A stretch of DNA of 64,000 nt from a virus. Every line of letters begins with the position of its first letter. Position 1 is the first letter of the stretch. The DNA lies in the IMG/VR virus record IMGVR_UViG_3300032050_015761, positions 1 to 64,000 of that record; one strand, given 5' to 3'. The position numbers and the translations under genes are program-made. Below the pieces are notes generated by a model, which made no database searches, was not told where the DNA came from, and saw only the letters and a program-made list of their open reading frames with translations. This document shows positions 1 to 64,000 of this stretch, one piece after another.

Positions 1-1323
1 ATAACTCAAGGAGAACCTCCATTCACGTTAACTTGGAGTCCAAATGTTAATGGACAAACCGAATTAACAGTAACAGGTTTAACCGCGGGAACTTATACAC
101 TAACAGTTGAAGATAGTATTGGATGTGTATCAACAAAATCAGTTACAATTTTAGGATATAATGTATTTGGGGCTTACCAAACCTATAATATTTGTGATAC
201 TGATTTTGAAAACACTGGAGAATTAGGAAAAAAAGGATTACAACAAATGTTGTTGGAAGGATTCCACGATTTAACTATTGATGATGTTAATTGTGTTTTA
301 AACCAAGCGATTTTTATTGCTGAAGTAACAGTAAATGGGGAAACAACAACAGCACCTTTTTACACTGGAACTACTTTAGGAGATTATCCAACAGATTCAG
401 AATGGTTTACTCTTTTAGGAAATACGCTTTCAGCATACGAAGGAATTAAAGAAGTTATAGTTAAACCCGGAGATAATCAAATAGTTATAATAACAGTATG
501 TGCTAATGATGAAATTGATTATAATAATTCCAAAGTAAGTATTAATCTATTAATTAATTATGATATTTCTTGTGTTGAGTGTAATCTTAAAAAATACTTA
601 TTACAAGAATGTTGTGAAGAAACTTTCTATTGGACATTACCTAATGGTAATTTAACAGATTTATCATCGGCAACTTCAGCACCTAGTTGTGAAGCATTTT
701 CAGTTAGATTTGATAACATAGAAGAATCTATCCAAGATTGTTATGATTTACTAGGATGTGATTTAGATTGTATTAGCGGAGTTACATTTGAAGTTCAAAA
801 TTGTGGTAAAAAAGCAATTAAGTTTTACTACGAACCAAATGGATTATATTATTGGGTTGTTCAAAATCAAGACGGAACTCTAAGTTTCTATTATATGGAT
901 TATAACGGACTTTCAATAAGAAAATGGGATTCTTGTTGTACACAATTAACTATGAATTCGGTAATCTCTTTATTTAACACATTTAATCATATTGTTATTG
1001 ACTGTTTATTTGATGATAGATATCTATTATATCCTTATTATAATCTTACCGATTCGGTATGTAGTGCAACAGGAGACATACCTCATTTAGAGGTAGTACA
1101 AACTTCTGAAAGTTACGGAATTTTGGGAGGAGTTATAAAGGCTAATGACGGAATTTGTTATTCAGTTATTGCGGAAACAATGTCAGCTCAAACCGTAACG
1201 TGGACACCACCAACAGTTTACAACGGATGCTCAGGGTGTACATCAACTTATTACACAATAAAAGAATTCCAAGATGGAGATGACTATTCCTTCATGGATG
1301 GAGACCCATACTATTTCCAATAA
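1..1323 (+). CDS. Virion adhesin/baseplate-type protein with SprB-like repeat (5' partial)
   Basis: The frame is open from base 1 through the stop at 1323, so the gene begins upstream of the window; an ATG at 247 is internal. The first ~50 visible residues look like a SprB-type repeat of Bacteroidetes adhesins (pattern PPFTLTWSP...LTAGTYTLTVED.IGC). The remainder is Cys-rich, with pairs such as CVEC, CCEE and CSGC, and rich in Tyr/Asn. No enzymatic motif is visible. It is followed 3 nt later by a 75-aa gene and then a long fibre gene, so a tail or baseplate role is inferred from context. SprB repeats are known from the gliding adhesin of Flavobacterium; their use here is probably structural or host-binding. 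Confidence 0.8.
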   Translation: MTQGEPPFTLTWSPNVNGQTELTVTGLTAGTYTLTVEDSIGCVSTKSVTILGYNVFGAYQTYNICDTDFENTGELGKKGLQQMLLEGFHDLTIDDVNCVLNQAIFIAEVTVNGETTTAPFYTGTTLGDYPTDSEWFTLLGNTLSAYEGIKEVIVKPGDNQIVIITVCANDEIDYNNSKVSINLLINYDISCVECNLKKYLLQECCEETFYWTLPNGNLTDLSSATSAPSCEAFSVRFDNIEESIQDCYDLLGCDLDCISGVTFEVQNCGKKAIKFYYEPNGLYYWVVQNQDGTLSFYYMDYNGLSIRKWDSCCTQLTMNSVISLFNTFNHIVIDCLFDDRYLLYPYYNLTDSVCSATGDIPHLEVVQTSESYGILGGVIKANDGICYSVIAETMSAQTVTWTPPTVYNGCSGCTSTYYTIKEFQDGDDYSFMDGDPYYFQ

Positions 1324-1326
1324 ATT

Positions 1327-1554
1327 ATGAATACTTTAGAGATAACATCAATAACAGGACTAACACAACCATATCAAGTTTATATATGTAATGTTCTTGG
1401 TCAAAATTGTATTTTAGTTTCAACTATCGGAAGTCCTGTACCACCTTCAGTTACTATTACGTTACCTCCACAATTTGAAAACGTGCCGGCGGTAGGAGTT
1501 AAAATTGTTGCGAGTGATGGGTGCTCAAGATTTGGTGTGGAATATTGTACATAA
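1327..1554 (+). CDS. Small virion-associated protein, paralogue of the gene at 12655-12873
   Basis: 75 residues. It shares the pattern ITxITGxxPxxVYICxxxxxxCxxVxTI with the minus-strand protein at 12655-12873, followed in both by a Pro-rich segment and a Cys near the C-terminus. Each copy sits beside a large Cys-rich virion gene, which suggests a small accessory tail or fibre component. It begins 3 nt after the preceding stop with no separate promoter, so it is probably co-transcribed. Biochemical function is unknown. Confidence 0.75.
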   Translation: MNTLEITSITGLTQPYQVYICNVLGQNCILVSTIGSPVPPSVTITLPPQFENVPAVGVKIVASDGCSRFGVEYCT

Positions 1555-1568
1555 TTAAAAAATAAAAC

Positions 1569-1576
1569 TATTTATA
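1569..1576 (+). promoter_or_regulatory. Class-2 TATTTATA box upstream of the SHSEG fibre gene
   Basis: TATTTATA lies 15 nt before the ATG at 1592 in an AT-rich gap between two virion genes. It matches the strand-specific motif found before many virion and tagged genes in the window. Promoter function is inferred from recurrence and position. Confidence 0.45.
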
Positions 1577-1591
1577 TAAAAAATTAATAAT

Positions 1592-4366
1592 ATGGCATTT
1601 TTAACAAGTAGAACATTAGCATCAGGAGTAACAGGTAGTGATTTACTACATATAGTTATACCTGGAGATATATCACAGGGAAATCCTGCTGGTTCATCAT
1701 ATAAAGCAAATATGGGTCAAGTATTAACCTATGTTAGTCAAAACTTTAGTGGTTTAACGGCATCAACAATAAATGTTAATAATATTAGTGGTAATAGTGC
1801 TAACTTTACTAACATAACCGCAAATACCATAACCACAAATAGTATTAGTGGAACGAATGCTAACTTTACTAACATAACCGCAAATACCATAACCACAAAT
1901 AGTATTAGTGGAACGAATGCTAACTTTACAAATATAACCGCGGACACGATATCGGCGTCCACTTACCTTAATTTACCTGGTAGCAGTTCTGCAAATTGTT
2001 TTAACGACTTTTATGTTGACAATTTGTATGGATGTCCTGACGTAATAACATTTCACGATTCTTATCAGTCAGTCGATTCCAACTCATCAGGATTAATGTC
2101 AAGGTCATTTGGTTCTTATAATAATTCTTATGGAGATTATTCACATACGGAAGGTAGCGGAACTACAACAATATCAGAATATTCTCATGCGGAAGGATTT
2201 AATACACAAGCCGGTTTTAAAGCGTTTTCAGGGGTTTCCGCAAATACAGTGGGTGTTGGTATTATTACATTAACGGGCGGTACTGATTATTCGTCAGAAT
2301 TTTCTCCGACAGGAATATTATTAGTTGGAACTATAAATCCATTTAGTATTTATCAGATTAATTATACCAGCGTTAGTTATATTGGTCCAAACTTTGAAAT
2401 AACTCTAACAGATAATAGCTTGGACGGTACTGATTGTGAATTTGTTGTTGATTTTAATAATTTAAATAGTCTTTCGGCAAATACTGTTTTAGGTAAATAT
2501 TCTCATTCAGAAGGATTTAAAAATAAGGCGTTAGGCCCGAATTCACATTCAGAAGGTTCGTATTTTAAATTTCCACCAAATATATCTTATGGAGAAGGGT
2601 CACATTCTGAGGGGACATATACTAAATCTTATGGAGCTGCCTCCCATTCAGAAGGATATGAAACAAAATCTTATGGAATATCTTCTCATTCAGAAGGAAG
2701 TGGTACAAAATCTTATGGAGTGGCTTCTCATTCAGAAGGTTCATCTACCGAGGCTTATGGGGACAACTCTCACTCTGAAGGGTATTCTACCGAAACGTAT
2801 GGAGAATATTCTCACTCTGAAGGTTATGATTCAAAAACAGGGTGGAGAGGATTTGAAATAACAGGTATAACATCAGGATTAATTACTTTAAATAGTGTTT
2901 ATGGTAATGTTACAGGAAGTTTTTATTCGGGAGAAATTTTATTAATTAACCCATATGGAGTTTATACCTTTAATTCATCAAACGTTTCTTTTAGTTCATT
3001 AACAAATACTCAGATTTTATTAGACGATACAACAATAAATTCTTTTTATGGTGATGTTGCAGATTTAGATAATCTATATGACCCAATTGCAGATAACTAC
3101 AAGTCAACGTCCAACCACTCTGAAGGTTATTTTACAAGAGCGATTGGAAACTATTCACACTCAGAGGGTTTTGAAACAACATCAATAGGTCCGGCGTCTC
3201 ATTCGGAAGGTGTTAACACATATACGTATGGTGAAGGTTCTCATGCTGAAGGTCTTGAAACAAAGACATATGGTGATTTTTCCCATGCTCAAGGTGAAAA
3301 TTCAATTGCGAGTGGAAGAACTTCCCATGTTGGAGGTTATACTAATAACGCGGGGGCAAATTATTCATTTATAGGTGGAGGTAGTGGAAATACAATATAT
3401 TCAGGTTCGCAATTTTCTTCGATTGTTGGTGGTATTGATAATACAATATATAATGCGTCCCCCCCAATTGGGATTACTTCACCAAGTAATTTTTATTCTT
3501 TCATTGGTTCAGGTAAACAAAATACAATTCATCATTACGCATCATACGCAACAATATTAGGAGGTTCTTTAAATACAATTACAGGTGAAAGTCAAACTTC
3601 AAATTTTACAACAATATTAAATGGGTCTGGAAATACAATAAATGATTCAGAAGGCGGAAAAAACAATGAATTTACATTCATCGCGAATGGATATAATAAT
3701 CAAATAAATACAACAAATGTTAGTGGAGAAAATGTACATTCATTTATTTTAAACGGAAAAAATAATACAATAACCCTTTCAGATTATACAACAATAATTA
3801 ATGGGCGTGATAATACAATTGCGATTAATAATGTTAGTTTGGTATTTGGCGAGAACAATAATATGAGCGGGTCGTCATATATGTCCCTCTTTTCAAGGGG
3901 CAGTATTGTAATTAACAGTACTGACGGAGCGATTTTTGGTCAAAGTAACGTGTCTTTAGAATCCGAACATACTTTAATCTCAGGTCAATATAATACTGGA
4001 GATACTCTAACCCACGGGTTTATAACATCTAAAAACTCTAAAATATATAACTGTGAACAATCTTCAATATTAGGAGGAATTGAAAATAATATAATATCAT
4101 CTAGTCAATCTGCAATAATTGGGGGTGAAAAAAATATAATAACTAGTTCATCTAATAAAGGTATTGTTATATTAGGGGCTAGTGGAGTAACAGGAACAAC
4201 CGATTATACCACATACGTTAACGATTTTGTAATAAAGAAGTTAGCTACAGTACCTTTAAATAGTTCTGACCCTGTTGGGGAAGACGGCTCAATAACTTGG
4301 GATAGTACTCATTTTTATTGGAAGGCTAATGGTCAATGGTTAAGAGTAACAGGAAGTACTTTCTAA
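1592..4366 (+). CDS. Long tail fibre with SHSEG head-type repeats
   Basis: 924 residues. After ~35 N-terminal residues come tandem copies of an NSISGTNANFTNITANTIT-type module (about residues 60-120), then roughly 15 copies of an SH(S/A)EG motif spaced about 14-16 residues apart. These resemble the head repeats of trimeric autotransporter adhesins and T4-like fibres. Next come GSGNTI-type repeats that look like beta-helix rungs, and a short C-terminal tip ending in a WKANGQWLRV pattern. Two inserted non-repeat domains (near residues 205-300 and 425-505) interrupt the SHSEG array. This is a fibrous, probably trimeric receptor-binding protein. No peptidase S74 chaperone domain is visible. Confidence 0.85.
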   Translation: MAFLTSRTLASGVTGSDLLHIVIPGDISQGNPAGSSYKANMGQVLTYVSQNFSGLTASTINVNNISGNSANFTNITANTITTNSISGTNANFTNITANTITTNSISGTNANFTNITADTISASTYLNLPGSSSANCFNDFYVDNLYGCPDVITFHDSYQSVDSNSSGLMSRSFGSYNNSYGDYSHTEGSGTTTISEYSHAEGFNTQAGFKAFSGVSANTVGVGIITLTGGTDYSSEFSPTGILLVGTINPFSIYQINYTSVSYIGPNFEITLTDNSLDGTDCEFVVDFNNLNSLSANTVLGKYSHSEGFKNKALGPNSHSEGSYFKFPPNISYGEGSHSEGTYTKSYGAASHSEGYETKSYGISSHSEGSGTKSYGVASHSEGSSTEAYGDNSHSEGYSTETYGEYSHSEGYDSKTGWRGFEITGITSGLITLNSVYGNVTGSFYSGEILLINPYGVYTFNSSNVSFSSLTNTQILLDDTTINSFYGDVADLDNLYDPIADNYKSTSNHSEGYFTRAIGNYSHSEGFETTSIGPASHSEGVNTYTYGEGSHAEGLETKTYGDFSHAQGENSIASGRTSHVGGYTNNAGANYSFIGGGSGNTIYSGSQFSSIVGGIDNTIYNASPPIGITSPSNFYSFIGSGKQNTIHHYASYATILGGSLNTITGESQTSNFTTILNGSGNTINDSEGGKNNEFTFIANGYNNQINTTNVSGENVHSFILNGKNNTITLSDYTTIINGRDNTIAINNVSLVFGENNNMSGSSYMSLFSRGSIVINSTDGAIFGQSNVSLESEHTLISGQYNTGDTLTHGFITSKNSKIYNCEQSSILGGIENNIISSSQSAIIGGEKNIITSSSNKGIVILGASGVTGTTDYTTYVNDFVIKKLATVPLNSSDPVGEDGSITWDSTHFYWKANGQWLRVTGSTF
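1801..1920 (+). repeat. Perfect 60-bp tandem duplication in the fibre gene
   Basis: Bases 1801-1860 and 1861-1920 are identical over 60 bp, encoding a 20-residue module twice in frame. A diverged copy follows from 1921 and a partial one precedes 1801. Complete identity at synonymous sites points to a very recent duplication or active homogenisation. Confidence 0.95.
2130..3320 (+). repeat. SHSEG-encoding degenerate repeat array
   Basis: About 15 repeats of roughly 42-48 bp, each encoding SH(S/A)EG plus a linker such as YxTKSYG. The DNA copies differ at many synonymous positions, unlike the fresh 60-bp duplication upstream, so the array is old. Two unique domains are inserted in it. Confidence 0.85.
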
Positions 4367-4536
4367 TTTTTCTTAGGATTGGAATCCTTATTGATTAATC
4401 TCATTAGTCGTAAGGATTCTCTATAATTCTTTTCAAGTTTATCCAATTCCTTTTCAGGAACTCCTCTATCACAAGCCTCTTCATATCTAGCTTTAGATTC
4501 CTCTACTAATTTTGATACTGTTTTAAGTAATTTCAT
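4363..4536 (-). CDS. Small coiled-coil protein with N-terminal (L/I)xE tag
   Basis: A 57-residue reading frame on the minus strand, starting MKLLKTVSKLVEES and continuing as a charged helical region (RYEEACDRGVPEKELDKLEKN). The ATG at 4536 lies 4 nt after a class-2 box in the minus sense. The stop overlaps the end of the convergent fibre gene by 4 nt. The N-terminus resembles that of the tagged set at 32498, 43740 and 46641 (basic-hydrophobic run ending in (I/L)xE then S). Function unknown. It is supported by the promoter box, the tag and the lack of any competing gene in 4367-4597. Confidence 0.65.
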   Translation of the reverse strand: MKLLKTVSKLVEESKARYEEACDRGVPEKELDKLEKNYRESLRLMRLINKDSNPKKN

Positions 4537-4540
4537 ATAC

Positions 4541-4550
4541 TATAAATATC
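4541..4550 (-). promoter_or_regulatory. Class-2 box GATATTTATA
   Basis: On the minus strand GATATTTATA ends 4 nt before the ATG at 4536. It is one of the best matches to the recurrent class-2 motif. Promoter function is inferred. Confidence 0.5.
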
Positions 4551-4597
4551 TCCCAATGTAACATTTATTAAATTACTATCTGTTATATATTTAATTA

Positions 4598-5575
4598 ATG
4601 AAAAATTTAGTATTTGTTAGTGCTCAACCGGATATTCCTTATTTTCATTGGCAATGTAAAATATATATTCATAATTTCATTGAAAAAGGTATTGACCCAA
4701 ATAATATACACATTTTATTTGGAATTATCTCACCAAATAATGAACCAACAAAAGAATCATTAGAGTTAAAAAAATTGGGGATTAATGTACATCATTATGT
4801 TGATGACAGAATTAAAAAGAAATACATACCAAGCATTAAACCTTTTTTAATTACAAAATGGTTAAAAGATAATCCGATATTAGGTGAATGTTTTTTCTTA
4901 CATGATGCCGATATTATATTTAGGGAATTACCAAAATTTGAAATTTTATTAAATGATAACATTACTTATCTATCTGATACTACTAGTTATATTGGATATA
5001 ATTATATTAATGATTGTTGTTTAAGATATGAGTCAAAACATCCAACATCTAAAAAAGGTCAATTATTACAAGAAATGGCTGATGTTGTTGGAATTGATGT
5101 TGAAAAAATTAAAGATAACCAATTAAATTCAGGTGGAGGTCAGTATATTATAAAAAATACAAATTGGGATATTTGGGATAAAATTTATAATGATTGTTAT
5201 CCTTTGTACGAACAAATGTTAAGTTATCAAAGAAGATTTCCAATAAGTCCTGGCGAAATACAATTTTGGACAGCAGAAATGTGGTCATTATTATGGAACT
5301 TGTGGAAATTTGGTATTGAAACCAAAATAACAAATGAACTTGATTTTTCTTGGGCAACAGACTCGGTATCTATTTATAATAGAAGACCTATATTACATAT
5401 GGCCGGAGTAACTGAAGATTTAAAATCTACAAAATTTTACAAAGGAGAGTACATTAATGTCAATCCTTTAGAAAAATTAAAAGAAAATCCAAATCATTTT
5501 AATTACGTAGATAAAAATAGTTCAACTATAAAATATATTGAAATTATGAAATCTATAATTAAAAAAGAATTATAA
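4598..5575 (+). CDS. Glycosyltransferase-like protein with DxD motif
   Basis: 325 residues. The N-terminal strand and early region (KNLVFVSAQPD, later FFLHDADIIFRE near residue 105) fit a GT-A type nucleotide-sugar transferase, with DAD as the DxD metal/sugar-nucleotide motif. NSGGGQYIIKN near residue 178 and the WTAEMWSLLW region match the acceptor half of such enzymes. It sits alone between fibre genes whose products have long Thr/Pro-rich linkers, so glycosylation of virion proteins is an attractive inference. Modification of host surface glycans or phage DNA is not excluded. The sugar donor cannot be told from sequence. Confidence 0.7.
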   Translation: MKNLVFVSAQPDIPYFHWQCKIYIHNFIEKGIDPNNIHILFGIISPNNEPTKESLELKKLGINVHHYVDDRIKKKYIPSIKPFLITKWLKDNPILGECFFLHDADIIFRELPKFEILLNDNITYLSDTTSYIGYNYINDCCLRYESKHPTSKKGQLLQEMADVVGIDVEKIKDNQLNSGGGQYIIKNTNWDIWDKIYNDCYPLYEQMLSYQRRFPISPGEIQFWTAEMWSLLWNLWKFGIETKITNELDFSWATDSVSIYNRRPILHMAGVTEDLKSTKFYKGEYINVNPLEKLKENPNHFNYVDKNSSTIKYIEIMKSIIKKEL

Positions 5576-5578
5576 AGG

Positions 5579-5586
5579 TATTTATT
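5579..5586 (+). promoter_or_regulatory. Class-2 TATTTATT box
   Basis: TATTTATT lies 8 nt before the ATG at 5595, directly after the stop of the glycosyltransferase gene. Function as a promoter is inferred from the recurring motif. Confidence 0.45.
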
Positions 5587-5594
5587 GAGGAATT

Positions 5595-7913
5595 ATGGCA
5601 TCAGCTTGTTTTTGTATTAAACTTACGTTAAACTGTTCAGACTCACCGTCTATAAGTTTCAACATGACATTAGTTGGAAATCTTTACGGCGAAGCGTTTT
5701 ATTTGGGTAGTTATGATGGAAAAACCTACGCATTTTATTATTTAGGAGGACAGTGGAGATTTGTTAACATTTCTAACCCAACAACTTCCATATTTTTCGC
5801 AATATCAAATGTTGCAACCCCTTGTGATGTTTTATCTTCATTATGGCAACTAGGTGATTTAACTAATTTTACATATTGTTCAGACGATATTTTTGACGAC
5901 CCAATACTAACTATTGAAGAAGATTTTCCTAATTGTAATTTATTTCCGGGTGATTGTAGTTGTAAAATACTAAAAAATACTATTAAATGTGATGTATTCT
6001 ATCAAACTTGTGAAGGAAATATTGTACAACAATCAATAGATGCTAACACTGAAATAATAGGATGTTTTAAAGGAACTCCAATATTTTTTAGTCAAGGTGC
6101 CGGATACCCTTGGGGAACAGTTCAAAATTATACTTTGAGTAATTGCGATAATTTTTGTATTACCGGAACTTCAGCATGTTGTTTACAAATAAAAATCGAT
6201 TACGGACCTTCAACACAAATCACTAATATTAATCCTGTTGGAACTATCAATGGGTTACCAATCTATAATTTTATAAGTAACGATTTAACAAATGAATATA
6301 ATACAATAATATATTTTGATTCTAATACTAATCTTTGGAATTTTGATATACAAGAAGATAACTCATTTCAAACAATTGCAACATTAAATACAGGAAGTTG
6401 CCCATTTGGAGAGTGGGTGATTGATATACCTGGATTTTCAAAAACAATAGAAACCACTCAAGTAACTTGCCAATACCCTTCACCAACACCGACTCCAACA
6501 CCAACAATGACACCCGCACCACCAATAGTACCAATACCACCTTGTTTACAAGGGACTAATGAATGTAGCGTTGTAACAATATTCCCAATGTCTGTATTTT
6601 GTAAGGTAAAACAACCATCTGACCCAAAATCCTCAGACGGAACCGCAAGTTTAATAATTACTGGAGGAACTCCACCATATACAGTATTGTGGGATAATTT
6701 AAATATTGGTCAAACAATTTATAATTTAAATTTTGGAACTTACACCGCAACAGTGATAGATAATTATGGAGATTTTACAGCAAAAACAACTTGTGTTTTA
6801 GTTCCACCTAGCCCAACACCAACAATGACTCCAACACCAAGTCCTACAACACCTTTTACAGAATATACAATATGTTTTAAACTTACAACTTATAATTATA
6901 TTACATTTTTCCCTAATGGAGTTAAAAACGGAAAACCGTATTGGACTGGAACAACTGGAGGTGACGACTATGAATTAGTATGGAGCTCATCAACAAGTCA
7001 GTGGGTTTTAGACCCACCGCCAAGTGGAATTTATGTTTTAAGTAACGACGCTAGTTACCCACCAATAAATAATTGGGTTATATTAGGATATCCTTTACCA
7101 CCACCAATAGTTACAATCGGAACATGCCCACCACCACCAATAGGTAGATATAATTTAGGTTTACTTGGAGACCCCGCACCTGTGCCGGCTGAAATATTAC
7201 TAAATGCTAGTAAAAACGACCCAAGTTGCGGTTGTGACGGAAATATGACATTAATTGGTACAGGTGGATATCCACCTTATAGTTATTCTATTAATGGAGG
7301 ACTTTCATACAGAAACATACCTATATTTGATAATTTATGTAGTGGAACATATACCCCAACAGTTATTGATATTAGTGGTAATGTAACAACAATTAATGTT
7401 ATTTTAAATCCACCATCAAATCCGATTACATATACAGTAACTCTTAATACCACATCAACCATATTACAAAACACCGGAACACAATTAACAAAGGAATACA
7501 CAACATTAGTGAATGTAACACCACCATTAGAAAATGGAGTAACATTAACTTTTGATTTGTCACATACAAACATATTCAAAAGTTCCCCTAATACCGGAAG
7601 TACAACAAATATAACTTCATCAATTTTATATAAAAATGGATTAGTAGAGTCTGTAACTTTAACAGGAACAACTGAAGGAACTACATTTAACACTTTTGCT
7701 GGATGTCAAGGAAATATAATAAATATTAAATCAACTAATGATTCTTGGCAAAGTTTACAAATAACTAATTCAGACACAATATTGTTGGTAACAACAACAA
7801 CCATAATACAAAATGAAGTTATTAATTGTTATGTTGGAACAAGTGATGAAACTTTTTCAATTACAAACGCAACTTTACAAGGTTGTGGATGTTGTAATGT
7901 AATAAGTGGATAA
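5595..7913 (+). CDS. Modular virion protein with SprB-like domains and Pro/Thr linkers
   Basis: 772 residues. Cys-containing beta domains are separated by linkers such as [14 protein letters not shown] (near residue 298) and PSPTPTMTPTPSPTTP (near residue 407). At least two SprB-like repeats are visible: one with TGGTPPYTVLWDN...YTATVIDN (~350-390) and one with TGGYPPYSYSINGG...YTPTVIDI (~555-605). There is no signal peptide or catalytic motif. The layout of compact domains on mucin-like linkers suits a flexible host-binding appendage. The Thr-rich linkers are plausible O-glycosylation sites given the adjacent glycosyltransferase (inference). Confidence 0.8.
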   Translation: MASACFCIKLTLNCSDSPSISFNMTLVGNLYGEAFYLGSYDGKTYAFYYLGGQWRFVNISNPTTSIFFAISNVATPCDVLSSLWQLGDLTNFTYCSDDIFDDPILTIEEDFPNCNLFPGDCSCKILKNTIKCDVFYQTCEGNIVQQSIDANTEIIGCFKGTPIFFSQGAGYPWGTVQNYTLSNCDNFCITGTSACCLQIKIDYGPSTQITNINPVGTINGLPIYNFISNDLTNEYNTIIYFDSNTNLWNFDIQEDNSFQTIATLNTGSCPFGEWVIDIPGFSKTIETTQVTCQYPSPTPTPTPTMTPAPPIVPIPPCLQGTNECSVVTIFPMSVFCKVKQPSDPKSSDGTASLIITGGTPPYTVLWDNLNIGQTIYNLNFGTYTATVIDNYGDFTAKTTCVLVPPSPTPTMTPTPSPTTPFTEYTICFKLTTYNYITFFPNGVKNGKPYWTGTTGGDDYELVWSSSTSQWVLDPPPSGIYVLSNDASYPPINNWVILGYPLPPPIVTIGTCPPPPIGRYNLGLLGDPAPVPAEILLNASKNDPSCGCDGNMTLIGTGGYPPYSYSINGGLSYRNIPIFDNLCSGTYTPTVIDISGNVTTINVILNPPSNPITYTVTLNTTSTILQNTGTQLTKEYTTLVNVTPPLENGVTLTFDLSHTNIFKSSPNTGSTTNITSSILYKNGLVESVTLTGTTEGTTFNTFAGCQGNIINIKSTNDSWQSLQITNSDTILLVTTTTIIQNEVINCYVGTSDETFSITNATLQGCGCCNVISG

Positions 7914-7928
7914 AAAAATAATACAATA

Positions 7929-7936
7929 TATTTATA
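7929..7936 (+). promoter_or_regulatory. Class-2 TATTTATA box
   Basis: TATTTATA ends 4 nt before the ATG at 7941. If it is a -10-type element the transcript would be nearly leaderless. Confidence 0.5.
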
Positions 7937-7940
7937 GACA

Positions 7941-10658
7941 ATGTCATATATTTTAAAAAATACTTCAGGGTTAGTAAACACAAGGGTAACTGATGCTGCA
8001 AGACAAAAAATGTCTCAAGGTAACTTTAATATTTCCTATTTCCAAGTTGGAGATAGTGAAGTATCATATAACACTTTACCTAACACTTACAACCAATCGT
8101 TAACTAATATTTTAGAACCTAATTTTAATTCTCAAAATTCTAGTGGACAACCACAATCTAACAAACAAAATGTTAAGTATCCATATTATGTTGATGGAAT
8201 TACAGGTAATACTTACGGAATTCCGTATATGGATTCTATAGTTAGTCCTGTATATAATAGAGCACCTCTTAGAGGTTTTTTTACAGGTAATATAACTGCA
8301 GAAACTATTAATTGGAGCGCTTTAACCAATAATCAATATGTAATTAATTCAAATTACATCATTGATATGTCAAGTTTAAATTGTACGAATAAGATAACTT
8401 TAATAAATGCGGTATGTAACCCAACCGCAAATAGAGGTCCTTCAGTTGGAGATTTTTTAACCATTTTTTATAATGGTAAAGGAATGGATGATTGTTATTG
8501 CGATAATTTACCAACCCCAACTCCAACACCTACACCAACATCAACTTCAGAAATAACAACGAGTCAAACCCCAACACCAACACCAACAAAAACACCTTAT
8601 GATTGTAACCCAAGTCCAACACCAACACCGTCTAAAACACCTTGTTTAACACCTAGTGCTAGTAGAGCGTGTCCACCTCCACCACCACCTGACTGTAAAA
8701 TGGCGATTGATAGTTGTCACCCAATGATGACATATAGAATTGTTGCAATTTGTGATAACGAAATCACATTAGATAGACCAACACCTAATTTTGGTTGGTT
8801 AAGTAATATGTGTTATGCGAGAGTGTTAATATATCCACCTAACATGACAACTATTTACGATAGTTTTACTCCAAGACCACATTGGGCGGATGATGTTATA
8901 AATTACGAATCAATATGTGATATAGACCAATTTGATGTTAAAGTTTGGAATATGAATATTCCTTGGTCAGAAAGCCCGGCAGGGTTATTTGAAACCTTAA
9001 ATAAAGGATATACCGAATTTGGTTCTATTAGTTATCTTGGAACCAAAGAATATTTAGGATATGCGTCCTCAAGTGGACAAACAGATTCTGATTCAGTTTA
9101 TTATTATAATTCTTTTGATGAGCAAGTTATTGTAACGCCTGAAGAACAAAAAGCGATAGCGATTATACATTACACAAACAATACCATAGATTTCTTTTAT
9201 GGTGAAAAGTTTGCGTTTGAACCATTTGACCCTGAAAATGTTGGAGATACTACAGGGGAGGCAAGAAATTTTAAACTACATATTCCTTGGTTAATGTGGC
9301 ATAAAAATCCAAATTGTTGTAACGGACAAACATTTTGGGTTGACCCACCAGATTTCGAAGGATTAGATTTATTTGAAGTAAATTACATCCAATCAACTAA
9401 AAATATTGACATGAATTCGCCTGGTATTAGATACTATCATTTATGGGATAATAATCCTAATTTAGATGGATATCCTAATAGGGTTGGTAAAGTATTTCCT
9501 GACCAAAAAATAGTTGTTATTGATGATGAAGAAATAATTGCTGCAATGTCTTATAAATCTAATAGAAATTGGACATTACCGGCTCCTAAAATTTCATTAA
9601 TAACTCCTAATGTGTGTGGAACAGATAATAATTCTGCTGAAGGTTTATTAACAGGGGCAAGTCAATATCTACACGTCACATATAGATTTACAGATACTGA
9701 CACTTGTTTAAATTCTTTACATTGTAATTACTATGTACCAATACAAGGTCCTAATATTGTTTGTTTACCAATTACTTCACAAAACGTTGGAGTTAGATTT
9801 GGTGATGAATTTCCTTGTTTGAATCAACCTTTTTCACCTATAACCACTACAACCACAACTTTCCCATATACAACAACCACAACAACGACAAATCAAAATT
9901 GTTATTGTTGGCAAATAACAGTATCGTCACCACCTGCAGTTGTAAATATTACAAATTGTTTTGGAGTTTTAACCGCGATAACTTTAACTGAAACGGTTAA
10001 TTTTGGATGTTCACAAACAACACCAACTTCATTAGAATCAATATCAACACTTAACTTAGGGTTATGTGATGAAGTAGTACAATGCGGAGGCTCTCCAACA
10101 ACTACCACAACAACAATATGTCCTGATTATTGTAATGTAGAAACTGGGTTTTATGCTAATAAATTTGAAATTATTTGTCAAGTTGTTGACGGAGAAGGAA
10201 GACCCGAATCTTCAGAGTGGAGAATAATTGATTTCACAAACCAATTAACATCAACGATGATTAATGGTTATATAACTAAAGAAGGTTTAATTAATAATAC
10301 ATTTGTTATTACAAAAGAACTTTATGAAGACGCTGACATTTATAATCTAAATGATTATATTGAACTAACTCCGGTTAAAACTAATCTACCATCTTTAAAT
10401 TTTGGGGATGAGTATTATTTTTATGGTTCTTTGGAAACCGATATACAAGCAACAATATATGAAATGAGATATAAAGTTAATTTGGGACAAACTGAGTTCC
10501 AAACAACCTCAAACCCTACTTGGACTAATGGTAATCCTTCATATATTACTGAAATTGGGCTTTACGATTCTGACAAAACACTTATGATTGTATCTAAACT
10601 GCAGTCACCTGTATTAAGACAAGGTATTCAGCAGTTTTTAGTAAAATTCGATTTCTAG
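7941..10658 (+). CDS. Large virion/baseplate-type protein with PTPT and poly-Thr linkers
   Basis: 905 residues. The N-terminal ~90 residues (LVNTRVTDAARQKMS...FQVGDSEV) look like a conserved assembly domain. [12 protein letters not shown] linker follows near residue 195, then a ~380-residue globular domain rich in Trp/Tyr/Asp, then two poly-Thr linkers (near residues 633-650 and 715-722) flanking a small Cys domain, and a C-terminal domain from ~730. No enzymatic motif is recognised. Size, linkers and position between virion genes support a baseplate or tail-fibre hub role; the exact structural role is unresolved. Confidence 0.75.
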   Translation: MSYILKNTSGLVNTRVTDAARQKMSQGNFNISYFQVGDSEVSYNTLPNTYNQSLTNILEPNFNSQNSSGQPQSNKQNVKYPYYVDGITGNTYGIPYMDSIVSPVYNRAPLRGFFTGNITAETINWSALTNNQYVINSNYIIDMSSLNCTNKITLINAVCNPTANRGPSVGDFLTIFYNGKGMDDCYCDNLPTPTPTPTPTSTSEITTSQTPTPTPTKTPYDCNPSPTPTPSKTPCLTPSASRACPPPPPPDCKMAIDSCHPMMTYRIVAICDNEITLDRPTPNFGWLSNMCYARVLIYPPNMTTIYDSFTPRPHWADDVINYESICDIDQFDVKVWNMNIPWSESPAGLFETLNKGYTEFGSISYLGTKEYLGYASSSGQTDSDSVYYYNSFDEQVIVTPEEQKAIAIIHYTNNTIDFFYGEKFAFEPFDPENVGDTTGEARNFKLHIPWLMWHKNPNCCNGQTFWVDPPDFEGLDLFEVNYIQSTKNIDMNSPGIRYYHLWDNNPNLDGYPNRVGKVFPDQKIVVIDDEEIIAAMSYKSNRNWTLPAPKISLITPNVCGTDNNSAEGLLTGASQYLHVTYRFTDTDTCLNSLHCNYYVPIQGPNIVCLPITSQNVGVRFGDEFPCLNQPFSPITTTTTTFPYTTTTTTTNQNCYCWQITVSSPPAVVNITNCFGVLTAITLTETVNFGCSQTTPTSLESISTLNLGLCDEVVQCGGSPTTTTTTICPDYCNVETGFYANKFEIICQVVDGEGRPESSEWRIIDFTNQLTSTMINGYITKEGLINNTFVITKELYEDADIYNLNDYIELTPVKTNLPSLNFGDEYYFYGSLETDIQATIYEMRYKVNLGQTEFQTTSNPTWTNGNPSYITEIGLYDSDKTLMIVSKLQSPVLRQGIQQFLVKFDF

Positions 10659-10659
10659 T

Positions 10660-11259
10660 ATGAAAAAAAATTTAAAAGAAAGTCCGAAAGTACTCGGACT
10701 TGACATCTCAACCAAAACTATAGGTTGGGCTTTGTTTGATATTCAAACACAACAATTATTAGAGTTAACTCATATCTCACCAGTTCCAAAACCAAAAGAA
10801 GAGGATAAAATGAGAGAACTCCTTTTAAAAAGTGAAATTTTTAAAAGTAAACTAATTCAATATAAAGAATTAGGAATAACAAAAGTAATAATAGAAGAAC
10901 CATTATTAAACTCAAATAATGTATATACCATACAAACATTACTAAGATTTAATAGTTTTATTTGTAAACTTATATATGATGAATTAGGAATAGTACCTAA
11001 TTTTATCTCCACGTATAATTCAAGAAAAAATGCGTTTCCTAATTTAGTACAACAAAACGATAAAGGTAAGTTTGTTTTGTTTGGTAACTATCCAAAAGAT
11101 TGTGATAAAAAACAAATTATTTGGGATTTGGTTGCAAAAAAAGAACCTCAAATTCAGTGGTTATACACAAAAAACAATACACTAAAGAAAGAAAATTATG
11201 ACCAATCAGACGCCTATTGTTGTGTCTTAGGTTATATGAAACAAGAGAAAATTTGGTAG
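10660..11259 (+). CDS. RuvC-like Holliday-junction resolvase
   Basis: 199 residues with the RNase H-fold pattern of RuvC-type resolvases. The first acidic strand is VLGLDISTKTIGWAL (Asp near residue 15), the second is KVIIEEPLL (Glu near residue 79) and the C-terminal acidic motif is DQSDAYCCVLGY (Asp near residues 181-184). Such phage enzymes cut branched recombination or replication intermediates before packaging. It begins 2 nt after the baseplate-type gene and ends at a strong terminator, so it is probably transcribed with the late block. The N-terminus also starts MKKNLKES, similar to the tag motif, but here it leads directly into the fold. Confidence 0.85.
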   Translation: MKKNLKESPKVLGLDISTKTIGWALFDIQTQQLLELTHISPVPKPKEEDKMRELLLKSEIFKSKLIQYKELGITKVIIEEPLLNSNNVYTIQTLLRFNSFICKLIYDELGIVPNFISTYNSRKNAFPNLVQQNDKGKFVLFGNYPKDCDKKQIIWDLVAKKEPQIQWLYTKNNTLKKENYDQSDAYCCVLGYMKQEKIW

Positions 11260-11281
11260 TTTTTAACTACCATTTTTTTTT
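11254..11281 (+). terminator. Intrinsic terminator after the RuvC-like gene
   Basis: Perfect stem TGGTAGTT/AACTACCA with a 3-nt loop, followed by a run of eight or nine T. It overlaps the RuvC stop codon and separates this block from the convergent gene ending at 11280. Confidence 0.9.
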
Positions 11282-12653
11282 ATACCGAAATTGTTTGAAT
11301 CGGATTTACAACTAATAATCTAAAATTAACAATAGGTTGAACCATACCATACTGATACGTATTGGTATATATTTGTGTTAGTGATGATGTAGTACAAGGG
11401 TCACTGGGCACACCAACAAAACCGGCAACATTTTTATAAATTAAAGTATTAGATAAGTTTCTAACCTGAAGTAGTATTCTGTATGAAGGAGGATTAGGTA
11501 AAGAAATTGTGCCAAAAAAATTATCACCAGGACCACATTGAAGTAATAATTTAGTATTTAACTGAACCCAATTAACCCCAGGAACTGCTTGATTGTTTCC
11601 AAACAGATTGATAAGACTATAATCGCCTGTAAAATATGAATACCAAACAGAACCACTAAACGGACTTATTGAATCATCCAAATTAACAAAAACATTAAAT
11701 TCTGAATTTGATGGTCCTGGAATTGTAGTGGTTGTTGTTGATGATTGAAAAACAATTACAGATTGAGTACTGGTTGGGGTTGGGGTGTTAGTTGGTGTAT
11801 TAGTTGGAGTTGGTGTATTAGTTGGAGTTGGTGTATTAGTTGGAGTTGGTAAAACACAATTAGCACAACCACCGGCATTTGAATAACCATAAGGCCCACC
11901 CGTTATTTGAATATTATTACCACCCGAAACCTCGTCAACACTACCAAGATAAGAAATACATCTATCATTACCATCAACTTTTGCGTTGAATACCATGTAT
12001 TTTATTAAAGAACCACCTGAAGGGGTTGTTAAGTTTTGACTTGTATAGTAAAGAGTGCCATTAATACAATCTTGGAATTCTAAACTAGTAGGACATTTAA
12101 TAACAGCATCAACCACATTAAACTTAACATCACCTGAAAAATCACAATTTCTAATAACTTCAGGAGAAACTGTCGGAGTTACTGTTGGAGTAGGAGTTGG
12201 TGTTGGACTATAATTACTTAAAGTTGCATCAACATCAATAAACGGGCAAGGATTGGTTGAACTTGGAGTTGGTGTTTGTGTTGGAGTTGGAGTATTTGTT
12301 GGGGTATTACTTGGAGTTGGACTTACCAAACAATCAAAAATTGCATCAAAGTTAAATACGTCACAATTTAATGTTGGTGTAGGGGTAGGTGTAGGACATA
12401 GAGTAGGTATTAAATTATCTTCACATAAATCAGGACAAGAACTTGTGCAAGGATATTTACCTGACATAAGACAAGGACCTTCAATAGTATTAGATAAACA
12501 CCATTGATTATAAGTCGATGAAAAATAAATATAATAACTGGCGTTATAGTAAACATCGTAACTATTATACGAACTACCACTTTTAGTATAGTTACCATCA
12601 AAATCGTAACCAGTATTAACCACACAATAATCAGTATTTACACAAACAGGCAT
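11280..12653 (-). CDS. Modular virion protein with PTPT linkers
   Basis: 457 residues on the minus strand. Small Cys-rich domains are joined by [35 protein letters not shown] and [14 protein letters not shown] linkers. Short related elements appear between them ([31 protein letters not shown]). The C-terminal ~150 residues form a beta-rich domain after an STTTTT linker. Composition and linkers match the plus-strand virion proteins at 5595 and 7941, so this is probably another adhesin or fibre component transcribed from the divergent intergenic region at 12874-12955. No enzymatic motif is visible. Confidence 0.75.
11790..11850 (-). repeat. 18-bp tandem repeats encoding a PTNTPT linker
   Basis: About three near-identical 18-bp units (plus-strand core TTAGTTGGAGTTGGTGTA) encode PTNTPT repeats. 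The units keep the reading frame, so linker length can change by slippage. Confidence 0.8.
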
Positions 12654-12654
12654 A

Positions 12655-12873
12655 TTAAGATAAAGTTTCTATTACAACACAATTATTATCATCAACAATT
12701 TTTAAATTATAACTAGTTTGACCATCCATCACTGGTGGTATTTGAAATACATAAGGTAATGATGGTGAAGTTATCGTAGCAACATAAACACAAGTTGTAA
12801 TTGGGTTGTCACAAATATAAACATCAAAAGGACTTGTACCTGTTATATTGTTAATTGTAATATCGGTTGGCAT
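12655..12873 (-). CDS. Small virion-associated protein, paralogue of 1327-1554
   Basis: 72 residues. It aligns with the 75-residue product at 1327-1554: ITxNxITGxxPFDVYIC, a second Cys about eight residues on, then VATI and a Pro-rich turn. It is the first gene of the minus-strand transcript and is followed 1 nt later by the large linker protein. The pairing of a small paralogue with a large Cys/Thr-rich protein occurs twice, suggesting a conserved partnership such as anchor or chaperone (inference). Confidence 0.75.
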
Positions 12874-12890
12874 TTAATTGTTTTATAATG

Positions 12891-12899
12891 ATAAATATA
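12891..12899 (-). promoter_or_regulatory. Class-2 TATATTTAT box (minus strand)
   Basis: On the minus strand TATATTTAT lies 17 nt before the ATG at 12873, in an 82-bp divergent intergenic region. Confidence 0.45.
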
Positions 12900-12941
12900 A
12901 GACGTTGGAAAAACTTGTGAAGTTTGATTATTGATTATTTT

Positions 12942-12949
12942 TATTTATA
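12942..12949 (+). promoter_or_regulatory. Class-2 TATTTATA box before primase
   Basis: TATTTATA lies 6 nt before the first of three consecutive ATG codons at 12956. It forms a divergent pair with the box at 12891-12899. Because the downstream gene is a replication gene, the motif is not purely late. Confidence 0.45.
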
Positions 12950-12955
12950 CTTAAT

Positions 12956-13861
12956 ATGATGATGGATGATGGAGAAATATTGGTTGATTTAATAAGGGAT
13001 TTATTCGGTAAGGAAAAACAACATTACGAATCTAAAGGACAAATTGCGGTAAACTGTCCACAATGCGACGAAGGAAAAAACAAAGGTAACTTAGAAATTA
13101 ATTACATTCAACATGTTTTTAAATGTTGGAGTTGTGCTGAGGTTAATGAGATGAAAGGACCTTTGGGTAAATTAATTGACCAATACGCAAACAAAAAACA
13201 AAAAAAGATATACGCCGTTTTCAAACCTGAAGAACAAACTGTAAAAGAAGTTAAGAAACCAAAAATCAAATTACCCGAAAGTTATGTAAGAATAATGGAT
13301 TCTTCTGAGAAATATCCTGTTAGAAGACAGGCATACACTTATCTTAAAAATAGAGGTATTGATGATTATATGATTAGAAAATACCAAATTGGTTTTTGCG
13401 ATAAAGGTTCTCATATGGGAAGAATTATTGTCCCTTCTTTTGATAAAGAGGGAGAACTTAATTATTATATTGCAAGAAGTTGGGACCCACACTCAAAAGC
13501 AAAATACAAAAACCCAGATTATGAAAAGGACAAGATAATTTTCAATGAGAGTATAATTAATTGGAAAAAAGATATATTCTTAGTTGAAGGTGTGTTTGAC
13601 GGATTCTTTGTTGATAATAGTATTCCATTATTGGGAAAATATATGAGTGATTTATTATTCAATACTATATATGAAAAGGCGAGAGGGGAAATAACAATTG
13701 GTCTTGATGGTGACGCATTTAAAGATGCGGTTAAATTATATGAACAATTAAATGGGGGAAGATTATTTGGAAAAATTAAAATATTGAAGTTACCTAATGA
13801 TAAAGATATTTGTGATTTGAGAGGTAACATAAATGAATATTATTATAAAATGAAACACTAA
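12956..13861 (+). CDS. DnaG-type DNA primase
   Basis: 301 residues. A CHC2-like zinc-binding element occupies ~37-62 (CPQCDEG then CWSC). The Toprim domain is marked by FLVEGVFDGFFVDN (~residue 203) and GLDGDAFKDAV (~residue 243, the DxD motif). IGFCDKGSHMGRIIVPSFD precedes Toprim as in DnaG-type enzymes. At 301 aa it is shorter than bacterial DnaG (~600 aa) and lacks the C-terminal helicase-binding domain; no helicase is fused. It makes RNA primers for phage replication. The next gene starts on the last base of its stop codon (TAATG), implying translational coupling. Confidence 0.88.
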   Translation: MMMDDGEILVDLIRDLFGKEKQHYESKGQIAVNCPQCDEGKNKGNLEINYIQHVFKCWSCAEVNEMKGPLGKLIDQYANKKQKKIYAVFKPEEQTVKEVKKPKIKLPESYVRIMDSSEKYPVRRQAYTYLKNRGIDDYMIRKYQIGFCDKGSHMGRIIVPSFDKEGELNYYIARSWDPHSKAKYKNPDYEKDKIIFNESIINWKKDIFLVEGVFDGFFVDNSIPLLGKYMSDLLFNTIYEKARGEITIGLDGDAFKDAVKLYEQLNGGRLFGKIKILKLPNDKDICDLRGNINEYYYKMKH

Positions 13862-14727
13862 TGGATTTAATAGAGATTGCTGATGATATAAGAAAAGTTT
13901 TAGATGAAAGAAGAAAAGAAATTGAACTTACTTTCATCGAAGAAGACCATAAATATTTTATGAAAGATACAAAAGGGGAACTAAAAGGTGATTTCCCATC
14001 AGTATCAAAAGTAATGAAAGTTTTTTATGACGAGTTTCCAACAGACGAGGCCGCAGAGAAAAAAAGTAAAGGAGACCCTGTTGTTAAAGAAAGATTGTTG
14101 AAAGAATGGGCGGAAGCCGGAACATACTCAACAAATATGGGAAGTAGAGTGCATTTCCATTTAGAGAAGAAATCTTTGGAAATGTTCCAATTAGAGAAAG
14201 AAGTTAGAGAACCGATATTTGAATGTGACTTTACACAAATATTAAAGGGAGATTCAATGATTCACGCAGGAACTAACTTCTTGGAGTTAATGAAAGAAAG
14301 AGGTGCGGTTCTTTTAGATACTGAGATTGTATTAGGAGACCCTGAGTTAGGATATACTGGTCAGGGAGATACGGGATGGTTAATTCATAATAAAGAAAAA
14401 AATGAGTACGGGTTTATTATAACTGATTATAAAACAAATAAGGAAAAGAATTTCCAAGAAAATCAGTTTACAAAAAGAATGAGACCGCCATTTGAAAAAT
14501 TACCTAATATATCATTAGGACATTATTTCACACAATTACCTTTATATGGGAAACTTTTACTCAAAATGTTAAAGGGGACAAAATATGAAAATGTTAAATT
14601 ATATGGTTGTATTATTGTTCACCTTAAAGACACTTCAAAGTTTGAAGAATATAGAGTCCCAAAAGAAGTTATATCAACCGTTCTTAATATGAATATGTCA
14701 GATTATTTGACTAAGATAAAAAAATAA
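13861..14727 (+). CDS. PD-(D/E)XK (RecB/Cas4-like) nuclease
   Basis: 288 residues. The core is GYTGQGDTGWLI (Asp near residue 169) followed by GFIITDYKTNKE (DYK near 188-190), the D...(D/E)xK signature of this superfamily. Upstream GSRVHFHLEKK and downstream SLGHYFTQLPLYGKLL match the helices flanking the active site in RecB-like nucleases. No iron-sulfur Cys cluster is seen, so it is not a typical Cas4. It is coupled to the primase and near SbcCD, suggesting exonucleolytic processing in recombination-dependent replication. Confidence 0.8.
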   Translation: MDLIEIADDIRKVLDERRKEIELTFIEEDHKYFMKDTKGELKGDFPSVSKVMKVFYDEFPTDEAAEKKSKGDPVVKERLLKEWAEAGTYSTNMGSRVHFHLEKKSLEMFQLEKEVREPIFECDFTQILKGDSMIHAGTNFLELMKERGAVLLDTEIVLGDPELGYTGQGDTGWLIHNKEKNEYGFIITDYKTNKEKNFQENQFTKRMRPPFEKLPNISLGHYFTQLPLYGKLLLKMLKGTKYENVKLYGCIIVHLKDTSKFEEYRVPKEVISTVLNMNMSDYLTKIKK

Positions 14728-14737
14728 ATTATATTTG
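14706..14737 (+). promoter_or_regulatory. Class-1 host-type promoter
   Basis: TTTG at 14706-14709, a 20-bp spacer, then TATATTTG at 14730-14737: an exact Bacteroidetes TTTG-N20-TAnnTTTG promoter. The ATG starts exactly 4 nt after the box, predicting a leaderless mRNA. Confidence 0.75.
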
Positions 14738-14741
14738 TAAT

Positions 14742-14951
14742 ATGGAAGAAATAGGAAAACCAAAAATCGATTTAAAACAACAACCAACTGTTGATTGTGA
14801 GAACTGCCAATCAAAATACTTTAAAGAAGTAGTTCTAATTAAAAAAGTATCTAAAATTTTAACAGGAAGTGGAGAAGACACTATGGTTCCGTTCCCAACT
14901 TATATGTGTAATAGTTGTGGACACGTTAATAAAGAATTTGAATTATTTTAA
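14742..14951 (+). CDS. Small zinc-ribbon protein
   Basis: 69 residues with two CxxC pairs (CENCQSK and CNSCGHV) about 35 residues apart, the layout of a zinc ribbon. It has its own host-type promoter and a predicted leaderless start, so it is probably expressed early. Transcription or nucleic-acid binding is a reasonable guess for a free zinc ribbon; the exact role is unknown. Confidence 0.7.
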   Translation: MEEIGKPKIDLKQQPTVDCENCQSKYFKEVVLIKKVSKILTGSGEDTMVPFPTYMCNSCGHVNKEFELF

Positions 14952-14953
14952 AT

Positions 14954-15214
14954 ATGTTAAGTCACAAAGAATTTTACTTTTGGTTGGACGGATATCTATC
15001 TGCCAAATCTAAAGAAGACAACAATGGTAATGTTTATTATATGGATGTTTTTCCAATAATAGAAAAAATGAAAGAAGTTAAAGAAGAAGATTTACCAAGA
15101 ATCTTTACAAAAAGAGGTTGTGAAACCAAAAATAAATTATATGGAATCAACCCTGTTGAAATTAATATAAAAAAGGATAATGATTTAGGTTATCCACCAA
15201 AAATTGTAATGTAA
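14954..15214 (+). CDS. Small phage protein of unknown function
   Basis: 86 residues, soluble, beginning MLSHKEFYFWLDGYL and ending in a Pro/Lys segment. It starts 2 nt after the zinc-ribbon gene and is followed 1 nt later by the next gene, so it belongs to the same operon. No catalytic motif recognised. Confidence 0.65.
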   Translation: MLSHKEFYFWLDGYLSAKSKEDNNGNVYYMDVFPIIEKMKEVKEEDLPRIFTKRGCETKNKLYGINPVEINIKKDNDLGYPPKIVM

Positions 15215-15215
15215 T

Positions 15216-16163
15216 ATGAAATTAAAAGAGTTTTTAGAAGTGGCTTTAATTAGCAAAAAAAATCACACATGGGATTCAGGCGTAAAGTTTGTAGACGAAA
15301 CTTGTCTTTATGGTGAAAATTTGGAGGAATATAAACTTCTTATTAAAGAATGTGATGAATTTGCTAAATGCGATTCGTTAGATATTTTAACGATGCCGTT
15401 AGTTAAAGGGAAAAATGGTGAGATTTATACTACTCAGACTATTAAATTATCGGATTTAATGGAATTTAAAGGTAGATGTTATTTATTGTCGTTAGCTTTA
15501 ACACCTGAAATGTATGACCCAAGTCAATTACTTAAACCTGTTAAGAATGGTGCAGCAATTGGACCGGTAATTTATGACCCAATAACATTTGAACCAAGAA
15601 AACACATTTTATTAACTTGGTCTCCTGAAATGGTGCAAGATATATCAGTAACAAATAATGAATTAATGTTAAGAAATGATATTCATAAATTATTAGATGA
15701 TGTTTTGGATAACCCTGAAGAATACAAAACTAAAGGTGTTAGAAGTGTTTTAGTGAGAGGGTTATTTGAAGTTATTGATAAAAATGATGGGTCTGAAGTT
15801 GATAGAAAAGTTTATGATATTGATTTAACCGTGAATAAACCTGAAGATGTCGGTTATCAAGTATTTTATTTAGAACAAAATGTGGTTAAACATGGTGAAA
15901 TTAATTTAGAGTTAAAACATAAAGTAATACCGTCACATTTAAAAGATAAATTTATTCATGAAGTTGGTACTGACCCTAAGTTAATTACTGAGGAATTAAT
16001 TGATAATTTTTTGGAAAATCAAGGGATTAATCGTTATACGGGTAGACTTGCGGAAATATTAAAAAAAAATAAAGAAGTTGAAGACAAGATAGCAAAAGTT
16101 GAAGAATACCATAAAAAAATGAAAAAAAATATGAAACTTAAAGAAAAAGATAAAAATGATTAA
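15216..16163 (+). CDS. Protein of unknown function in the recombination operon
   Basis: 315 residues. The middle is a mixed alpha/beta domain and the C-terminal ~50 residues are a Lys/Glu-rich coiled coil (LKKNKEVEDKIAKVEEYHKK). The last 8 nt overlap the SbcD-like gene, implying translational coupling and a possible partner role with the SbcCD nuclease. No family recognised. Confidence 0.65.
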   Translation: MKLKEFLEVALISKKNHTWDSGVKFVDETCLYGENLEEYKLLIKECDEFAKCDSLDILTMPLVKGKNGEIYTTQTIKLSDLMEFKGRCYLLSLALTPEMYDPSQLLKPVKNGAAIGPVIYDPITFEPRKHILLTWSPEMVQDISVTNNELMLRNDIHKLLDDVLDNPEEYKTKGVRSVLVRGLFEVIDKNDGSEVDRKVYDIDLTVNKPEDVGYQVFYLEQNVVKHGEINLELKHKVIPSHLKDKFIHEVGTDPKLITEELIDNFLENQGINRYTGRLAEILKKNKEVEDKIAKVEEYHKKMKKNMKLKEKDKND

Positions 16164-16935
16164 TAAAATAGTGCACTTCTCTGATTTACACATAAGATTA
16201 TTTAAAGACCACGAACTTTATCGCGGAATTTTAAATGATATGTTTAATCAATTTAGAGAAATTAAACCCGATAGAATCGTGTTTACAGGTGACTTAGTTC
16301 ACTCCAAAAATCAAATGACGCCGGAACTCATAGAAATGGTTTCTTGGTTATTGACCGAATGCTCAAAAATTGCCATTATAATAATAATACCTGGTAATCA
16401 CGATTTTATAACTAATTTTGAAAGGTTAGACGCGTTAACCCCAATAATAAATTCATTGAATAATCCTAAAATAATTTATTATAAAGATAGGGGAGTCTAT
16501 GAAGATGAAAATGTATCGTGGTGCGTGTATTCCCAATTTCAAGGTAATATACCACCAGAAATTTCAGAAGGAAAGGGTGTAAAAATTGGTTTGTTTCATG
16601 GGCCAATATCGGGACTTAAAACAGATTTAGGTTATGATTTTGGAGACCATGCTTATGATATAGAAAAATTTAATGGATTAGATTGTGTTCTTTGTGGAGA
16701 TATACATAAAAGGTCTAGTTTTGATATACCAAACGGGAAAAAAGGGAGGATGATAGGTTCATTTTGCCAACAAAACTATGGGGAATCGATTAGCAGTCAC
16801 GGGTATGGAATTTTAAATGTCGATACAATGGAATATAAAACAATAGACGTTTTTAATCCAAAACCTTTCTTAGCATTTGCAATAGACTCATACGAAGATA
16901 TTATCAATGGAACAGAAAAACTCACAAACGCATAA
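16156..16935 (+). CDS. SbcD/Mre11-like nuclease subunit (T4 gp47-like)
   Basis: 259 residues carrying the full calcineurin-like phosphoesterase motif series: FSDLHIR (DxH, residues 8-12), FTGDLVHSK (GDxxH, ~50), IPGNHDF (GNHD, ~82), GLFHGP (~145) and CGDIHKR (GDxHK, ~181). T4 gp47 is ~340 aa, so the C-terminal capping domain is reduced. With the SbcC-like product of 18039-20411 it should form a Mre11-Rad50-type complex that resects DNA ends and supports recombination-dependent replication and host DNA breakdown. Its 3' end overlaps the next gene by 29 nt. Confidence 0.88.
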   Translation: MINKIVHFSDLHIRLFKDHELYRGILNDMFNQFREIKPDRIVFTGDLVHSKNQMTPELIEMVSWLLTECSKIAIIIIIPGNHDFITNFERLDALTPIINSLNNPKIIYYKDRGVYEDENVSWCVYSQFQGNIPPEISEGKGVKIGLFHGPISGLKTDLGYDFGDHAYDIEKFNGLDCVLCGDIHKRSSFDIPNGKKGRMIGSFCQQNYGESISSHGYGILNVDTMEYKTIDVFNPKPFLAFAIDSYEDIINGTEKLTNA

Positions 16936-17467
16936 GTTTGAAATAAAAAACTTTAAAGATGTTTATGATTACTGTTATATTAATGGTATTATGGATATTA
17001 ATTTTTTTGTTAATGAATGTTTTAAAAAAGGATTCGATATTAACAAATATGGACTACTTGGACAGGACGAAACTAAAGTTATTGAAAAGATAGTTGAAGT
17101 TCCGGTAGATAGGGAAGTTATTGTCGAAAAGATTGTGGAGAAAATAGTTGAAGTCCCTGTCGAAAAAGAAATTATTGTAGAAAAAATTGTTGAGAAACAA
17201 GTTCCGATTAATAATGAAGTTGTAATTGAGAAAATAATTGAAAAGGAAGTTCCTGTTGAGAAGATAGTATATATCACAAATTCAGACGATAATAAAGAAG
17301 AAAAGTTAAAATTATTACAAAATACTTTGTTAAATCTAAAAAAAGAATTATCTTTGAAGGACGAGAAAATAAAAGAACTTGAAAATAAAATAAACGAGTT
17401 AGAAAAACTAACAATAAACCAAGGAGCTGTTTTTTTAAAAGGCTCTAATTTAAATCAGAAACTATGA
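16907..17467 (+). CDS. Coiled-coil protein with (V)EKIVEVPV repeats
   Basis: 186 residues. A globular N-terminal ~50 residues is followed by about eight imperfect copies of an EKIVE(V/K)(P/Q)V unit (~residues 54-122) and a heptad-like coiled coil (~125-175, KDEKIKELENKINELEKL). The same repeat unit occurs in the membrane protein at 22159-22911, suggesting the two interact or share a rod-like extension. It overlaps the SbcD gene and is followed by a membrane protein with a 4-nt overlap. Function unknown. Confidence 0.65.
   Translation: MEQKNSQTHKFEIKNFKDVYDYCYINGIMDINFFVNECFKKGFDINKYGLLGQDETKVIEKIVEVPVDREVIVEKIVEKIVEVPVEKEIIVEKIVEKQVPINNEVVIEKIIEKEVPVEKIVYITNSDDNKEEKLKLLQNTLLNLKKELSLKDEKIKELENKINELEKLTINQGAVFLKGSNLNQKL
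17065..17270 (+). repeat. Repeats encoding EKIVEVPV units
   Basis: Degenerate tandem units of 24-36 bp encode EKIVEVPVDREVIVEK-like segments. Similar DNA is found at 22660-22775 in another gene. Divergence at synonymous sites means these are not recent copies. Confidence 0.75.
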
Positions 17468-17811
17468 ATACACTAATATGGATTTTAATTGCTTACGGAA
17501 TGTCAAACATACTTGTTTACGGGTCAATATTTAATGCTCCAAGACAATTTATAAATGTAATTGGGAACACTGAAGGATTTCCTTTAAGATTTGTCTTCAA
17601 ATTTATATCCGACTTAGTATCTTGTATGATGTGTACAAGTACTTGGGTTGGATTTTTCTTATCATTAACATTCTTCTCACCGACAAACACTTTATTCGGA
17701 ACTAATGAATGGTACTCAATATTTTTAGACGGAGTGCTCGCGTCAGGTGCAGTATGGGCTTTCAATTCAGTAATTGAGTGGTTTGAACAAAATAGACCAA
17801 GTAACAATTAA
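17464..17811 (+). CDS. Small integral membrane protein
   Basis: 115 residues with three likely membrane segments (~3-22, ~45-72, ~83-102) and a conserved-looking CMMCTSTWVGFFLSL motif in the middle segment. This is reminiscent of DUF1360-type small phage membrane proteins; I am not certain of the family. It begins within the stop of the repeat protein (4-nt overlap). A role at the host inner membrane is likely. Confidence 0.6.
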   Translation: MNTLIWILIAYGMSNILVYGSIFNAPRQFINVIGNTEGFPLRFVFKFISDLVSCMMCTSTWVGFFLSLTFFSPTNTLFGTNEWYSIFLDGVLASGAVWAFNSVIEWFEQNRPSNN

Positions 17812-17823
17812 AAACAAATATAT

Positions 17824-18039
17824 ATGCCAACATCAAAAAAAAGAGGTGGAGCTAAGGCTCACAGAAAAAGAGTTCAGAAAAGAAATGAACAATTGGGGTT
17901 AATGAAAAAAAACTTTGAAAAGAAGTACACACAAATGTTAGAAGAAAAGTTCAAAGAATTTCAAGAAAAATATTCCGCAGAAACCGATACTGTAGAGTAT
18001 GATTCAATTGAAATTGAAGACACTAAAGAAGGTGAATAA
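17824..18039 (+). CDS. Small basic/acidic helical protein
   Basis: 71 residues: a very basic N-terminus (TSKKRGGAKAHRKRVQKRN), a central helix and an acidic C-terminus. The basic half could bind nucleic acid. Its stop overlaps the SbcC-like start by one base (TAATGG), so the two are translationally coupled. Function unknown. Confidence 0.6.
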   Translation: MPTSKKRGGAKAHRKRVQKRNEQLGLMKKNFEKKYTQMLEEKFKEFQEKYSAETDTVEYDSIEIEDTKEGE

Positions 18040-20411
18040 TGGATTTGTTTACTCCGGCAATAGAATTTAATTACGAAATAACAAACAAAGAAATGGAATT
18101 TGACAAACTTGATAATCCTTATATTAAGGTTATTTGGGAAGATTCTGCAGAGAACTTTACCCAAGAAAAACTTAGAAGTGTTAAAAATTATTTTCAAAAA
18201 AAGTATAACACAACAAACGTTTCCTTAATTACTAAGACAAAAGTTGCGGATGATGTTACACACAATGTCGACATATCATTCAATATATTAGATAAAAATT
18301 ATCAGGTTGAATTAATCAAATTGTTTCTTAAATCAAAATCTAATGAAGATAAAATTGAAGAAATTTTAAAGATAGATTCTATTGTTGATAACAAACTAAC
18401 ACTTAGCGATAACGAAGTCATACCATTTAAAAAATGGTATATTAAGAAAATTGAATTTTCAAACTTCTTATCTTATGGTGAGAATCAAAAATTAGATTTT
18501 AATAAATGTGATGGAATATCTGTTGTAGAATCAAATCCGCCTAACTTTGGAGGAAAAACGGTGTTAACCGTTGATTTATTACTTTTCCTATTCTTTAACG
18601 AAACAACTAAGACTAGTAAAGCAGAAGAAATCTTTAATAGATTTACAGACAAGAATAAGGTTCACGTTAGAGGAGATGTTTTAATTGATGGTGATGAATA
18701 TATTATCGTTAGAAATCTCGAAAGGAAAAAGTCAAAATCAGGTGAGTGGAACGTAAAGACTGAATTAGATTTCTTTAAAAAGTTATCTGATGGGTCTTTA
18801 CAAAACTTCACCGGAGAACAAAGAAGGGAAACCGAAAACTTCATTAAGAACTCTATTGGGTCTAAAGAAGATTTCTTAATGACTATTCTAACTACCGCCA
18901 CTAATTTAGAAGACTTAGTTGATTCAAAACCAACCGCTAGAGGACAAGTTTTATCAAGGTTTATGGGTTTAGACTTCTTAAAAAAGAAAGAAGAAACCGC
19001 TAAGGAAATCTACTCTGAGTTTTCAAAATCAATGATTTCCAATGTCTACAATAGCGAACAATTAAAATCTGATAATGAAACATTCAATCAGAATATCTCA
19101 AACTTAAAAGAAAATAATAAAGAACTTGAGGTAAAGTTGAATGATGTTAAAGATAGAATTGTTAAAGGTAAAGAATATAAAGATGGATTAACTAATAAAA
19201 AGTTTACCGACATAGACAAAGAACTCGTATTACTTCAACCCTCAAAAGTTGAGGAAGAGATTGAAGGTTTAGAAATCCAAAAATCTGGAGTTGAAAAACA
19301 ATTAAAAGAAATAAAGGTTATTGAACCTTCGGAATTTTATTATGAAGATAAACACGATACCGTTAAAGAACAATATCAGGAAGAGTTAAAGAAAAAAATT
19401 GAAGTAGAAACCACTGTAAGAGAAATTGAAAAACTTAAAAGTTCTGTTAGTGGTGGAATTAAATGTGAACACTGTGGTATTGAATTATTAAATGCGTCAA
19501 TCACTCAAACTAAAATATCTGAACTTGATGGACTTTTACAGCATAAAACCGAAATCGAAACCTTAATGACGGAATTATCCAACAAAGAAAAAGGATTTGT
19601 TCAGTTAAAAAAAGAGTTTGATGAGTATGAAAAAAACAAGCTAATTAAAGAAAAATATCTTTTGAGTATTGAAAGTTTTGATTTAAAAATATCAAACTTA
19701 AATGATAAATTAAAAAGATATAATGACATCCAAGAAAAAATATTGGAGAATAATAAAATTGAATCTTTAATCATTAAGGCCAATCTAAGACTAGATGAAT
19801 TAGAAACTGAAAAAACCAATATAAACAAAAATATTAATAATAACAATTTTCAAATTGAAAATTTGACAGAAAAAATTCAACAAAACTTAAATAAAATTGT
19901 TAAAATTTTAGAAGAATCTGAAAAAGAAAAGATTTATAAGTTATATTTGGAAATATTTGGTAAGAACGGTATTACAAAATTAATTATGAAGACTATGATG
20001 CCGTTAATCAACTCAGAATTACAAAGGTTAATGGAGGATAGTGCTCATTTTAAATTAGAAGTTAGAATTAATGAGAAAAATGAGGTAGAGTTCATAATGA
20101 TAGATAATAACACTCAAATTGAAAAACTAATGGTCTCAGGTTCGGGTTACGAAAGAACAATTGCGTCATTAGCATTGAGAGCGGTTTTAAGTAAGATATG
20201 TTCATTACCAAAACCTAATATAGTTGTATTTGACGAAGTATTTGGTAAAATATCGAATGATAATTTGGACATGGTTTCTGACTTTTTTACTAAAATAAAA
20301 GATTATTTTGAAAAAGTATTTGTAATAACCCACAATCCTTTAGTAACCAACTGGGCAGACAATGTGATTAAAATAAAAAAAGAAAATAATATCAGTTATG
20401 TGTCTCAGTAA
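18039..20411 (+). CDS. SbcC/Rad50-like ATPase subunit (T4 gp46-like)
   Basis: 790 residues. The ATPase N-half contains FSNFLSYGENQKLDF and a P-loop NPPNFGGKTVLT (~residues 166-177), where the first Gly of GxxxxGKT is replaced by Pro. Two long coiled coils flank a zinc hook with CEHC (~residues 475-478). The C-half has the signature MVSGSGYERTIASLALR (~700) and Walker B NIVVFDEVFGKI (~728). An N-terminal ~130-residue extension precedes the usual start. With SbcD it forms the end-processing complex. T4 gp46 is ~560 aa, so this protein is long because of the extension and coiled coil. Confidence 0.88.
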   Translation: MDLFTPAIEFNYEITNKEMEFDKLDNPYIKVIWEDSAENFTQEKLRSVKNYFQKKYNTTNVSLITKTKVADDVTHNVDISFNILDKNYQVELIKLFLKSKSNEDKIEEILKIDSIVDNKLTLSDNEVIPFKKWYIKKIEFSNFLSYGENQKLDFNKCDGISVVESNPPNFGGKTVLTVDLLLFLFFNETTKTSKAEEIFNRFTDKNKVHVRGDVLIDGDEYIIVRNLERKKSKSGEWNVKTELDFFKKLSDGSLQNFTGEQRRETENFIKNSIGSKEDFLMTILTTATNLEDLVDSKPTARGQVLSRFMGLDFLKKKEETAKEIYSEFSKSMISNVYNSEQLKSDNETFNQNISNLKENNKELEVKLNDVKDRIVKGKEYKDGLTNKKFTDIDKELVLLQPSKVEEEIEGLEIQKSGVEKQLKEIKVIEPSEFYYEDKHDTVKEQYQEELKKKIEVETTVREIEKLKSSVSGGIKCEHCGIELLNASITQTKISELDGLLQHKTEIETLMTELSNKEKGFVQLKKEFDEYEKNKLIKEKYLLSIESFDLKISNLNDKLKRYNDIQEKILENNKIESLIIKANLRLDELETEKTNINKNINNNNFQIENLTEKIQQNLNKIVKILEESEKEKIYKLYLEIFGKNGITKLIMKTMMPLINSELQRLMEDSAHFKLEVRINEKNEVEFIMIDNNTQIEKLMVSGSGYERTIASLALRAVLSKICSLPKPNIVVFDEVFGKISNDNLDMVSDFFTKIKDYFEKVFVITHNPLVTNWADNVIKIKKENNISYVSQ

Positions 20412-20423
20412 TAAATTTTTTTG

Positions 20424-20431
20424 TATCTTTG
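20424..20431 (+). promoter_or_regulatory. Class-1 -7 box TATCTTTG (no clear -33 box)
   Basis: TATCTTTG matches the Bacteroidetes -7 element, 18 nt before the ATG at 20450. No TTTG is found at the expected distance upstream. Confidence 0.5.
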
Positions 20432-20449
20432 TATCATAAATTTAAAAAT

Positions 20450-20980
20450 ATGGAATATTTGTTATATGTATTTGCAAAACACGACAAACAAGAAAAGTTT
20501 GTAACATTCTTATCTGAAGAGATTTTTATAATGACTAATGATGATGGCATTAGATATTACTACGGTCCTGAATCTGTAATATTTAAGTTCAAAAGTAATG
20601 AGAAAACTGAAGACATTGGAGATTACTTAAATAATATTCTCGGATGTTCAGGTATAGTATTTTTCTTACAACCTTATGAAAAAGGTAAGTTATATTATTG
20701 GGTTGACTCAACAGTTAATAAACATTTATTTGGAATTGAAACTAAGGATGAAATGTCAGAACAAGAAAGAAAAGAATTTCAACAGTATGTTTTTAAAAAT
20801 TTGGAATTAAATGAGATTGAGGATTGTGACGAGGACATTACTGACATCAAAGAATTCCTAAAAATAGATAAAAGTGACACACAACTAACTTTAGATGAAT
20901 TATTAGATAAGATAAACGATAAAGGAATTGAGTCATTAACAAAGAAAGAAAAAGAATTATTAAAAAACTATTCAAAATAA
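20450..20980 (+). CDS. Protein with C-terminal DUF6576-like tail
   Basis: 176 residues from the ATG at 20450; an upstream TTG in frame lies inside the promoter box and is rejected. The N-terminal ~100 residues are a beta-rich domain. The C-terminus (LTLDELLDKINDKGIESLTKKEKELL) matches a short helical module common at the C-termini of Bacteroidetes proteins, which supports host assignment. It lies 5 nt before the sigma factor gene and is likely co-transcribed. Function unknown. Confidence 0.7.
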   Translation: MEYLLYVFAKHDKQEKFVTFLSEEIFIMTNDDGIRYYYGPESVIFKFKSNEKTEDIGDYLNNILGCSGIVFFLQPYEKGKLYYWVDSTVNKHLFGIETKDEMSEQERKEFQQYVFKNLELNEIEDCDEDITDIKEFLKIDKSDTQLTLDELLDKINDKGIESLTKKEKELLKNYSK

Positions 20981-20985
20981 AATAC

Positions 20986-21786
20986 ATGAAAGAAAAAAAC
21001 ACAGGAGCTCCGATTAATCAAGAAGAAATTCAACATTATCTTAAAGACATTCGTAAGATTAAAGTTATGACTCCGGACAGGGAGAAAGAGTTATCAGAAA
21101 TGATGAAATCTGAGACTTTAACCGATAAACAAAAATCGGAGATTGAGAAAGAATTATTAATCGGTAATTTAAGATTTGTTATTACAGTTGCGAAACAATA
21201 TCAAAATCAAGGTTTGGATTTTCCTGATTTAGTTGCCGAAGGTAATTTAGGTTTACTAAAGGCAATCAAAAGTTTTGATTGGTCTAAGAACTTGAGATTT
21301 ATATCATACGCTGTTTGGTGGGTTAAACAATCAATCCTACAATCTTTAAATGATAACGCAAGAACGATAAGACTACCTGTAAATGTAGTTCAAGATTTAC
21401 AAAGAGCGAAAAAAGAAGTCGAAAATACAGGAAAACAATTAGATGATAAATACACTTCATTACCAAGCATAATTAATTTAGATATGGATATTAATGAAGA
21501 TGGAGACACTTTGTTTGACATCATAAAAAATGAAGATGCCGATATGCCTGACGAAGCATTCCAAACTAAAGACTTATTAAAAAATAAATTAATGGGATTG
21601 TTAAACATATTGGATGAAAGAGAAAAGGTTATAGTTGAAGATTATTTTGGAATATCAGGAACACCAAGAACTTTAGAAGATATTGGAGGAGATTTTAATC
21701 TAACGAAAGAAAGGGTAAGACAAATAAAAGAAAAGGCTCTAAGAAAATTAAGGAACGAAAGTTCAGTATTATTTGAATATATGTAA
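20986..21786 (+). CDS. RpoD-like sigma-70 family factor
   Basis: 266 residues. Region 1.2-like residues 10-45 (EEIQHYLKDIRKIKVMTPDRE), region 2 at ~58-128 (NLRFVITVAKQYQNQGLDF, AEGNLGLLKAIKSFD, FISYAVWWVKQSI), an abbreviated region 3, and region 4 at ~205-262 (LEDIGGDFNLTKERVRQIKEK). Length and architecture are close to the Bacteroidetes primary sigma factor, so it is an RpoD-type rather than a T4 gp55-type factor. It probably redirects host RNA polymerase; the class-2 TATTTATA boxes are candidate targets. It ends at a strong terminator. Confidence 0.9.
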   Translation: MKEKNTGAPINQEEIQHYLKDIRKIKVMTPDREKELSEMMKSETLTDKQKSEIEKELLIGNLRFVITVAKQYQNQGLDFPDLVAEGNLGLLKAIKSFDWSKNLRFISYAVWWVKQSILQSLNDNARTIRLPVNVVQDLQRAKKEVENTGKQLDDKYTSLPSIINLDMDINEDGDTLFDIIKNEDADMPDEAFQTKDLLKNKLMGLLNILDEREKVIVEDYFGISGTPRTLEDIGGDFNLTKERVRQIKEKALRKLRNESSVLFEYM

Positions 21787-21796
21787 AAAAACAACA

Positions 21797-21828
21797 AACC
21801 TTCTATTTATTATAATAGAAGGTTTTTT
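21797..21828 (+). terminator. Intrinsic terminator after the sigma factor gene
   Basis: An 11-bp perfect stem (AACCTTCTATT / AATAGAAGGTT) with a 6-nt loop, followed by TTTTTT. Confidence 0.92.
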
Positions 21829-21847
21829 AATTTTAAAAAAAAATGTT

Positions 21848-22159
21848 ATGAAAAAAGTAAAAGAGTTCTTAAAGGAATATATGGATTATATTGTTTTTGT
21901 ATTGGTATTAATAATTTTTTTAAAGACCTGCAAAACAAATGGTAAGATTGAGAATGTTGAAAAGAAATTAAATACAACAACTCAAAAAGTAGATTCATTA
22001 AATGAAGGTCTTAATAGCCTTAACAATAATTTAAAAAAAGAAATTAAATTAGAAGGATTAAAAAGCGAAAAAAGAATGATTCAATCTACCGATAGAAAAA
22101 TTTTGGATGTTAATAGACAATCTGAAATTGATAAAGAGATTACAAATTTAGAAAAATAA
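21848..22159 (+). CDS. Single-pass membrane protein with coiled coil
   Basis: 103 residues from the ATG at 21848; the longer frame upstream runs through the terminator and is rejected. A transmembrane helix lies at ~13-30 (YIVFVLVLIIFLKTC), followed by a coiled coil (~35-75, VEKKLNTTTQKVDSLNEGL). It is one base coupled to the next membrane protein gene and precedes the amidase by two genes. A spanin- or holin-associated role is possible from the context alone. Confidence 0.6.
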   Translation: MKKVKEFLKEYMDYIVFVLVLIIFLKTCKTNGKIENVEKKLNTTTQKVDSLNEGLNSLNNNLKKEIKLEGLKSEKRMIQSTDRKILDVNRQSEIDKEITNLEK

Positions 22160-22911
22160 TGAAACTAATATGGGAATGGATTAAAAATAATCCTAATAGG
22201 ACTATGTTTTTAGTTCCTATTCTATTAGTTGCAGGAATCTCCATTTCTCACGTTGTATCCTGGTACGATATCGCAAACCCAATTAGTTGGGCTATCTATC
22301 TTTCAATAGCAATTGAGATTGGGGCGATGTCCGCATTAGTTGCTGCAACAAACAAAATAAAAGGGGGAGTTTGGTTCATGTTTAGTTTAGTTACCTTCAT
22401 TCAAATGATAGGTAACATTTTCTTTTCATATAAAGAGATTGATGCTAACGGTGAACTATTTAAATCTTGGATGGAGTTAACAAATCCTGTTTGGGAGGCT
22501 TTAGGTTCTGACACAAGTGATGTTGTCGCATCAAAAAGATGGTTAGCGTTTTTAGAAGGAGGTTTATTACCGATTATATCCCTAACATCTTTACACTTTT
22601 TTATAAAATATGATGACGGAAAACATAAAGAAGATGAAGTTACTCCGCAAGTTGAAACTAAAATAGTTGAGGTTATAAAAGAAGTTCCCGTAGAAAAAAT
22701 TGTAGAAAAAATAGTTGAAGTTCCTGTTGACAGGGAAGTTATAGTTGAAAAAATAGTTGAGGTTCCGGTGCAAGTTAAACAAGAAGATGAAGATATTAAA
22801 AAATATTGGGAAGAAGTTGCGGAAGATTTATATGACCAAGAATTAACGGAAATAACAACTACTACAACAACTGAAGGTAAAAAAGTCTTATCATATACAA
22901 AACCTGATTAA
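22159..22911 (+). CDS. Multi-pass membrane protein with EKIVEVPV repeat tail
   Basis: 250 residues. Three or four hydrophobic segments fill residues ~15-155, followed by a cytoplasmic or periplasmic tail with KIVEVIKEVPVEKIVEK-type repeats (~168-205) and a Thr-rich end. The same repeat occurs in the protein at 16907-17467. It starts on the last base of the previous stop codon and lies just upstream of the amidase gene, so a lysis or membrane-remodelling role (for example holin) is possible but unproven. Confidence 0.6.
   Translation: MKLIWEWIKNNPNRTMFLVPILLVAGISISHVVSWYDIANPISWAIYLSIAIEIGAMSALVAATNKIKGGVWFMFSLVTFIQMIGNIFFSYKEIDANGELFKSWMELTNPVWEALGSDTSDVVASKRWLAFLEGGLLPIISLTSLHFFIKYDDGKHKEDEVTPQVETKIVEVIKEVPVEKIVEKIVEVPVDREVIVEKIVEVPVQVKQEDEDIKKYWEEVAEDLYDQELTEITTTTTTEGKKVLSYTKPD
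22660..22775 (+). repeat. Second locus of EKIVEVPV-encoding repeats
   Basis: Encodes EVPVEKIVEKIVEVPVDREV and neighbours, closely matching part of the array at 17065-17270 at the protein level. Confidence 0.7.
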
Positions 22912-22931
22912 AAAAATAATAATGATTATTG

Positions 22932-23528
22932 ATGCTCGATATTATAAAATACGGGGAATTTAAACCTACAGGAAAACAAAAGAAAAAGCATCAAATAATC
23001 CTATCACACACATCAAGACCGGCAAACGAATATCTACTTTCATTAAAGTATCGTTATAACGGTAAATTTCCAAGAATACCTAATTATGTAATCACAAGAG
23101 ACGGGAAGGTTTTAGAGACTCTATCTCCAACAGAACATACTAGTTTTTTTACAGAGCCAAATATAAATAGAAATTCTATAATAATAGTTTTAGAAAATTT
23201 AGGTTGGATACAAAAAGAACCGCTAAAAGATTATTACGTTAACTGGAATGGTGATATTTATAATGGTATAGTGTTCGAGAAAAAATGGAGAGATTATTTC
23301 TTTTGGCATCCTTACACAACAAGTCAGTTGGAATTAACTGCTAAGTTATGTAATAAGTTATTTAAAGAAATGTCAATTAACAATAAAGTAATTGGTCACA
23401 ATACAAGAATAAATGGAATAGATAAATTTGAAGGTGTGGTAACAAGAAGTAATTTTGATGTAAATTATACTGATGTTAGTCCGGCTTTTAATTTTGAAGA
23501 ATTTTTAAAATATATTGAACATGAATAA
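22932..23528 (+). CDS. N-acetylmuramoyl-L-alanine amidase-type endolysin
   Basis: 198 residues from ATG 22932 (a TTG precedes it in frame). The fold pattern is that of Amidase_2/T7 lysozyme: first zinc His in IILSHTSRP (His26), NSIIIVLENLGW as the second strand, the helix YTTSQLELTAKLCNKLF, then VIGHNTRI with the second zinc His, and a final SPAFNFEEF. There is no signal peptide, so export would need a holin. It cleaves the amide bond between muramic acid and L-Ala of peptidoglycan during lysis. Neighbouring small membrane proteins are candidate holin/spanin partners. Confidence 0.8.
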   Translation: MLDIIKYGEFKPTGKQKKKHQIILSHTSRPANEYLLSLKYRYNGKFPRIPNYVITRDGKVLETLSPTEHTSFFTEPNINRNSIIIVLENLGWIQKEPLKDYYVNWNGDIYNGIVFEKKWRDYFFWHPYTTSQLELTAKLCNKLFKEMSINNKVIGHNTRINGIDKFEGVVTRSNFDVNYTDVSPAFNFEEFLKYIEHE

Positions 23529-24153
23529 TTCATTTGACGAAATTAAAAAATTATTAAACGCATCAAGAACAATGCTTTCAGGTCCTAAAGGGATACAAGA
23601 AAGTAATAGAATAAAAAAACAATATGGATTGTTAACAGAACAAGGAGTTGACATGACAGATGATGACAGGTTAACAAAATTAAATCCTGCTAAATCAGTT
23701 GAAGATTCAATCGAAGACGATTATGAGGTATTTGATGATGGTAAAGATAAAGAAACGACTTCAAAAGATAAAAAACAAGGGTATAGAATATCTGGCGGGA
23801 TTATGGTTTTACACGGCAAAGACCAAACAGAACTTGAATTAACCACTGATGAGAAAACCGCGTTCCAAGAGACTATGGATGAATTTGTTAGTGAAGTATC
23901 AGATATGTCTGAATTTAATAAACTGAATCTATACACAAATAATGTAGAGTGGTCAGGTAAAATAATTGATATGGATGTTGATTTTTACATGTCAATAGGT
24001 GAAAAAAATGGTGTTTATATCAATTCAAAAATGATAAAAGTTGACGATGAATTAATTGAGGTATTAAATAAACTAAGAGCTTATTATGAAAAGTTTAAAT
24101 CTAAGTGGGCATTAATTATCGCATCTAGAAAGAAAACAAAAAAATCTGAATAA
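23521..24153 (+). CDS. Acidic protein of unknown function
   Basis: 210 residues from ATG 23521; an upstream TTG is in frame but the ATG is preferred. The N-terminal ~45 residues include LLNASRTML and GLLTEQG, a (L/I)xE-like element; the rest is acidic with a mixed alpha/beta domain. It overlaps the amidase gene by 8 nt and couples to the next gene by one base. Structural or scaffold-like roles are possible; none is established. Confidence 0.6.
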   Translation: MNNSFDEIKKLLNASRTMLSGPKGIQESNRIKKQYGLLTEQGVDMTDDDRLTKLNPAKSVEDSIEDDYEVFDDGKDKETTSKDKKQGYRISGGIMVLHGKDQTELELTTDEKTAFQETMDEFVSEVSDMSEFNKLNLYTNNVEWSGKIIDMDVDFYMSIGEKNGVYINSKMIKVDDELIEVLNKLRAYYEKFKSKWALIIASRKKTKKSE

Positions 24154-24776
24154 TGAATAGTTTAAAAAATTTTGATTTGAAATTTATCCTAATTATATTA
24201 TTGATAGGAGTTATTTTTTTTATGAGAATGTGTGGCGACGGTAAACAAGACCCACCTAACATAATAAATGTTGATGGTAAAAAATATCAAGTTATTAAAA
24301 GAATTGTGGACACTCAATATGTTAAAACAAGTCAAACAATTTATAAGGAAGGTAAAACAATATATGTTGAAACTCCGATTTATATTGATGTTCCGGCTAA
24401 GGTTGATACTGGGTCAATACTAAAAGACTACTTTGCCAAATACACATATAAAGACACTTTAAAATTAAAAGATAGTTTAGGTTACATATTTTTAACTGAC
24501 ACTATTACTAAGAATAAAATACTTAATAGAACCTTTAAGGCTGATATTAACAAAATTATTATTAAAGATTCTGTTATTGTTAGACCATTTGAAAATCAAT
24601 TTTTTATTGGAGGTGCAGCAGGACTTGACAAAGTAAATGTGGTTAATTTTGTGGGGCCTTCATTTATGTTAAAAACTAAACAAGATAGAGTTTTTACTTT
24701 AGGAATAGGATATAGTAATACAAAAACTATTTCTTTCCAATTAGGAACTTATTGGAATATTAAATTCAAAAAATGA
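24153..24776 (+). CDS. Membrane-anchored periplasmic/beta-rich protein
   Basis: 207 residues with one N-terminal membrane helix (~9-26, FILIILLIGVIFFMRMC) and a long beta-rich region ending in amphipathic strands (FFIGGAAGLDK, VFTLGIGYSN, ISFQLGTYWNIKF). Topology, with the C-terminus outside the cytoplasm, fits a cell-envelope protein. Its position next to the amidase and membrane proteins makes a spanin-like lysis role possible. No lipobox is evident. Confidence 0.6.
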   Translation: MNSLKNFDLKFILIILLIGVIFFMRMCGDGKQDPPNIINVDGKKYQVIKRIVDTQYVKTSQTIYKEGKTIYVETPIYIDVPAKVDTGSILKDYFAKYTYKDTLKLKDSLGYIFLTDTITKNKILNRTFKADINKIIIKDSVIVRPFENQFFIGGAAGLDKVNVVNFVGPSFMLKTKQDRVFTLGIGYSNTKTISFQLGTYWNIKFKK

Positions 24777-25846
24777 AAAAATTAAGAGAAACGGCATCAT
24801 CTGTTAAAGACTCATTTAATGTAGAATTAAGTAAATTAGGGTTAGAACCTAGTTTAGAAACCTCAATGGCCTCCCAAGAAATGAAAACAGGATTAAATAT
24901 TCCTGTTGAAGAAGAAATAATTTTAAAAAAACCTATAAAAAAAGGAATATCTGATAAACTTGTTGGTAAAGATAAAATGAAAACACCAATAGGTAAATTA
25001 TATTCTATTGGTAAATCAGAAAATAAAGAAGCTACAGGTGCTGGTGCCGGTGTTGGAGCCTATAACGCGCCACTATTCACAACCACAAAAAGAGAAATGG
25101 AAGAAAAATGGTCTCAAAAATATAAAAACAGTATTGATTGTAATAACCCTAAAGGATTCAGCCAAAGAGCTCATTGCCAAGGTAAAAAGAAAAAACAAGT
25201 TTCGGAAGAAAAGTTAAAAGGTGGAAAGGCCGATAATAAATCTTTTGAAGATTTAGTTAAAAAAAACAAACGTAAAGGTAAAGATAATAGTGTTGTTGAA
25301 AAAGAATTAAAAAATCAACTTAATAAAGGAATGAAAGTTGAAATGGAACATACCAAAGACAAACAAAGAGCCAAAGAAATTGCTATGGACCATTTGTTTG
25401 AAGACCCAAAGTATTATGATAAGTTAGAAAAAATTGAGACTAAAGAATCTTTAGGGAGTCATTTAGGTAAAGTTGCATTTAAAGATAGTGATTTCGTTAG
25501 AAAAAGTTTAAAAGAAAAACCAAAAAAAACTGAAACTAAAGAGGCAACAGGAGCGTCTTCTGCCGGGGCTTATGTTACAACTGCCGCATGGGCAAAATCA
25601 ACAAAGAAAAAAGATTGGAGAGGGAAGTCTAAAACTCAAATACCTGGAGGAAAATTCGTCCAAGTTAAAGAGAAATGTAAGAAATTTCCTTATTGTAATC
25701 AAGGAGATATTAACGCTCTTAATATTTTTGAAAATGAAACTTTAAAAAAGGTAATTACTAAGATTAGTGAGAAACATAATATTAGTGAAAACACAATTAA
25801 AAGAATTATATACCAAGAATATCAGAAAAAGATTTCAAACAAATAA
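24773..25846 (+). CDS. Lysine-rich structural-type protein with DUF5661-like region
   Basis: 357 residues, strongly basic. It has two EATGAxxAGAY-type segments (~81-95, ~260-272), a CNNPKGFSQRAHCQGKKKK element (~119-137) and an EHTKDKQRAKEIAMDHLFED region (~202-225) resembling small DUF5661-type modules. The C-terminus is helical. Its neighbour at 25880 is similar in style. Such proteins are often found near structural genes of large phages; packaged DNA-associated protein is a reasonable guess. Confidence 0.6.
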   Translation: MKKLRETASSVKDSFNVELSKLGLEPSLETSMASQEMKTGLNIPVEEEIILKKPIKKGISDKLVGKDKMKTPIGKLYSIGKSENKEATGAGAGVGAYNAPLFTTTKREMEEKWSQKYKNSIDCNNPKGFSQRAHCQGKKKKQVSEEKLKGGKADNKSFEDLVKKNKRKGKDNSVVEKELKNQLNKGMKVEMEHTKDKQRAKEIAMDHLFEDPKYYDKLEKIETKESLGSHLGKVAFKDSDFVRKSLKEKPKKTETKEATGASSAGAYVTTAAWAKSTKKKDWRGKSKTQIPGGKFVQVKEKCKKFPYCNQGDINALNIFENETLKKVITKISEKHNISENTIKRIIYQEYQKKISNK

Positions 25847-25857
25847 AACTTATAAGA

Positions 25858-25865
25858 TATTTATT
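25858..25865 (+). promoter_or_regulatory. Class-2 TATTTATT box
   Basis: GATATTTATT lies 14 nt before the ATG at 25880, just after the stop of the preceding gene. Confidence 0.45.
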
Positions 25866-25879
25866 AATAAAAAATTATC

Positions 25880-27433
25880 ATGAAAAATAGGAATATAAAT
25901 AAAATCGTATCTAAAGTTCTTAAAGAAACTTTGGAAGATAAAATTGAAGGTATCGAATCTGAAATTGAAAATATGAATGAATTAGAGGAAAGTCATGACG
26001 ACCCATTTATATATCAATATACCGGTGGTAAAAAATATAACCCTATTGATTACAAAGAAATACCACTAGGTAAAGGTGAAATAGGTATTGACCAAGATAT
26101 GTTAGATAGAAATACTGGAGTAACAATTGAAAAAGATTTTACTGATGAGTTTTTAAATCAAATGGATTTAAGAGATTTGTTAGGCGATGATGGCATTACT
26201 GGAAGTGATGACGATGATGACTTTGAACCAATAGCAGAAGGAAAAGAAATGTGTGAACAATGTGGTAAAGGTTCTATTATGGAAGGAGAATGTTCTGAGT
26301 GTGGATATAAAATGGAATCTAGTATGGATGAAAATATACATAAAACACTTAAATTTAATAAAAAAAATAAATTTGATTATATTGAAGAAGATACTTTAGA
26401 TTTTGAAGATTTTGATTCTGACCCAATAAAACCAAATGTTGAAGGATGTAAAGCGACTATGGAAATTATGCGTAGAGGCGAAGATTGTCCTCATTGTGAA
26501 GAGATTTTAAAAAACTATAACTGCGATGCTTTAAATGAATCTTTATCTAGAAGACAGAAAAAATATTTAGACAAAAATAAAAATAATAAAATAGATTCTG
26601 AAGATTTCAAACTTTTAAGAAAAGGTAAGAAAAAAGAAACTAAAGAAGGTAAGAAATTTCCTGATTTAAGTGGTGATGGTAAAGTAACAAGAAAAGACAT
26701 CTTAATGGGTAGAGGAGTTAAATTTGGTAAGAAAAAAAATAAAGTTAAAGAGTCTGTTGAATTAACAGAAGAAGAAATGATTGATTTGATTGAAAACATT
26801 GTTAATGAACAAAAATCTAAAGAAACTAAGTTAAGACCTATTGGTAAACCAAGAGGACTTGAGACATACGAAAAGGCTCATAAAGGTTCTGGTAAAGAAA
26901 ACGAAGATTATATTAAATCTGTCGCTAAGAAAATGAAAGAGTATCTTAAAGATGGCTCAAAAGCGGAATATTCAGATAAACCTAAACACTTCCCAAAAGG
27001 TAACGGTCAATTAGCTAAGATGAAAACGACAAAGTACTCAATGTCAGATAAAGCTGGTGAATTTTTAGATGATTACTTTAGACCGGGTATGGAAAATTTA
27101 GATTATGATGAAATTCACCCAAATGAAGATTGGATGAAAGATAATATAGAAGGTTCTTCTAAAACAGGTAATAATCCTAAATGGGCTAACGCGGAAGAAA
27201 CTGAATTAGGTAAAAAAATTAACAAAAAAAGAAAAGAAAATAAATACGCAAAGGCTAAAAGAAAAGCGTATAATAAATCGCCACAACCTATTATTTCTGA
27301 CGAAGTAGGTAATGAGGATGGAGATGGAGTAAATATGACATTAGAATCTGAAAATATTAAACAACTTAAAATGTTAAACGAAGAGTTTTCAAGAATAAAT
27401 AACTTAATGTCTTATAATCGTAAAACTCAATAA
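25880..27433 (+). CDS. Large charged protein with zinc ribbon and EF-hand/dockerin-like loops
   Basis: 517 residues. An acidic N-terminal region is followed by a zinc ribbon (CEQCGKGS...CSECGYK, ~130-150), a second Cys cluster (CPHCEE, ~200), then two calcium-loop-like segments: LDKNKNNKIDSEDF (~232) and DLSGDGKVTRKDI (~262). Both have Asp at loop position 12, as in dockerins. Lys-rich segments follow. The N-terminal KIVSKVLKETLEDK fits the tag pattern loosely. It has its own class-2 box and ends before a terminator. Probably a virion or packaged protein; no enzymatic motif. Confidence 0.6.
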   Translation: MKNRNINKIVSKVLKETLEDKIEGIESEIENMNELEESHDDPFIYQYTGGKKYNPIDYKEIPLGKGEIGIDQDMLDRNTGVTIEKDFTDEFLNQMDLRDLLGDDGITGSDDDDDFEPIAEGKEMCEQCGKGSIMEGECSECGYKMESSMDENIHKTLKFNKKNKFDYIEEDTLDFEDFDSDPIKPNVEGCKATMEIMRRGEDCPHCEEILKNYNCDALNESLSRRQKKYLDKNKNNKIDSEDFKLLRKGKKKETKEGKKFPDLSGDGKVTRKDILMGRGVKFGKKKNKVKESVELTEEEMIDLIENIVNEQKSKETKLRPIGKPRGLETYEKAHKGSGKENEDYIKSVAKKMKEYLKDGSKAEYSDKPKHFPKGNGQLAKMKTTKYSMSDKAGEFLDDYFRPGMENLDYDEIHPNEDWMKDNIEGSSKTGNNPKWANAEETELGKKINKKRKENKYAKAKRKAYNKSPQPIISDEVGNEDGDGVNMTLESENIKQLKMLNEEFSRINNLMSYNRKTQ

Positions 27434-27461
27434 TACACATTTAAATTAATTCACCTATTAT

Positions 27462-27497
27462 TTCTCCATAAGACAAAATCTTATGGAGAATTTTTTT
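27462..27497 (+). terminator. Strong hairpin terminator that contains the next start codon
   Basis: A perfect 12-bp stem (TTCTCCATAAGA / TCTTATGGAGAA) with a CAAAA loop is followed by seven T. The right arm includes ATG 27483-27485, the start of the next gene. It can end the upstream transcript and, in any read-through RNA, would hide the next start codon. Confidence 0.9.
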
Positions 27498-27950
27498 AAC
27501 TATATAACAAAGCCATTAAATCCTGAAGATGTTGATTTGTGGTTTAGAATCAACAATGTTATTCCTGAAAAATTAGAATTGTTTTCTGATTTTTCACAAT
27601 CTTTAAATTTAATAATATGTGAAACATATTTAGGTGAAGAATTAAAATCTAATGAAACAAAAATTACTCTATCTAATGAAGATAATGAAAAACATTTTAG
27701 TTGGTGTTGGAATAAAACAATAGATAATTTTAAAAAAGAAAATCTTACTTTTGAAAACAATGGTGAGCATTATGAGTACTTTAAATCGTTTTTCGAAGAG
27801 ATATTTTATAATCAAAAAGAAAAAGTGGTTAGAGATTCAATTAATAATTTTTTTAATGATTTATTTGATTTGAACAAACCATTCACTAAATCTGATTTGG
27901 ACATGATTTCAGCAATATACAAACTATTAGATAAAAATTTGAAAAAATAA
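27483..27950 (+). CDS. Protein of unknown function starting within a terminator hairpin
   Basis: 155 residues, soluble, acidic, helical; N-terminus MENFFNYITKPLNPEDVDLWF. No motif recognised. No other in-frame ATG lies before residue 138, so the start in the hairpin seems forced, unless a non-ATG start downstream is used. Expression presumably requires read-through plus hairpin opening, or a promoter inside the loop region that I cannot see. Confidence 0.6.
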   Translation: MENFFNYITKPLNPEDVDLWFRINNVIPEKLELFSDFSQSLNLIICETYLGEELKSNETKITLSNEDNEKHFSWCWNKTIDNFKKENLTFENNGEHYEYFKSFFEEIFYNQKEKVVRDSINNFFNDLFDLNKPFTKSDLDMISAIYKLLDKNLKK

Positions 27951-28031
27951 AAAAACCTTATTATTATTTACAATAAACAAAAAAAATTTATGTTTTAATA
28001 TAACATAAAATAAACAAACAGTTAAGATAAA

Positions 28032-28208
28032 ATGGAAACACTAGAAAAAATCAAAACTATGACTGAAGAATTATCAGTTGACGCTGCTAAATTTTTTAAA
28101 GGTAATAACAGTGCTGGAACTAGAGCAAGAAAAACCTGTCAAGAAATTAAAGACCTATTACAAACTTTAAGAAAAGAAATTTTAGAGCACAGAAAAACCG
28201 AGAAATAA
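28032..28208 (+). CDS. Histone H1-like (Hc1-family) DNA-binding protein
   Basis: 58 residues. The sequence pattern (LEKIKTMTEEL, DAAKFFKGNNSAGTRARK, then QEIKDLLQTLRKEILEHRK) matches the short Hc1/histone H1-like proteins of Bacteroidetes, including the G-N-x-x-A-G-T-R-A-R core. Its likely role is nonspecific DNA binding or compaction of phage or host DNA. It is preceded by an AT-rich leader of ~80 bp and is coupled by one base (TAATG) to a small membrane protein. The family match is strong over nearly the full length. Confidence 0.8.
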   Translation: METLEKIKTMTEELSVDAAKFFKGNNSAGTRARKTCQEIKDLLQTLRKEILEHRKTEK

Positions 28209-28396
28209 TGTTTAACATGGACTCAGCATACCTATTCTTGTTTATATTTTCAATTCTTAGTGTGTTGAGAGTGGTTTTTAAATTTGTAAGTTCCCTATTA
28301 CAAGACCCACCACAAAGATTGGTTCTTAGTGGTTGGGAACTTATTTTTATCGGTTTATCCATATCTTATTGTTTAACTTACTTAATAAAAATATAA
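28208..28396 (+). CDS. Small membrane protein
   Basis: 62 residues with two hydrophobic helices (~8-28 and ~42-60) joined by a short polar loop. Starts on the last base of the Hc1 stop codon. Function unknown; could affect the host inner membrane. Confidence 0.6.
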   Translation: MFNMDSAYLFLFIFSILSVLRVVFKFVSSLLQDPPQRLVLSGWELIFIGLSISYCLTYLIKI

Positions 28397-28399
28397 AAA

Positions 28400-28828
28400 A
28401 TGAGTTTATATAAAGAAATTTCAAAATTATTACCCCATCTACAATCAGTACGAAAAATAAAAGATTATTTAAGTATTGACGTATCTTTCCCTAAATCTTG
28501 GAAATTACCAAAAAAGTTTGTTGAGGAAGATAAGATAATGGAACAACAATCACCAAATCCTGAAGAAAGATTAATTTCTTTTGTTTCAGAAATAGATGAA
28601 ATTACAATTGATAATTGTCTAACAAACATTCAAAATATTATTCAATATAATAGAGAAAGAGAAGAGAAAGAAAGATTGTTTGATGAAAAAGTGAAAGAAT
28701 TAAAAATTGTTTTTGAAAAACAAACTTTAAAAGAATTACAAGATTTAAAGTTTAATATTAAAAATAAAAAAGTTCAATTAGAAGATAATGAAGAAGAAAT
28801 CAGAACAGCTAAATTGGTTGAAAAGTGA
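28400..28828 (+). CDS. Coiled-coil protein of unknown function
   Basis: 142 residues. N-terminal ~70 residues are mixed; residues ~80-142 are a long charged helix or coiled coil (REREEKERLFDEKVKELK). Begins 3 nt after the membrane protein gene and overlaps the next frame by 41 nt. No family recognised. Confidence 0.6.
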   Translation: MSLYKEISKLLPHLQSVRKIKDYLSIDVSFPKSWKLPKKFVEEDKIMEQQSPNPEERLISFVSEIDEITIDNCLTNIQNIIQYNREREEKERLFDEKVKELKIVFEKQTLKELQDLKFNIKNKKVQLEDNEEEIRTAKLVEK

Positions 28829-28976
28829 AGTTGAAAAAGATAATCGACAATTATCCAAAGAAAAGGAAGATTTTATTAAACAAATAAAATCAATAAAAAA
28901 AGATAACATAATTAAAGAACAACCAAAACAAAAACTAAGTATATGGCAAAGAATAATAAAGGTGTTAACGAATTAG
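28788..28976 (+). CDS. Small coiled-coil protein in overlapping frame
   Basis: 62 residues, Lys-rich helix ending SIWQRIIKVLTN, which could be a membrane-binding amphipathic helix. It overlaps its neighbours by 41 and 34 nt. It fills the otherwise empty stretch 28829-28942, so I consider it probably real. Confidence 0.45.
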   Translation: MKKKSEQLNWLKSEVEKDNRQLSKEKEDFIKQIKSIKKDNIIKEQPKQKLSIWQRIIKVLTN

Positions 28977-29194
28977 TTGAAAGATTGGCGGTATTATCAG
29001 ATTCTGTGGACAAATTCTTTCCAAACGGGAAGAAAATGGTTGTTTTTGAATTAAACAAAAATGAATTTGAAAATGCCAAAATACAATTTGGTATGATTGG
29101 AGGCGATGTTAAAAGATTTAATGTTGATATGTCAGGAATTGAAATTATCTTTATTGAAGATGGGTTGTTGAATACCGAAGAAGGTAATTCTTAG
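28943..29194 (+). CDS. Small protein of unknown function
   Basis: 83 residues, soluble, with a beta-alpha-beta look (KMVVFELNKNEFENAKIQFG then GIEIIFIEDG). Its 3' end overlaps the convergent minus-strand gene by 44 bp. No family recognised. Confidence 0.6.
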   Translation: MAKNNKGVNELVERLAVLSDSVDKFFPNGKKMVVFELNKNEFENAKIQFGMIGGDVKRFNVDMSGIEIIFIEDGLLNTEEGNS

Positions 29195-29786
29195 GAAATC
29201 CTTTTTCAACTAATATATTATATAAATATTTTCTTTGAGCGGTTGAAACATCTTTAACCAACAAAACATTACCCTTATTCTCTTTCATTAGTACTTCTGA
29301 TAAACTATCTACAAACCTATCAGAATCATAAACATTCTTCAATGTAAAAAGCTTAAAATTTTCATCTTCTTGAAGAATAATCTTGTTATTTAGTTTTGAA
29401 ACCATTTTATAACCACCAGTTAAATGTTTTTTAATAAATTCATTTAAAGATAATTTTTTTTTCTTTTCGTAATCTAAAATATATTCTTCGGGATAATAAC
29501 GATTTATTCTTACAATTTTATAATCAGAATCTTCTAACTCTATTTTAATCTGTCTACCAAATTCATCTTTCATATAGATATTATCATTAGACGTGCCCAA
29601 TTCTAATAACGCTAATTCATAGGTACATTCAAAACCATTTTCATATTTTTTATAGAACTTAGTATCGTTACTATTTTTAATCAATAATTCATAATAATCA
29701 ACGGCTCGTTTATTAGTTTTAAATTTATTGATTATTTTCTTTTTTATTTTATTCTTAAAAAGAACAATAATATAATTGTGATTCAT
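29151..29786 (-). CDS. Protein of unknown function (minus strand)
   Basis: 211 residues, basic N-terminal half, mixed alpha/beta. No catalytic motif recognised. It is the only frame covering 29195-29786, is divergent from the dnaJ-like gene, and its ATG is preceded in the minus sense by a TTTATTTAATATG context that is a weak variant of class 2. Confidence 0.65.
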   Translation of the reverse strand: MNHNYIIVLFKNKIKKKIINKFKTNKRAVDYYELLIKNSNDTKFYKKYENGFECTYELALLELGTSNDNIYMKDEFGRQIKIELEDSDYKIVRINRYYPEEYILDYEKKKKLSLNEFIKKHLTGGYKMVSKLNNKIILQEDENFKLFTLKNVYDSDRFVDSLSEVLMKENKGNVLLVKDVSTAQRKYLYNILVEKGFPKNYLLRYSTTHLQ

Positions 29787-29820
29787 ATTAAATAAATTAT
29801 GACCCTATAATAATAAGTAA

Positions 29821-30747
29821 ATGAGTAATGAAAATTTTTATACAATTCTTGGAGTTAGTGAAAACGCGACTCAAGACGAAATAAAAAAGGCTTACAGAAA
29901 AAAGGCAATAGAATATCATCCCGATAAAGGAGGTTCTGAGGAACAGTTTAAAAAAATATCAGAAGCTTACGATAATTTGGGTGATGAAAATAAAAGAAGA
30001 GATTATGATAATAAAAGGAATAATCCATTTGCCGACTTTGGAGGTTTTGGAGGTAACCCATTTGAAGATTTTTTTGGAAACCAATTTTATAGACAAAGAA
30101 AAAGGACTGTACCCGATAAAGTAATTGATATAAATGTTGGAGCGATAGAATCCTTTAAAGGAAGTGAAAAAACTATAACATACCAAAGGAAACACTCTTG
30201 TAAAATGTGTAACGGTACTGGTGGTGAAAAAAATATTTGTAGTGATTGTTCAGGTAACGGATTCTTTGAAACCAGAATAGGAACAGGACTATTTGTACAA
30301 TTGGTTAGACAACCATGTCAAAAGTGTAGTGGGAATGGATTTTCATTTAAAAGTAGATGTATAACTTGTAACGGAGAATCTACAATAACTCAAATGGAGA
30401 CAATATCATTTAAATTACCTGTTGGGGTTGACAACGGTCAGTTTTTTAAATTACAGGGCAATGGAGATTACCATCAAGGGATATACGGTAATTTAGTAAT
30501 AAAGATTAATCTTGTTTCAGAAAACAATTTTGAAAAATCCGAAAACGATTTAATTTATAATTCTTATCTAACAATAAAAGAAATACAAAAAGATACTATT
30601 GATATTCCTCATCCTGACGGAATGTTAAATATCAAATTACCAAACGAATTCGACACTTCAAAACCATTAAGAATTAAATCAAAAGGATATTACGGACAAG
30701 GAGATATGTATGTTAAATTATTTATAAAGATTAAAAGAAATCCTTAA
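29821..30747 (+). CDS. DnaJ-family (Hsp40) co-chaperone
   Basis: 308 residues. J-domain at 1-70 with the HPD motif (YHPDKGG, ~33-35), a Gly/Phe-rich linker ([15 protein letters not shown], ~73-90), a zinc domain with [24 protein letters not shown] and CITCNGES (~128-185; the last repeat lacks its final Gly), and a substrate-binding C-domain. This is a type A DnaJ slightly shorter than bacterial DnaJ (~375 aa). It should recruit the host DnaK, since no DnaK is seen here; phage assembly or redirection of the host chaperone system is the likely use. Confidence 0.9.
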
Positions 30748-30868
30748 ATAATTTAATTGTTCCGTATATTGATGAGAATAAAATATACATTGATATTAAA
30801 ACCATAATCCAATGAGTTGGATTTAATCCCTTTTTTTTACAATTACCACAAGGTTTTTTTGTTTCCAT
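30731..30868 (-). CDS. Tiny membrane protein with N-terminal CxxC
   Basis: 45 residues: [13 protein letters not shown], then one hydrophobic helix (~19-38). The CPC-like N-terminus followed by a membrane span resembles other tiny phage CxxC-membrane proteins. It starts 1 nt after the stop of the gene at 30870-31361 and ends inside the 3' end of the convergent dnaJ-like gene (17-nt overlap). A TATTTATT box lies 8 nt upstream on the minus strand. Confidence 0.55.
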
Positions 30869-30869
30869 A

Positions 30870-31361
30870 TTAATCAAATAAATAGTATTGGATAAATTTA
30901 CCATTTATTTTTGTATTTGTAAAGGACTCTATAATGTTATGGTCACCATCCTCATCAATAATTATAACATTGTTCTTATGGGGGTTAAATAATTTTCTTG
31001 GATGTCTTATAGATGTGTTAATAGTTAGAATGATTTTATCATCTCTAACTTTATCAATCCACATATGATAATCAAACTCTAAGAAGTTATCTCTAACAAT
31101 TAACGCACATTCCTTATCATAAGAATCGCACCAACCAAGTATTTTATTTATTTGTTTACCAACAACAGGTTCAATATCCTGTAAAGAATCTAAAATTTCA
31201 TCATAAGGAACTCTTTGTAAATGATAATTACCTTGACCTTCTCTAGAATGAGGATTGGCCTCAACATCTATTGTTTGAAGAATATTTCCGTTTTGGTATT
31301 CAAATCTGTGGATTAATTTATGTTCTAATAATAAAGACTTTAATGTTTCTAATAATTTCAT
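30870..31361 (-). CDS. Protein of unknown function, possible tag-type N-terminus
   Basis: 163 residues. N-terminus MKLLETLKSLLLEHKLIHRF fits the basic/hydrophobic (L/I)xE pattern of the tagged set. The rest is mixed alpha/beta with WCDSYDKECALIVRDN and FDYHMWIDKV segments. No catalytic motif recognised. A class-2 box GATATTTATA ends 5 nt before the ATG. Confidence 0.65.
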   Translation of the reverse strand: MKLLETLKSLLLEHKLIHRFEYQNGNILQTIDVEANPHSREGQGNYHLQRVPYDEILDSLQDIEPVVGKQINKILGWCDSYDKECALIVRDNFLEFDYHMWIDKVRDDKIILTINTSIRHPRKLFNPHKNNVIIIDEDGDHNIIESFTNTKINGKFIQYYLFD

Positions 31362-31366
31362 ACTAT

Positions 31367-31376
31367 TATAAATATC
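31367..31376 (-). promoter_or_regulatory. Class-2 box GATATTTATA (minus strand)
   Basis: GATATTTATA in minus sense ends 5 nt before the ATG at 31361. It also follows directly after the hairpin at 31381-31398, where it would form the end of any upstream RNA. Confidence 0.5.
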
Positions 31377-31412
31377 AAAACCCCCCGAAAAATCGGAGGG
31401 TTTTTTTATTTT
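31377..31412. terminator. GC-rich hairpin with plus-strand T-run (possibly bidirectional)
   Basis: Stem CCCCCCGA/TCGGAGGG (one mismatch) with AAAA loop, flanked by AAAA and TTTTTTTATTTTT on the plus strand. On the minus strand it is followed by TTTTGATATTTA, a weaker U-tract, and so could end the ncRNA candidate. Confidence 0.7.
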
Positions 31413-31503
31413 TCATCACCTGGATTGGGGGATTTAAACCCGAACTGACACCCTCAGTTCTTTAGGGTTGGGTTTTAAGGATTTCCCAACATTCCCTCAT
31501 TCA
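31381..31503 (-). ncRNA. Structured non-coding RNA candidate
   Basis: A ~120-nt non-coding stretch begins just downstream of an exact host-type promoter on the minus strand and ends at a GC-rich hairpin. In minus sense it can fold into a long imperfect stem: GGAATGTTGGG pairs with CCCCAATCC (3-nt bulge), then TTAAAACCC with GGGTTTAA, enclosing hairpin GAACTG-AGGGTGT-CAGTTC (31442-31460). The segment GGG-TTTAAAT-CCC resembles a tRNA T-loop, but no full cloverleaf forms. No ORF of note. Function unknown; a small RNA or a structured leader is possible. Confidence 0.5.
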
Positions 31504-31508
31504 CAATA

Positions 31509-31540
31509 CAAATATACGAATTATTTTGATTCCAGCCAAA
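31509..31540 (-). promoter_or_regulatory. Class-1 host-type promoter for the ncRNA candidate (minus strand)
   Basis: On the minus strand TTTG (31540-31537), a 20-bp spacer and TATATTTG (31516-31509) form an exact Bacteroidetes promoter. There is no ORF right behind it, only the structured region. Confidence 0.7.
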
Positions 31541-31613
31541 TTTTTTTCTATATTTTTTTAGGTGAATTTATTTGCCTTTTACAATAAAATACCTATAATT
31601 TAATAAAAAAACT

Positions 31614-32453
31614 ATGCTATCTTACATCGGAGGAAAATCAAAAATCGGTAAATGGATTGTCCCATTCATACCAAAAGATATTGAAACATACGTAGAACCG
31701 TTTTCAGGAATGTATTGGGTTTACTTCAATATGGAATTAAAACAATATCCTAACTTAAAAAAAATCGTATATAACGACTTTAATCCATTAAACTATAATC
31801 TGTTTAATTGTGTTAAAAATCCAACAGAATTGTTGAAAGCGATAAACTCGATTGAATGTCAACAATTTGGAGTTGAAGATACTCCACCACATTTAAAAGA
31901 ACAATTTGTAAAATTTCAAACAGAAATATTCAACGAAGGATTTAAAGTTAATGATTGCGATTATGAAACCGCGGCTAAATACGTATACATAATAACACAA
32001 GTTTTTAGTGGGTCAAAACCTGAGACAAGTTCATATATAGATTTAAAAGGTAAATATAAATCAAAATATTTAACATTTAGAGATAAATTAAGTAAACCTG
32101 AATGGGTTGACCATTTTATAAAAATAACCGAAGTAGAGAATATGGACTTTGAAGATGTAATTAAAAAATACGATAGTCCAACGTCTTATTTTTATACCGA
32201 CCCACCGTACTGGAAAACAGAAAATTATTACTCAAATCACGATTTTGATAGAAATGACCACGAAAGACTTGCAAACTCATTAAAAAATACTCAAGGAAAA
32301 TTTTCTTTATCTTATTACGATTTCCCAATTTTATCAGAGTGGTTTCCAAAAGACCAATATAGATGGGAAAGTAAGTTATTTGCCAAGGCGGCGGCCGCTA
32401 AAAAAGGAAAGTCCCAAAATATGGGAGAAGAATTATTAATTTTGAATTATTAA
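31614..32453 (+). CDS. D12-class DNA adenine-N6 methyltransferase
   Basis: 279 residues with the Dam/D12 motif order: SYIGGKSKIGKWI at the N-terminus (FxGxK-type), TYVEPFSGMYW (SAM-binding motif I, ~34), VYNDFNPLN (~58) and catalytic TDPPYW (DPPY, ~200). It should methylate adenine in phage DNA, probably against host restriction. The ~160-bp AT-rich gap upstream shows no clear class-1 or class-2 box. Target sequence cannot be predicted. The second D12 enzyme at 42047 is only distantly similar. Confidence 0.85.
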   Translation: MLSYIGGKSKIGKWIVPFIPKDIETYVEPFSGMYWVYFNMELKQYPNLKKIVYNDFNPLNYNLFNCVKNPTELLKAINSIECQQFGVEDTPPHLKEQFVKFQTEIFNEGFKVNDCDYETAAKYVYIITQVFSGSKPETSSYIDLKGKYKSKYLTFRDKLSKPEWVDHFIKITEVENMDFEDVIKKYDSPTSYFYTDPPYWKTENYYSNHDFDRNDHERLANSLKNTQGKFSLSYYDFPILSEWFPKDQYRWESKLFAKAAAAKKGKSQNMGEELLILNY

Positions 32454-32473
32454 AAATTTTCCGTAATTTTGGA

Positions 32474-32481
32474 TATTTATT
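32474..32481 (+). promoter_or_regulatory. Class-2 TATTTATT box
   Basis: GGATATTTATT lies 16 nt before the ATG at 32498. Confidence 0.45.
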
Positions 32482-32497
32482 AGTAAAAACATTTGAT

Positions 32498-33880
32498 ATG
32501 AAAATAACATCTTTATTAGGCAAGTTAATTGTAGAACAGTCAAGATTCCAAGTATTGTATGACAAAGTAGTAAAACCAAAAGACCCAAAAGACCCTAAAT
32601 CAAAAGGGTTGATGACTTTTGATATTTTAAAGGCATTAATATTTGCCGACCCAACAACAAAGGCGCCTGAAAACTTCGATGTTGAAGGAGCTTCAATTGA
32701 AGATATGGACAAAGTTAAGGCAGGTAAGTTTGTACAATGGATTCTTAAAAATTATTTAACATTTAAACCTTCAGAAGGGGGATTACCTGATGATATTGAT
32801 GTTAAAAGTAAAGAATACCAAAACGCTAAGAAAGAGTATCTTAGATTGTTTATGGAAGACTTATTTAAAGTTACGGATGATTTAAAAAAGTTTGAAAGAT
32901 TTAAACAATATTTTCCTGAAGATAAGAGAGATATAAATAAATTTACCGTTAAGTCATTATTTGATTTCTTAGAAACATTTGAATTACCTGAGAATGTTAA
33001 AAAGAAATTAGAAAAAAGTCAGACCAAAAAAGAAATTAGAAAGGAAAGAAAAGGTTATAGTCACCCTGGTGCTGAAATAATGTTAGTTGGAGATGAATAC
33101 ACGCTAATTAAAATTGAAGGAACGGGTGAAAAACAAAAAGAGGCCGCTAGTTGGTATGGTGGTTATTATGATTACGATAAAGGAGAATCAAGATGGTGTA
33201 CATCACCTCCTAACTCTTCTCACTTCATGCACTACGCAAGTAAAGGACCTCTTTATGTAATATTAGCAAATGACGATAAAGGTAAAGTTGGTGAGAGAAC
33301 AGGATTACCCCAAGAAAGGTATCAATTCCATTTCCCTGATAGTCAATTCATGGACAGAGCGGATAGACAAATTAATCTTGTTGACTTCTTAAATAACAAG
33401 GCACCTGAATTAAAAGAGATATTTAAACCTGAGTTCGCGAAAGGTTTGGTAACAAAGGGTGGTAATAAAGTACAAATAGATTACCCTAACAGTGCTGCGG
33501 GTAAATTCATTGCACTATACGGTTTTGAAGATTTATTTGAATCTTTACCTGAGACTGTTGAACATATAGTAATTACGGTTACAGGTAGTGATTCGGTTGC
33601 TTTTGATGTACCAGAATCTTTAGGTAGATTTACAAATCTAAGAGCGTTGTTATTACAAAATTGTGTTAAGAGTCTTCCTGAATCAATTGGAAAACTTAAA
33701 AAATTACACATATTAAGTTTACCTGACAACAAACAAATAGAAACTTTACCGGTCTCAATTATAGATATTCCTGACTTAACATTCATTAATTTAAAAGGAA
33801 GTAATCCTAATTTAATTATGCCTCCAGCTTTAGCCGAGAGAGCGGTTGACCAACAAGACCAATTATATTATTTAACATAA
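32498..33880 (+). CDS. Tagged protein with C-terminal leucine-rich repeats
   Basis: 460 residues. N-terminus MKITSLLGKLIVEQS fits the tag pattern. Residues ~55-170 are helical and charged. A central domain (~180-300) contains SRWCTSPP and GPLYVILANDD followed by RYQFHFPD, a conserved-looking arrangement. The last ~100 residues hold about four leucine-rich repeats (NLRALLLQNCVKSLPESIGKL, LHILSLPDN). LRR proteins usually bind other proteins; an effector acting on a host target is an inference. No catalytic residues can be assigned with confidence. Confidence 0.7.
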   Translation: MKITSLLGKLIVEQSRFQVLYDKVVKPKDPKDPKSKGLMTFDILKALIFADPTTKAPENFDVEGASIEDMDKVKAGKFVQWILKNYLTFKPSEGGLPDDIDVKSKEYQNAKKEYLRLFMEDLFKVTDDLKKFERFKQYFPEDKRDINKFTVKSLFDFLETFELPENVKKKLEKSQTKKEIRKERKGYSHPGAEIMLVGDEYTLIKIEGTGEKQKEAASWYGGYYDYDKGESRWCTSPPNSSHFMHYASKGPLYVILANDDKGKVGERTGLPQERYQFHFPDSQFMDRADRQINLVDFLNNKAPELKEIFKPEFAKGLVTKGGNKVQIDYPNSAAGKFIALYGFEDLFESLPETVEHIVITVTGSDSVAFDVPESLGRFTNLRALLLQNCVKSLPESIGKLKKLHILSLPDNKQIETLPVSIIDIPDLTFINLKGSNPNLIMPPALAERAVDQQDQLYYLT

Positions 33881-33886
33881 TTTTAT

Positions 33887-33894
33887 TATCTTTG
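33887..33894 (+). promoter_or_regulatory. Class-1 -7 box TATCTTTG, leaderless spacing
   Basis: TATCTTTG ends exactly 4 nt before the ATG at 33899. The -33 TTTG is not evident at the expected distance. Confidence 0.55.
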
Positions 33895-33898
33895 CCTT

Positions 33899-34189
33899 AT
33901 GAAAAGGATTGAAGTAGATATTTGGGTAAATCAGTTCATCGGATTTTTCGACAAAAACCCCGGTGAACTAACCCAATTAATCGGAAATATTGATAAAGAA
34001 ATATTTTTCGATAAAGTAAGACAAAGATGTTTTAAAAACCTAGACGAAGGGGATGAAGTATCTCTAACCCAAAAACAACTCATCGATATCATTGTTAGTC
34101 TTAATAAAGCTAATACGGTCATTGTAGACGTTGACAAAATGGACTATCTGTTCCAAAAAACAAAATTCGGTGATATTTGTTTAAATTAA
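33899..34189 (+). CDS. Small protein of unknown function, predicted leaderless
   Basis: 96 residues, soluble and acidic (WVNQFIGFFDKNPGELTQLIG). No motif recognised. The ATG lies 4 nt after a host-type -7 box, so the transcript should start at or next to the start codon. Likely an early gene. Confidence 0.65.
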   Translation: MKRIEVDIWVNQFIGFFDKNPGELTQLIGNIDKEIFFDKVRQRCFKNLDEGDEVSLTQKQLIDIIVSLNKANTVIVDVDKMDYLFQKTKFGDICLN

Positions 34190-34190
34190 A

Positions 34191-34222
34191 TTTGGCAGTC
34201 TCAAAAAAAGTCCTTATCTTTG
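34191..34222 (+). promoter_or_regulatory. Class-1 host-type promoter
   Basis: TTTG (34191-34194), 20-bp spacer, TATCTTTG (34215-34222): exact consensus. The ATG at 34248 follows after a leader of about 22 nt. Confidence 0.8.
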
Positions 34223-34247
34223 TATTATAAATTTAAAACAACAGATT

Positions 34248-34997
34248 ATGACAATTGAACAGTTAAAAGAAACAACACCGGCAGTATTCACAACTCAACC
34301 ATCACCAAAAATGTCAAACAAATATGTATTTGTTCCGACTATTGACATCATTGAAAATTTCAATAGAGAAGGTTGGCAAATCGCAACGGCAAAACAAACG
34401 GGTAAAGGGATTTATGGACTCCACGAAATTAGGTTTAGAAATGGAGAATTACCAAAAGTAGGGGACTCGTTAGTTGAGGCGATTATCCGAAATTCTCATA
34501 ACGGAATGGCAACCTTTCAGGTAAGTGCGGGATTACACCGACTAGTGTGTAGTAATGGTTTAACGGTACCGACATCATTATCAGAATCATTCAATCTAAG
34601 ACACAAAAGTTTTGACTTAGATGAGGTTAAAAGATTAACAGAGAGTTTTGCCGGTAGATTACCAATCATCCAAACCTCAGTAGATAAAATGATGTCAAAA
34701 GAGATGTCAGAAAACGAAAAGATGGATTTTGTTAAACAAGCAACTCAAGTTAGATGGAAAGTTGGAAAACTTCCGGCAACATTAGACCTAAACTCTCTAT
34801 TGATACCTAACAGAGAAGAAGACAAACCAAACACATTATGGAATGTTTTCAATGTGGTACAAGAGAAATTCGTTAGAGGTGGAATTCAATACACATCAAA
34901 CGGTGGTCGTAAAACAGGACTTAAATCCCTTAATAACATTATGAATGTTAATACCGTTAATACTAAACTTTGGGAGATTGCTGAACAATATTGTTAA
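34248..34997 (+). CDS. DUF932-family phage/plasmid protein
   Basis: 249 residues. The segment AGLHRLVCSNGLTVPTSLSESFNLRHK (split here: LHRLVCSNG then RHKSFDLDEV) is the hallmark of DUF932 proteins found on phages and plasmids. N-terminal KYVFVPTIDIIENFNREGW also fits. Function of the family is not established. It is driven by a perfect host-type promoter and closed by a strong terminator, so it is a self-contained, probably early unit. Length is within the usual range. Confidence 0.8.
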   Translation: MTIEQLKETTPAVFTTQPSPKMSNKYVFVPTIDIIENFNREGWQIATAKQTGKGIYGLHEIRFRNGELPKVGDSLVEAIIRNSHNGMATFQVSAGLHRLVCSNGLTVPTSLSESFNLRHKSFDLDEVKRLTESFAGRLPIIQTSVDKMMSKEMSENEKMDFVKQATQVRWKVGKLPATLDLNSLLIPNREEDKPNTLWNVFNVVQEKFVRGGIQYTSNGGRKTGLKSLNNIMNVNTVNTKLWEIAEQYC

Positions 34998-35003
34998 TTT
35001 AAA

Positions 35004-35029
35004 GTGGGGGATTAATCCCCCACATTTTT
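35004..35029 (+). terminator. Intrinsic terminator after the DUF932 gene
   Basis: Perfect palindrome GTGGGGGATTAATCCCCCAC followed by A and TTTTT. The ATG of the next gene lies only 5 nt beyond the T-run. Confidence 0.93.
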
Positions 35030-35033
35030 AATT

Positions 35034-36677
35034 ATGGAAACACTTTTTGAATATAGTAAAAGTCATTATAATGTAACATATTACAAGGATAATTGTGTAT
35101 TAAACCCACCCGATAATAAAGATGAGTTATTTGGAGTTAGTCTGTATAGACCCCCATTAAATGACCCAAGATTTCCATTATGGGATTATGATAAAAGTGA
35201 AAAGGGTGAGGAAGTTTATGTTAAAAATTATGGAAATCCTTTATGTTCCCTCAATCTTTATAGAGGAACAATAGTTATTGTCAAAAAGGAAGATAAAATA
35301 ACCATAAAGATATTTGATTATACAAGAACAAGAGGAGTTAATAAACCATATTTCAGAGTATCAACCAATGTCGAATTCTTCACATATAACTTCAAAAGAC
35401 ACATAATGTATGTTGGAGGTATTAAGAACTATCACAAAAAACGTAAATTCACTAAAAAAATTAAAATCACTAATACAGGTGAACATCCTTTAGCCGGTAT
35501 AAAATCAAAAATAAACGCATTAAACCATAGTAGTCTTTATAATGGAGAGTTTACTCACACGGACGCAATCAATTTCTCTGAAAAAGTTTTAGAGATTTTT
35601 ATAAGTAATTTACCTGGTATTGAAAAATATAAAGACATATTTCCTTTAGAACAAAGATTCTATAAATATCATTTGGAGAGTAAGGGCGTTAAGTTACCAA
35701 ATAATTGGACAACATTTATCCATACATATCCACAACCTTTGAAGAAAGTTTATGTAAAAAATGACTATAAGTATATTGATTCAATAATGGAAGTTAATAA
35801 GTTGAGCGGAACTAGAATAAGAAAAATTCTACATACCTTAGACCACTTTGACCCAAATACAATTAAGTCGGCATTTTATTATTATGGTGAAGATTATATA
35901 ATGAATCAGTCAGATGAATTCTTATATAAAATATTTAAAAGTAATATCACTAATTATAATGTTATCAAAGTAAATGAGTATATTACAAATAAACAGGATT
36001 TAAAAAATTCTTTTGAAATCTTTAAATTAGCGGTTAATGGTAATATACACGAACAAACATTTATTGACCATATTAGAATGTACTCATTCTTAAAAAGATT
36101 CGAACCAATTAAATGGGAGGCAAAAACTTATTTAGACTTTTCTGACGAACACATTCATTGGACGGAGTTACAATCTTTTTATACCAACGGAACATATGAA
36201 AGAACATACTCTGACGAGTTTAGTGAAGATAGTCAATCTAAAATTGAAATTAATAATGAGACCTATTATCCTGTTCTACTAAAAAAATCTGATGAATATA
36301 ATAAAGAATCCTTTATACAGAGTAATTGTGTTAAAGGATATATAAGTAGAGCGGCTAGTTTAATCATATCATTAAGAAAAGATGATAACGAATCTAAAGA
36401 AAGAGCTACGATTGAATATAGAATATCAGGTAATGATAAGAATGTAGAACTTAGAAGAGTGCAAACTTTAGGTAGGTTCAACAACCTTCTCCCAAAGGAG
36501 TGGGACGAACCAATAAAAATATTAGATGAAAATTTAAATAAACTTTTAAAAGAAAAAAAGTTTACATTACCAAAATTAAAAGTAACTTATAAGATGGGAG
36601 AAATTGAAACTGAAGGAATTTTTTCTGAAGAAAGTTATAATAAAGAATTAATATGGAAAGACAGGATAAACTTTTAA
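35034..36677 (+). CDS. PcfJ-like domain protein
   Basis: 547 residues. The C-terminal third contains the PcfJ-like pattern: SFIQSNCVKGYISRAAS (~425), then ATIEYRI and LRRVQTLGRFNNLLP (~475). PcfJ-like proteins occur on phages and conjugative elements; their biochemical role is not well defined. The N-terminal half is helical and Lys/Tyr-rich with no recognised domain. It starts 5 nt after a terminator and no promoter box is visible, so it may rely on read-through. Confidence 0.7.
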   Translation: METLFEYSKSHYNVTYYKDNCVLNPPDNKDELFGVSLYRPPLNDPRFPLWDYDKSEKGEEVYVKNYGNPLCSLNLYRGTIVIVKKEDKITIKIFDYTRTRGVNKPYFRVSTNVEFFTYNFKRHIMYVGGIKNYHKKRKFTKKIKITNTGEHPLAGIKSKINALNHSSLYNGEFTHTDAINFSEKVLEIFISNLPGIEKYKDIFPLEQRFYKYHLESKGVKLPNNWTTFIHTYPQPLKKVYVKNDYKYIDSIMEVNKLSGTRIRKILHTLDHFDPNTIKSAFYYYGEDYIMNQSDEFLYKIFKSNITNYNVIKVNEYITNKQDLKNSFEIFKLAVNGNIHEQTFIDHIRMYSFLKRFEPIKWEAKTYLDFSDEHIHWTELQSFYTNGTYERTYSDEFSEDSQSKIEINNETYYPVLLKKSDEYNKESFIQSNCVKGYISRAASLIISLRKDDNESKERATIEYRISGNDKNVELRRVQTLGRFNNLLPKEWDEPIKILDENLNKLLKEKKFTLPKLKVTYKMGEIETEGIFSEESYNKELIWKDRINF

Positions 36678-36982
36678 ATATAATACCTCAGAACTGTATA
36701 GATTCATTTGTAAAGAAATTTACAATGTTTCCTTCGGCAATTAAACTTGAAGGACCATTTAACAAAAAAGTTTTCAAATACTTTGAAAAATTTCATTTGA
36801 TTTGGTTTTATAGTGAACTTATGAATAATGGAGAAATTATCAAAACTTCTAGTTTTTATGAGTATGATTCATCGGGTATAATGGTTTATATATATGGTGA
36901 TGATAGTATATTTATACTTACAACTCCAGACAGAAATAATGCTTCGGAGTTTTTAATAAACAATTTAAAAAGATTAAAATAA
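36653..36982 (+). CDS. Small protein of unknown function
   Basis: 109 residues, mixed alpha/beta, with YIYGDDSIFILTTPDR near the C-terminus. Overlaps the PcfJ-like gene by 25 nt and is followed 1 nt later by the thioredoxin gene, so it is part of that operon. No motif recognised. Confidence 0.6.
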   Translation: MERQDKLLNIIPQNCIDSFVKKFTMFPSAIKLEGPFNKKVFKYFEKFHLIWFYSELMNNGEIIKTSSFYEYDSSGIMVYIYGDDSIFILTTPDRNNASEFLINNLKRLK

Positions 36983-36983
36983 A

Positions 36984-37307
36984 ATGGAAATTAGTTCAGA
37001 ATTATTAAAAGAAAAAATTCAAAATGGGGATAAAGTAATTGTTGATTTCTACGCGAGCTGGTGTGGTCCGTGTAAAGTAATGAAACCAACATTTGAGATG
37101 GTATCTAAGAAATTAAGAGAAAGTGATTCTCCTGTTGAATTATATACAATGAATGTTGAGAATAACCAAGAATTTGCCGCACAAATGGGAATTAGAGCCG
37201 TACCAACAATTATCTCATTCTCAAATGGAGTTGATGTTAATACGGTAAAAGGTATGCAAACCGAATCTCAAATAAACGATTTGACAAAACAATTATTAAA
37301 TGGATAA
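36984..37307 (+). CDS. Thioredoxin
   Basis: 107 residues, standard thioredoxin size. Active site FYASWCGPCKVMKP (Cys-Gly-Pro-Cys, ~30-33) and the cis-Pro segment IRAVPTIISF (~73). It is a cytoplasmic disulfide reductase. In phages it typically supplies electrons to ribonucleotide reductase, or acts as a processivity factor in T7; neither partner is visible here. It overlaps the glutaredoxin gene by 8 nt. Confidence 0.92.
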   Translation: MEISSELLKEKIQNGDKVIVDFYASWCGPCKVMKPTFEMVSKKLRESDSPVELYTMNVENNQEFAAQMGIRAVPTIISFSNGVDVNTVKGMQTESQINDLTKQLLNG

Positions 37308-37617
37308 GTTATTACTTGTTTATACAATGAAAGGATGTCCCCATTGTCAAACAATGAAGGATAAACTGAATGAAAACAAGATTGAGTATTACGAAAGAGA
37401 TATTGATGAACATTCAGAGGAATATGACCTTTTTGTTGAGATAACGGAAAACGAGTATGTACCGGCATTTATGATTGTTGAATCTCCAGAAGAAAACCCA
37501 AATAGTTTGTTATTTGCTCCTGATAGGGACTTTACAGATATTGACGATGGTGTAAGAATAATTAAAGAACATTTCAATAATGAGCCTAAACTTCAAAAAA
37601 AACGGAAAAGTAAATGA
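37300..37617 (+). CDS. Glutaredoxin-like protein
   Basis: 105 residues with CPHC active site (MKGCPHCQTMKDKL, ~13-16) and YVPAFMIVE (cis-Pro segment, ~64). The C-terminus (KLQKKRKSK) is basic and extends beyond the fold. Paired with thioredoxin, it points to phage control of thiol redox state, probably for nucleotide reduction. It overlaps the next gene by 38 nt. Confidence 0.85.
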   Translation: MDKLLLVYTMKGCPHCQTMKDKLNENKIEYYERDIDEHSEEYDLFVEITENEYVPAFMIVESPEENPNSLLFAPDRDFTDIDDGVRIIKEHFNNEPKLQKKRKSK

Positions 37618-38104
37618 ACCAATTAAAAGTTGGTCACTATTAGATGGTAATACTATCGCAATCTATCAGGGTAGTCGTGGAGACAACCCTGAATTAGATT
37701 ATATTATTAAATACAAATCTCCCAACAAGAGATTAAGAGCTCCTTCACACACTCATTGGATATTTGATATTCTTTTAAAGACTGAGTATGCTAAAATGGA
37801 AATGTTGGATTATCTTAATGAGTGGATTGAGATATATGATATCATTGAACCATTTAAAACCAAAGAAGAAAGAGATAATTATAAGCTTTTATATAACGAG
37901 TACTTATGTGAAAAATATTACTCAATGGAGAATCTTGGAGTTTATTCTATTGAATTCCTTTCAGCATTAATTGAACTTTTCGCCAAATGTGAAAAACAAA
38001 CAAAAGGGGCGTTCATGTTTAAAAATTTACTTATTCTTTTAAAAGAATATTGTGAAGATAAGAAAGATTTTTATCAGGTTGTTTCTCACTCAAAAAGAGT
38101 TTAA
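37580..38104 (+). CDS. Protein of unknown function
   Basis: 174 residues; N-terminal beta region with SWSLLDGNTIAIYQGSRG, then helical. No motif recognised. Convergent with the gene at 38101-38913, overlapping by 4 nt. Confidence 0.6.
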   Translation: MSLNFKKNGKVNEPIKSWSLLDGNTIAIYQGSRGDNPELDYIIKYKSPNKRLRAPSHTHWIFDILLKTEYAKMEMLDYLNEWIEIYDIIEPFKTKEERDNYKLLYNEYLCEKYYSMENLGVYSIEFLSALIELFAKCEKQTKGAFMFKNLLILLKEYCEDKKDFYQVVSHSKRV

Positions 38105-38913
38105 AACAAATTTAAATCCTTTATTTTATCCATTACCAACCAATCGGATTTCTCTAATTGACTATCAATACTTGTATTATAATCAAGTTTTGATAGTTTG
38201 GTTACTATAAAATTGTTTAGATTAAAATCAAATACATCTAATACCAAAGATTTCAAATCTTTATCTGAAAAGATAGAATCACTCTCAATATCAATCATAA
38301 TATCATTTGATTCTTCATTAAAATTTGTTGAGTATTTGAACGAAATCTTATCACATAAACAAACCTTAAACAATTGATTTGTTATATATTCAGAATAATA
38401 TAAATAAGCTCTATTGGTATTTAAACTATAACCATAAGGGAATTCAGAAGTTATAACTCCTGACGAGTATGTTGTAAACTCACTTGTGATTTCATTAAAA
38501 GTTTCAACCTCTACCTTATCCGTGTAATTAATTGACAGGTAATCTTGTTTAATATTTTTTACCAAATCAATTACGTTTCTATTAAAGACTGGTCTATTAG
38601 AATCATAAAAATCAAAATGTTGTTCAGAAGGAATATCAGGTGAAGTATTATATTTTATAATATCTATCGTGTTAATATTTTTAATACCAACGTGTTCAAA
38701 TAACTCTTTATTAATATCATAGAATCTTTTTTGAACATCCGACATATCAACTAAGTTTTGGGATTCTGTTTTACCATTAATAACAAAAAACGCATCAAAT
38801 AATGAAACCTCAATTTTTGTTTTATGATTTTTGTTTTTATTTAGTTCGGATAAGATAAATTCTGCGAATTTATTAACTAAACCTCTCTTTGATTTTGGAT
38901 TTATATATCTCAT
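38101..38913 (-). CDS. Protein of unknown function (minus strand), weak AdoMet-synthetase-like pattern
   Basis: 270 residues. The N-terminal ~75 residues (NKFAEFILSELN, then KTKIEVSLFDAFFVINGKTES, then VQKRFYDINKELFEHVGI) recall the order of elements in S-adenosylmethionine synthetases (helix, strand with small residues, helix). The catalytic GHPDK-type motif is absent, so the resemblance may be only structural or accidental. It lies in a window with three SAM-dependent methyltransferases, which makes the comparison worth testing. Otherwise unknown. Confidence 0.5.
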   Translation of the reverse strand: MRYINPKSKRGLVNKFAEFILSELNKNKNHKTKIEVSLFDAFFVINGKTESQNLVDMSDVQKRFYDINKELFEHVGIKNINTIDIIKYNTSPDIPSEQHFDFYDSNRPVFNRNVIDLVKNIKQDYLSINYTDKVEVETFNEITSEFTTYSSGVITSEFPYGYSLNTNRAYLYYSEYITNQLFKVCLCDKISFKYSTNFNEESNDIMIDIESDSIFSDKDLKSLVLDVFDFNLNNFIVTKLSKLDYNTSIDSQLEKSDWLVMDKIKDLNLF

Positions 38914-38956
38914 ACATAATTGTTAATAAAAATTTATAATATGTTAAATACTAAAA

Positions 38957-38983
38957 TAAAAAAAGGGGAAAACTTTTCCCCCC
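38957..38983 (-). terminator. Intrinsic terminator on the minus strand
   Basis: In minus sense GGGGAAAAGTTTTCCCC is followed by TTTTTTTATTTT. It lies downstream of the minus-strand gene at 39013-39165 and ends that transcript before the gene at 38913. Confidence 0.85.
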
Positions 38984-39012
38984 TTAAATTAGTAGCCAAA
39001 CCCTTTTAAGTA

Positions 39013-39165
39013 TTATTTTTTGTAATACTTCTCAACAACTTTCTTAATCGACTCCTGAATAGTAGGATTAGTTGGCTGTTGTTTAGCGGCAGGTTGAGGT
39101 TGTGATTGACCTGATTGAGTCTGAGTTGGTTGACTAGCACCTTTGTTTTTGCATCCGCAGCTCAT
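39013..39165 (-). CDS. Small Gln/Pro-rich protein with N-terminal CGC
   Basis: 50 residues: MSCGCKNKG, a Gln/Thr/Pro-rich linker (QTQSGQSQPQPAAKQQ), then a helix (IQESIKKVVEKYYKK). A metal-binding or lipid-anchor role for the CGC start cannot be decided. It is closed by its own terminator and preceded about 34 nt upstream by a doubled class-2 box (39199-39211, minus strand). It is the only gene in 38914-39265. Confidence 0.65.
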   Translation of the reverse strand: MSCGCKNKGASQPTQTQSGQSQPQPAAKQQPTNPTIQESIKKVVEKYYKK

Positions 39166-39198
39166 AGTAATTTTTTTTAAATTCCGGTTTATTTTTTA

Positions 39199-39211
39199 TA
39201 AATAAATATCA
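39199..39211 (-). promoter_or_regulatory. Overlapping class-2 boxes (minus strand)
   Basis: In minus sense GATATTTATTTAT contains two overlapping TATTTAT motifs about 34 nt before the ATG at 39165. Confidence 0.4.
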
Positions 39212-39254
39212 TTAACTTTGTGAATTAGTAAATGTAGATTAAATAATTTTTGTA

Positions 39255-39262
39255 TATTTATA
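39255..39262 (+). promoter_or_regulatory. Class-2 TATTTATA box, leaderless spacing
   Basis: TATTTATA ends 3 nt before the ATG at 39266. Confidence 0.5.
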
Positions 39263-39265
39263 GTT

Positions 39266-40675
39266 ATGATTAATAGAAAACTTCTTTTAGATAAACAGGT
39301 GTTAAATAAATTAAAAACTCTAAATGAATCCGAAGACGATAAGTATTATCGTATGAGTGCTGAGGAGTATCATGATTTACTATTTTTTGCCGGGTATAAC
39401 CCAAGGGTCACAAAACTAAAAAAATTTCAAGGTAAACCACTATGGATTGATGGTGATGTTGATTTACGTAGAACACCAATCAAATCATTAGGTAATGTAG
39501 CGCACATTCAAGGAAATTTAGATATATCAGGAACAAATATTGAAAGTCTGGAAGGTATAACAGTTACAAGACACATTTGGGACTCCAACACTCCTTTAAG
39601 AAGAAAAAAGGATATGCAAGAAATCGCTGACAAAAAAGAACAAATGATGTCCGATAGAGAAAATAAAACAAGAGAAGAAGAAAACCCTGTAATAGATGAT
39701 GAAGATTTAAAAGCGATTGCGTTATTTAAATTTTTGGTTGCTAATGGAGATGTAAATGAACCTGATGATGAAGATAAAGAAACCATAAAAAAGTTAAAAG
39801 CGGAACTTGAAGTTTTACAAAAACAATATGATGAAAGTGAAGATAGTGAAGAATATAATAAACTATATGATAGAATATTTGAAATAGAATCTGAGTTAGA
39901 AGATTTAGAACCTAAATTTGATGTTTATGATATCTTTAAAAAAAGATATTCACATTATGGTATGACCACGTTTGAATTATTAGATTACGATAGTAGAGAT
40001 AAGGAGTATACCGTTGGGACTAGTGAAGAAATGGATGATGCCGCCTATGATTACGCTAAAAGTTATCTTGATGATGTAGGTATTGATGGGTTTAATAACA
40101 GTTTTATAGAGAACTATTTGGATGATAACGCGGTTAGAGAGGTATTTGAAGAACACTATGAAGATTTGGTTAGAGATTCGCCAGATAGTTATTTTGAGCC
40201 CGATGATTATCAGTTAACGGATGAACAAGAATTAAGAATTGAAAAATTACAAGAATATATTGAAGAATTGGAAACTTACATATCCGATAAAGAAGATGAA
40301 CAAAATGATTTAAATGACCAGATAGAAGAACCTGAAGATTATAGAAAAGCGTATGAGGAAATTCAAAAATTAATTGATGAAGCTCAAAGTAAAAAAGACG
40401 ATGCTGAAGAAGAGTTAGACGACATCAAACCAATCCAAGAACCGACAGAAGAAATGATTGAAGATAAGGTACAATCATTAGTTAATGATGATATGGAAAG
40501 TCCGATACGTTCATTAAAAAATCATGGTCTTGAGATTAGAAATTTTATTGATGAGGATAGATTTGCCCAAGGATTAGTTGATAGTGATGGATGGGAGATA
40601 ATGAATGGTTACGATGGGAGATATGATGAAGTTAGGGTTGCGAATGAAGTTTTTTACGTTATGAGAGTTAGTTAA
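39266..40675 (+). CDS. Tagged acidic coiled-coil protein with LRR-like segment
   Basis: 469 residues. The N-terminus (MINRKLLLDKQVLNKLKTLNES) fits a longer form of the tag. Residues ~45-105 contain two or three LRR-like or pentapeptide-like turns (LWIDGDVDLRRTPIKSLGNV, GNLDISGTNIESLEG). The rest is very acidic and largely coiled coil (~165-215 and ~320-390). Such an acidic coiled coil could be scaffold-like or interact with host proteins. No catalytic motif. Confidence 0.65.
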   Translation: MINRKLLLDKQVLNKLKTLNESEDDKYYRMSAEEYHDLLFFAGYNPRVTKLKKFQGKPLWIDGDVDLRRTPIKSLGNVAHIQGNLDISGTNIESLEGITVTRHIWDSNTPLRRKKDMQEIADKKEQMMSDRENKTREEENPVIDDEDLKAIALFKFLVANGDVNEPDDEDKETIKKLKAELEVLQKQYDESEDSEEYNKLYDRIFEIESELEDLEPKFDVYDIFKKRYSHYGMTTFELLDYDSRDKEYTVGTSEEMDDAAYDYAKSYLDDVGIDGFNNSFIENYLDDNAVREVFEEHYEDLVRDSPDSYFEPDDYQLTDEQELRIEKLQEYIEELETYISDKEDEQNDLNDQIEEPEDYRKAYEEIQKLIDEAQSKKDDAEEELDDIKPIQEPTEEMIEDKVQSLVNDDMESPIRSLKNHGLEIRNFIDEDRFAQGLVDSDGWEIMNGYDGRYDEVRVANEVFYVMRVS

Positions 40676-40709
40676 TTTACTTAACATAATAATCTCATAT
40701 ATTTTTTTT

Positions 40710-41477
40710 ATGAAAAACAAGGATGAATTAAAATTTATTTTGGACACCGATTGGGTCTTTGACGGAACAATTGATTCCGAACATAGAGAATATGTCTTGT
40801 TAAATTACTTTCAAAAATTAAATAAGAAATTAGACGAACTAAAGATATATCCAATGTTCACAGAACTATCATTACACGTTTGTAATATACAAAGTCTAAT
40901 GAATTCAAATAGGATTATCTATACCAATAAGACATTAAAATCTTTTGATGACGAACTAACAATACTTGATTTAAAAACAAAAGACATACCTGAACTATCT
41001 AGTAACGAAAAAGACGAATATAAAAAAATATTAAAGTATAGTCACTCTAAACTTCTTGATTATTTTAATATAACAAAAGCGTTTTGGTCAATGGTTTATG
41101 ATGCAATAGAAATTAAATTAAGAAAAAATAAAAATAGTCTGGATTCTAAAACAGGATATTTTTATTTCCAATCAACAACCAAACTTTATGTTTGGAAATA
41201 TACATTTAAAACCGCAAGTAAAAAATACGGAACTAAAAAGGCAGTACTTAAATTAGTTTTAGAACAAGACAAAGAAGATTTGACAACTAGACAAATTATA
41301 TCTAAATTTTACAAAGAAGATATTGAGAATAAAGAACCTATATTTGAAGTCATATGTAACGATATGTTTCCGATGGAAGAGACTTTAGTACCAATCTTTA
41401 AAAGAAAGGTAGTATCTTATATTAATCAACAAGTTAAAAATTTAGAAAAACCAAGTTTAGTTAAAAATGAGTTTTAA
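40710..41477 (+). CDS. Protein of unknown function
   Basis: 255 residues, alpha/beta, Lys-rich (DTDWVFDGTIDSEHREYVLLNY near the N-terminus). Upstream TATATTTTTTTATG is a weak class-2 variant. Overlaps the next gene by 11 nt, starting a chain of short overlapping genes that leads to the methyltransferases. No motif recognised. Confidence 0.65.
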   Translation: MKNKDELKFILDTDWVFDGTIDSEHREYVLLNYFQKLNKKLDELKIYPMFTELSLHVCNIQSLMNSNRIIYTNKTLKSFDDELTILDLKTKDIPELSSNEKDEYKKILKYSHSKLLDYFNITKAFWSMVYDAIEIKLRKNKNSLDSKTGYFYFQSTTKLYVWKYTFKTASKKYGTKKAVLKLVLEQDKEDLTTRQIISKFYKEDIENKEPIFEVICNDMFPMEETLVPIFKRKVVSYINQQVKNLEKPSLVKNEF

Positions 41478-41664
41478 TAAAAGATTCGTAGACAAAGAAA
41501 GGATTCTTGAAATATTAAATGAAAAAGAACCACTTTCAAAATTATTTTCGGCAGATGCTTATATTTTCTTAGACGATATATCATCAAAAGTATTTGACCT
41601 TTATGTTAATGGAACATCAGATAAAGATATTGAAAAAATAATTAAAAATGGACAGAACGGATAA
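41467..41664 (+). CDS. Small protein of unknown function
   Basis: 65 residues, helical. C-terminal half resembles a helix-turn-helix-like helix pair (VFDLYVNGTSDKDIEKIIK). Overlaps both neighbours (11 and 17 nt). Confidence 0.6.
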   Translation: MSFNKRFVDKERILEILNEKEPLSKLFSADAYIFLDDISSKVFDLYVNGTSDKDIEKIIKNGQNG

Positions 41665-41836
41665 AATTAATATTCTTTTGGCTAAATTAAGAAAACCATT
41701 ACCATTAGAATACATCATTCATAATATACTTCATTGTGATAAAAGTGAGGTAATTAGTTTATTAAATGAACTAATTGAAATTGGAACTATAGAAAAAGTT
41801 AAAGACGATTACCAAATAAAAAAATATGGAAAATAA
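41648..41836 (+). CDS. Small winged-helix-like protein
   Basis: 62 residues with LEYIIHNILHCDKSEVISLLNELIEIGTIEKV split as helix-turn-helix plus a short wing (GTIEKVKDDYQIKK). This is the typical size and pattern of a small winged-helix DNA-binding domain. Could act as a regulator; target unknown. Confidence 0.6.
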   Translation: MDRTDKINILLAKLRKPLPLEYIIHNILHCDKSEVISLLNELIEIGTIEKVKDDYQIKKYGK

Positions 41837-42050
41837 AGAACAAGTAAATCACCCTGGTCATTACGGAGGAGAATCAAATCCATATGAAGCCATCAAGGTG
41901 ATAGATAATTGGGGTCTTGGATTCAGTTTGGGCAATACAGTAAAATACATTTCAAGGGCGGGAAAGAAAAACAAAGAGAAAGAACTTGAAGACCTTAAAA
42001 AGGCTTTATGGTATTTACAACATCACATAGAAACATTAGAGAATAAATGA
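41826..42050 (+). CDS. DUF3310-family protein
   Basis: 74 residues. The pattern NHPGHYGG...YEAIKVIDNWGLGFSLG then VKYISRAGKKN and DLKKALWYLQHHI is the full DUF3310 signature (phage proteins sometimes labelled nucleotide kinase-like without clear proof). It overlaps the methyltransferase gene by 4 nt, so the two are co-expressed. Biochemical role unestablished. Confidence 0.88.
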   Translation: MENKEQVNHPGHYGGESNPYEAIKVIDNWGLGFSLGNTVKYISRAGKKNKEKELEDLKKALWYLQHHIETLENK

Positions 42051-42835
42051 ACGCACCAATAAGGTATTTTGGTAGTAAAGGAGGTTTCTACAACAAAATA
42101 ATTGAACACTTCCCAACCAAATCATATAAAACATACATTGAACCATTTGCCGGAACATTCATTGTCGGTCTTAAAAAACCAATAGCAAATGTAGAAATAT
42201 ATAATGACTTAGAAAAGAATGTATATTCGCTATACAAAGTAATATCAACACCGGAACTATTCAAAGAGTTTAAAGAAAAATGTGATTTGGTGTTTTACTC
42301 AGACGATATACGAAAAGAATACAAGGAAGAACTTAAAAAAGAATTATCAATAGTTGATAGAGCGTTTTACTTCTTCTATGTCAATAGAACATCCCATAAC
42401 GGAATAGGAGGATTCTCAATGAATACTCATGTAAGAAGAACTATGAGTAAAGCGGTATCTGACTTCTTATCATCAATAGATAGATTACCAGAATTACACG
42501 ACAGATTATCAAAAGTTATTATATCAAATACAGATGGTGTTGATTTAATCAACAAATATAATAATCCTGATACATTAATATATTGTGACCCACCTTATCA
42601 TCAATCAACCAGAACTGAGGCAAGGTACAAGGAAGATATGAATGATAAAAAACAAGAAGAATTTATTGACTCAGTCATCAATTCAAAATCTATGATATTA
42701 ATAAGTGGATATGAATGTGAACTATATAATAAATTAACAGATAATGGATTTACAAAACACCAATTTGAAGTTAAAACTATGGACGGTAACTTTAATAAGA
42801 AAACAAAGGTTGAAACTCTCTGGAAAAATTACTAA
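42047..42835 (+). CDS. Second D12-class adenine methyltransferase
   Basis: 262 residues: RYFGSKGGFYNKI (FGxK, ~6), TYIEPFAGTFIVG (SAM-binding, ~30), IYNDLEKNVYSLY (~52) and catalytic YCDPPYHQSTRT (DPPY, ~182). Closer in layout to cellular Dam than the enzyme at 31614. Likely protects phage DNA or changes host methylation. Immediately followed by a beta-class methyltransferase. Confidence 0.88.
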   Translation: MNAPIRYFGSKGGFYNKIIEHFPTKSYKTYIEPFAGTFIVGLKKPIANVEIYNDLEKNVYSLYKVISTPELFKEFKEKCDLVFYSDDIRKEYKEELKKELSIVDRAFYFFYVNRTSHNGIGGFSMNTHVRRTMSKAVSDFLSSIDRLPELHDRLSKVIISNTDGVDLINKYNNPDTLIYCDPPYHQSTRTEARYKEDMNDKKQEEFIDSVINSKSMILISGYECELYNKLTDNGFTKHQFEVKTMDGNFNKKTKVETLWKNY

Positions 42836-42844
42836 ATTTAAAAT

Positions 42845-43693
42845 ATGAAAGAAATAGGAAAAATAATAAATGGGGATTGTACTGAAGTAATGAAAACATT
42901 ACCCGAATCCAGTATAGATTTAATTTGTACATCACCCCCTTACGGAGTTAATATCAATTATGATGTTCATAATGATGATATGACAATTGAAGAATACTTA
43001 GAATTTAGTGAAAAGTGGTTAACTGAGGCATACCGGGTTATGAAGGATGATGGTAGGATAGCCCTTAACATTCCATACGAGATAAACAGACAAGAAAAAG
43101 GTGGTAGGATATTTTTTGTGTCTGAAGTATATCAGGTTATGAAAAAGATTGGTTTTAAATTCTTTGGTATTGTTGACCTTGAAGAAGATAGTCCGCACAG
43201 AAGTAAAACAACCGCTTGGGGTTCTTGGATGAGTCCATCAAGTCCTTACATCTATAACCCAAAAGAATGTGTGATACTTGCTTACAAGAAACAACATATT
43301 AAAAAGGTTAAAGGTGAACCACAATGGAAAGGTGAAGTAATGGATGTTGAACAAGAAGACGGAACAACAAAAAAGAAAACAGTTTACCAAGAACAAGACA
43401 AGAAAGAATTTATGGAACTGGTGTTCGGACAATGGAAATACTTAAACGATTCAAGACCACTAACTAAGGCGACATTCTCAATGGACATTCCAACTAAAGC
43501 AATTAAAATATTAAGTTATAAAAATGATATTGTATTAGACCCATTTGCAGGTTCAGCAACAACTTGTGTGGCGGCTGAGATATTAGACCGAAGATGGATA
43601 GGTATTGAATTAAGTCCAAACTATGCACAAATTGCGATAGATAGGGTTAGAGCATTTGTTGAAGATAAACGACAATTAAAAATTGAAGTATAA
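42845..43693 (+). CDS. Beta-class DNA methyltransferase (N6-adenine or N4-cytosine)
   Basis: 282 residues. INGDCTEVMKTLPESSIDL with TSPPYGVN (catalytic SPPY, ~30-33) comes first and VLDPFAGSATTCVAA (SAM-binding FxGxG-like, ~240) near the C-terminus, an order typical of group beta. SPPY is common in N4-cytosine enzymes but also found in N6-adenine ones. No restriction endonuclease lies next to it, so this is an orphan phage enzyme. Ends at a strong terminator. Confidence 0.88.
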   Translation: MKEIGKIINGDCTEVMKTLPESSIDLICTSPPYGVNINYDVHNDDMTIEEYLEFSEKWLTEAYRVMKDDGRIALNIPYEINRQEKGGRIFFVSEVYQVMKKIGFKFFGIVDLEEDSPHRSKTTAWGSWMSPSSPYIYNPKECVILAYKKQHIKKVKGEPQWKGEVMDVEQEDGTTKKKTVYQEQDKKEFMELVFGQWKYLNDSRPLTKATFSMDIPTKAIKILSYKNDIVLDPFAGSATTCVAAEILDRRWIGIELSPNYAQIAIDRVRAFVEDKRQLKIEV

Positions 43694-43717
43694 AAGGAGG
43701 TTTAACCTCCTTTTTTT
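43692..43717 (+). terminator. Intrinsic terminator after the methyltransferase operon
   Basis: AAAGGAGGTTTAACCTCCTTT stem (nearly fully palindromic) with a T-run of nine. It separates the methyltransferases from the tagged operon that starts at 43740. Confidence 0.92.
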
Positions 43718-43727
43718 ATTTATATGA

Positions 43728-43735
43728 TATTTATG
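43728..43735 (+). promoter_or_regulatory. Class-2 TATTTATG box opening the tagged operon
   Basis: GATATTTATG ends 4 nt before the ATG at 43740, right after a terminator, so it is a logical promoter position. Confidence 0.5.
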
Positions 43736-43739
43736 TTTA

Positions 43740-44780
43740 ATGAGTGGAAAAATATTAATAACTGAAAATGAGAGAGAAGAAATTCTTAAATTATATTACA
43801 ACGCGATTAATAAAGAAATATCTGAACAATTAAAAATTAATACTAATATAACACAACAAAAACCTGACAACGAAAAAATTAAATGTTATTCTGAAATAGA
43901 ACCTTTATTTAACAAAGCAATCAATTATTGGAAAGAATGGTTAAATCATCCAACAACGATGGAAAAATTCAAAAATAATTTTGGTTATGACGAATCAAAG
44001 GTAAAAACTATATTCGATAGTTATATAGACACTTTAAATAAATTAGAATTAGTTGTATATAATGACAATGATATTAAAAGAAAAATATTGAAGTTCAAAA
44101 CAAAATCAGGTAGAAATGAGTCTCTTACAATTGATGGGGAAGAAAAAGATGATTACGCATTTGTTATAAATGAAACTAGATACATTTTTTTTGTTTTTGT
44201 AAATTGCTCTTCAGGAGACGAGGATGTTTACGGAACATTAATACATGAAATACAACATTCTTTATATAATAGAGTACACCCTCTAAACTCTGACCAAAAA
44301 ATAAAAGAATTATTTGTTGGTTCAAATACTAAAAAAGATACTCCGGCAACTTTATTTAAACAAAATAGTAAAGTTAATTCTAAAATTATTAGTGGTGAGA
44401 TGAATTTTTCTAAAATTGAGACCGAAAAAATTATGGGAGAATGGACAAGAATCTTAAATAAAACTTTAAGTGCTGGGGTTAGTAGAGAATATATTTGTTC
44501 TGAAACTGAAAAAATGTCAAACATACAAAGTATTAGAAATATACTTAACCTAAAACCTGGTGAAAATATTACAATTGAAATGTTACGACCTCATATATTA
44601 TTTGAGGCCGAACCCAAAGAAGACATCTTTTTCTTTTTTATGTGTTGGGCGGCAAATAATTTCCCTTCATTAAATAATATGATAAACAATTTGAATCAAT
44701 TAGCAAATAAAAATATACAAAAAAATAAACAAACACCGACTAATTTTGAATACAATCAAAATCAAATAAAAAACGTTTAA
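43740..44780 (+). CDS. Tagged HExxH metalloprotease-like protein
   Basis: 346 residues. It begins MSGKILITEN, ending in the ITE tag. A central zincin-like motif GTLIHEIQHSLYNRVHP places HEIQH at residues 169-173, the HExxH zinc site, preceded by an edge strand (RYIFFVFVNC) as in zincin proteases. A later Glu that could be the third ligand cannot be assigned with certainty. It heads an operon after a terminator and a class-2 box. A virion-packaged or injected protease is the proposed role; an autocatalytic or host target is unknown. Confidence 0.65.
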   Translation: MSGKILITENEREEILKLYYNAINKEISEQLKINTNITQQKPDNEKIKCYSEIEPLFNKAINYWKEWLNHPTTMEKFKNNFGYDESKVKTIFDSYIDTLNKLELVVYNDNDIKRKILKFKTKSGRNESLTIDGEEKDDYAFVINETRYIFFVFVNCSSGDEDVYGTLIHEIQHSLYNRVHPLNSDQKIKELFVGSNTKKDTPATLFKQNSKVNSKIISGEMNFSKIETEKIMGEWTRILNKTLSAGVSREYICSETEKMSNIQSIRNILNLKPGENITIEMLRPHILFEAEPKEDIFFFFMCWAANNFPSLNNMINNLNQLANKNIQKNKQTPTNFEYNQNQIKNV

Positions 44781-44784
44781 AAAT

Positions 44785-45867
44785 ATGAAAAAAATAACAC
44801 TTAAAGAATCTGATTTAAAAGAAAAATTTTGTGAGATTTACAAAGAAGAACAAATTAAAATATTAGAAGAAAAATGGAGTAAAACATCTGAATCCGATAA
44901 ATTATTTGTGATAGAATTTATAAAACAATTGTATCCTGAAAAATCTAAAATGATTTCAGAATCAAAATGGTACAATACCGTAGGAGATATCTTAGGGTTT
45001 TTCGACCCAACAGGGGTTGTTGACATATTAAACGGAATTAGTTATTGGAGACAAGGAGATAAGTTATTTGCAATATTATCTTGGATATCGGCGGTACCTA
45101 TAATTGGTGATGTAATTGGTAAATCTGTTATGGGTTTATTTAAAATGGGTAGGTCAGGAGCGAAGTTATTTAAAAAAGCCGCTTTAGCGGGAGACTTTGT
45201 AAAAATGGGGGAAATTGCCGCTAAAGGAGGACCACTTAAAGGTTTATTAAGTAAAGTAACACAATGGGCACCTAAAATATTAGAACCGTTAAAAAAATTA
45301 ATTGGTAAAGTTCCATTTGTTGGAACAGGATTTGTTAAAATGGTGGATGATTATATTAAATTATTTAAAGACGCTTCAAGGTCTATGGACCAAGGGGCTC
45401 AAGTCGCAACTTATTTAACCAAAAAAATGGCGACTAAAACGTTAACAGATATTGAAAAGAAAACATTAAAAAAGGCTATAGAACAAGCGACAACATTTAG
45501 AGGTTTTAGAGATTTTACAGGTAAAGGTGGTTTTGCTGCGGGTATGGGTAGATTGTGGGGTAATAGAGGAACAAGAGGTCTTATGAGAAGAACTAGATGG
45601 TATTTAGGTTTATTAGATTATATTGGTTTAGGTAATTTTGTTGGACCTGAAGAACTTGAACAAAAGGTGCCTGATATAGAATCAAAAATTAACGAATATA
45701 ATAAAACCGCTGAAGCGGAAAATAATATTAAACAAGATTTAGGTTCTGAATATGTAACACAACAAGAACCATCGGTACCACCACCCACAGAACCTAGTAA
45801 GGGTAAGGAAGTTGCCAAAGATTTATTTTCAATGGTATTCCCAGAATTAGGATTAATAATGAAATAA
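44785..45867 (+). CDS. Tagged protein with membrane-active-looking central region
   Basis: 360 residues. It begins MKKITLKES (tag). Residues ~65-165 are hydrophobic and Gly-rich (ILGFFDPTGVVDILNG, WISAVPIIGDVIGKSVMGLF), resembling pre-toxin or ejection-type segments that insert in membranes. A basic region (GRLWGNRGTRGLMRRTRW, ~255-275) follows, then an acidic/proline-rich tail. It could be an internal virion protein ejected with DNA. No catalytic motif. It is followed by an apparent endonuclease insertion. Confidence 0.6.
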   Translation: MKKITLKESDLKEKFCEIYKEEQIKILEEKWSKTSESDKLFVIEFIKQLYPEKSKMISESKWYNTVGDILGFFDPTGVVDILNGISYWRQGDKLFAILSWISAVPIIGDVIGKSVMGLFKMGRSGAKLFKKAALAGDFVKMGEIAAKGGPLKGLLSKVTQWAPKILEPLKKLIGKVPFVGTGFVKMVDDYIKLFKDASRSMDQGAQVATYLTKKMATKTLTDIEKKTLKKAIEQATTFRGFRDFTGKGGFAAGMGRLWGNRGTRGLMRRTRWYLGLLDYIGLGNFVGPEELEQKVPDIESKINEYNKTAEAENNIKQDLGSEYVTQQEPSVPPPTEPSKGKEVAKDLFSMVFPELGLIMK

Positions 45868-45883
45868 TGATTATGAAAAAAAT

Positions 45884-46639
45884 ATGATTTTATCAATTTG
45901 GAAACCTAAATATAAAAAAGTTAAAAGATTAAACACTATTGAATATTATGAGATGGTTGGCTTTGATTTTTTAAATGAGAAGAAAAATAAAGATTTAATC
46001 GTTATATATAAATGTGATAGATGTTGTTCCGATGAAACTCATACTACTCGCTCTCACGTTTTTTTTAATGAAAATTATAAACTTAATGACATTAAAAATC
46101 AAACTTGTAGAAGTTGTAGGTCGTCAATATCTGAATATGAGATTAAAAAAAGTTTTATACCTTTTAGTGTCGTTAGCGATTCAATAAAGAATAGTAATTA
46201 CGAGCTAATCACCACTGAAAAAACATACAATGTTTCTAAAAATAAATCTCAATTAAAACTTAACATTATTTGCACTAATGGACATAACATTACGGCGACG
46301 TGGAATAACTGGTCTAAAGGTAAAAGATGTCGTATATGTTACGATAAAGACAGACTTGATAATGCTGTTAAAAATAAAAATGGATGGAGAAGATATAAAT
46401 TTTTAGTTTGGAATTACACTGAAAAATCCTATAAAGAATATTATAATGAAATAAACCCATTAAAACATAAAAGAGGGAAATTTTTCCATTTAGACCATAT
46501 ATATTCAATATATGATGGGTTTTTAAATAATATATCACCTAAAATCATAGGAGGGTTTAAAAATCTTAGAATTATATTAAGTGAGGAAAATTTAACAAAA
46601 GGTAAAAAAAGTCATATAAAATTAAATCAAATTATATAA
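45884..46639 (+). CDS. HNH-type homing endonuclease
   Basis: 251 residues. Two zinc clusters (CDRCCSDETH...CRSCRS and CTNGHN...CRICYD) precede an HNH-like C-terminal core: FFHLDHIYSIYDGFLNNIS (DH), IGGFKNLRIILSEENLTKGKK (N). The layout matches phage-borne free-standing homing endonucleases. It sits between two tagged genes and its leader contains ATGAAAAAAATATGA, a broken copy of the ATGAAAAAATTAATT start of the downstream gene, which is an insertion scar. Composition is even more AT-rich than its neighbours. Confidence 0.8.
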   Translation: MILSIWKPKYKKVKRLNTIEYYEMVGFDFLNEKKNKDLIVIYKCDRCCSDETHTTRSHVFFNENYKLNDIKNQTCRSCRSSISEYEIKKSFIPFSVVSDSIKNSNYELITTEKTYNVSKNKSQLKLNIICTNGHNITATWNNWSKGKRCRICYDKDRLDNAVKNKNGWRRYKFLVWNYTEKSYKEYYNEINPLKHKRGKFFHLDHIYSIYDGFLNNISPKIIGGFKNLRIILSEENLTKGKKSHIKLNQII

Positions 46640-46640
46640 T

Positions 46641-48050
46641 ATGAAAAAATTAATTAAAGAATCGGGAATAAGAGATATTAATAAATTAAGAAAAGAATTC
46701 AAAGACGTTGTAATTGTGACACATATGGACCTTGACGGTGTCGTCTCGGCCGTAGGAATGAAATATTATTTTGAAAATAACGGATTTAAAGTTATTGACG
46801 TTCAAATAATCCAATATGGTGATAAAGAATGGTCATTGAAAAAATCGAACCCCGACAAAAAAATACTTTATTGCTTATGCGATTTTGCTCATGGAAAACC
46901 TATGTTTACAATACACTTGGACCATCACGATAGGCAGGCCGGTGCGGGAGAAACAAAATCAACATCATTTAGACAAGCGAGGTCAAATATCGAAACAATT
47001 TCACAAATAGTTTCACCAAAAGATTTATTTCCAAATCAAGATATACTATTAATCTCAACGGTTGACTCGGCAAATTATGCGGTTCAAAACATATCTGTTG
47101 ACCAAGTGATTAATTATCTATTTAGATTAGATAAAGATTCTTCCGCAAGTAGAAATAAAATGATGATGGGTTTAGTTGCGAATAAATTATTATTAGCGTT
47201 TAAAAATAAACCCGGATTCTTAGAAGAGGTTATTATGACATCAACACCCTCTTTACTTAATATTCTTTTAAATATTAAAAGAATAATGGTAGAAAAAGGA
47301 TATGCTAGTACCGAAACATTACAGAAAAACAAAGAATCTTATATCGAACAAATGAAATCACATCCAAATGTTAAAGTTATGGATAATATCATTGTTCAGT
47401 ATGGTGGTGGTAAAATGACATCACCGGGCTCATACGACAGATATACACCATTTAAGAATAATCCTGAAGCTGACTTTTTAGTAATCGCGTGGCCGTTAGG
47501 ATTAGTTCAAGCGTCTTGTAATCCATTTAAAAAAGAAAGAGAATTAAAAGGGGTTAATTTAGGTGAGATTGCTCAAGAAGTATTATCTAAATGGGAAGGA
47601 CAGTTAAAACAAAAAGAAGTTCCATTATCAACAATTAAATGGATTTCAGAAAGCTCAAAAGATTTCACAAGCGAATCAGTTGGTTTCACATTTAAAGATT
47701 TTGTTGCTTTATATGGTAATAAATATAAAACAATGGAAGGTGGAAAACAAACATTAAGAGATATTGGTGAAATTATGGAAACGCCATTTACAGAATTATC
47801 AGAAGATGAAAAAGAATTTTTAGACGGGATTACAATTAATGCTTGGGATTTAATTCAGGCCGGCAGTGGGGGTCATCGATGTATTACAAACGTCTCGAAT
47901 TTAAATTACTTAGGAAGAAGTAAAAGACCACCTGAAGGTAAATACAAATACGACCCAAACAAAGAGGACGCTCCTTATGTTAAGTTTACAAAAATGATAC
48001 AGGCGGAATTCGTAAGAGTATTACAAGAGAAGATTAGTAGTTCAAAATGA
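46641..48050 (+). CDS. Tagged DHH-family phosphoesterase-like protein
   Basis: 469 residues. N-terminus MKKLIKES (tag). DHH-family motifs follow: VVIVTHMDLDGVVSAVGM (motif I, Asp30/Asp32 region), YCLCDFA (motif II), FTIHLDHHDRQ (DHH, ~95-97) and LLISTVDSANYA (motif IV, ~135). The C-terminal half lacks a clear DHHA1 GGGH motif, though GSGGHRCI near residue 413 is similar. DHH enzymes include RecJ nucleases and nucleotide phosphodiesterases such as those acting on c-di-AMP or oligoribonucleotides. An anti-signalling or nucleolytic role for an injected enzyme is an inference. Confidence 0.78.
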   Translation: MKKLIKESGIRDINKLRKEFKDVVIVTHMDLDGVVSAVGMKYYFENNGFKVIDVQIIQYGDKEWSLKKSNPDKKILYCLCDFAHGKPMFTIHLDHHDRQAGAGETKSTSFRQARSNIETISQIVSPKDLFPNQDILLISTVDSANYAVQNISVDQVINYLFRLDKDSSASRNKMMMGLVANKLLLAFKNKPGFLEEVIMTSTPSLLNILLNIKRIMVEKGYASTETLQKNKESYIEQMKSHPNVKVMDNIIVQYGGGKMTSPGSYDRYTPFKNNPEADFLVIAWPLGLVQASCNPFKKERELKGVNLGEIAQEVLSKWEGQLKQKEVPLSTIKWISESSKDFTSESVGFTFKDFVALYGNKYKTMEGGKQTLRDIGEIMETPFTELSEDEKEFLDGITINAWDLIQAGSGGHRCITNVSNLNYLGRSKRPPEGKYKYDPNKEDAPYVKFTKMIQAEFVRVLQEKISSSK

Positions 48051-48394
48051 AATTCATAATAACAGAAAATAAAATACAAAAAGTTGCATTTAAATTTATG
48101 AACTCTTTATTTAGTCCAGACCAGTTGGAAATTGTTACGTCAGAAAAATATCCAGATTCAATTTTCTTTATGAAAAATGGTGTGGTTGTTATGGAACAGG
48201 ATAAAAGAAATCAAGATTTTTATTTTGATTATTATGAAATTTGGTCATTTTTTGAATTGCTTTTCGGTATGGGATTCAAACAAATACAGGATGTTATGAG
48301 ATACTGGTTGGAGGAGACTCTCAAATTAGAGGGTTATACACCATTCCAAACTGTTTCGACTCTCCAAAGTGGTTGGAGGAGACTCTCAAATTAA
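48047..48394 (+). CDS. Tagged small protein with duplicated 3' end
   Basis: 115 residues. Clear tag MKFIITEN at the N-terminus, then a mixed alpha/beta domain of unknown function. A 24-bp direct repeat (48305-48328 and 48370-48393) lies in the 3' end; the 65-bp offset puts the second copy in another frame and creates the present C-terminus and stop. The gene overlaps the preceding one by 4 nt and the convergent DUF192 gene by 9 nt. Confidence 0.65.
   Translation: MKFIITENKIQKVAFKFMNSLFSPDQLEIVTSEKYPDSIFFMKNGVVVMEQDKRNQDFYFDYYEIWSFFELLFGMGFKQIQDVMRYWLEETLKLEGYTPFQTVSTLQSGWRRLSN
48305..48328 (+). repeat. 24-bp direct repeat, copy 1
   Basis: TGGTTGGAGGAGACTCTCAA plus ATTA is repeated exactly 65 bp downstream at 48370-48393. 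Confidence 0.95.
48370..48393 (+). repeat. 24-bp direct repeat, copy 2
   Basis: Second exact copy of the repeat at 48305. It is read in a different frame and supplies the stop codon of the tagged gene. Confidence 0.95.
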
Positions 48395-48727
48395 AACCTC
48401 ATCACCCTCTCTAATATCTAATTTTCTACAAGTTTTACCCCTTAACTCAAGGATAGTTTCACCTGTGCCGCAATAGTTTTTACATTCTTCAGAAAGACAA
48501 GGTTTGCAATTATGATGTATTTTAGTAATAATATTACCCTCAATAAAAATAATATCCAAAGGTATAATACAATTCTTCATCCAAAAACAATGTTGTCCTT
48601 CATCCATTAGAAACAACATACCATTAAAGGTCTCATCAAAATCTCTACCCATCATACCCCTTTGAGTTTCTTTTGGGGTCTTCGCTATTTTTACTTTGAA
48701 CTTGTTTCCGTTAATACTTAATCTCAT
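48386..48727 (-). CDS. DUF192-family protein
   Basis: 113 residues. The pattern ETQRGMMGRDFDETFNGMLFL, then FWMKNCIIPLDIIFI and ELRGKTCRKLDIREGDEV, covers the whole DUF192 fold (small beta-barrel, with W-M-K-N-x-x-x-P-L-D). In bacteria these are often exported, but no signal peptide is present here. Two extra Cys (CLSEECKNYC) are inserted. Function of the family is unknown. A class-2 box TATTTATT ends 3 nt before the ATG. Confidence 0.88.
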   Translation of the reverse strand: MRLSINGNKFKVKIAKTPKETQRGMMGRDFDETFNGMLFLMDEGQHCFWMKNCIIPLDIIFIEGNIITKIHHNCKPCLSEECKNYCGTGETILELRGKTCRKLDIREGDEVLI

Positions 48728-48730
48728 ACC

Positions 48731-48738
48731 AATAAATA
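48731..48738 (-). promoter_or_regulatory. Class-2 TATTTATT box (minus strand)
   Basis: In minus sense TATTTATT ends 3 nt before the ATG at 48727. Confidence 0.5.
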
Positions 48739-48833
48739 TTAAGAAATTAATAAAAGAATTTTTGACTTTTTTAAATTAACCATATATTTATTATTACAAA
48801 CCAAATAACCCCTTTCTAAATTAATTGGTAGTT

Positions 48834-48876
48834 TAAACCCTGAAATCGTAAAAAAATTTTGGGGTTTTTTATTTTT
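48834..48876 (+). terminator. Possible terminator upstream of smpB
   Basis: AAACCCtgAAA pairs with TTTTGGGGTTT and is followed by TTTTTTATTTTTT. It overlaps the -33 element of the smpB promoter. An upstream TATTTATT at 48785-48792 could direct transcription into it. Confidence 0.55.
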
Positions 48877-48888
48877 TACCTATCTTTG
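48858..48888 (+). promoter_or_regulatory. Class-1 host-type promoter for smpB
   Basis: TTTG at 48858-48861, a 19-bp spacer, TATCTTTG at 48881-48888. The ATG at 48896 follows 7 nt after the box, so the leader is only a few nucleotides. Confidence 0.75.
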
Positions 48889-48895
48889 TATTCTA

Positions 48896-49330
48896 ATGTT
48901 AAAAAATACCACAATAGAAAACAGGTCAGCAACCTACAATTTCTTTTTAGAAGAGAAATTTACCGCAGGAATATCTTTATTCGGACCTGAAGTTAAATCC
49001 ATTAGAAACGGAGATGTAAGTATCAAGGAATCATTCTGTTACGTTAAAGATGGTGAGATATGGATTAAAAATATGTATATCAAACATTATGAACATTCAA
49101 GGATTGAATTTGATTCTAAAAGAGATAGAAAACTTTTGTTAAAAAAGAAGGAAATTCGTAAAATAGAATCATTCTTAATAGACAAAGGTAAAACTCTAAT
49201 ACCTGTTAGAATTGAGGTTGGAAAATTAATTAAGGTTGTGATATCGATTGCAAAAGGTAAAAAGAACTATGATAAACGAAACACAATAAGGGAGAGGGAT
49301 TTAGACCGTCAAAATAAATTTGGTGAATAG
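48896..49330 (+). CDS. smpB: SmpB, SsrA-binding protein of trans-translation
   Basis: 144 residues aligning with bacterial SmpB end to end: TYNFFLEEKFTAGISLFGPE, VKSIRNGDVSIKESFCYV, KRDRKLLLKKKEI, VISIAKGKKNYDKR and the C-terminal basic tail RERDLDRQNKFGE. The beta-barrel tmRNA-binding surface and the GKKxYDKR motif are kept; the tail is about as long as in Bacteroidetes SmpB, so the protein looks intact. No tmRNA gene is visible next to it, so it should act with host tmRNA, either boosting ribosome rescue or interfering with it. Host-type promoter suggests early expression. Confidence 0.92.
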   Translation: MLKNTTIENRSATYNFFLEEKFTAGISLFGPEVKSIRNGDVSIKESFCYVKDGEIWIKNMYIKHYEHSRIEFDSKRDRKLLLKKKEIRKIESFLIDKGKTLIPVRIEVGKLIKVVISIAKGKKNYDKRNTIRERDLDRQNKFGE

Positions 49331-49350
49331 AAAAAAACTTTGTATCTTTG
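49319..49350 (+). promoter_or_regulatory. Class-1 host-type promoter
   Basis: TTTG (49319-49322), 20-bp spacer, TATCTTTG (49343-49350): exact consensus, overlapping the smpB stop codon. About 17 nt of leader before the ATG at 49371. Confidence 0.8.
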
Positions 49351-49370
49351 TATTAATAAAAATAAGAACT

Positions 49371-49694
49371 ATGAATGAAATTGGAAACTATACGGCAATT
49401 TACGGAAATATGATTTACACGGTTAACGATGTTAACTATGTTGCAACTAATGAAAGAAGACTTTTTTACAAAATAGGTACAGACGGGAAATACTCTAAAC
49501 TTGTGTTATCCATACCTAACAAAGGTAGTATAATCATTAAAAATGGTGAAGGAGTGTCTATGAGTGTAAATAAAGATATTCAAACTCCTGATATTGTTGA
49601 AACAACTAACGTTAAAAAGGTTGTAAATAACAACGATTCAAATGAAGTGGAAGCCTTTGCAGCAGGGGCTGTTGTGGGAGCAATTTTATTCTAA
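49371..49694 (+). CDS. Small protein with C-terminal Ala/Gly-rich helix
   Basis: 107 residues from ATG 49371; a longer frame from 49320 starts upstream of the promoter box and is rejected. Beta-rich body (IYTVNDVNYVATNERRLFYK) and a C-terminal AFAAGAVVGAILF that could be a membrane or packing helix. Unknown function. Confidence 0.65.
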   Translation: MNEIGNYTAIYGNMIYTVNDVNYVATNERRLFYKIGTDGKYSKLVLSIPNKGSIIIKNGEGVSMSVNKDIQTPDIVETTNVKKVVNNNDSNEVEAFAAGAVVGAILF

Positions 49695-49700
49695 AATAAA

Positions 49701-49732
49701 TTTGGTGGATTAAAAAACATTTTGTATCTTTG
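49701..49732 (+). promoter_or_regulatory. Class-1 host-type promoter, leaderless spacing
   Basis: TTTG (49701-49704), 20-bp spacer, TATCTTTG (49725-49732). ATG 49737 follows after exactly 4 nt. Confidence 0.8.
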
Positions 49733-49736
49733 TATT

Positions 49737-50255
49737 ATGAAAAACGAACTACCATACTGTAAAAATTCTGACGGAATAATAGGTTACGAGGAATCGGTAA
49801 TCGCTAAATCAGAAACCAATGATTGTGTTGTTAGAGCATTTGCTTCGGCTTTCACAATGAATTATGATGATGCTCATTCATACGTTAAAACACATTTTAG
49901 AAGAGAGAATAGAAAGGGAGTTCAACGGTATGGTAGTTTAATGAACCGAAACGCTCTTATTAGAGAACTAATAAATAACAAATACCTTAAAGCAATCGGT
50001 AAAGAGACAGGTGTTAACAGTCTAAATGGAGCTCCAATACTTACGTTAAGTTATCCCGTTAAAGTTAAAGGTGTGAAAAAAGAACGTAAAATGACCGTTG
50101 GTATGTTCACAAAAGTTCATCCTATGGGAACATATATTTTAATGGTTAAAGAACATACATTCACGATTAAAAATGGGGTTGTTTACGGTAATGAACGAGA
50201 CTCAAAGCAACTTAAAAAAGTTGTTATTGCGGCTTGGGAAGTAATTGATTTTTAA
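49737..50255 (+). CDS. Papain-like (C39-type) cysteine peptidase-like protein
   Basis: 172 residues from ATG 49737 (an upstream TTG lies in the promoter). NDCVVRAFASAF (Cys ~30) is the nucleophile-type segment and MGTYILMVKEHTFTIKNGVVYGN supplies His (~140) and Asn (~150), the triad order of papain-like or C39-type folds. Such small phage and plasmid proteins are common and of unproven activity; a host-takeover protease is possible. Predicted leaderless mRNA with a host-type promoter, so probably early. Confidence 0.65.
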   Translation: MKNELPYCKNSDGIIGYEESVIAKSETNDCVVRAFASAFTMNYDDAHSYVKTHFRRENRKGVQRYGSLMNRNALIRELINNKYLKAIGKETGVNSLNGAPILTLSYPVKVKGVKKERKMTVGMFTKVHPMGTYILMVKEHTFTIKNGVVYGNERDSKQLKKVVIAAWEVIDF

Positions 50256-50260
50256 ATAAT

Positions 50261-50581
50261 ATGGACATAAAAAATAATTTTAACCCTTGGTATTATTATC
50301 TTAACGAAGAACTGATTAAGAAAAAGAAACCAATTAAACCTGGTGAGTTTGTTCACCTTCATACCTACGATGGTTGTTTTATGGTATATAACGTTGGATT
50401 AACCCATTTTACCGTGATTAAAAACCGAAGGTATGTAAACATTCCTTGGAGTGATTTTAGATGTAAAAAAGGAGAAGGAAACAGTGATAAAACCGTTATT
50501 AAACGGTCAATTAAAAATATCGATAACATTAAGTTAGAATTAGATAATTTAAAATTTAATCTTTTAAATTTGGTAAATTAA
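50261..50581 (+). CDS. Small protein of unknown function
   Basis: 106 residues, beta-rich N-terminal half (KPGEFVHLHTYDGCFMVYNV) and a helical C-terminus. Starts 5 nt after the peptidase-like gene and is probably in the same transcript. No motif recognised. Confidence 0.65.
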   Translation: MDIKNNFNPWYYYLNEELIKKKKPIKPGEFVHLHTYDGCFMVYNVGLTHFTVIKNRRYVNIPWSDFRCKKGEGNSDKTVIKRSIKNIDNIKLELDNLKFNLLNLVN

Positions 50582-50600
50582 AAATTAATTTGTATATTTG
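50569..50600 (+). promoter_or_regulatory. Class-1 host-type promoter
   Basis: TTTG (50569-50572), 20-bp spacer, TATATTTG (50593-50600). ATG 50619 follows 18 nt later. Confidence 0.78.
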
Positions 50601-50618
50601 TATTATAAAATTAAAGTA

Positions 50619-51383
50619 ATGGAAACAACAACATCAACAATAAAACAGAGAACCAAAGAACATATCAAATCTCAATTTCATTTAACCGAAGTTAAAGCTA
50701 AAAAATATAAAGACGATAAAGACAAAGAAGAGAAAATTTGGAGAGATTACTTTGATGACATCAAAAAACATAGTAATAATTTTGAATTAATTTCAAAACC
50801 AATGAAAGAAGTTTTCAATGTCAATGCTTATAATGTTGATGAAAATGGTGAATTACTTTACTCATTAGGTTCGGTTACTGTTGGAGAAATTGTTAAGGAA
50901 TATAACATTATGTCGATTAAATATATCGGTCAGTTACCTCCTAATATTAGCTCGTGGCTTGTTCCAAAAGTGGATATTGAAGAACATATCACTTATGGAA
51001 GACGTGGATTTGGTAGAACAAATCACGGTTATAAACTAAGAGTTGAAGATAATTTTGGTAAACAAAAATATTATAAAACAGGTAAGAAAATTGTTGAGAT
51101 TGTTGAAGAATATGTTGAATCTAAGTGGGATGACCATAGACGTAATTTAAAATTACAGGATATTAAAACAAGAGCTGCTGAAATTTTAAAAGAAAGATAT
51201 AAGTATTCTATTATAAGTTTTAGTGAAGGAGTTTACACTATTAAACATCTTAACGGGATTTCTGTTAGTGTTGGATACCGAGAGGATGAAAAGGGAGAAG
51301 TTGTATTTGACCTTAAAAAAGTTAACCTAATCCCTAAACAACATGATGTTAATAAAATTATTGATGAATTAGGAAAATTATAA
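50619..51383 (+). CDS. Protein of unknown function
   Basis: 254 residues from ATG 50619. Lys-rich helical start (TIKQRTKEHIKSQF), then alpha/beta region with YIGQLPPNISSWLVP and a positively charged patch (RRGFGRTNHGYK). No family recognised; the basic patch could bind nucleic acid. Own host-type promoter. Confidence 0.68.
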   Translation: METTTSTIKQRTKEHIKSQFHLTEVKAKKYKDDKDKEEKIWRDYFDDIKKHSNNFELISKPMKEVFNVNAYNVDENGELLYSLGSVTVGEIVKEYNIMSIKYIGQLPPNISSWLVPKVDIEEHITYGRRGFGRTNHGYKLRVEDNFGKQKYYKTGKKIVEIVEEYVESKWDDHRRNLKLQDIKTRAAEILKERYKYSIISFSEGVYTIKHLNGISVSVGYREDEKGEVVFDLKKVNLIPKQHDVNKIIDELGKL

Positions 51384-51392
51384 AATAATTCT

Positions 51393-51400
51393 TATCTTTG
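51393..51400 (+). promoter_or_regulatory. Class-1 -7 box, leaderless spacing
   Basis: TATCTTTG ends exactly 4 nt before the ATG at 51405. The -33 position reads TTAG (one mismatch) at 20-bp spacing. Confidence 0.65.
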
Positions 51401-51404
51401 TAGT

Positions 51405-51680
51405 ATGAATACGATAAATTATAACATAAAAATTGAGAGTGAAAAGTTTGGTAAACTTATGGATGAGACTTTTGTTGATAGAACACAGTTCAAACTTTTC
51501 CTTAAAATGATACACGGATGTTTAGAACTTAAAAACGACCTTGTGTTTTTCAATGGAGATGACTTTTTGGTGAACATTCCGTACAAGTATCTATCTCAAT
51601 CAATAATCTTAACAACATCTAAACCTTATGAGTTCACAGAACACGTTAGAAGTAAAATTGAGGCACTTGTTACAAAGTAA
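51405..51680 (+). CDS. Small protein of unknown function, predicted leaderless
   Basis: 91 residues, alpha/beta (KLFLKMIHGCLELKNDLVFFN... not further assignable in family terms). Host-type -7 box with 4-nt spacing to ATG. Followed by a structured intergenic segment with a terminator. Confidence 0.65.
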   Translation: MNTINYNIKIESEKFGKLMDETFVDRTQFKLFLKMIHGCLELKNDLVFFNGDDFLVNIPYKYLSQSIILTTSKPYEFTEHVRSKIEALVTK

Positions 51681-51707
51681 CGTTTCCTTGTTCGTAAATA
51701 AGGTGGT

Positions 51708-51727
51708 GGACAAACCCGTGTGGGTCC
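51708..51727 (+). other. Small hairpin in the 3' UTR
   Basis: GGACAAACCCGTGTGGGTCC can fold as ACCC-GTGT-GGGT extended by GGA/TCC, directly upstream of a terminator. It may be a stabilising 3'-UTR structure; function unknown. Confidence 0.4.
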
Positions 51728-51731
51728 TATG

Positions 51732-51753
51732 AAGGAGGCGAATGCCTCCTTTT
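51732..51753 (+). terminator. Intrinsic terminator
   Basis: AAGGAGGC-GAAT-GCCTCCTT followed by TTTT and an AT-rich stretch containing the next class-2 box. Confidence 0.8.
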
Positions 51754-51756
51754 ATA

Positions 51757-51764
51757 TATTTATA
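51757..51764 (+). promoter_or_regulatory. Class-2 TATTTATA box, leaderless spacing
   Basis: TATTTATA ends 4 nt before the ATG at 51769, right behind a terminator. Confidence 0.5.
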
Positions 51765-51768
51765 CTAT

Positions 51769-52044
51769 ATGAAACACTTTTTAGAACATCATAGAGTAAA
51801 ACCAATAATGGTTGAGTTACCTAATAAACAAGGTGATAATATATTACCTGTTTATCTTTCAGATAAAAATGTTGTTGATGAGTTTAGTAACGAATATTAT
51901 TTGTCCGTTAAAATAAAAGATGCTGAGAAATTCAAAGACTATACCACTAAAATGTTAGAACATTACATTTACGAATACTTTAGATATTATTTAAAACTAT
52001 TTTCAGTTGAAGGTGACTTGTATTTAAGATTTGAATATTTATAG
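51769..52044 (+). CDS. Small protein of unknown function upstream of fibre genes
   Basis: 91 residues from ATG 51769; the longer frame runs through the terminator and promoter box and is rejected. Begins MKHFLEHHRVKPIMVELP, a possible tag variant (FLE). Aromatic-rich C-terminus (YIYEYFRYYLKLFS). Unknown. Confidence 0.6.
   Translation: MKHFLEHHRVKPIMVELPNKQGDNILPVYLSDKNVVDEFSNEYYLSVKIKDAEKFKDYTTKMLEHYIYEYFRYYLKLFSVEGDLYLRFEYL
52036..52043 (+). promoter_or_regulatory. Class-2 TATTTATA box
   Basis: AATATTTATAG lies 11 nt before the ATG at 52055, within the 3' end of the preceding gene. Confidence 0.45.
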
Positions 52045-52054
52045 TTAAAAAACT

Positions 52055-52720
52055 ATGGGTCAGATAAAACATTACAACAACGGTAAATGGACAATATATA
52101 CTTCAGGAGAAGATTTATCAGGTTATACCGGAACAACTAACACATATTATATTGGTGTTAATAATACAGATGGGGATTATAGTAAAGTAAATCCTGATGG
52201 TGAATTAATTAATTTGGAAAAAGAATTTCAATATGAAATTGGTCAATATGTTGAGGATGAAGGTGGGGTAATATTTCATAGATTTATTGAAGGAAATGTT
52301 CAAAAGTATTTAGTAGTGGATATTCAAGATTTAGGGAATTATATTTGGAGTAATATTGATAGTGACTCTTGTAATGCAATAAGTTTGTGGCGGGGAGAGT
52401 TGAATACTGAATTTATGGTCGAACAATTAGGAGCTAATTCCGGTGCCGCTTTTGAGTGTATCGCATCAACCAATGGCGGAGTTAGTAATTGGTATTTACC
52501 ATCAATTCAAGAACTTAATAAATTGTGGAATAATATGTTTGAAGTATCCAAGGGTATTGAAATCGCAGGAGGTAATCAACTTAATCTTATATTTTATTGG
52601 AGTAGTACTGAAACTAGCTCAACAAACGCAAGAACTTATAATTTTTTTACAGGAATATCAAGCTCCGGTAATAAAAATGAAGATAATAAAGTAAGAGCAG
52701 TAAGAAAATTCTCAATATAA
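52055..52720 (+). CDS. Short tail fibre with shared N-terminal anchor and DUF1566-like tip
   Basis: 221 residues. The first ~36 residues (MGQIKHYNNGKWTIYTSGE...) are nearly identical to those of the fibre at 53390, a common attachment module. The C-terminal ~140 residues match the DUF1566/Lcl C-terminal pattern (WYLPSIQELNKLWN, FYWSSTETSS, VRAVRKFS), a C-type-lectin-like fold used by adhesins. This is probably a receptor-binding fibre or tail-tip protein. The nuclease gene starts on its stop codon. Confidence 0.78.
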   Translation: MGQIKHYNNGKWTIYTSGEDLSGYTGTTNTYYIGVNNTDGDYSKVNPDGELINLEKEFQYEIGQYVEDEGGVIFHRFIEGNVQKYLVVDIQDLGNYIWSNIDSDSCNAISLWRGELNTEFMVEQLGANSGAAFECIASTNGGVSNWYLPSIQELNKLWNNMFEVSKGIEIAGGNQLNLIFYWSSTETSSTNARTYNFFTGISSSGNKNEDNKVRAVRKFSI

Positions 52721-53364
52721 TGAAACTACTAACAATATTACTACTATCGACCATAACATTATTTGGTCAGGTATCGTTTAACGAACCAAAATCAGTTATT
52801 AAACATAATGAACTAACATTATATCTTGATTCAGATAACAATAGTTTTATATCAAAACACGAATTAAAATATAATAACTTTCTAAAGTTAGACTCTGATA
52901 GAGATGATAAATGGCATAGTGAAATAAAAGGCCCTTACTCTAAAGAACCATATCTATATTCAGGATATGATATGGGTCACTTAACGCCATCACATATTAC
53001 TTCTTACAATGATACATTAAATCACCATTCATTTAGTTTTTATAATCAAGCGCCACAACTGGCTGGATTTAATAGAGGTAAGTGGAAAAGATTGGAAATG
53101 TCCGTTGAAGACTCAATATCAAAATACAAATCGGATGTTATAATTATCACCGGCGTAATATATAATGAAACAAAGAAAGTTTATTTAGGTAAATCAAAAA
53201 TTAAAATACCTGAGATGTATTATAAGATTTTATACATTAAAACGAAAAAACCTATAACCTATATTTGGGTTGGCTCAAATAAAAACGGAGAAGTAATGAT
53301 TACAAATATAAAAGATTTGAACGGAGTTTTGGAACAAAATAAAAGTTCTATCAAATTTAAATAA
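52720..53364 (+). CDS. Secreted DNA/RNA non-specific endonuclease (NUC1-type)
   Basis: 214 residues with an N-terminal signal peptide (MKLLTILLLSTITLFGQ). The nuclease core has DMGHLTPSHI, the DRGH motif with Arg replaced by Met, and FYNQAPQLAGFNRGKW, where Asn is the metal ligand of the beta-beta-alpha-metal fold. The Arg-to-Met change may lower or alter activity. It would be exported by the host Sec pathway to the periplasm or medium. Its place between two fibre genes is unusual for a nuclease. It may degrade extracellular DNA or competing phage DNA. Confidence 0.78.
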   Translation: MKLLTILLLSTITLFGQVSFNEPKSVIKHNELTLYLDSDNNSFISKHELKYNNFLKLDSDRDDKWHSEIKGPYSKEPYLYSGYDMGHLTPSHITSYNDTLNHHSFSFYNQAPQLAGFNRGKWKRLEMSVEDSISKYKSDVIIITGVIYNETKKVYLGKSKIKIPEMYYKILYIKTKKPITYIWVGSNKNGEVMITNIKDLNGVLEQNKSSIKFK

Positions 53365-53371
53365 TATCTGA

Positions 53372-53379
53372 TATTTATA
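53372..53379 (+). promoter_or_regulatory. Class-2 TATTTATA box
   Basis: GATATTTATAG lies 10 nt before the ATG at 53390. Confidence 0.48.
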
Positions 53380-53389
53380 GTTAAAAACA

Positions 53390-55282
53390 ATGGGACAAAT
53401 TAAACATTACAACAACGGAAAATGGACAATATATACTTCAGGAGAAGGATTGTCAGGATATACAGGAGTAACAAATACTTATTATGTTGGTCCTGATTTA
53501 AATAATGATGGAAATTTAACCAAAGCAAATCCAGATGGAAGTTTGGTTAATTTGGAAATTAATTTAACGCTCAAAACTTGGTCAGAAATGTTGGCATTGT
53601 CAAATAATAATTCTTTAATTCAAGGACAACATTATTTGATTACTGATTTTCAGACAAACGCTATAATACTTAACACGGGTGAAGTTGAATACGGAAGTCC
53701 TTATGGAACTCTTTGGAACATTGACGGTTGGGCAGACCTTTCGGATTATACAACTAGGACTTATGTTGATTGGGCAACCGCAATAGGTTATGCACCGCCC
53801 GACTATGTGGGAACAGAAGCAATTATGTTTGATTTAATCAACAACAAGTATTACAAAATAATGTTTAGCCAATGGACGGGTGGCGGTGCGGGTGGCGGAT
53901 TTGCTTACACTAGAACAGAGATTTTATCACCCACTACTTTTGGCACTCCCGTAAATTTTACGCATACAAACTACGGGACAGAGGTTGATTACATTGATGA
54001 AGGTTTAGCGATAACAAGGGGTGTTAATAAAGGTATTTTTAATATAGCATACGAAAATTCTTATTCTGTTGGCGGTTACTTTTTGGGTGGAGAATATACA
54101 GTAGGCTCTGTTGAACCATTAATAGTTCAAGCAGTAAGTAATAATTCCATTTCAAACCAAGTCTTATCTACAATATATCCCGAAGATGAAATACTTTACG
54201 GGTTAAAAGATTTAATTCAAGGTGCTACAAAAGGAAGAATACAGTTTAGAAAAGATACTAAATTAGTTATTTCAACTTATTATGATTGGAGAGTTGTGAA
54301 ATTTAGGCGTTGGTTTGATACCGTAGTGAACGGATATATCTCTTTGGTTGATAATGGGCAAGTATTTGAGGATTATCTTACATTTCCAAATCAAAATGGA
54401 TTTACAACAGAAATACCCTTACTAAACAATGAAAACTATCCGCAATTAAACAATACAGTTTTTTTAGATTATTGTGCAAATAATTATATTAAAGTAGTTG
54501 ATTTCAGAGATAATACTTTTGATAATTTTTCTAGTAATTATATAATATCAAATTCTTTCTACGATAACTATGGCGGGATATTTATTCAAAATAAAATTTA
54601 TTCAACTTCATTCACGGAAAACAAAACAGTACAATGGGGTGTTGGAGATTTTTCCCTTAATCTAATTGTTGGTAATAGTTTTCAAAATAATTCATTTAAC
54701 CTATTTAGAGGGAATGAAATTAATTCAGAAGTCTTTGCTTTCACAAGTCCCATAGTTGGTGGTTCGGGAAATTTTTTAGAAAATAAATTAAATATAAAAT
54801 CTTGTCAAAACACAACTTACAGTTATTTTTCTAGGAATAATGTTTTTTCAAACGATTTTTCTTCAAATCAATTAAACGGGAGTTTTGTATTAAATAATAT
54901 AAATGCCGTTTTGTTTGTTTCTAATGTAATAAACGGGGGTTTTGATTACAATGATATTAGTGGTTCTGTTATTAACTTTAATTCAAATCAAATTTCGGGC
55001 GGTTTTTCTCAAAATAATATAAGTGCAAGTATATTAAATTGTATAATGATTTCGGGAAACTTTATAAATAATATAATTAATTCAACTATGCAATCTTGTA
55101 TTGTTCAAAACGGGTTCAGAGAAAATACAATAAACACTCCATTATTATCTTTGAATTTATCAACTCCCGCAAATTTGTATGAACCGGCTTACACTAAAAC
55201 GATATTTGCTAACAGAGACGGACAAGTATTTTTAACATATTTGAATAATACTAATACACCTGTTTATGTATCAGTACCATAA
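53390..55282 (+). CDS. Long tail fibre with shared N-terminal anchor and beta-helix
   Basis: 630 residues. N-terminal ~36 residues match the protein at 52055. A globular domain follows (~65-300), including a Gly-rich stretch (SQWTGGGAGGGFAY). The region ~350-600 shows Asn-rich rungs typical of a right-handed beta-helix (NSFQNNSFNLFRGNEI, NFLENKLNIKS). The Gly-rich stretch is markedly more GC-rich than its surroundings, hinting at acquired sequence. Probably a receptor-binding fibre. No enzymatic motif recognised; beta-helices can carry glycan-degrading activity but no catalytic pair is visible. Confidence 0.8.
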   Translation: MGQIKHYNNGKWTIYTSGEGLSGYTGVTNTYYVGPDLNNDGNLTKANPDGSLVNLEINLTLKTWSEMLALSNNNSLIQGQHYLITDFQTNAIILNTGEVEYGSPYGTLWNIDGWADLSDYTTRTYVDWATAIGYAPPDYVGTEAIMFDLINNKYYKIMFSQWTGGGAGGGFAYTRTEILSPTTFGTPVNFTHTNYGTEVDYIDEGLAITRGVNKGIFNIAYENSYSVGGYFLGGEYTVGSVEPLIVQAVSNNSISNQVLSTIYPEDEILYGLKDLIQGATKGRIQFRKDTKLVISTYYDWRVVKFRRWFDTVVNGYISLVDNGQVFEDYLTFPNQNGFTTEIPLLNNENYPQLNNTVFLDYCANNYIKVVDFRDNTFDNFSSNYIISNSFYDNYGGIFIQNKIYSTSFTENKTVQWGVGDFSLNLIVGNSFQNNSFNLFRGNEINSEVFAFTSPIVGGSGNFLENKLNIKSCQNTTYSYFSRNNVFSNDFSSNQLNGSFVLNNINAVLFVSNVINGGFDYNDISGSVINFNSNQISGGFSQNNISASILNCIMISGNFINNIINSTMQSCIVQNGFRENTINTPLLSLNLSTPANLYEPAYTKTIFANRDGQVFLTYLNNTNTPVYVSVP

Positions 55283-55321
55283 TAGTAAGCAAATAAAAAA
55301 TTAAACAATTTTAAAAAAAAT

Positions 55322-55762
55322 ATGAACACAAAGCTTAAAAATAAATTATTGGAAGAGGTTAAAAGAAGAGGTTTAGTTGTTGAACAACAAACCAAGAATT
55401 CTGATTATGTAGAAATGATTTCATTATTGTTACATTCAAGAAATCAGATTCACGTATTACATTTACAAACAAAATCATATGCTGAGCACAAAGCATTAGA
55501 TGATTATTATAGTGGAATTGTTGACCTTATTGATGGTTTAGTTGAATCATACCAAGGAAAATACGAAATACTTAAAGGGTATAAATCTTATGATATTGAA
55601 GAATACAAAGGAACTGACTCAACAATTAAATACTTAAAAGACCTTTGCGATAAAGTTATGAAGTTAAAAAAATGTTGTGAAGATTCTTACATCCAAAATC
55701 AAATTGATGAGGTCTGTGAATTGATAAATTCTACCTTATACAAACTCAGATTTTTAAACTAA
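55322..55762 (+). CDS. DUF5856/Dps-like helical protein
   Basis: 146 residues. LLLHSRNQIHVLHLQTKSYAEH and YYSGIVDLIDGLVESYQG match a phage family (DUF5856) with a ferritin/Dps-like four-helix pattern; His and Glu in these helices could bind metal. The N-terminal ~24 residues (MNTKLKNKLLEEVKRRGLVVEQQ) fit the tag idea loosely (VVE then Q). Closed by its own terminator. A DNA-protective or iron-binding role is inferred only from the fold pattern. Confidence 0.7.
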   Translation: MNTKLKNKLLEEVKRRGLVVEQQTKNSDYVEMISLLLHSRNQIHVLHLQTKSYAEHKALDDYYSGIVDLIDGLVESYQGKYEILKGYKSYDIEEYKGTDSTIKYLKDLCDKVMKLKKCCEDSYIQNQIDEVCELINSTLYKLRFLN

Positions 55763-55772
55763 AAAAATTTTA

Positions 55773-55802
55773 AATCCCGGTAGAAATGTCGGGATTTTTT
55801 AT
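55773..55802 (+). terminator. Intrinsic terminator
   Basis: AATCCCG/CGGGATT stem with a 10-nt loop, followed by TTTTTT. The next class-2 box starts inside its T-run. Confidence 0.85.
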
Positions 55803-55807
55803 TTATA
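55800..55807 (+). promoter_or_regulatory. Class-2 TATTTATA box
   Basis: TATTTATA lies 9 nt before the ATG at 55817. Confidence 0.45.
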
Positions 55808-55816
55808 CTTTCTCCT

Positions 55817-56164
55817 ATGAACATCAAAGTCCATCCAAAGAAAGTTAAGATACTGATGGACTTATTATATTCTGAATATCCTGTCATAAGAAATCACCCT
55901 GACTACAGAATATATTATATGTTTACTGATTACCCAGAAGTTAGTGAATATGTTTTTGTTGTTACAATACAATACCTAATTCACTCAGAATTTTCTGATA
56001 AAGTAAATGAAAGTCTTCGGGCATATAAAGATATGTTTTCATTAACAAACTGTTCAATACTAAGTGAATATGATTTTGAAATAATAATAAAAAATGAGGT
56101 GGCTCAATTACAGGACAAGTTAAGAGGTAGTAGTTTTAATATTGTTTTTTACGAAATTTGGTAG
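55817..56164 (+). CDS. Small protein of unknown function
   Basis: 115 residues, alpha/beta, aromatic-rich (DYRIYYMFTDYPEVSEYVF). No motif recognised. Single gene between two promoters. Confidence 0.62.
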   Translation: MNIKVHPKKVKILMDLLYSEYPVIRNHPDYRIYYMFTDYPEVSEYVFVVTIQYLIHSEFSDKVNESLRAYKDMFSLTNCSILSEYDFEIIIKNEVAQLQDKLRGSSFNIVFYEIW

Positions 56165-56188
56165 ATTCAAAATTAAATTGTATCTTTG
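56157..56188 (+). promoter_or_regulatory. Class-1 host-type promoter
   Basis: TTTG (56157-56160), 20-bp spacer, TATCTTTG (56181-56188), overlapping the preceding stop codon. ATG 56209 follows 20 nt later. Confidence 0.8.
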
Positions 56189-56208
56189 TGGTGTTAAATA
56201 AGAACACT

Positions 56209-56652
56209 ATGAAGAAGAAAGAATTCCTATCTAAATACAAAAAAGTAATCAAAAAAATTGATAAAAAAATTGATAATGTTAATCGTGGTGGGTGTGGAAT
56301 ATATGCACTTGAATTAGGTAAACAACTAAAAAGACACGATATTAAATTCGAGTATGTTATGTTATTTACCCATTTAGGTAAAGAAGACAAACCTTATGTT
56401 AAAGACCTAATGAGAAACAATATGGTTAGAGATTTTAACTTTGACACTAATTGGACTCATATTGTAATTAAGGTGGGTAAAAAGTATATTGATGGAGAGG
56501 AAATTAGGGAATCTTTAACTGATGTAGGATTACCTATGAATGAGGAATTTTTAAATAATTTGGTTGACCATAAGGGTTACTGGAACGACACTTTCGACAG
56601 GAAACAAAGAACAAAAATCGAAAAAATATTGGAAAAAAATTTGGCAGATTGA
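56209..56652 (+). CDS. Small papain/transglutaminase-like protein
   Basis: 147 residues from ATG 56209. GGCGIYALELGKQLKRHDIKF (split: Cys near residue 27) followed by NWTHIVIKVGKKYIDGE with His (~86) and Asp (~95) gives a Cys-His-Asp order seen in papain-like and transglutaminase-like folds. Activity unproven. It has a perfect host-type promoter and may be an early host-modifying protein together with the similar-style product of 49737. Confidence 0.6.
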   Translation: MKKKEFLSKYKKVIKKIDKKIDNVNRGGCGIYALELGKQLKRHDIKFEYVMLFTHLGKEDKPYVKDLMRNNMVRDFNFDTNWTHIVIKVGKKYIDGEEIRESLTDVGLPMNEEFLNNLVDHKGYWNDTFDRKQRTKIEKILEKNLAD

Positions 56653-56671
56653 AAATAATTTTGTATCTTTG
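56640..56671 (+). promoter_or_regulatory. Class-1 host-type promoter
   Basis: TTTG (56640-56643), 20-bp spacer, TATCTTTG (56664-56671). ATG codons at 56682 and 56691 follow. Confidence 0.8.
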
Positions 56672-56681
56672 TATTATAATA

Positions 56682-57452
56682 ATGATAGATATGACAAATA
56701 CAACAACCACAACCACAACCACAACCAAAGTAATGAATTATCAAGGTAATAACTCTTTCGTGTTAAAAATGAAAGAATCCTTACAAAAATGGGGTAAATT
56801 AACCGAAAAACAATTAGAGGCGGTAGAGAAAGCTTTGGCAAGTAAACCAAAGGTAAATGTAGAAGAGTTACCTGAAAACTTAAAAACAATCGCACAATAC
56901 GAAGGAAGTAGTTCATTCGTAAATGATATTAAAAATAAGTTATTAACTTACGGGACTTTAACTGATAAACAGGTTGAAGCCGCAAACAAACAGATTCAAA
57001 AGGAGAAAGATAAACAAAAAACTGTAACATTCAAAAAACCTATCCCAACTATAGGTGAGACAATTAAAATCGGTCGCTCAATTGGAATTCAATTAAAAGA
57101 AACTTACGGGTTAAAATTCAACCCAATCCTTATCGACATTACAAAAGTATTGGCAATATCACCAAAGGCGGTTCAATTCTCAGGTAAACTTACTATCAAA
57201 CGTGGAGATGTGTGTACTTGTTGTTTAAGAACTTTAACAGATGAGTTCTCAATGCTAACAGGGATGGGTAAGACTTGTGCTAGCAAAGTAGGAGTAACCT
57301 ACATTACTGATAAAAGTCAGGCTGAGAAATTCCGTATGGAATACTTAAAAAGAGTGGAAGAAATTGGTGAAATGACCTTTTGGATTCCTAAATCTAAAAT
57401 AGTAAAGTGGGAAGGAACTATGGAAGTTTTATTAACACCGGGTATAATCTAA
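56682..57452 (+). CDS. Protein with tandem helical repeats and a Cys cluster
   Basis: 256 residues from ATG 56682 (56691 also possible; the frame upstream of the promoter is rejected). A poly-Thr run (~6-13) is followed by two repeats of a ~35-residue helical module (NSFVLKMKESLQKWGKLTEKQ and SSFVNDIKNKLLTYGTLTDKQ), then a domain with CTCC and a downstream Cys (MGKTCASKVG) that could bind zinc. Similar modules occur in large phages near nucleic-acid enzymes. Function unknown. Confidence 0.7.
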   Translation: MIDMTNTTTTTTTTTKVMNYQGNNSFVLKMKESLQKWGKLTEKQLEAVEKALASKPKVNVEELPENLKTIAQYEGSSSFVNDIKNKLLTYGTLTDKQVEAANKQIQKEKDKQKTVTFKKPIPTIGETIKIGRSIGIQLKETYGLKFNPILIDITKVLAISPKAVQFSGKLTIKRGDVCTCCLRTLTDEFSMLTGMGKTCASKVGVTYITDKSQAEKFRMEYLKRVEEIGEMTFWIPKSKIVKWEGTMEVLLTPGII

Positions 57453-57468
57453 AAAAAAAAACAAATAT

Positions 57469-57675
57469 ATGCAAACATTAAAATTTAACACAACAAAAAG
57501 AACGGCAACATTATCTAGTATGAATGGTGATTATGTCGTAGCAACTTATGATAACGTACCGACAGTTAAAGTTTTGACCGGATATTACGAGGTTATGCAA
57601 ACAGTGGAGGATAATAGAGTAATTCCTATTTTAAGAGTACCAATAAGTAATACAAATATGTTTATTGAAAAGTAA
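57469..57675 (+). CDS. Small beta-rich protein
   Basis: 68 residues, likely an SH3-like or OB-like small barrel (RTATLSSMNGDYVVATYDN). Preceded by a poly-A leader 16 nt after the previous gene; its stop overlaps the next start by one base. Unknown function. Confidence 0.62.
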   Translation: MQTLKFNTTKRTATLSSMNGDYVVATYDNVPTVKVLTGYYEVMQTVEDNRVIPILRVPISNTNMFIEK

Positions 57676-57968
57676 TGGATAGAGAGAAACTTTTTTTAGA
57701 ACACATTGAAAAGTACTTAGATTACAAAAGTCAGGTAAATGAGATTTTTGTTGTGAATGATAGGGTCTTCGTGATTAAAAACGAAGACCACATTTACAAT
57801 TATACCAAATTACATAAAATTATTGATGAAATAAAAACAATAATGTTAATGTTTGGATATAGTGAGATTTATAAATGTGAGTATATTGGTGAGAATAGAA
57901 GTAAACTACCTAGTTGTGTCTTTACTTCAGGCTCAACTTATTCTTATGACATCATTAGATACGTTTAG
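57675..57968 (+). CDS. Small protein of unknown function
   Basis: 97 residues, alpha/beta. Translationally coupled to the preceding gene (TAATGG). Convergent 4-nt overlap with the gene at 57965-58624. Confidence 0.6.
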   Translation: MDREKLFLEHIEKYLDYKSQVNEIFVVNDRVFVIKNEDHIYNYTKLHKIIDEIKTIMLMFGYSEIYKCEYIGENRSKLPSCVFTSGSTYSYDIIRYV

Positions 57969-58624
57969 AACTCGCAGTAAAACAATGTTGGGGTTGGCTC
58001 CCATTGAGATAATCTTTCATTAAAATTTAATTCAACTTTCATATCATCAGGAAAAAAAATAAACTCTCCATAAGAACCTTCATTAATTTCCCAACCACCA
58101 TAATAATCACCTAACTTTCTATATAAGAAATCTTCAACACCGGCTGGAATATTTTGACCTTCCCCAATGTAACCAGAATCACCAGAACCATCAAACCTAA
58201 CCTCATACGAGGTTTTTCCCCTACTTTTAAGTTCTTCCATAAATGAAATAACATCTTCAGTTAAATTATCTCCTTCAAACGAAGTACCTGAAGGGTTTTC
58301 GGCAAAAGATTCATAAAATCCAACAACTTTAAGTTTTCTTTCTTTACAATCAAAATTGAATTCTAATCGTTGTTGAACATCACAATCCTCAAACTTATCA
58401 TAATCAATAAAATTTGATTCTATGTATTCAATAACTTCCATTATTCTATCATACATAGGAATTTGCTGTCTATCATCTCTACCATAAGCCGATTTATCCC
58501 AATAATCAGGACTACAATTGTATAATTGCAAATCATAATCTACTTCATAAGACCCATATCCCATACAATAGTATACAAATAATTTTAATGTTTTTAATTG
58601 TTCTTGACTTAATTTTTGTTCCAT
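57965..58624 (-). CDS. Acidic protein of unknown function (minus strand)
   Basis: 219 residues. Helical N-terminus (LSQEQLKTLKLFVYY), then a beta-rich acidic domain with GSGDSGYIGEGQNIP (~155) and GGWEINEGSYGEF. The class-2 box TATTTATT ends 3 nt before the ATG. No family recognised. Confidence 0.65.
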   Translation of the reverse strand: MEQKLSQEQLKTLKLFVYYCMGYGSYEVDYDLQLYNCSPDYWDKSAYGRDDRQQIPMYDRIMEVIEYIESNFIDYDKFEDCDVQQRLEFNFDCKERKLKVVGFYESFAENPSGTSFEGDNLTEDVISFMEELKSRGKTSYEVRFDGSGDSGYIGEGQNIPAGVEDFLYRKLGDYYGGWEINEGSYGEFIFFPDDMKVELNFNERLSQWEPTPTLFYCEF

Positions 58625-58627
58625 ACA

Positions 58628-58635
58628 AATAAATA
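58628..58635 (-). promoter_or_regulatory. Class-2 TATTTATT box (minus strand)
   Basis: In minus sense TATTTATT ends 3 nt before the ATG at 58624. Confidence 0.48.
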
Positions 58636-58637
58636 TA

Positions 58638-58988
58638 TTAATCTAGATTTAAATCTAATGTTCTTAACATCCAAATTGGTTTTTCTTTTCCTTCTATTGC
58701 TTGAACCCATTCTCTTGCCGTTGGAATATAATTATAACAATCTTCTTTTATATGTTGTTCAGCGACGTAGCGAGTATAAACAACTTTATCATCACTGTTT
58801 GTAAACATAGGTCCGAATATCTTCTCACATTCAAATATACCTTCACTGTGATGTCTAAACATCCTGTGATTTGAATGACCGTACCACGACTTTGTAAAAT
58901 CAAACCAGTTATGAATATGAATGTAATCTTCCCACTTACCACCAAATTTCTTGGCGGATGACTTTGAATGTAAAATTGGGTGTGCCAT
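58638..58988 (-). CDS. DUF6915-like phage protein
   Basis: 116 residues, His-rich: MAHPILHSKSSAKKFGGKWED, HIHNWFDFTK, HRMFRHHSEGIFECEKIFG and VAEQHIKEDC with IPTAREWV. This order matches a conserved phage/prophage family (DUF6915). The many conserved His suggest metal binding. Function not established. Confidence 0.75.
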   Translation of the reverse strand: MAHPILHSKSSAKKFGGKWEDYIHIHNWFDFTKSWYGHSNHRMFRHHSEGIFECEKIFGPMFTNSDDKVVYTRYVAEQHIKEDCYNYIPTAREWVQAIEGKEKPIWMLRTLDLNLD

Positions 58989-59033
58989 AAACGAAATATA
59001 AAATATTTTTTAGTATGATAAATATTTTTCGTA

Positions 59034-59041
59034 TATTTATA
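59034..59041 (+). promoter_or_regulatory. Class-2 TATTTATA box, leaderless spacing
   Basis: TATTTATA ends 3 nt before the ATG at 59045. Confidence 0.5.
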
Positions 59042-59044
59042 ATT

Positions 59045-59638
59045 ATGAAATTTATTATAACCGAAGACCAAAATGAAAATTTAAAAAAATATGACTTTTA
59101 TAAGAAAGGTTTTTTTAAGTATTGGGATAAGTTAGGTCCTGATGCAAGTAACAATGTTATGAAGTTTTTTAATACTGGCGATTTTAATTACGGTAAAATT
59201 AAAGGAGATTGGGGTCAAATAACTATGGGTGATGTCCAAGATTTTTTAAAAGAATGGTTGGGAGGTAAAGATAAAGCAATCTCAATTGCCGAAGAATTTA
59301 TATCAAGTAAAACTCATAAAATTGATGAATGTGGGGGATATAATTTTGAATTTGATGTTACCGAAGTTAACGCAGTTGAAGGTTTGAGTGCTCACGATTT
59401 AATTATAGATATTTATGTTCACGACACAAGAGGAACCGTTGCGTTAATTATGACTGACGGTGAAGTTCATAAATTGTCTGACGCAATTAAAAACGATGAA
59501 TATGGTTGGGAAATAATAAGTGAAATTCAAGAATGTGTTTGGGATTATTTTTATAGTAAGGTAACTGATAAAACTGGTGTTAGAGTCTATATTGGTGATG
59601 TTACCTATTATTCTGATGTAAACCCACAAAATAGATAA
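59045..59638 (+). CDS. Tagged protein of unknown function
   Basis: 197 residues from ATG 59045; the frame extends upstream through the promoter box and that start is rejected. Perfect tag MKFIITED, nearly identical to that at 48047. The following region is acidic alpha/beta (GDWGQITMGDVQDFLKEWLGG, DIYVHDTRGTVALIM). No catalytic motif recognised. Confidence 0.68.
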   Translation: MKFIITEDQNENLKKYDFYKKGFFKYWDKLGPDASNNVMKFFNTGDFNYGKIKGDWGQITMGDVQDFLKEWLGGKDKAISIAEEFISSKTHKIDECGGYNFEFDVTEVNAVEGLSAHDLIIDIYVHDTRGTVALIMTDGEVHKLSDAIKNDEYGWEIISEIQECVWDYFYSKVTDKTGVRVYIGDVTYYSDVNPQNR

Positions 59639-59639
59639 A

Positions 59640-60281
59640 ATGGATAAGGAAAGATATTTTAAAGTTTTTAGTAAAAGGTATAGTGAAGGTATTGATATAT
59701 TGGGTATCAAATTAATTCCTCTTGGTATTTCTGAAGAACTCAGGTTAAAGTTTAAATTGGAAAATCCAAACGATTTACCATATACAAAAAGTTCGCTAAT
59801 TGGATTTCTTAAACAAGAAATTGGTGAGTTTAATGAATTTTTAAATTTATATGACTACGTACCAACTCCGGTTATAGAATGTTTAGAGATTTATGTTAGT
59901 GATGAATTAAAAAGAAAAACTCAACAGGTTTTAAAAAAGAAAGATGAGATTAAAATTGAAGCTCACTTAGAAAAAGAATACATAGAAGAGATAACTCTAA
60001 AAGTAGAACACGTTAGTTTTAAATATAAACTTCATGAAACAAGAGACGGTAAAGAAGTTATGTTAATCAATTTTGTTAAACCAAAAAGTGGATACTTTAC
60101 TGAAACAAATGAAAGAGTTGCCTTAGATGACGCTATAGAGTATTACTTATATAATCAAAGACATAGTGGTAGATATCACGACTCAGATAATTATCCTGAA
60201 ATAGATATATTACTTTCAGAATACCCAACAATGGTCGATAGTGACTGGATGGTAAATTTTATGGTTACAGAATTTATTTAA
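59640..60281 (+). CDS. Protein of unknown function, paralogue of 61932-62612
   Basis: 213 residues. Shares with the minus-strand protein at 61932-62612 the pattern GIKLIPxx...LENPxDLxYxKxxIxxF in the N-terminal third. Acidic C-terminus. Convergent overlap of 8 bp with the L,D-transpeptidase-like gene. Confidence 0.65.
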   Translation: MDKERYFKVFSKRYSEGIDILGIKLIPLGISEELRLKFKLENPNDLPYTKSSLIGFLKQEIGEFNEFLNLYDYVPTPVIECLEIYVSDELKRKTQQVLKKKDEIKIEAHLEKEYIEEITLKVEHVSFKYKLHETRDGKEVMLINFVKPKSGYFTETNERVALDDAIEYYLYNQRHSGRYHDSDNYPEIDILLSEYPTMVDSDWMVNFMVTEFI

Positions 60282-60870
60282 TATCACTACTACCAATTAA
60301 AGTATAAGTAAATGAATTACCGTGAATGTCTCTTGATTTTCTACAAATTGACATAAACGATTCAAAATCTGCAGACTTTTTAAATACTTGACATCCCTCC
60401 GACCAATTCTCAACATAAGTTGAATCAACACCCGCTTTATGAATATTAATTCCATAAATACCTTCAGTTATTTTGGTCTCATCATATTTCATATCACGAT
60501 TAGCATCACGATACACCTTCACATTTTTTGCTTGACCTAAAGCCTCATATTTTCCTTGATGCAATCTTATTGTATGAGAACCTCTATATTGTCCCTCAAC
60601 TAAACGAGCAACCCCATCTTTATTATGATATTCCATAACACCTTTTTTACCTGGGTCAGTTGTTGCAGGCCAAATATGAAATTTCCATTGACCGTTTTCT
60701 TTATACGATATTGTTAGATAATCATCAAAAACATTAGTAACATTATTACCTGTGGAATCGTTCCTAATACCAACGATATTAACATCATAACCTTTATTAT
60801 CTTTATCTTCAAACCAAACATAACCTTTTGATTTTACAGCCTTTTCAATTTGTTCTCTTGTATAGTTCAT
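60274..60870 (-). CDS. L,D-transpeptidase (YkuD)-like protein
   Basis: 198 residues. The C-terminal segment GINIHKAGVDSTYVENWSEGCQVFKKSADF carries His (~153) and S-x-G-C (Cys ~167), matching the HxxG...SxGC active-site order of YkuD-type L,D-transpeptidases. The N-terminal ~100 residues are beta-rich. No signal peptide is seen. In a phage it might modify or cleave peptidoglycan, or be virion-borne. The class-2 box GATATTTATA lies 14 nt before the ATG. Confidence 0.7.
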   Translation of the reverse strand: MNYTREQIEKAVKSKGYVWFEDKDNKGYDVNIVGIRNDSTGNNVTNVFDDYLTISYKENGQWKFHIWPATTDPGKKGVMEYHNKDGVARLVEGQYRGSHTIRLHQGKYEALGQAKNVKVYRDANRDMKYDETKITEGIYGINIHKAGVDSTYVENWSEGCQVFKKSADFESFMSICRKSRDIHGNSFTYTLIGSSDIK

Positions 60871-60884
60871 AGTATATTTTTTTT

Positions 60885-60894
60885 TATAAATATC
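60885..60894 (-). promoter_or_regulatory. Class-2 box GATATTTATA (minus strand)
   Basis: Minus-sense GATATTTATA lies 14 nt before the ATG at 60870. Together with the plus-strand box at 60898-60905 it forms a compact divergent pair. Confidence 0.5.
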
Positions 60895-60897
60895 TTA

Positions 60898-60905
60898 TAT
60901 TTATG
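60898..60905 (+). promoter_or_regulatory. Class-2 TATTTATG box
   Basis: TATTTATG ends 4 nt before the ATG at 60910. Confidence 0.5.
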
Positions 60906-60909
60906 ATAA

Positions 60910-61929
60910 ATGAGCGATAAAATATTACAGTACGTTGATATGATTAATAACGGTGAAATGGATGAATTATTACCGTATTTTAATAATGACATGGAACCGC
61001 TCATTAAACTAATTTCAAAGAAAGGCTTACTACATTTAATTGACCCATTCTCGGCGGATTTAGGTTCGCACCACAATAAATTGGTCTACGCAATTTTAAA
61101 TTCTGATAGTGAAGTAAGTGATAAATTATTTAAAAAGTTGGCAAATAGTTTGGGCGATATTGATGAGATAAATGGAGAATATTATCTTAATATACGTGAT
61201 TTAAAAGATTTGGCAGACCTATTTAGGACTTACAGTAGAGATGTATCACCAAGAGATATTGCGGAAAAAGTATTGAGTGATGATTATTGGGATGCGTTTT
61301 ACGATACAACGGATAATGTATATAGAGATGTTGTAGATGAATTAAACCCAAAAAATTTAGAATATTTAAAAGAATATATTTTAAAACAATTGGGAACTAA
61401 AGAAATAGAACTTGACGGTAGAAGTTCGGATTTGATGGAAGAACTTACTAGTGAACAAGGAAAAGAAACATCCTTTAATCTAACGCCACAAAACATAGAT
61501 AGAGTTGTTAAAGATGAATACACTATGGATTGGTTATTTAAAGATGAGTTAGACGACCTTAAATCCAATTTATATAGTATCCATTCAAATGCTTACAATA
61601 CCGCATATAACGATGAATATTATAGAAAAGTTTGGAATGAACTTGGGATGTATATAGAAAATAACCCTGATTGGTTTAAGTGGGGTGAAAAATATAGAGT
61701 TAGATTAAAACTTAAAAAAGGTATTTTATTTAATGTTATAAATAATTTTTTTGGTGAGTATAAAGATTATAATGATAGTTTTGACTATTACGGCTCATTT
61801 ATAAGTTTATTAGAACATCTAATGGATAGTAGTGATGATTACGAATACTTAGATTTTAGAATAATTGATTATCCGGACTATAGAGAGGTAGATAAGAATA
61901 TTAATGAAATTTTCGGAGAGTATATTTAA
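60910..61929 (+). CDS. Acidic helical protein of unknown function
   Basis: 339 residues, Asp/Tyr/Leu-rich, largely helical (NNGEMDELLPYFNNDMEPLI...). No motif recognised. Ends 2 nt before the stop of the convergent minus-strand operon. Confidence 0.65.
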   Translation: MSDKILQYVDMINNGEMDELLPYFNNDMEPLIKLISKKGLLHLIDPFSADLGSHHNKLVYAILNSDSEVSDKLFKKLANSLGDIDEINGEYYLNIRDLKDLADLFRTYSRDVSPRDIAEKVLSDDYWDAFYDTTDNVYRDVVDELNPKNLEYLKEYILKQLGTKEIELDGRSSDLMEELTSEQGKETSFNLTPQNIDRVVKDEYTMDWLFKDELDDLKSNLYSIHSNAYNTAYNDEYYRKVWNELGMYIENNPDWFKWGEKYRVRLKLKKGILFNVINNFFGEYKDYNDSFDYYGSFISLLEHLMDSSDDYEYLDFRIIDYPDYREVDKNINEIFGEYI

Positions 61930-61931
61930 GT

Positions 61932-62612
61932 TTAAATAGTTTCTCCTTCCATATCAAAATATTCCGAAGATACATTTATATACATACTTCCTCTATCACA
62001 TAAAGTAGGTGTATTCCAAATAATATCTGATATTGGATTTAATAACATATCGGTTTTGTCGTACAATAAATCAAACTCATCATTCATTTTATATAAAAGT
62101 TCTCTTATATCCTCGTTATCTAAAAAAACTTTATTTTGAACATCATAACAACTATCAATTGAAATTTGTGTCGATATTAAGATTTCATCACTATGCCTAA
62201 AATCAAAATCAAATTCAATAATCTCAACTTCAAAATCATAAAAACCAAGTTCGGTAAATCTTAAAGTAAAATGTCTAATTTGTCTTGACGTGGAATTTAA
62301 TCTCTCATTCATTTCATCACTAAAATAAGATACGTCAATAGATGAAAAATCCATTAATGTATTAAATGTGTGCCATAAATCGCTAAACGCGAACTTTGTT
62401 TTAGACGAAACAAATTTATTAAATAACTCAAACGAATCATAAACGAAGTCTTTAATTGCCGGTTTACTATATGATAAATCACTTGGATTTTCTAATGTCC
62501 ATAATATTTTATTATCATTTGAGTTTAAAGTTGGTATTAATTTAATACCTTCAAAATCAAGATAACCCGGTAAGTAACTATTAATATATAAGTTAATTAA
62601 TTTTGGACTCAT
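61932..62612 (-). CDS. Protein of unknown function, paralogue of 59640-60281
   Basis: 226 residues. N-terminal third shares FEGIKLIPTLNS and LENPSDLSYSKPAI with the 59640 product. Acidic, alpha/beta. Last gene of a four-gene minus-strand operon; overlaps the preceding gene by 4 nt. Confidence 0.65.
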   Translation of the reverse strand: MSPKLINLYINSYLPGYLDFEGIKLIPTLNSNDNKILWTLENPSDLSYSKPAIKDFVYDSFELFNKFVSSKTKFAFSDLWHTFNTLMDFSSIDVSYFSDEMNERLNSTSRQIRHFTLRFTELGFYDFEVEIIEFDFDFRHSDEILISTQISIDSCYDVQNKVFLDNEDIRELLYKMNDEFDLLYDKTDMLLNPISDIIWNTPTLCDRGSMYINVSSEYFDMEGETI

Positions 62613-63079
62613 TTAATTTTTTTAACACTATTATTATCTACTGTTTCATCATTTGTTTCAGAATCATATACATCATAATCAATTTCATCACCGTCATATA
62701 CGCTAATATCACCTTCATTAAGTATATTTCTAAATAATTCATAAACACTTGATTCATCATAACAACTAATTTCGTGTCTATAAGTTCTTCTAACGTATTC
62801 TGTTGAGTTAACATCAACTTCGATAGAATATAAACCCGCTTTAGGTCTAATTAATGGTATTTGAAAATCATTATCAATATTTTTTTTATATAATTCAAAT
62901 GCGAAATTATAATCGATATATGAATTATTACCGAGACCCATTGTTTTTAAAGCATCAAATGCTGCGGCATCAAAATCCTCAAACTCTGGCTCAGTTTCAC
63001 CATCTAATTCTCTCTGAATTTCTTTTAGTAATATAACTAAAATTTTATCATTAACTTTTTCTAAATTTGATTTTTCCAT
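62609..63079 (-). CDS. Acidic protein of unknown function
   Basis: 156 residues, very acidic; helical N-terminus and a beta-rich centre (AGLYSIEVDVNSTEYVRRTY). The RxTYRHEI element suggests the same broad fold as its neighbours. No motif recognised. Confidence 0.62.
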   Translation of the reverse strand: MEKSNLEKVNDKILVILLKEIQRELDGETEPEFEDFDAAAFDALKTMGLGNNSYIDYNFAFELYKKNIDNDFQIPLIRPKAGLYSIEVDVNSTEYVRRTYRHEISCYDESSVYELFRNILNEGDISVYDGDEIDYDVYDSETNDETVDNNSVKKIK

Positions 63080-63080
63080 A

Positions 63081-63467
63081 TTATTGTGAATATACGTTTT
63101 TAACTGGTTTACCGATTTTATTACTGAACCACTCAGGTGCTAAAGTATAGAAAATTGTCTCACCAAACATTAAAACTATTTTATTATAAATACTATTATC
63201 TAACTCAATTAACGGAAAATCTTTTAATTCATAGGTTTCTTCTTCCCACCCATAATCTTCCCATCTTGGATAATATACAAAAGATTCCATTACCGGTTCA
63301 TAATCAATATCTTCATCATCACCATAACCAAAGTTGGCAATAGGATAATATGCTAATGTATCCCCATCAGAATATCTTGACGCCATCTCAACATCTAGCT
63401 CTTCCATAGAATCCAAATAACTAAAAAATGCTGATTTTAGTTTATTTTCATTAATCAATAACTTCAT
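63081..63467 (-). CDS. Tagged acidic protein
   Basis: 128 residues. Clear tag MKLLINEN. The rest is acidic and Tyr/Trp-rich (YYPRWEDYGWEEETYEL). It lies 1 nt from the next gene and overlaps the preceding one by 17 nt. Unknown function. Confidence 0.65.
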   Translation of the reverse strand: MKLLINENKLKSAFFSYLDSMEELDVEMASRYSDGDTLAYYPIANFGYGDDEDIDYEPVMESFVYYPRWEDYGWEEETYELKDFPLIELDNSIYNKIVLMFGETIFYTLAPEWFSNKIGKPVKNVYSQ

Positions 63468-63933
63468 CTCTATTATATATATTTAAATTTATCGAATCAA
63501 AACCGGCATCCGAAATTATACTTCTATCAAATATATAATCATTCTCAATTATAATTCCAAAGTAAGGAGAGTACTGCGTTATATGTGTTGAAAAATCAAA
63601 ATCCTGAGTCTTTAAAAAATCTATTAATTGGTCGTAAACATCTAAATTAGTATGTTCATAAAATATTTGAAAATAATTATCAAATACACCAAAGTATAAC
63701 GCAGCATCAAAAAGCTCATCATCCGATGAAGACAATTTACCGATTAATTTAGAATATTCTAAATCATAGTTACTTGAATTCCCCCAAAATTTGGAATGGT
63801 CAACATTAACAACTAAAGTTATTGTATTTTCAGATATAAAAGTTTTTCTTATATCAGCAACTTCAACATCGACTAAATCTTTAAATACGATTTTAGATAT
63901 TAATTTAGTTAAACCTTTTTTATTATCGGACAT
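63451..63933 (-). CDS. Protein of unknown function heading a minus-strand operon
   Basis: 160 residues; helical N-terminus (KKGLTKLISKIVFKDL), then beta-rich with many Asp/Tyr. First gene of the four-gene minus operon, with a class-2 box 3 nt upstream of its ATG. No family recognised. Confidence 0.65.
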   Translation of the reverse strand: MSDNKKGLTKLISKIVFKDLVDVEVADIRKTFISENTITLVVNVDHSKFWGNSSNYDLEYSKLIGKLSSSDDELFDAALYFGVFDNYFQIFYEHTNLDVYDQLIDFLKTQDFDFSTHITQYSPYFGIIIENDYIFDRSIISDAGFDSINLNIYNRDEVID

Positions 63934-63936
63934 AAT

Positions 63937-63944
63937 AATAAATA
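63937..63944 (-). promoter_or_regulatory. Class-2 TATTTATT box (minus strand)
   Basis: In minus sense AATATTTATT ends 3 nt before the ATG at 63933. Confidence 0.5.
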
Positions 63945-63952
63945 TTAATAAT

Positions 63953-63983
63953 TTTGTAATATAGAAAATGTTTCTTATCTTTG
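63953..63983 (+). promoter_or_regulatory. Class-1 host-type promoter at the window edge
   Basis: TTTG (63953-63956), 19-bp spacer, TATCTTTG (63976-63983), with an ATG at 63997 that would start a gene continuing beyond the window. Confidence 0.7.
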
Positions 63984-63996
63984 TATCGTGATAGTT

Positions 63997-64000
63997 ATGA
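63997..64000 (+). CDS. Start of a gene continuing past the window
   Basis: Only the ATG and one further base are visible. It is supported by the host-type promoter ending 13 nt upstream. Confidence 0.4.

Follow-up and report, generated by a model that had tools for sequence, protein, structure and literature searches.

Antitoxins of the type III systems, i.e., ToxI, CptI, and TenpI, consist of H-type pseudoknot units, sometimes in tandem, and possess their own promoter (PMC5086642). An intrinsic terminator and then a gene of ~160 aa follow. In such systems RNA and toxin share one promoter, and the toxin, an endoribonuclease, processes the RNA to single repeats, which in turn inhibit it. Pseudo-ToxI, the RNA decoy of phage PhiTE escape mutants, is likewise antitoxin-like (PMC5086642), and the RNA anti-CRISPRs (Racr) are small phage RNAs with a decoy function towards host defence (PMC10651486). 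Apart from tRNAs, the RNA genes of large uncultured phages have been little explored.

The structured RNA family described here is previously undescribed; it is supported comparatively and occurs in large uncultured phages. One member is located in the window, the whole stretch of 64 kb that was analysed out of a virus record of 107,291 bases. Similar to type III systems, its putative pseudoknot unit has a promoter of its own and is followed by an intrinsic terminator (31404-31377) and a gene of comparable size (gene B, from 31361). Unlike type III antitoxins, the phage unit would combine two different pseudoknots (57 nt) with a hairpin in one or two copies, and gene B has its own late box, no recognisable ToxN fold, and can be missing while the RNA survives. 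Pseudo-ToxI shares with it the appearance of an antitoxin-like RNA carried by a phage, but arose from ToxI-matching repeats, whereas no bacterial counterpart of the present RNA was found. The Racrs are small phage RNAs as well, although a decoy role is only proposed here; they mimic CRISPR repeats. The features of the locus are as follows.

31614..32453, plus strand: divergent DNA adenine methyltransferase gene, D12-class (Pfam MethyltransfD12, E 5.5e-24), marking the syntenic position
31509..31540, minus strand: host-type promoter (Bacteroidota -33/-7), TTTG-N20-TATATTTG, read directly from the sequence
31377..31505, minus strand: predicted RNA of about 130 nt, spanning promoter to terminator
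31478..31496, minus strand: likely pseudoknot PKa, GGGA (31496-31493) with UCCU of the P2 loop (31481-31478), variants in relatives
31467..31490, minus strand: hairpin P2, well supported, GTTGGG (31490-31485) / CCCAAC (31472-31467), two double-sided pair changes in the window
31451..31467, minus strand: likely pseudoknot PKb, CCCU (31467-31464) with AGGG of the P3 loop (31454-31451), variants in relatives
31442..31460, minus strand: hairpin P3, GAACTG (31460-31455) / CAGTTC (31447-31442), 7-nt loop AGGGTGT, covarying
31429..31441, minus strand: likely hairpin P4, GGG-TTTAAAT-CCC ("T-loop-like" element), 96% of cells paired
31411..31416, minus strand: tail ATGAAA, conserved as RTGAAA in nearly all members and probably single-stranded
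31377..31404, minus strand: intrinsic terminator, 12-bp hairpin and U run, z -4.6
31367..31374, minus strand: late-type box TATTTATA of gene B; about 18 ORFs of the window have this box 4-12 nt ahead of them
30870..31361, minus strand: gene B, encoding 163 aa with the leader MKLLETLKSLLLE; it shows genetic linkage to the RNA, which does not depend on it

Promoters of the form TTTG / TAnnTTTG are of the Bacteroidota type. The first-pass annotation had proposed that such a promoter leads into a structured RNA rather than an ORF, and this arrangement is indeed present: on the minus strand, TTTG (31540-31537) is followed by N20 and TATATTTG (31516-31509), and the next ORF of at least 50 aa is 147 nt away. 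About ten intergenic copies of the promoter occur in the window, that of the RNA gene included, and nearly all others are situated 4-32 nt ahead of an ORF, with few exceptions; similar copies at 50566-50604 and 56621-56675 (plus strand) each lie just ahead of one. A host-type promoter at 63954-63983 (plus strand) is close to the window end, and its gene falls beyond it. No ORF of at least 50 aa was detected on the minus strand inside 31377..31505. The RNA start is placed by inference at 31505-31502, and due to its predicted transcription from a host sigma-factor promoter the RNA is probably expressed early. The terminal GC-rich hairpin, also noticed at first pass, is a strong terminator hairpin, and the gene behind it has its own box (31374-31367), as had been stated and as is the case for about 17 other ORFs of the window. 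The folding energy of the whole transcript (z -1.6 versus shuffles) is reduced to z -0.29 without the terminator, with 70 of 200 shuffles folding equally well or better, so that one sequence alone could not decide.

A search with the methyltransferase resulted in 80 loci, many of which carry at the same spot a host-type promoter, 100-200 nt of non-coding sequence, and a terminator; further members were gathered by patterns for the first hairpin and the tail. In a MAFFT alignment, 17 modules including that of the window required little gapping. Covariance model R2, from which the window had been left out, matched 31411-31495 on the minus strand with 49.4 bits (E 8.6e-10, 64 kb searched); this is the sole significant match, the next-best in the window having E 1.3. 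Model R1 found the family once in the window's record. In the annotated collection, the locus is closest to genomes of uncultured phages, 634-735 kb in size, whose DNA is 64-69% identical across the methyltransferase region. The largest phages of Al-Shayeb and colleagues are predicted by these authors to replicate in Bacteroidetes (PMC7162821), and promoter type together with the predicted hosts of the relatives points to a host of the Bacteroidota type.

Two P2-P3 modules per transcript unit occur in loci L021, L056, L176, L202, and L172, and L273 contains two complete units in tandem. In case of L203/L212 and L232, the RNA is found in a 3'UTR setting, after a stop codon and before a terminator, without a recognisable promoter. 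The pattern GTTCGGGTTTAAATCCC matched four viral contigs, none of which contains the module. In one exact-pattern scan of bacterial genome contigs, a weak test for homologues and for a host RNA that the phage RNA would mimic, 14 hits were scattered over unrelated phyla; the best of them upon re-scoring had E 0.003 at 57% GC, and all were taken as chance.

About 20 distinct modules share a conserved fold of two consecutive hairpins (P2 and P3), each of which an H-type pseudoknot appears to close, and a subsequent GGG/CCC hairpin (P4). Both the 6-bp hairpin with a 7-nt loop (GAACTG-AGGGTGT-CAGTTC) and the GGG-TTTAAAT-CCC element that the first-pass annotation had pointed out are present. The long imperfect stem in which it had placed them (P1, 5' GGGTAA with 3' TTACC) is the MFE fold of the single sequence; besides the window it suits part of the relatives, whereas others, e.g., L221, do not fit, and it was abandoned in favour of the two hairpins with H-type pseudoknots seen in the relatives. 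Covariation of P3 is proven by the alignments, since all 6 of its 6 pairs are altered on both sides somewhere in the family; its 18 distinct versions keep 99% of pairs compared to 75.5% in shuffles (0/2000). P2 is well supported by the exchange of GTCAG/CTGAC in relatives versus GTTGGG/CCCAAC in the window, where two pairs are compensated. Considering P2 and P3 in the 17-module alignment including the window, 92% of cells are paired versus 79% when shuffled and 18-41% when slid, and the covariation score is 0.48 versus 0.22 in shuffles (0/500). For 14 units excluding the window, P2, P3, P4, and the two pseudoknots are paired in 96.6% of cells (slid 31-46%) with a five-helix covariation score of 0.307 versus 0.187 (0/500), most of this signal being supplied by P3. 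Slid pairings thus fall to 18-46% from 92-97%. A lack of compensatory changes in relatives had been named beforehand as refuting the candidate; such changes were found.

PKa, PKb, and P4 are likely, judging from the variants in relatives. PKa is near-invariant (AGGA/UCCU); the L023/L028/L172 group has GGGA/UCCC instead, and the window GGGA/UCCU. In case of PKb, CGCC, CGCU, CACU, CAUC, and CAUU of the relatives each pair with GGUG (100% of cells, alignment A6), and L023 reads CACA/AGUG. This variation is one-sided in the 14-unit set; the window adds a double-sided change (CCCU/AGGG), the first C being shared with the outer P2 pair. Shuffle tests of PKa and PKb alone, in which the PKb register of L023 is one base off, were not significant. 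Consisting mostly of one-sided changes with few independent compensations, the variation renders the two pseudoknots moderately well shown. P4 reads GGGU/ACCY in relatives and varies on one side only. Most relatives open with an additional 5' hairpin (e.g., GTGGTTAACCAC, TTGAGTAATCAA) that the window lacks. Loop lengths differ as well (L1 1 or 2 nt; second loop of PKa 6, 9, or 10 nt). Since the helices are kept while loop lengths shift by non-multiples of three, no conserved reading frame was found, and a small protein-coding gene was rejected as explanation. A mini-ORF in the tail (ATG-AAA-TAA) was dismissed as well, its conservation missing in some members.

The B protein shows 28-41% identity to its relatives, with a leader of the form MKLLxxLKSLIxE. 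In 53 phage records, B was present in 8, all RNA-positive (8/8), and in 0 of 42 RNA-negative ones, 3 records contain the RNA without B, four have a distant A type, and the rest neither; these records are fragments, partly selected through the locus, and B records were obtained mainly via the methyltransferase or the RNA, so that the asymmetry is suggestive and not a measured rate. In L149/L268 and L266/L270, RNA and promoter occur with no gene B behind. In L136/L272 and L269, B is a remnant composed of the first codons and the C-terminal end with an internal deletion, whereas RNA, promoter, and terminator are intact. Due to two separate losses of B with retention of the RNA, the latter is not there solely to serve B. 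By this comparison the RNA is independent of B, and together with the covarying family fold this bears out the independent structured RNA that had been supposed.

Searches with B resulted in no convincing match in Pfam, PHROG, and PADLOC and no meaningful match to PDB sequences; AlphaFold2 models (pLDDT 69.5 and 79.3) matched no PDB fold below E 0.1, and neither exact 8-mers nor tblastn revealed homologues of the window B protein in phages. A viral fold match to a "site-specific RNA endonuclease" protein (E 0.006, TM 0.45) was discarded as too weak. Internal head proteins of T4 carry N-terminal capsid-targeting propeptides that are removed by the prohead protease (PMC9026906). By analogy, the leader of B may be a capsid-targeting signal, because of its shape, its presence on other phage genes, and the late-type box. 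A leader MKxLxxxxxLIxE is found on otherwise unrelated proteins (31361, minus; 32498, plus; 4536, minus; many genes of L203, L232, and L259), and may represent a propeptide cut by the prohead protease. The TATTTAT box situated 4-12 nt ahead of about 18 ORFs is probably the late promoter of the phage; in the window these ORFs include 4536, 7941, 12956, 30868, 31361, 39266, 43740, 48727, 51769, 52055, 53390, 55817, 58624, 59045, 60910, 63933, and others. A small membrane protein is encoded at 30731-30868 (minus strand); many relatives have it beside the methyltransferase, whether or not they carry the RNA.

Transcript unit, family, fold core, modularity, and independence from B establish, as far as comparison of sequences can, that the RNA gene is real. 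A host sigma-factor promoter would drive a ~130-nt RNA, probably early, and its own terminator would end the transcript; the RNA would fold into two H-type pseudoknots in succession, followed by a short hairpin, and act in trans as a structure that binds a protein. Trans action and protein binding are suggested because P3 keeps its shape and not its sequence, because units duplicate, and because the RNA occurs with and without B and in varied genomic settings; copies in 3'UTRs could act in cis. As candidate roles we consider that of a decoy, directed at a host factor of defence or RNA processing, and that of an antidote against phage protein B. A small phage RNA gene that acts in trans and binds a protein, as decoy or antidote, is the reading we tentatively prefer and regard as quite possible. 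It is tempting to speculate, although rather doubtful, that B is packaged into the capsid and injected into the next host, the early pseudoknot RNA being its antidote; a toxin-antitoxin pair would then be divided between the virion (protein) and early transcription (RNA). Owing to the antitoxin-like organisation and the one-way linkage with a protein gene that changes fast, RNA-based takeover or counter-defence by Bacteroidota phages may become directly testable.

Among the other explanations, a type III-like toxin-antitoxin system in a virus, in which the early pseudoknot RNA would be the antitoxin and B the toxin, an RNase produced late and perhaps present in the virion, is unlikely, yet deserves consideration: the order promoter, pseudoknot RNA, intrinsic terminator, and gene matches type III systems, PKa resembles the CptI pseudoknot in its one-base first loop and long A-rich second loop (PMC5086642), and B occurs solely alongside the RNA, which also occurs without B. 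However, a late box of its own precedes B, which matches neither the ToxN, CptN, or TenpN families nor a solved fold (pLDDT 79 model), the window contains a single module, and the asymmetry is partly ascertainment, records having been reached through the methyltransferase or the RNA. The pseudoknots, two per unit with compatible and few compensatory changes, are repeated in some members only, and an endoribonuclease like ToxN, CptN, or TenpN was not recognised in B by Pfam, PDB sequence, or PDB fold searches. The likeness would thus lie in organisation and pseudoknot type, and membership in type III fails, as far as testable, on the toxin. Somewhat less probable is a cis element that would serve the mRNA of a neighbouring phage gene as leader, attenuator, or 3'-end protector. 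The RNA does directly follow stop codons and precede a terminator in L203/L212 and L232, and at the main locus it precedes terminator and gene, but the gene past the terminator owns a late box, the RNA is retained both after deletion of B (L136, L269) and where B is absent (L149, L266), and the terminator stems vary across the family without consistent pairing with the module. A riboswitch or leader of gene B was rejected due to B's own late box and the persistence of the RNA without B.

An antisense-type sRNA that pairs via the tail (RTGAAA...) or the loops is less probable still: the tail is conserved and probably unpaired in almost all members, but the GGUG and UCCU loops are accounted for by the pseudoknots, and few other single-stranded positions are strictly conserved. 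A tRNA- or tmRNA-like RNA partnering the phage SmpB, as the first-pass annotation had found tempting, is very improbable. SmpB is indeed encoded (48914-49315, plus strand, E 3e-48) behind a host-type promoter, and several pseudoknots in one small RNA are also known from tmRNA, but a tRNA-like domain, a tag frame, and a match to RF00023 are missing. In accordance with the admitted lack of a cloverleaf, ARAGORN detected no tRNA or tmRNA in the region and its relatives, no CCA-bearing acceptor stem occurs in the relatives, and RF00023 matched over just 17 nt, below threshold, at another place of the 107-kb record. Rfam 15 at gathering score yielded no match in the window or relatives; sub-threshold matches track the terminator hairpin and were disregarded. 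SmpB and RNA do not co-occur consistently: RNA-positive records of 304 kb and 224 kb lack SmpB and two SmpB-positive ones lack a convincing RNA, all of these being fragments. The SmpB gene region (48859-49315, plus strand) lies directly behind its promoter, and the 107-kb record contains no tmRNA. Chance structure in an intergenic spacer, to which the unexceptional folding energy after removal of the terminator would lend itself, is refuted by the independent R2 match, with covariation also against it, and its probability is close to negligible.

A further RNA locus was observed in L258, L259, L260, and L261 (about 1490-1720), with a probable H-type pseudoknot (GATTG..ATTGGT.TCAATC..ACCAAT) followed by GTGTC/GACAC and a hairpin of the form AGG-loop-TCC. 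Two terminators and another structured stretch (CCGTTATCCGTTAGGGTAACG) are also part of this locus. With E 2e-5 to 0.009 for R1 and about 0.02 for R2, these are possible remote relatives. Upstream of the methyltransferase, where other phages have the present RNA, L004, L007, L061, and L151 carry a different one (type A), and the protein encoded behind it is distantly related. Covariation is seen in the 5' hairpin of the type A RNA (GTGG-TTAA-CCAC, GTAG-TTAA-CTAC), and its 3' part is similar to that of the L028/L172 RNAs, which suggests module swapping.
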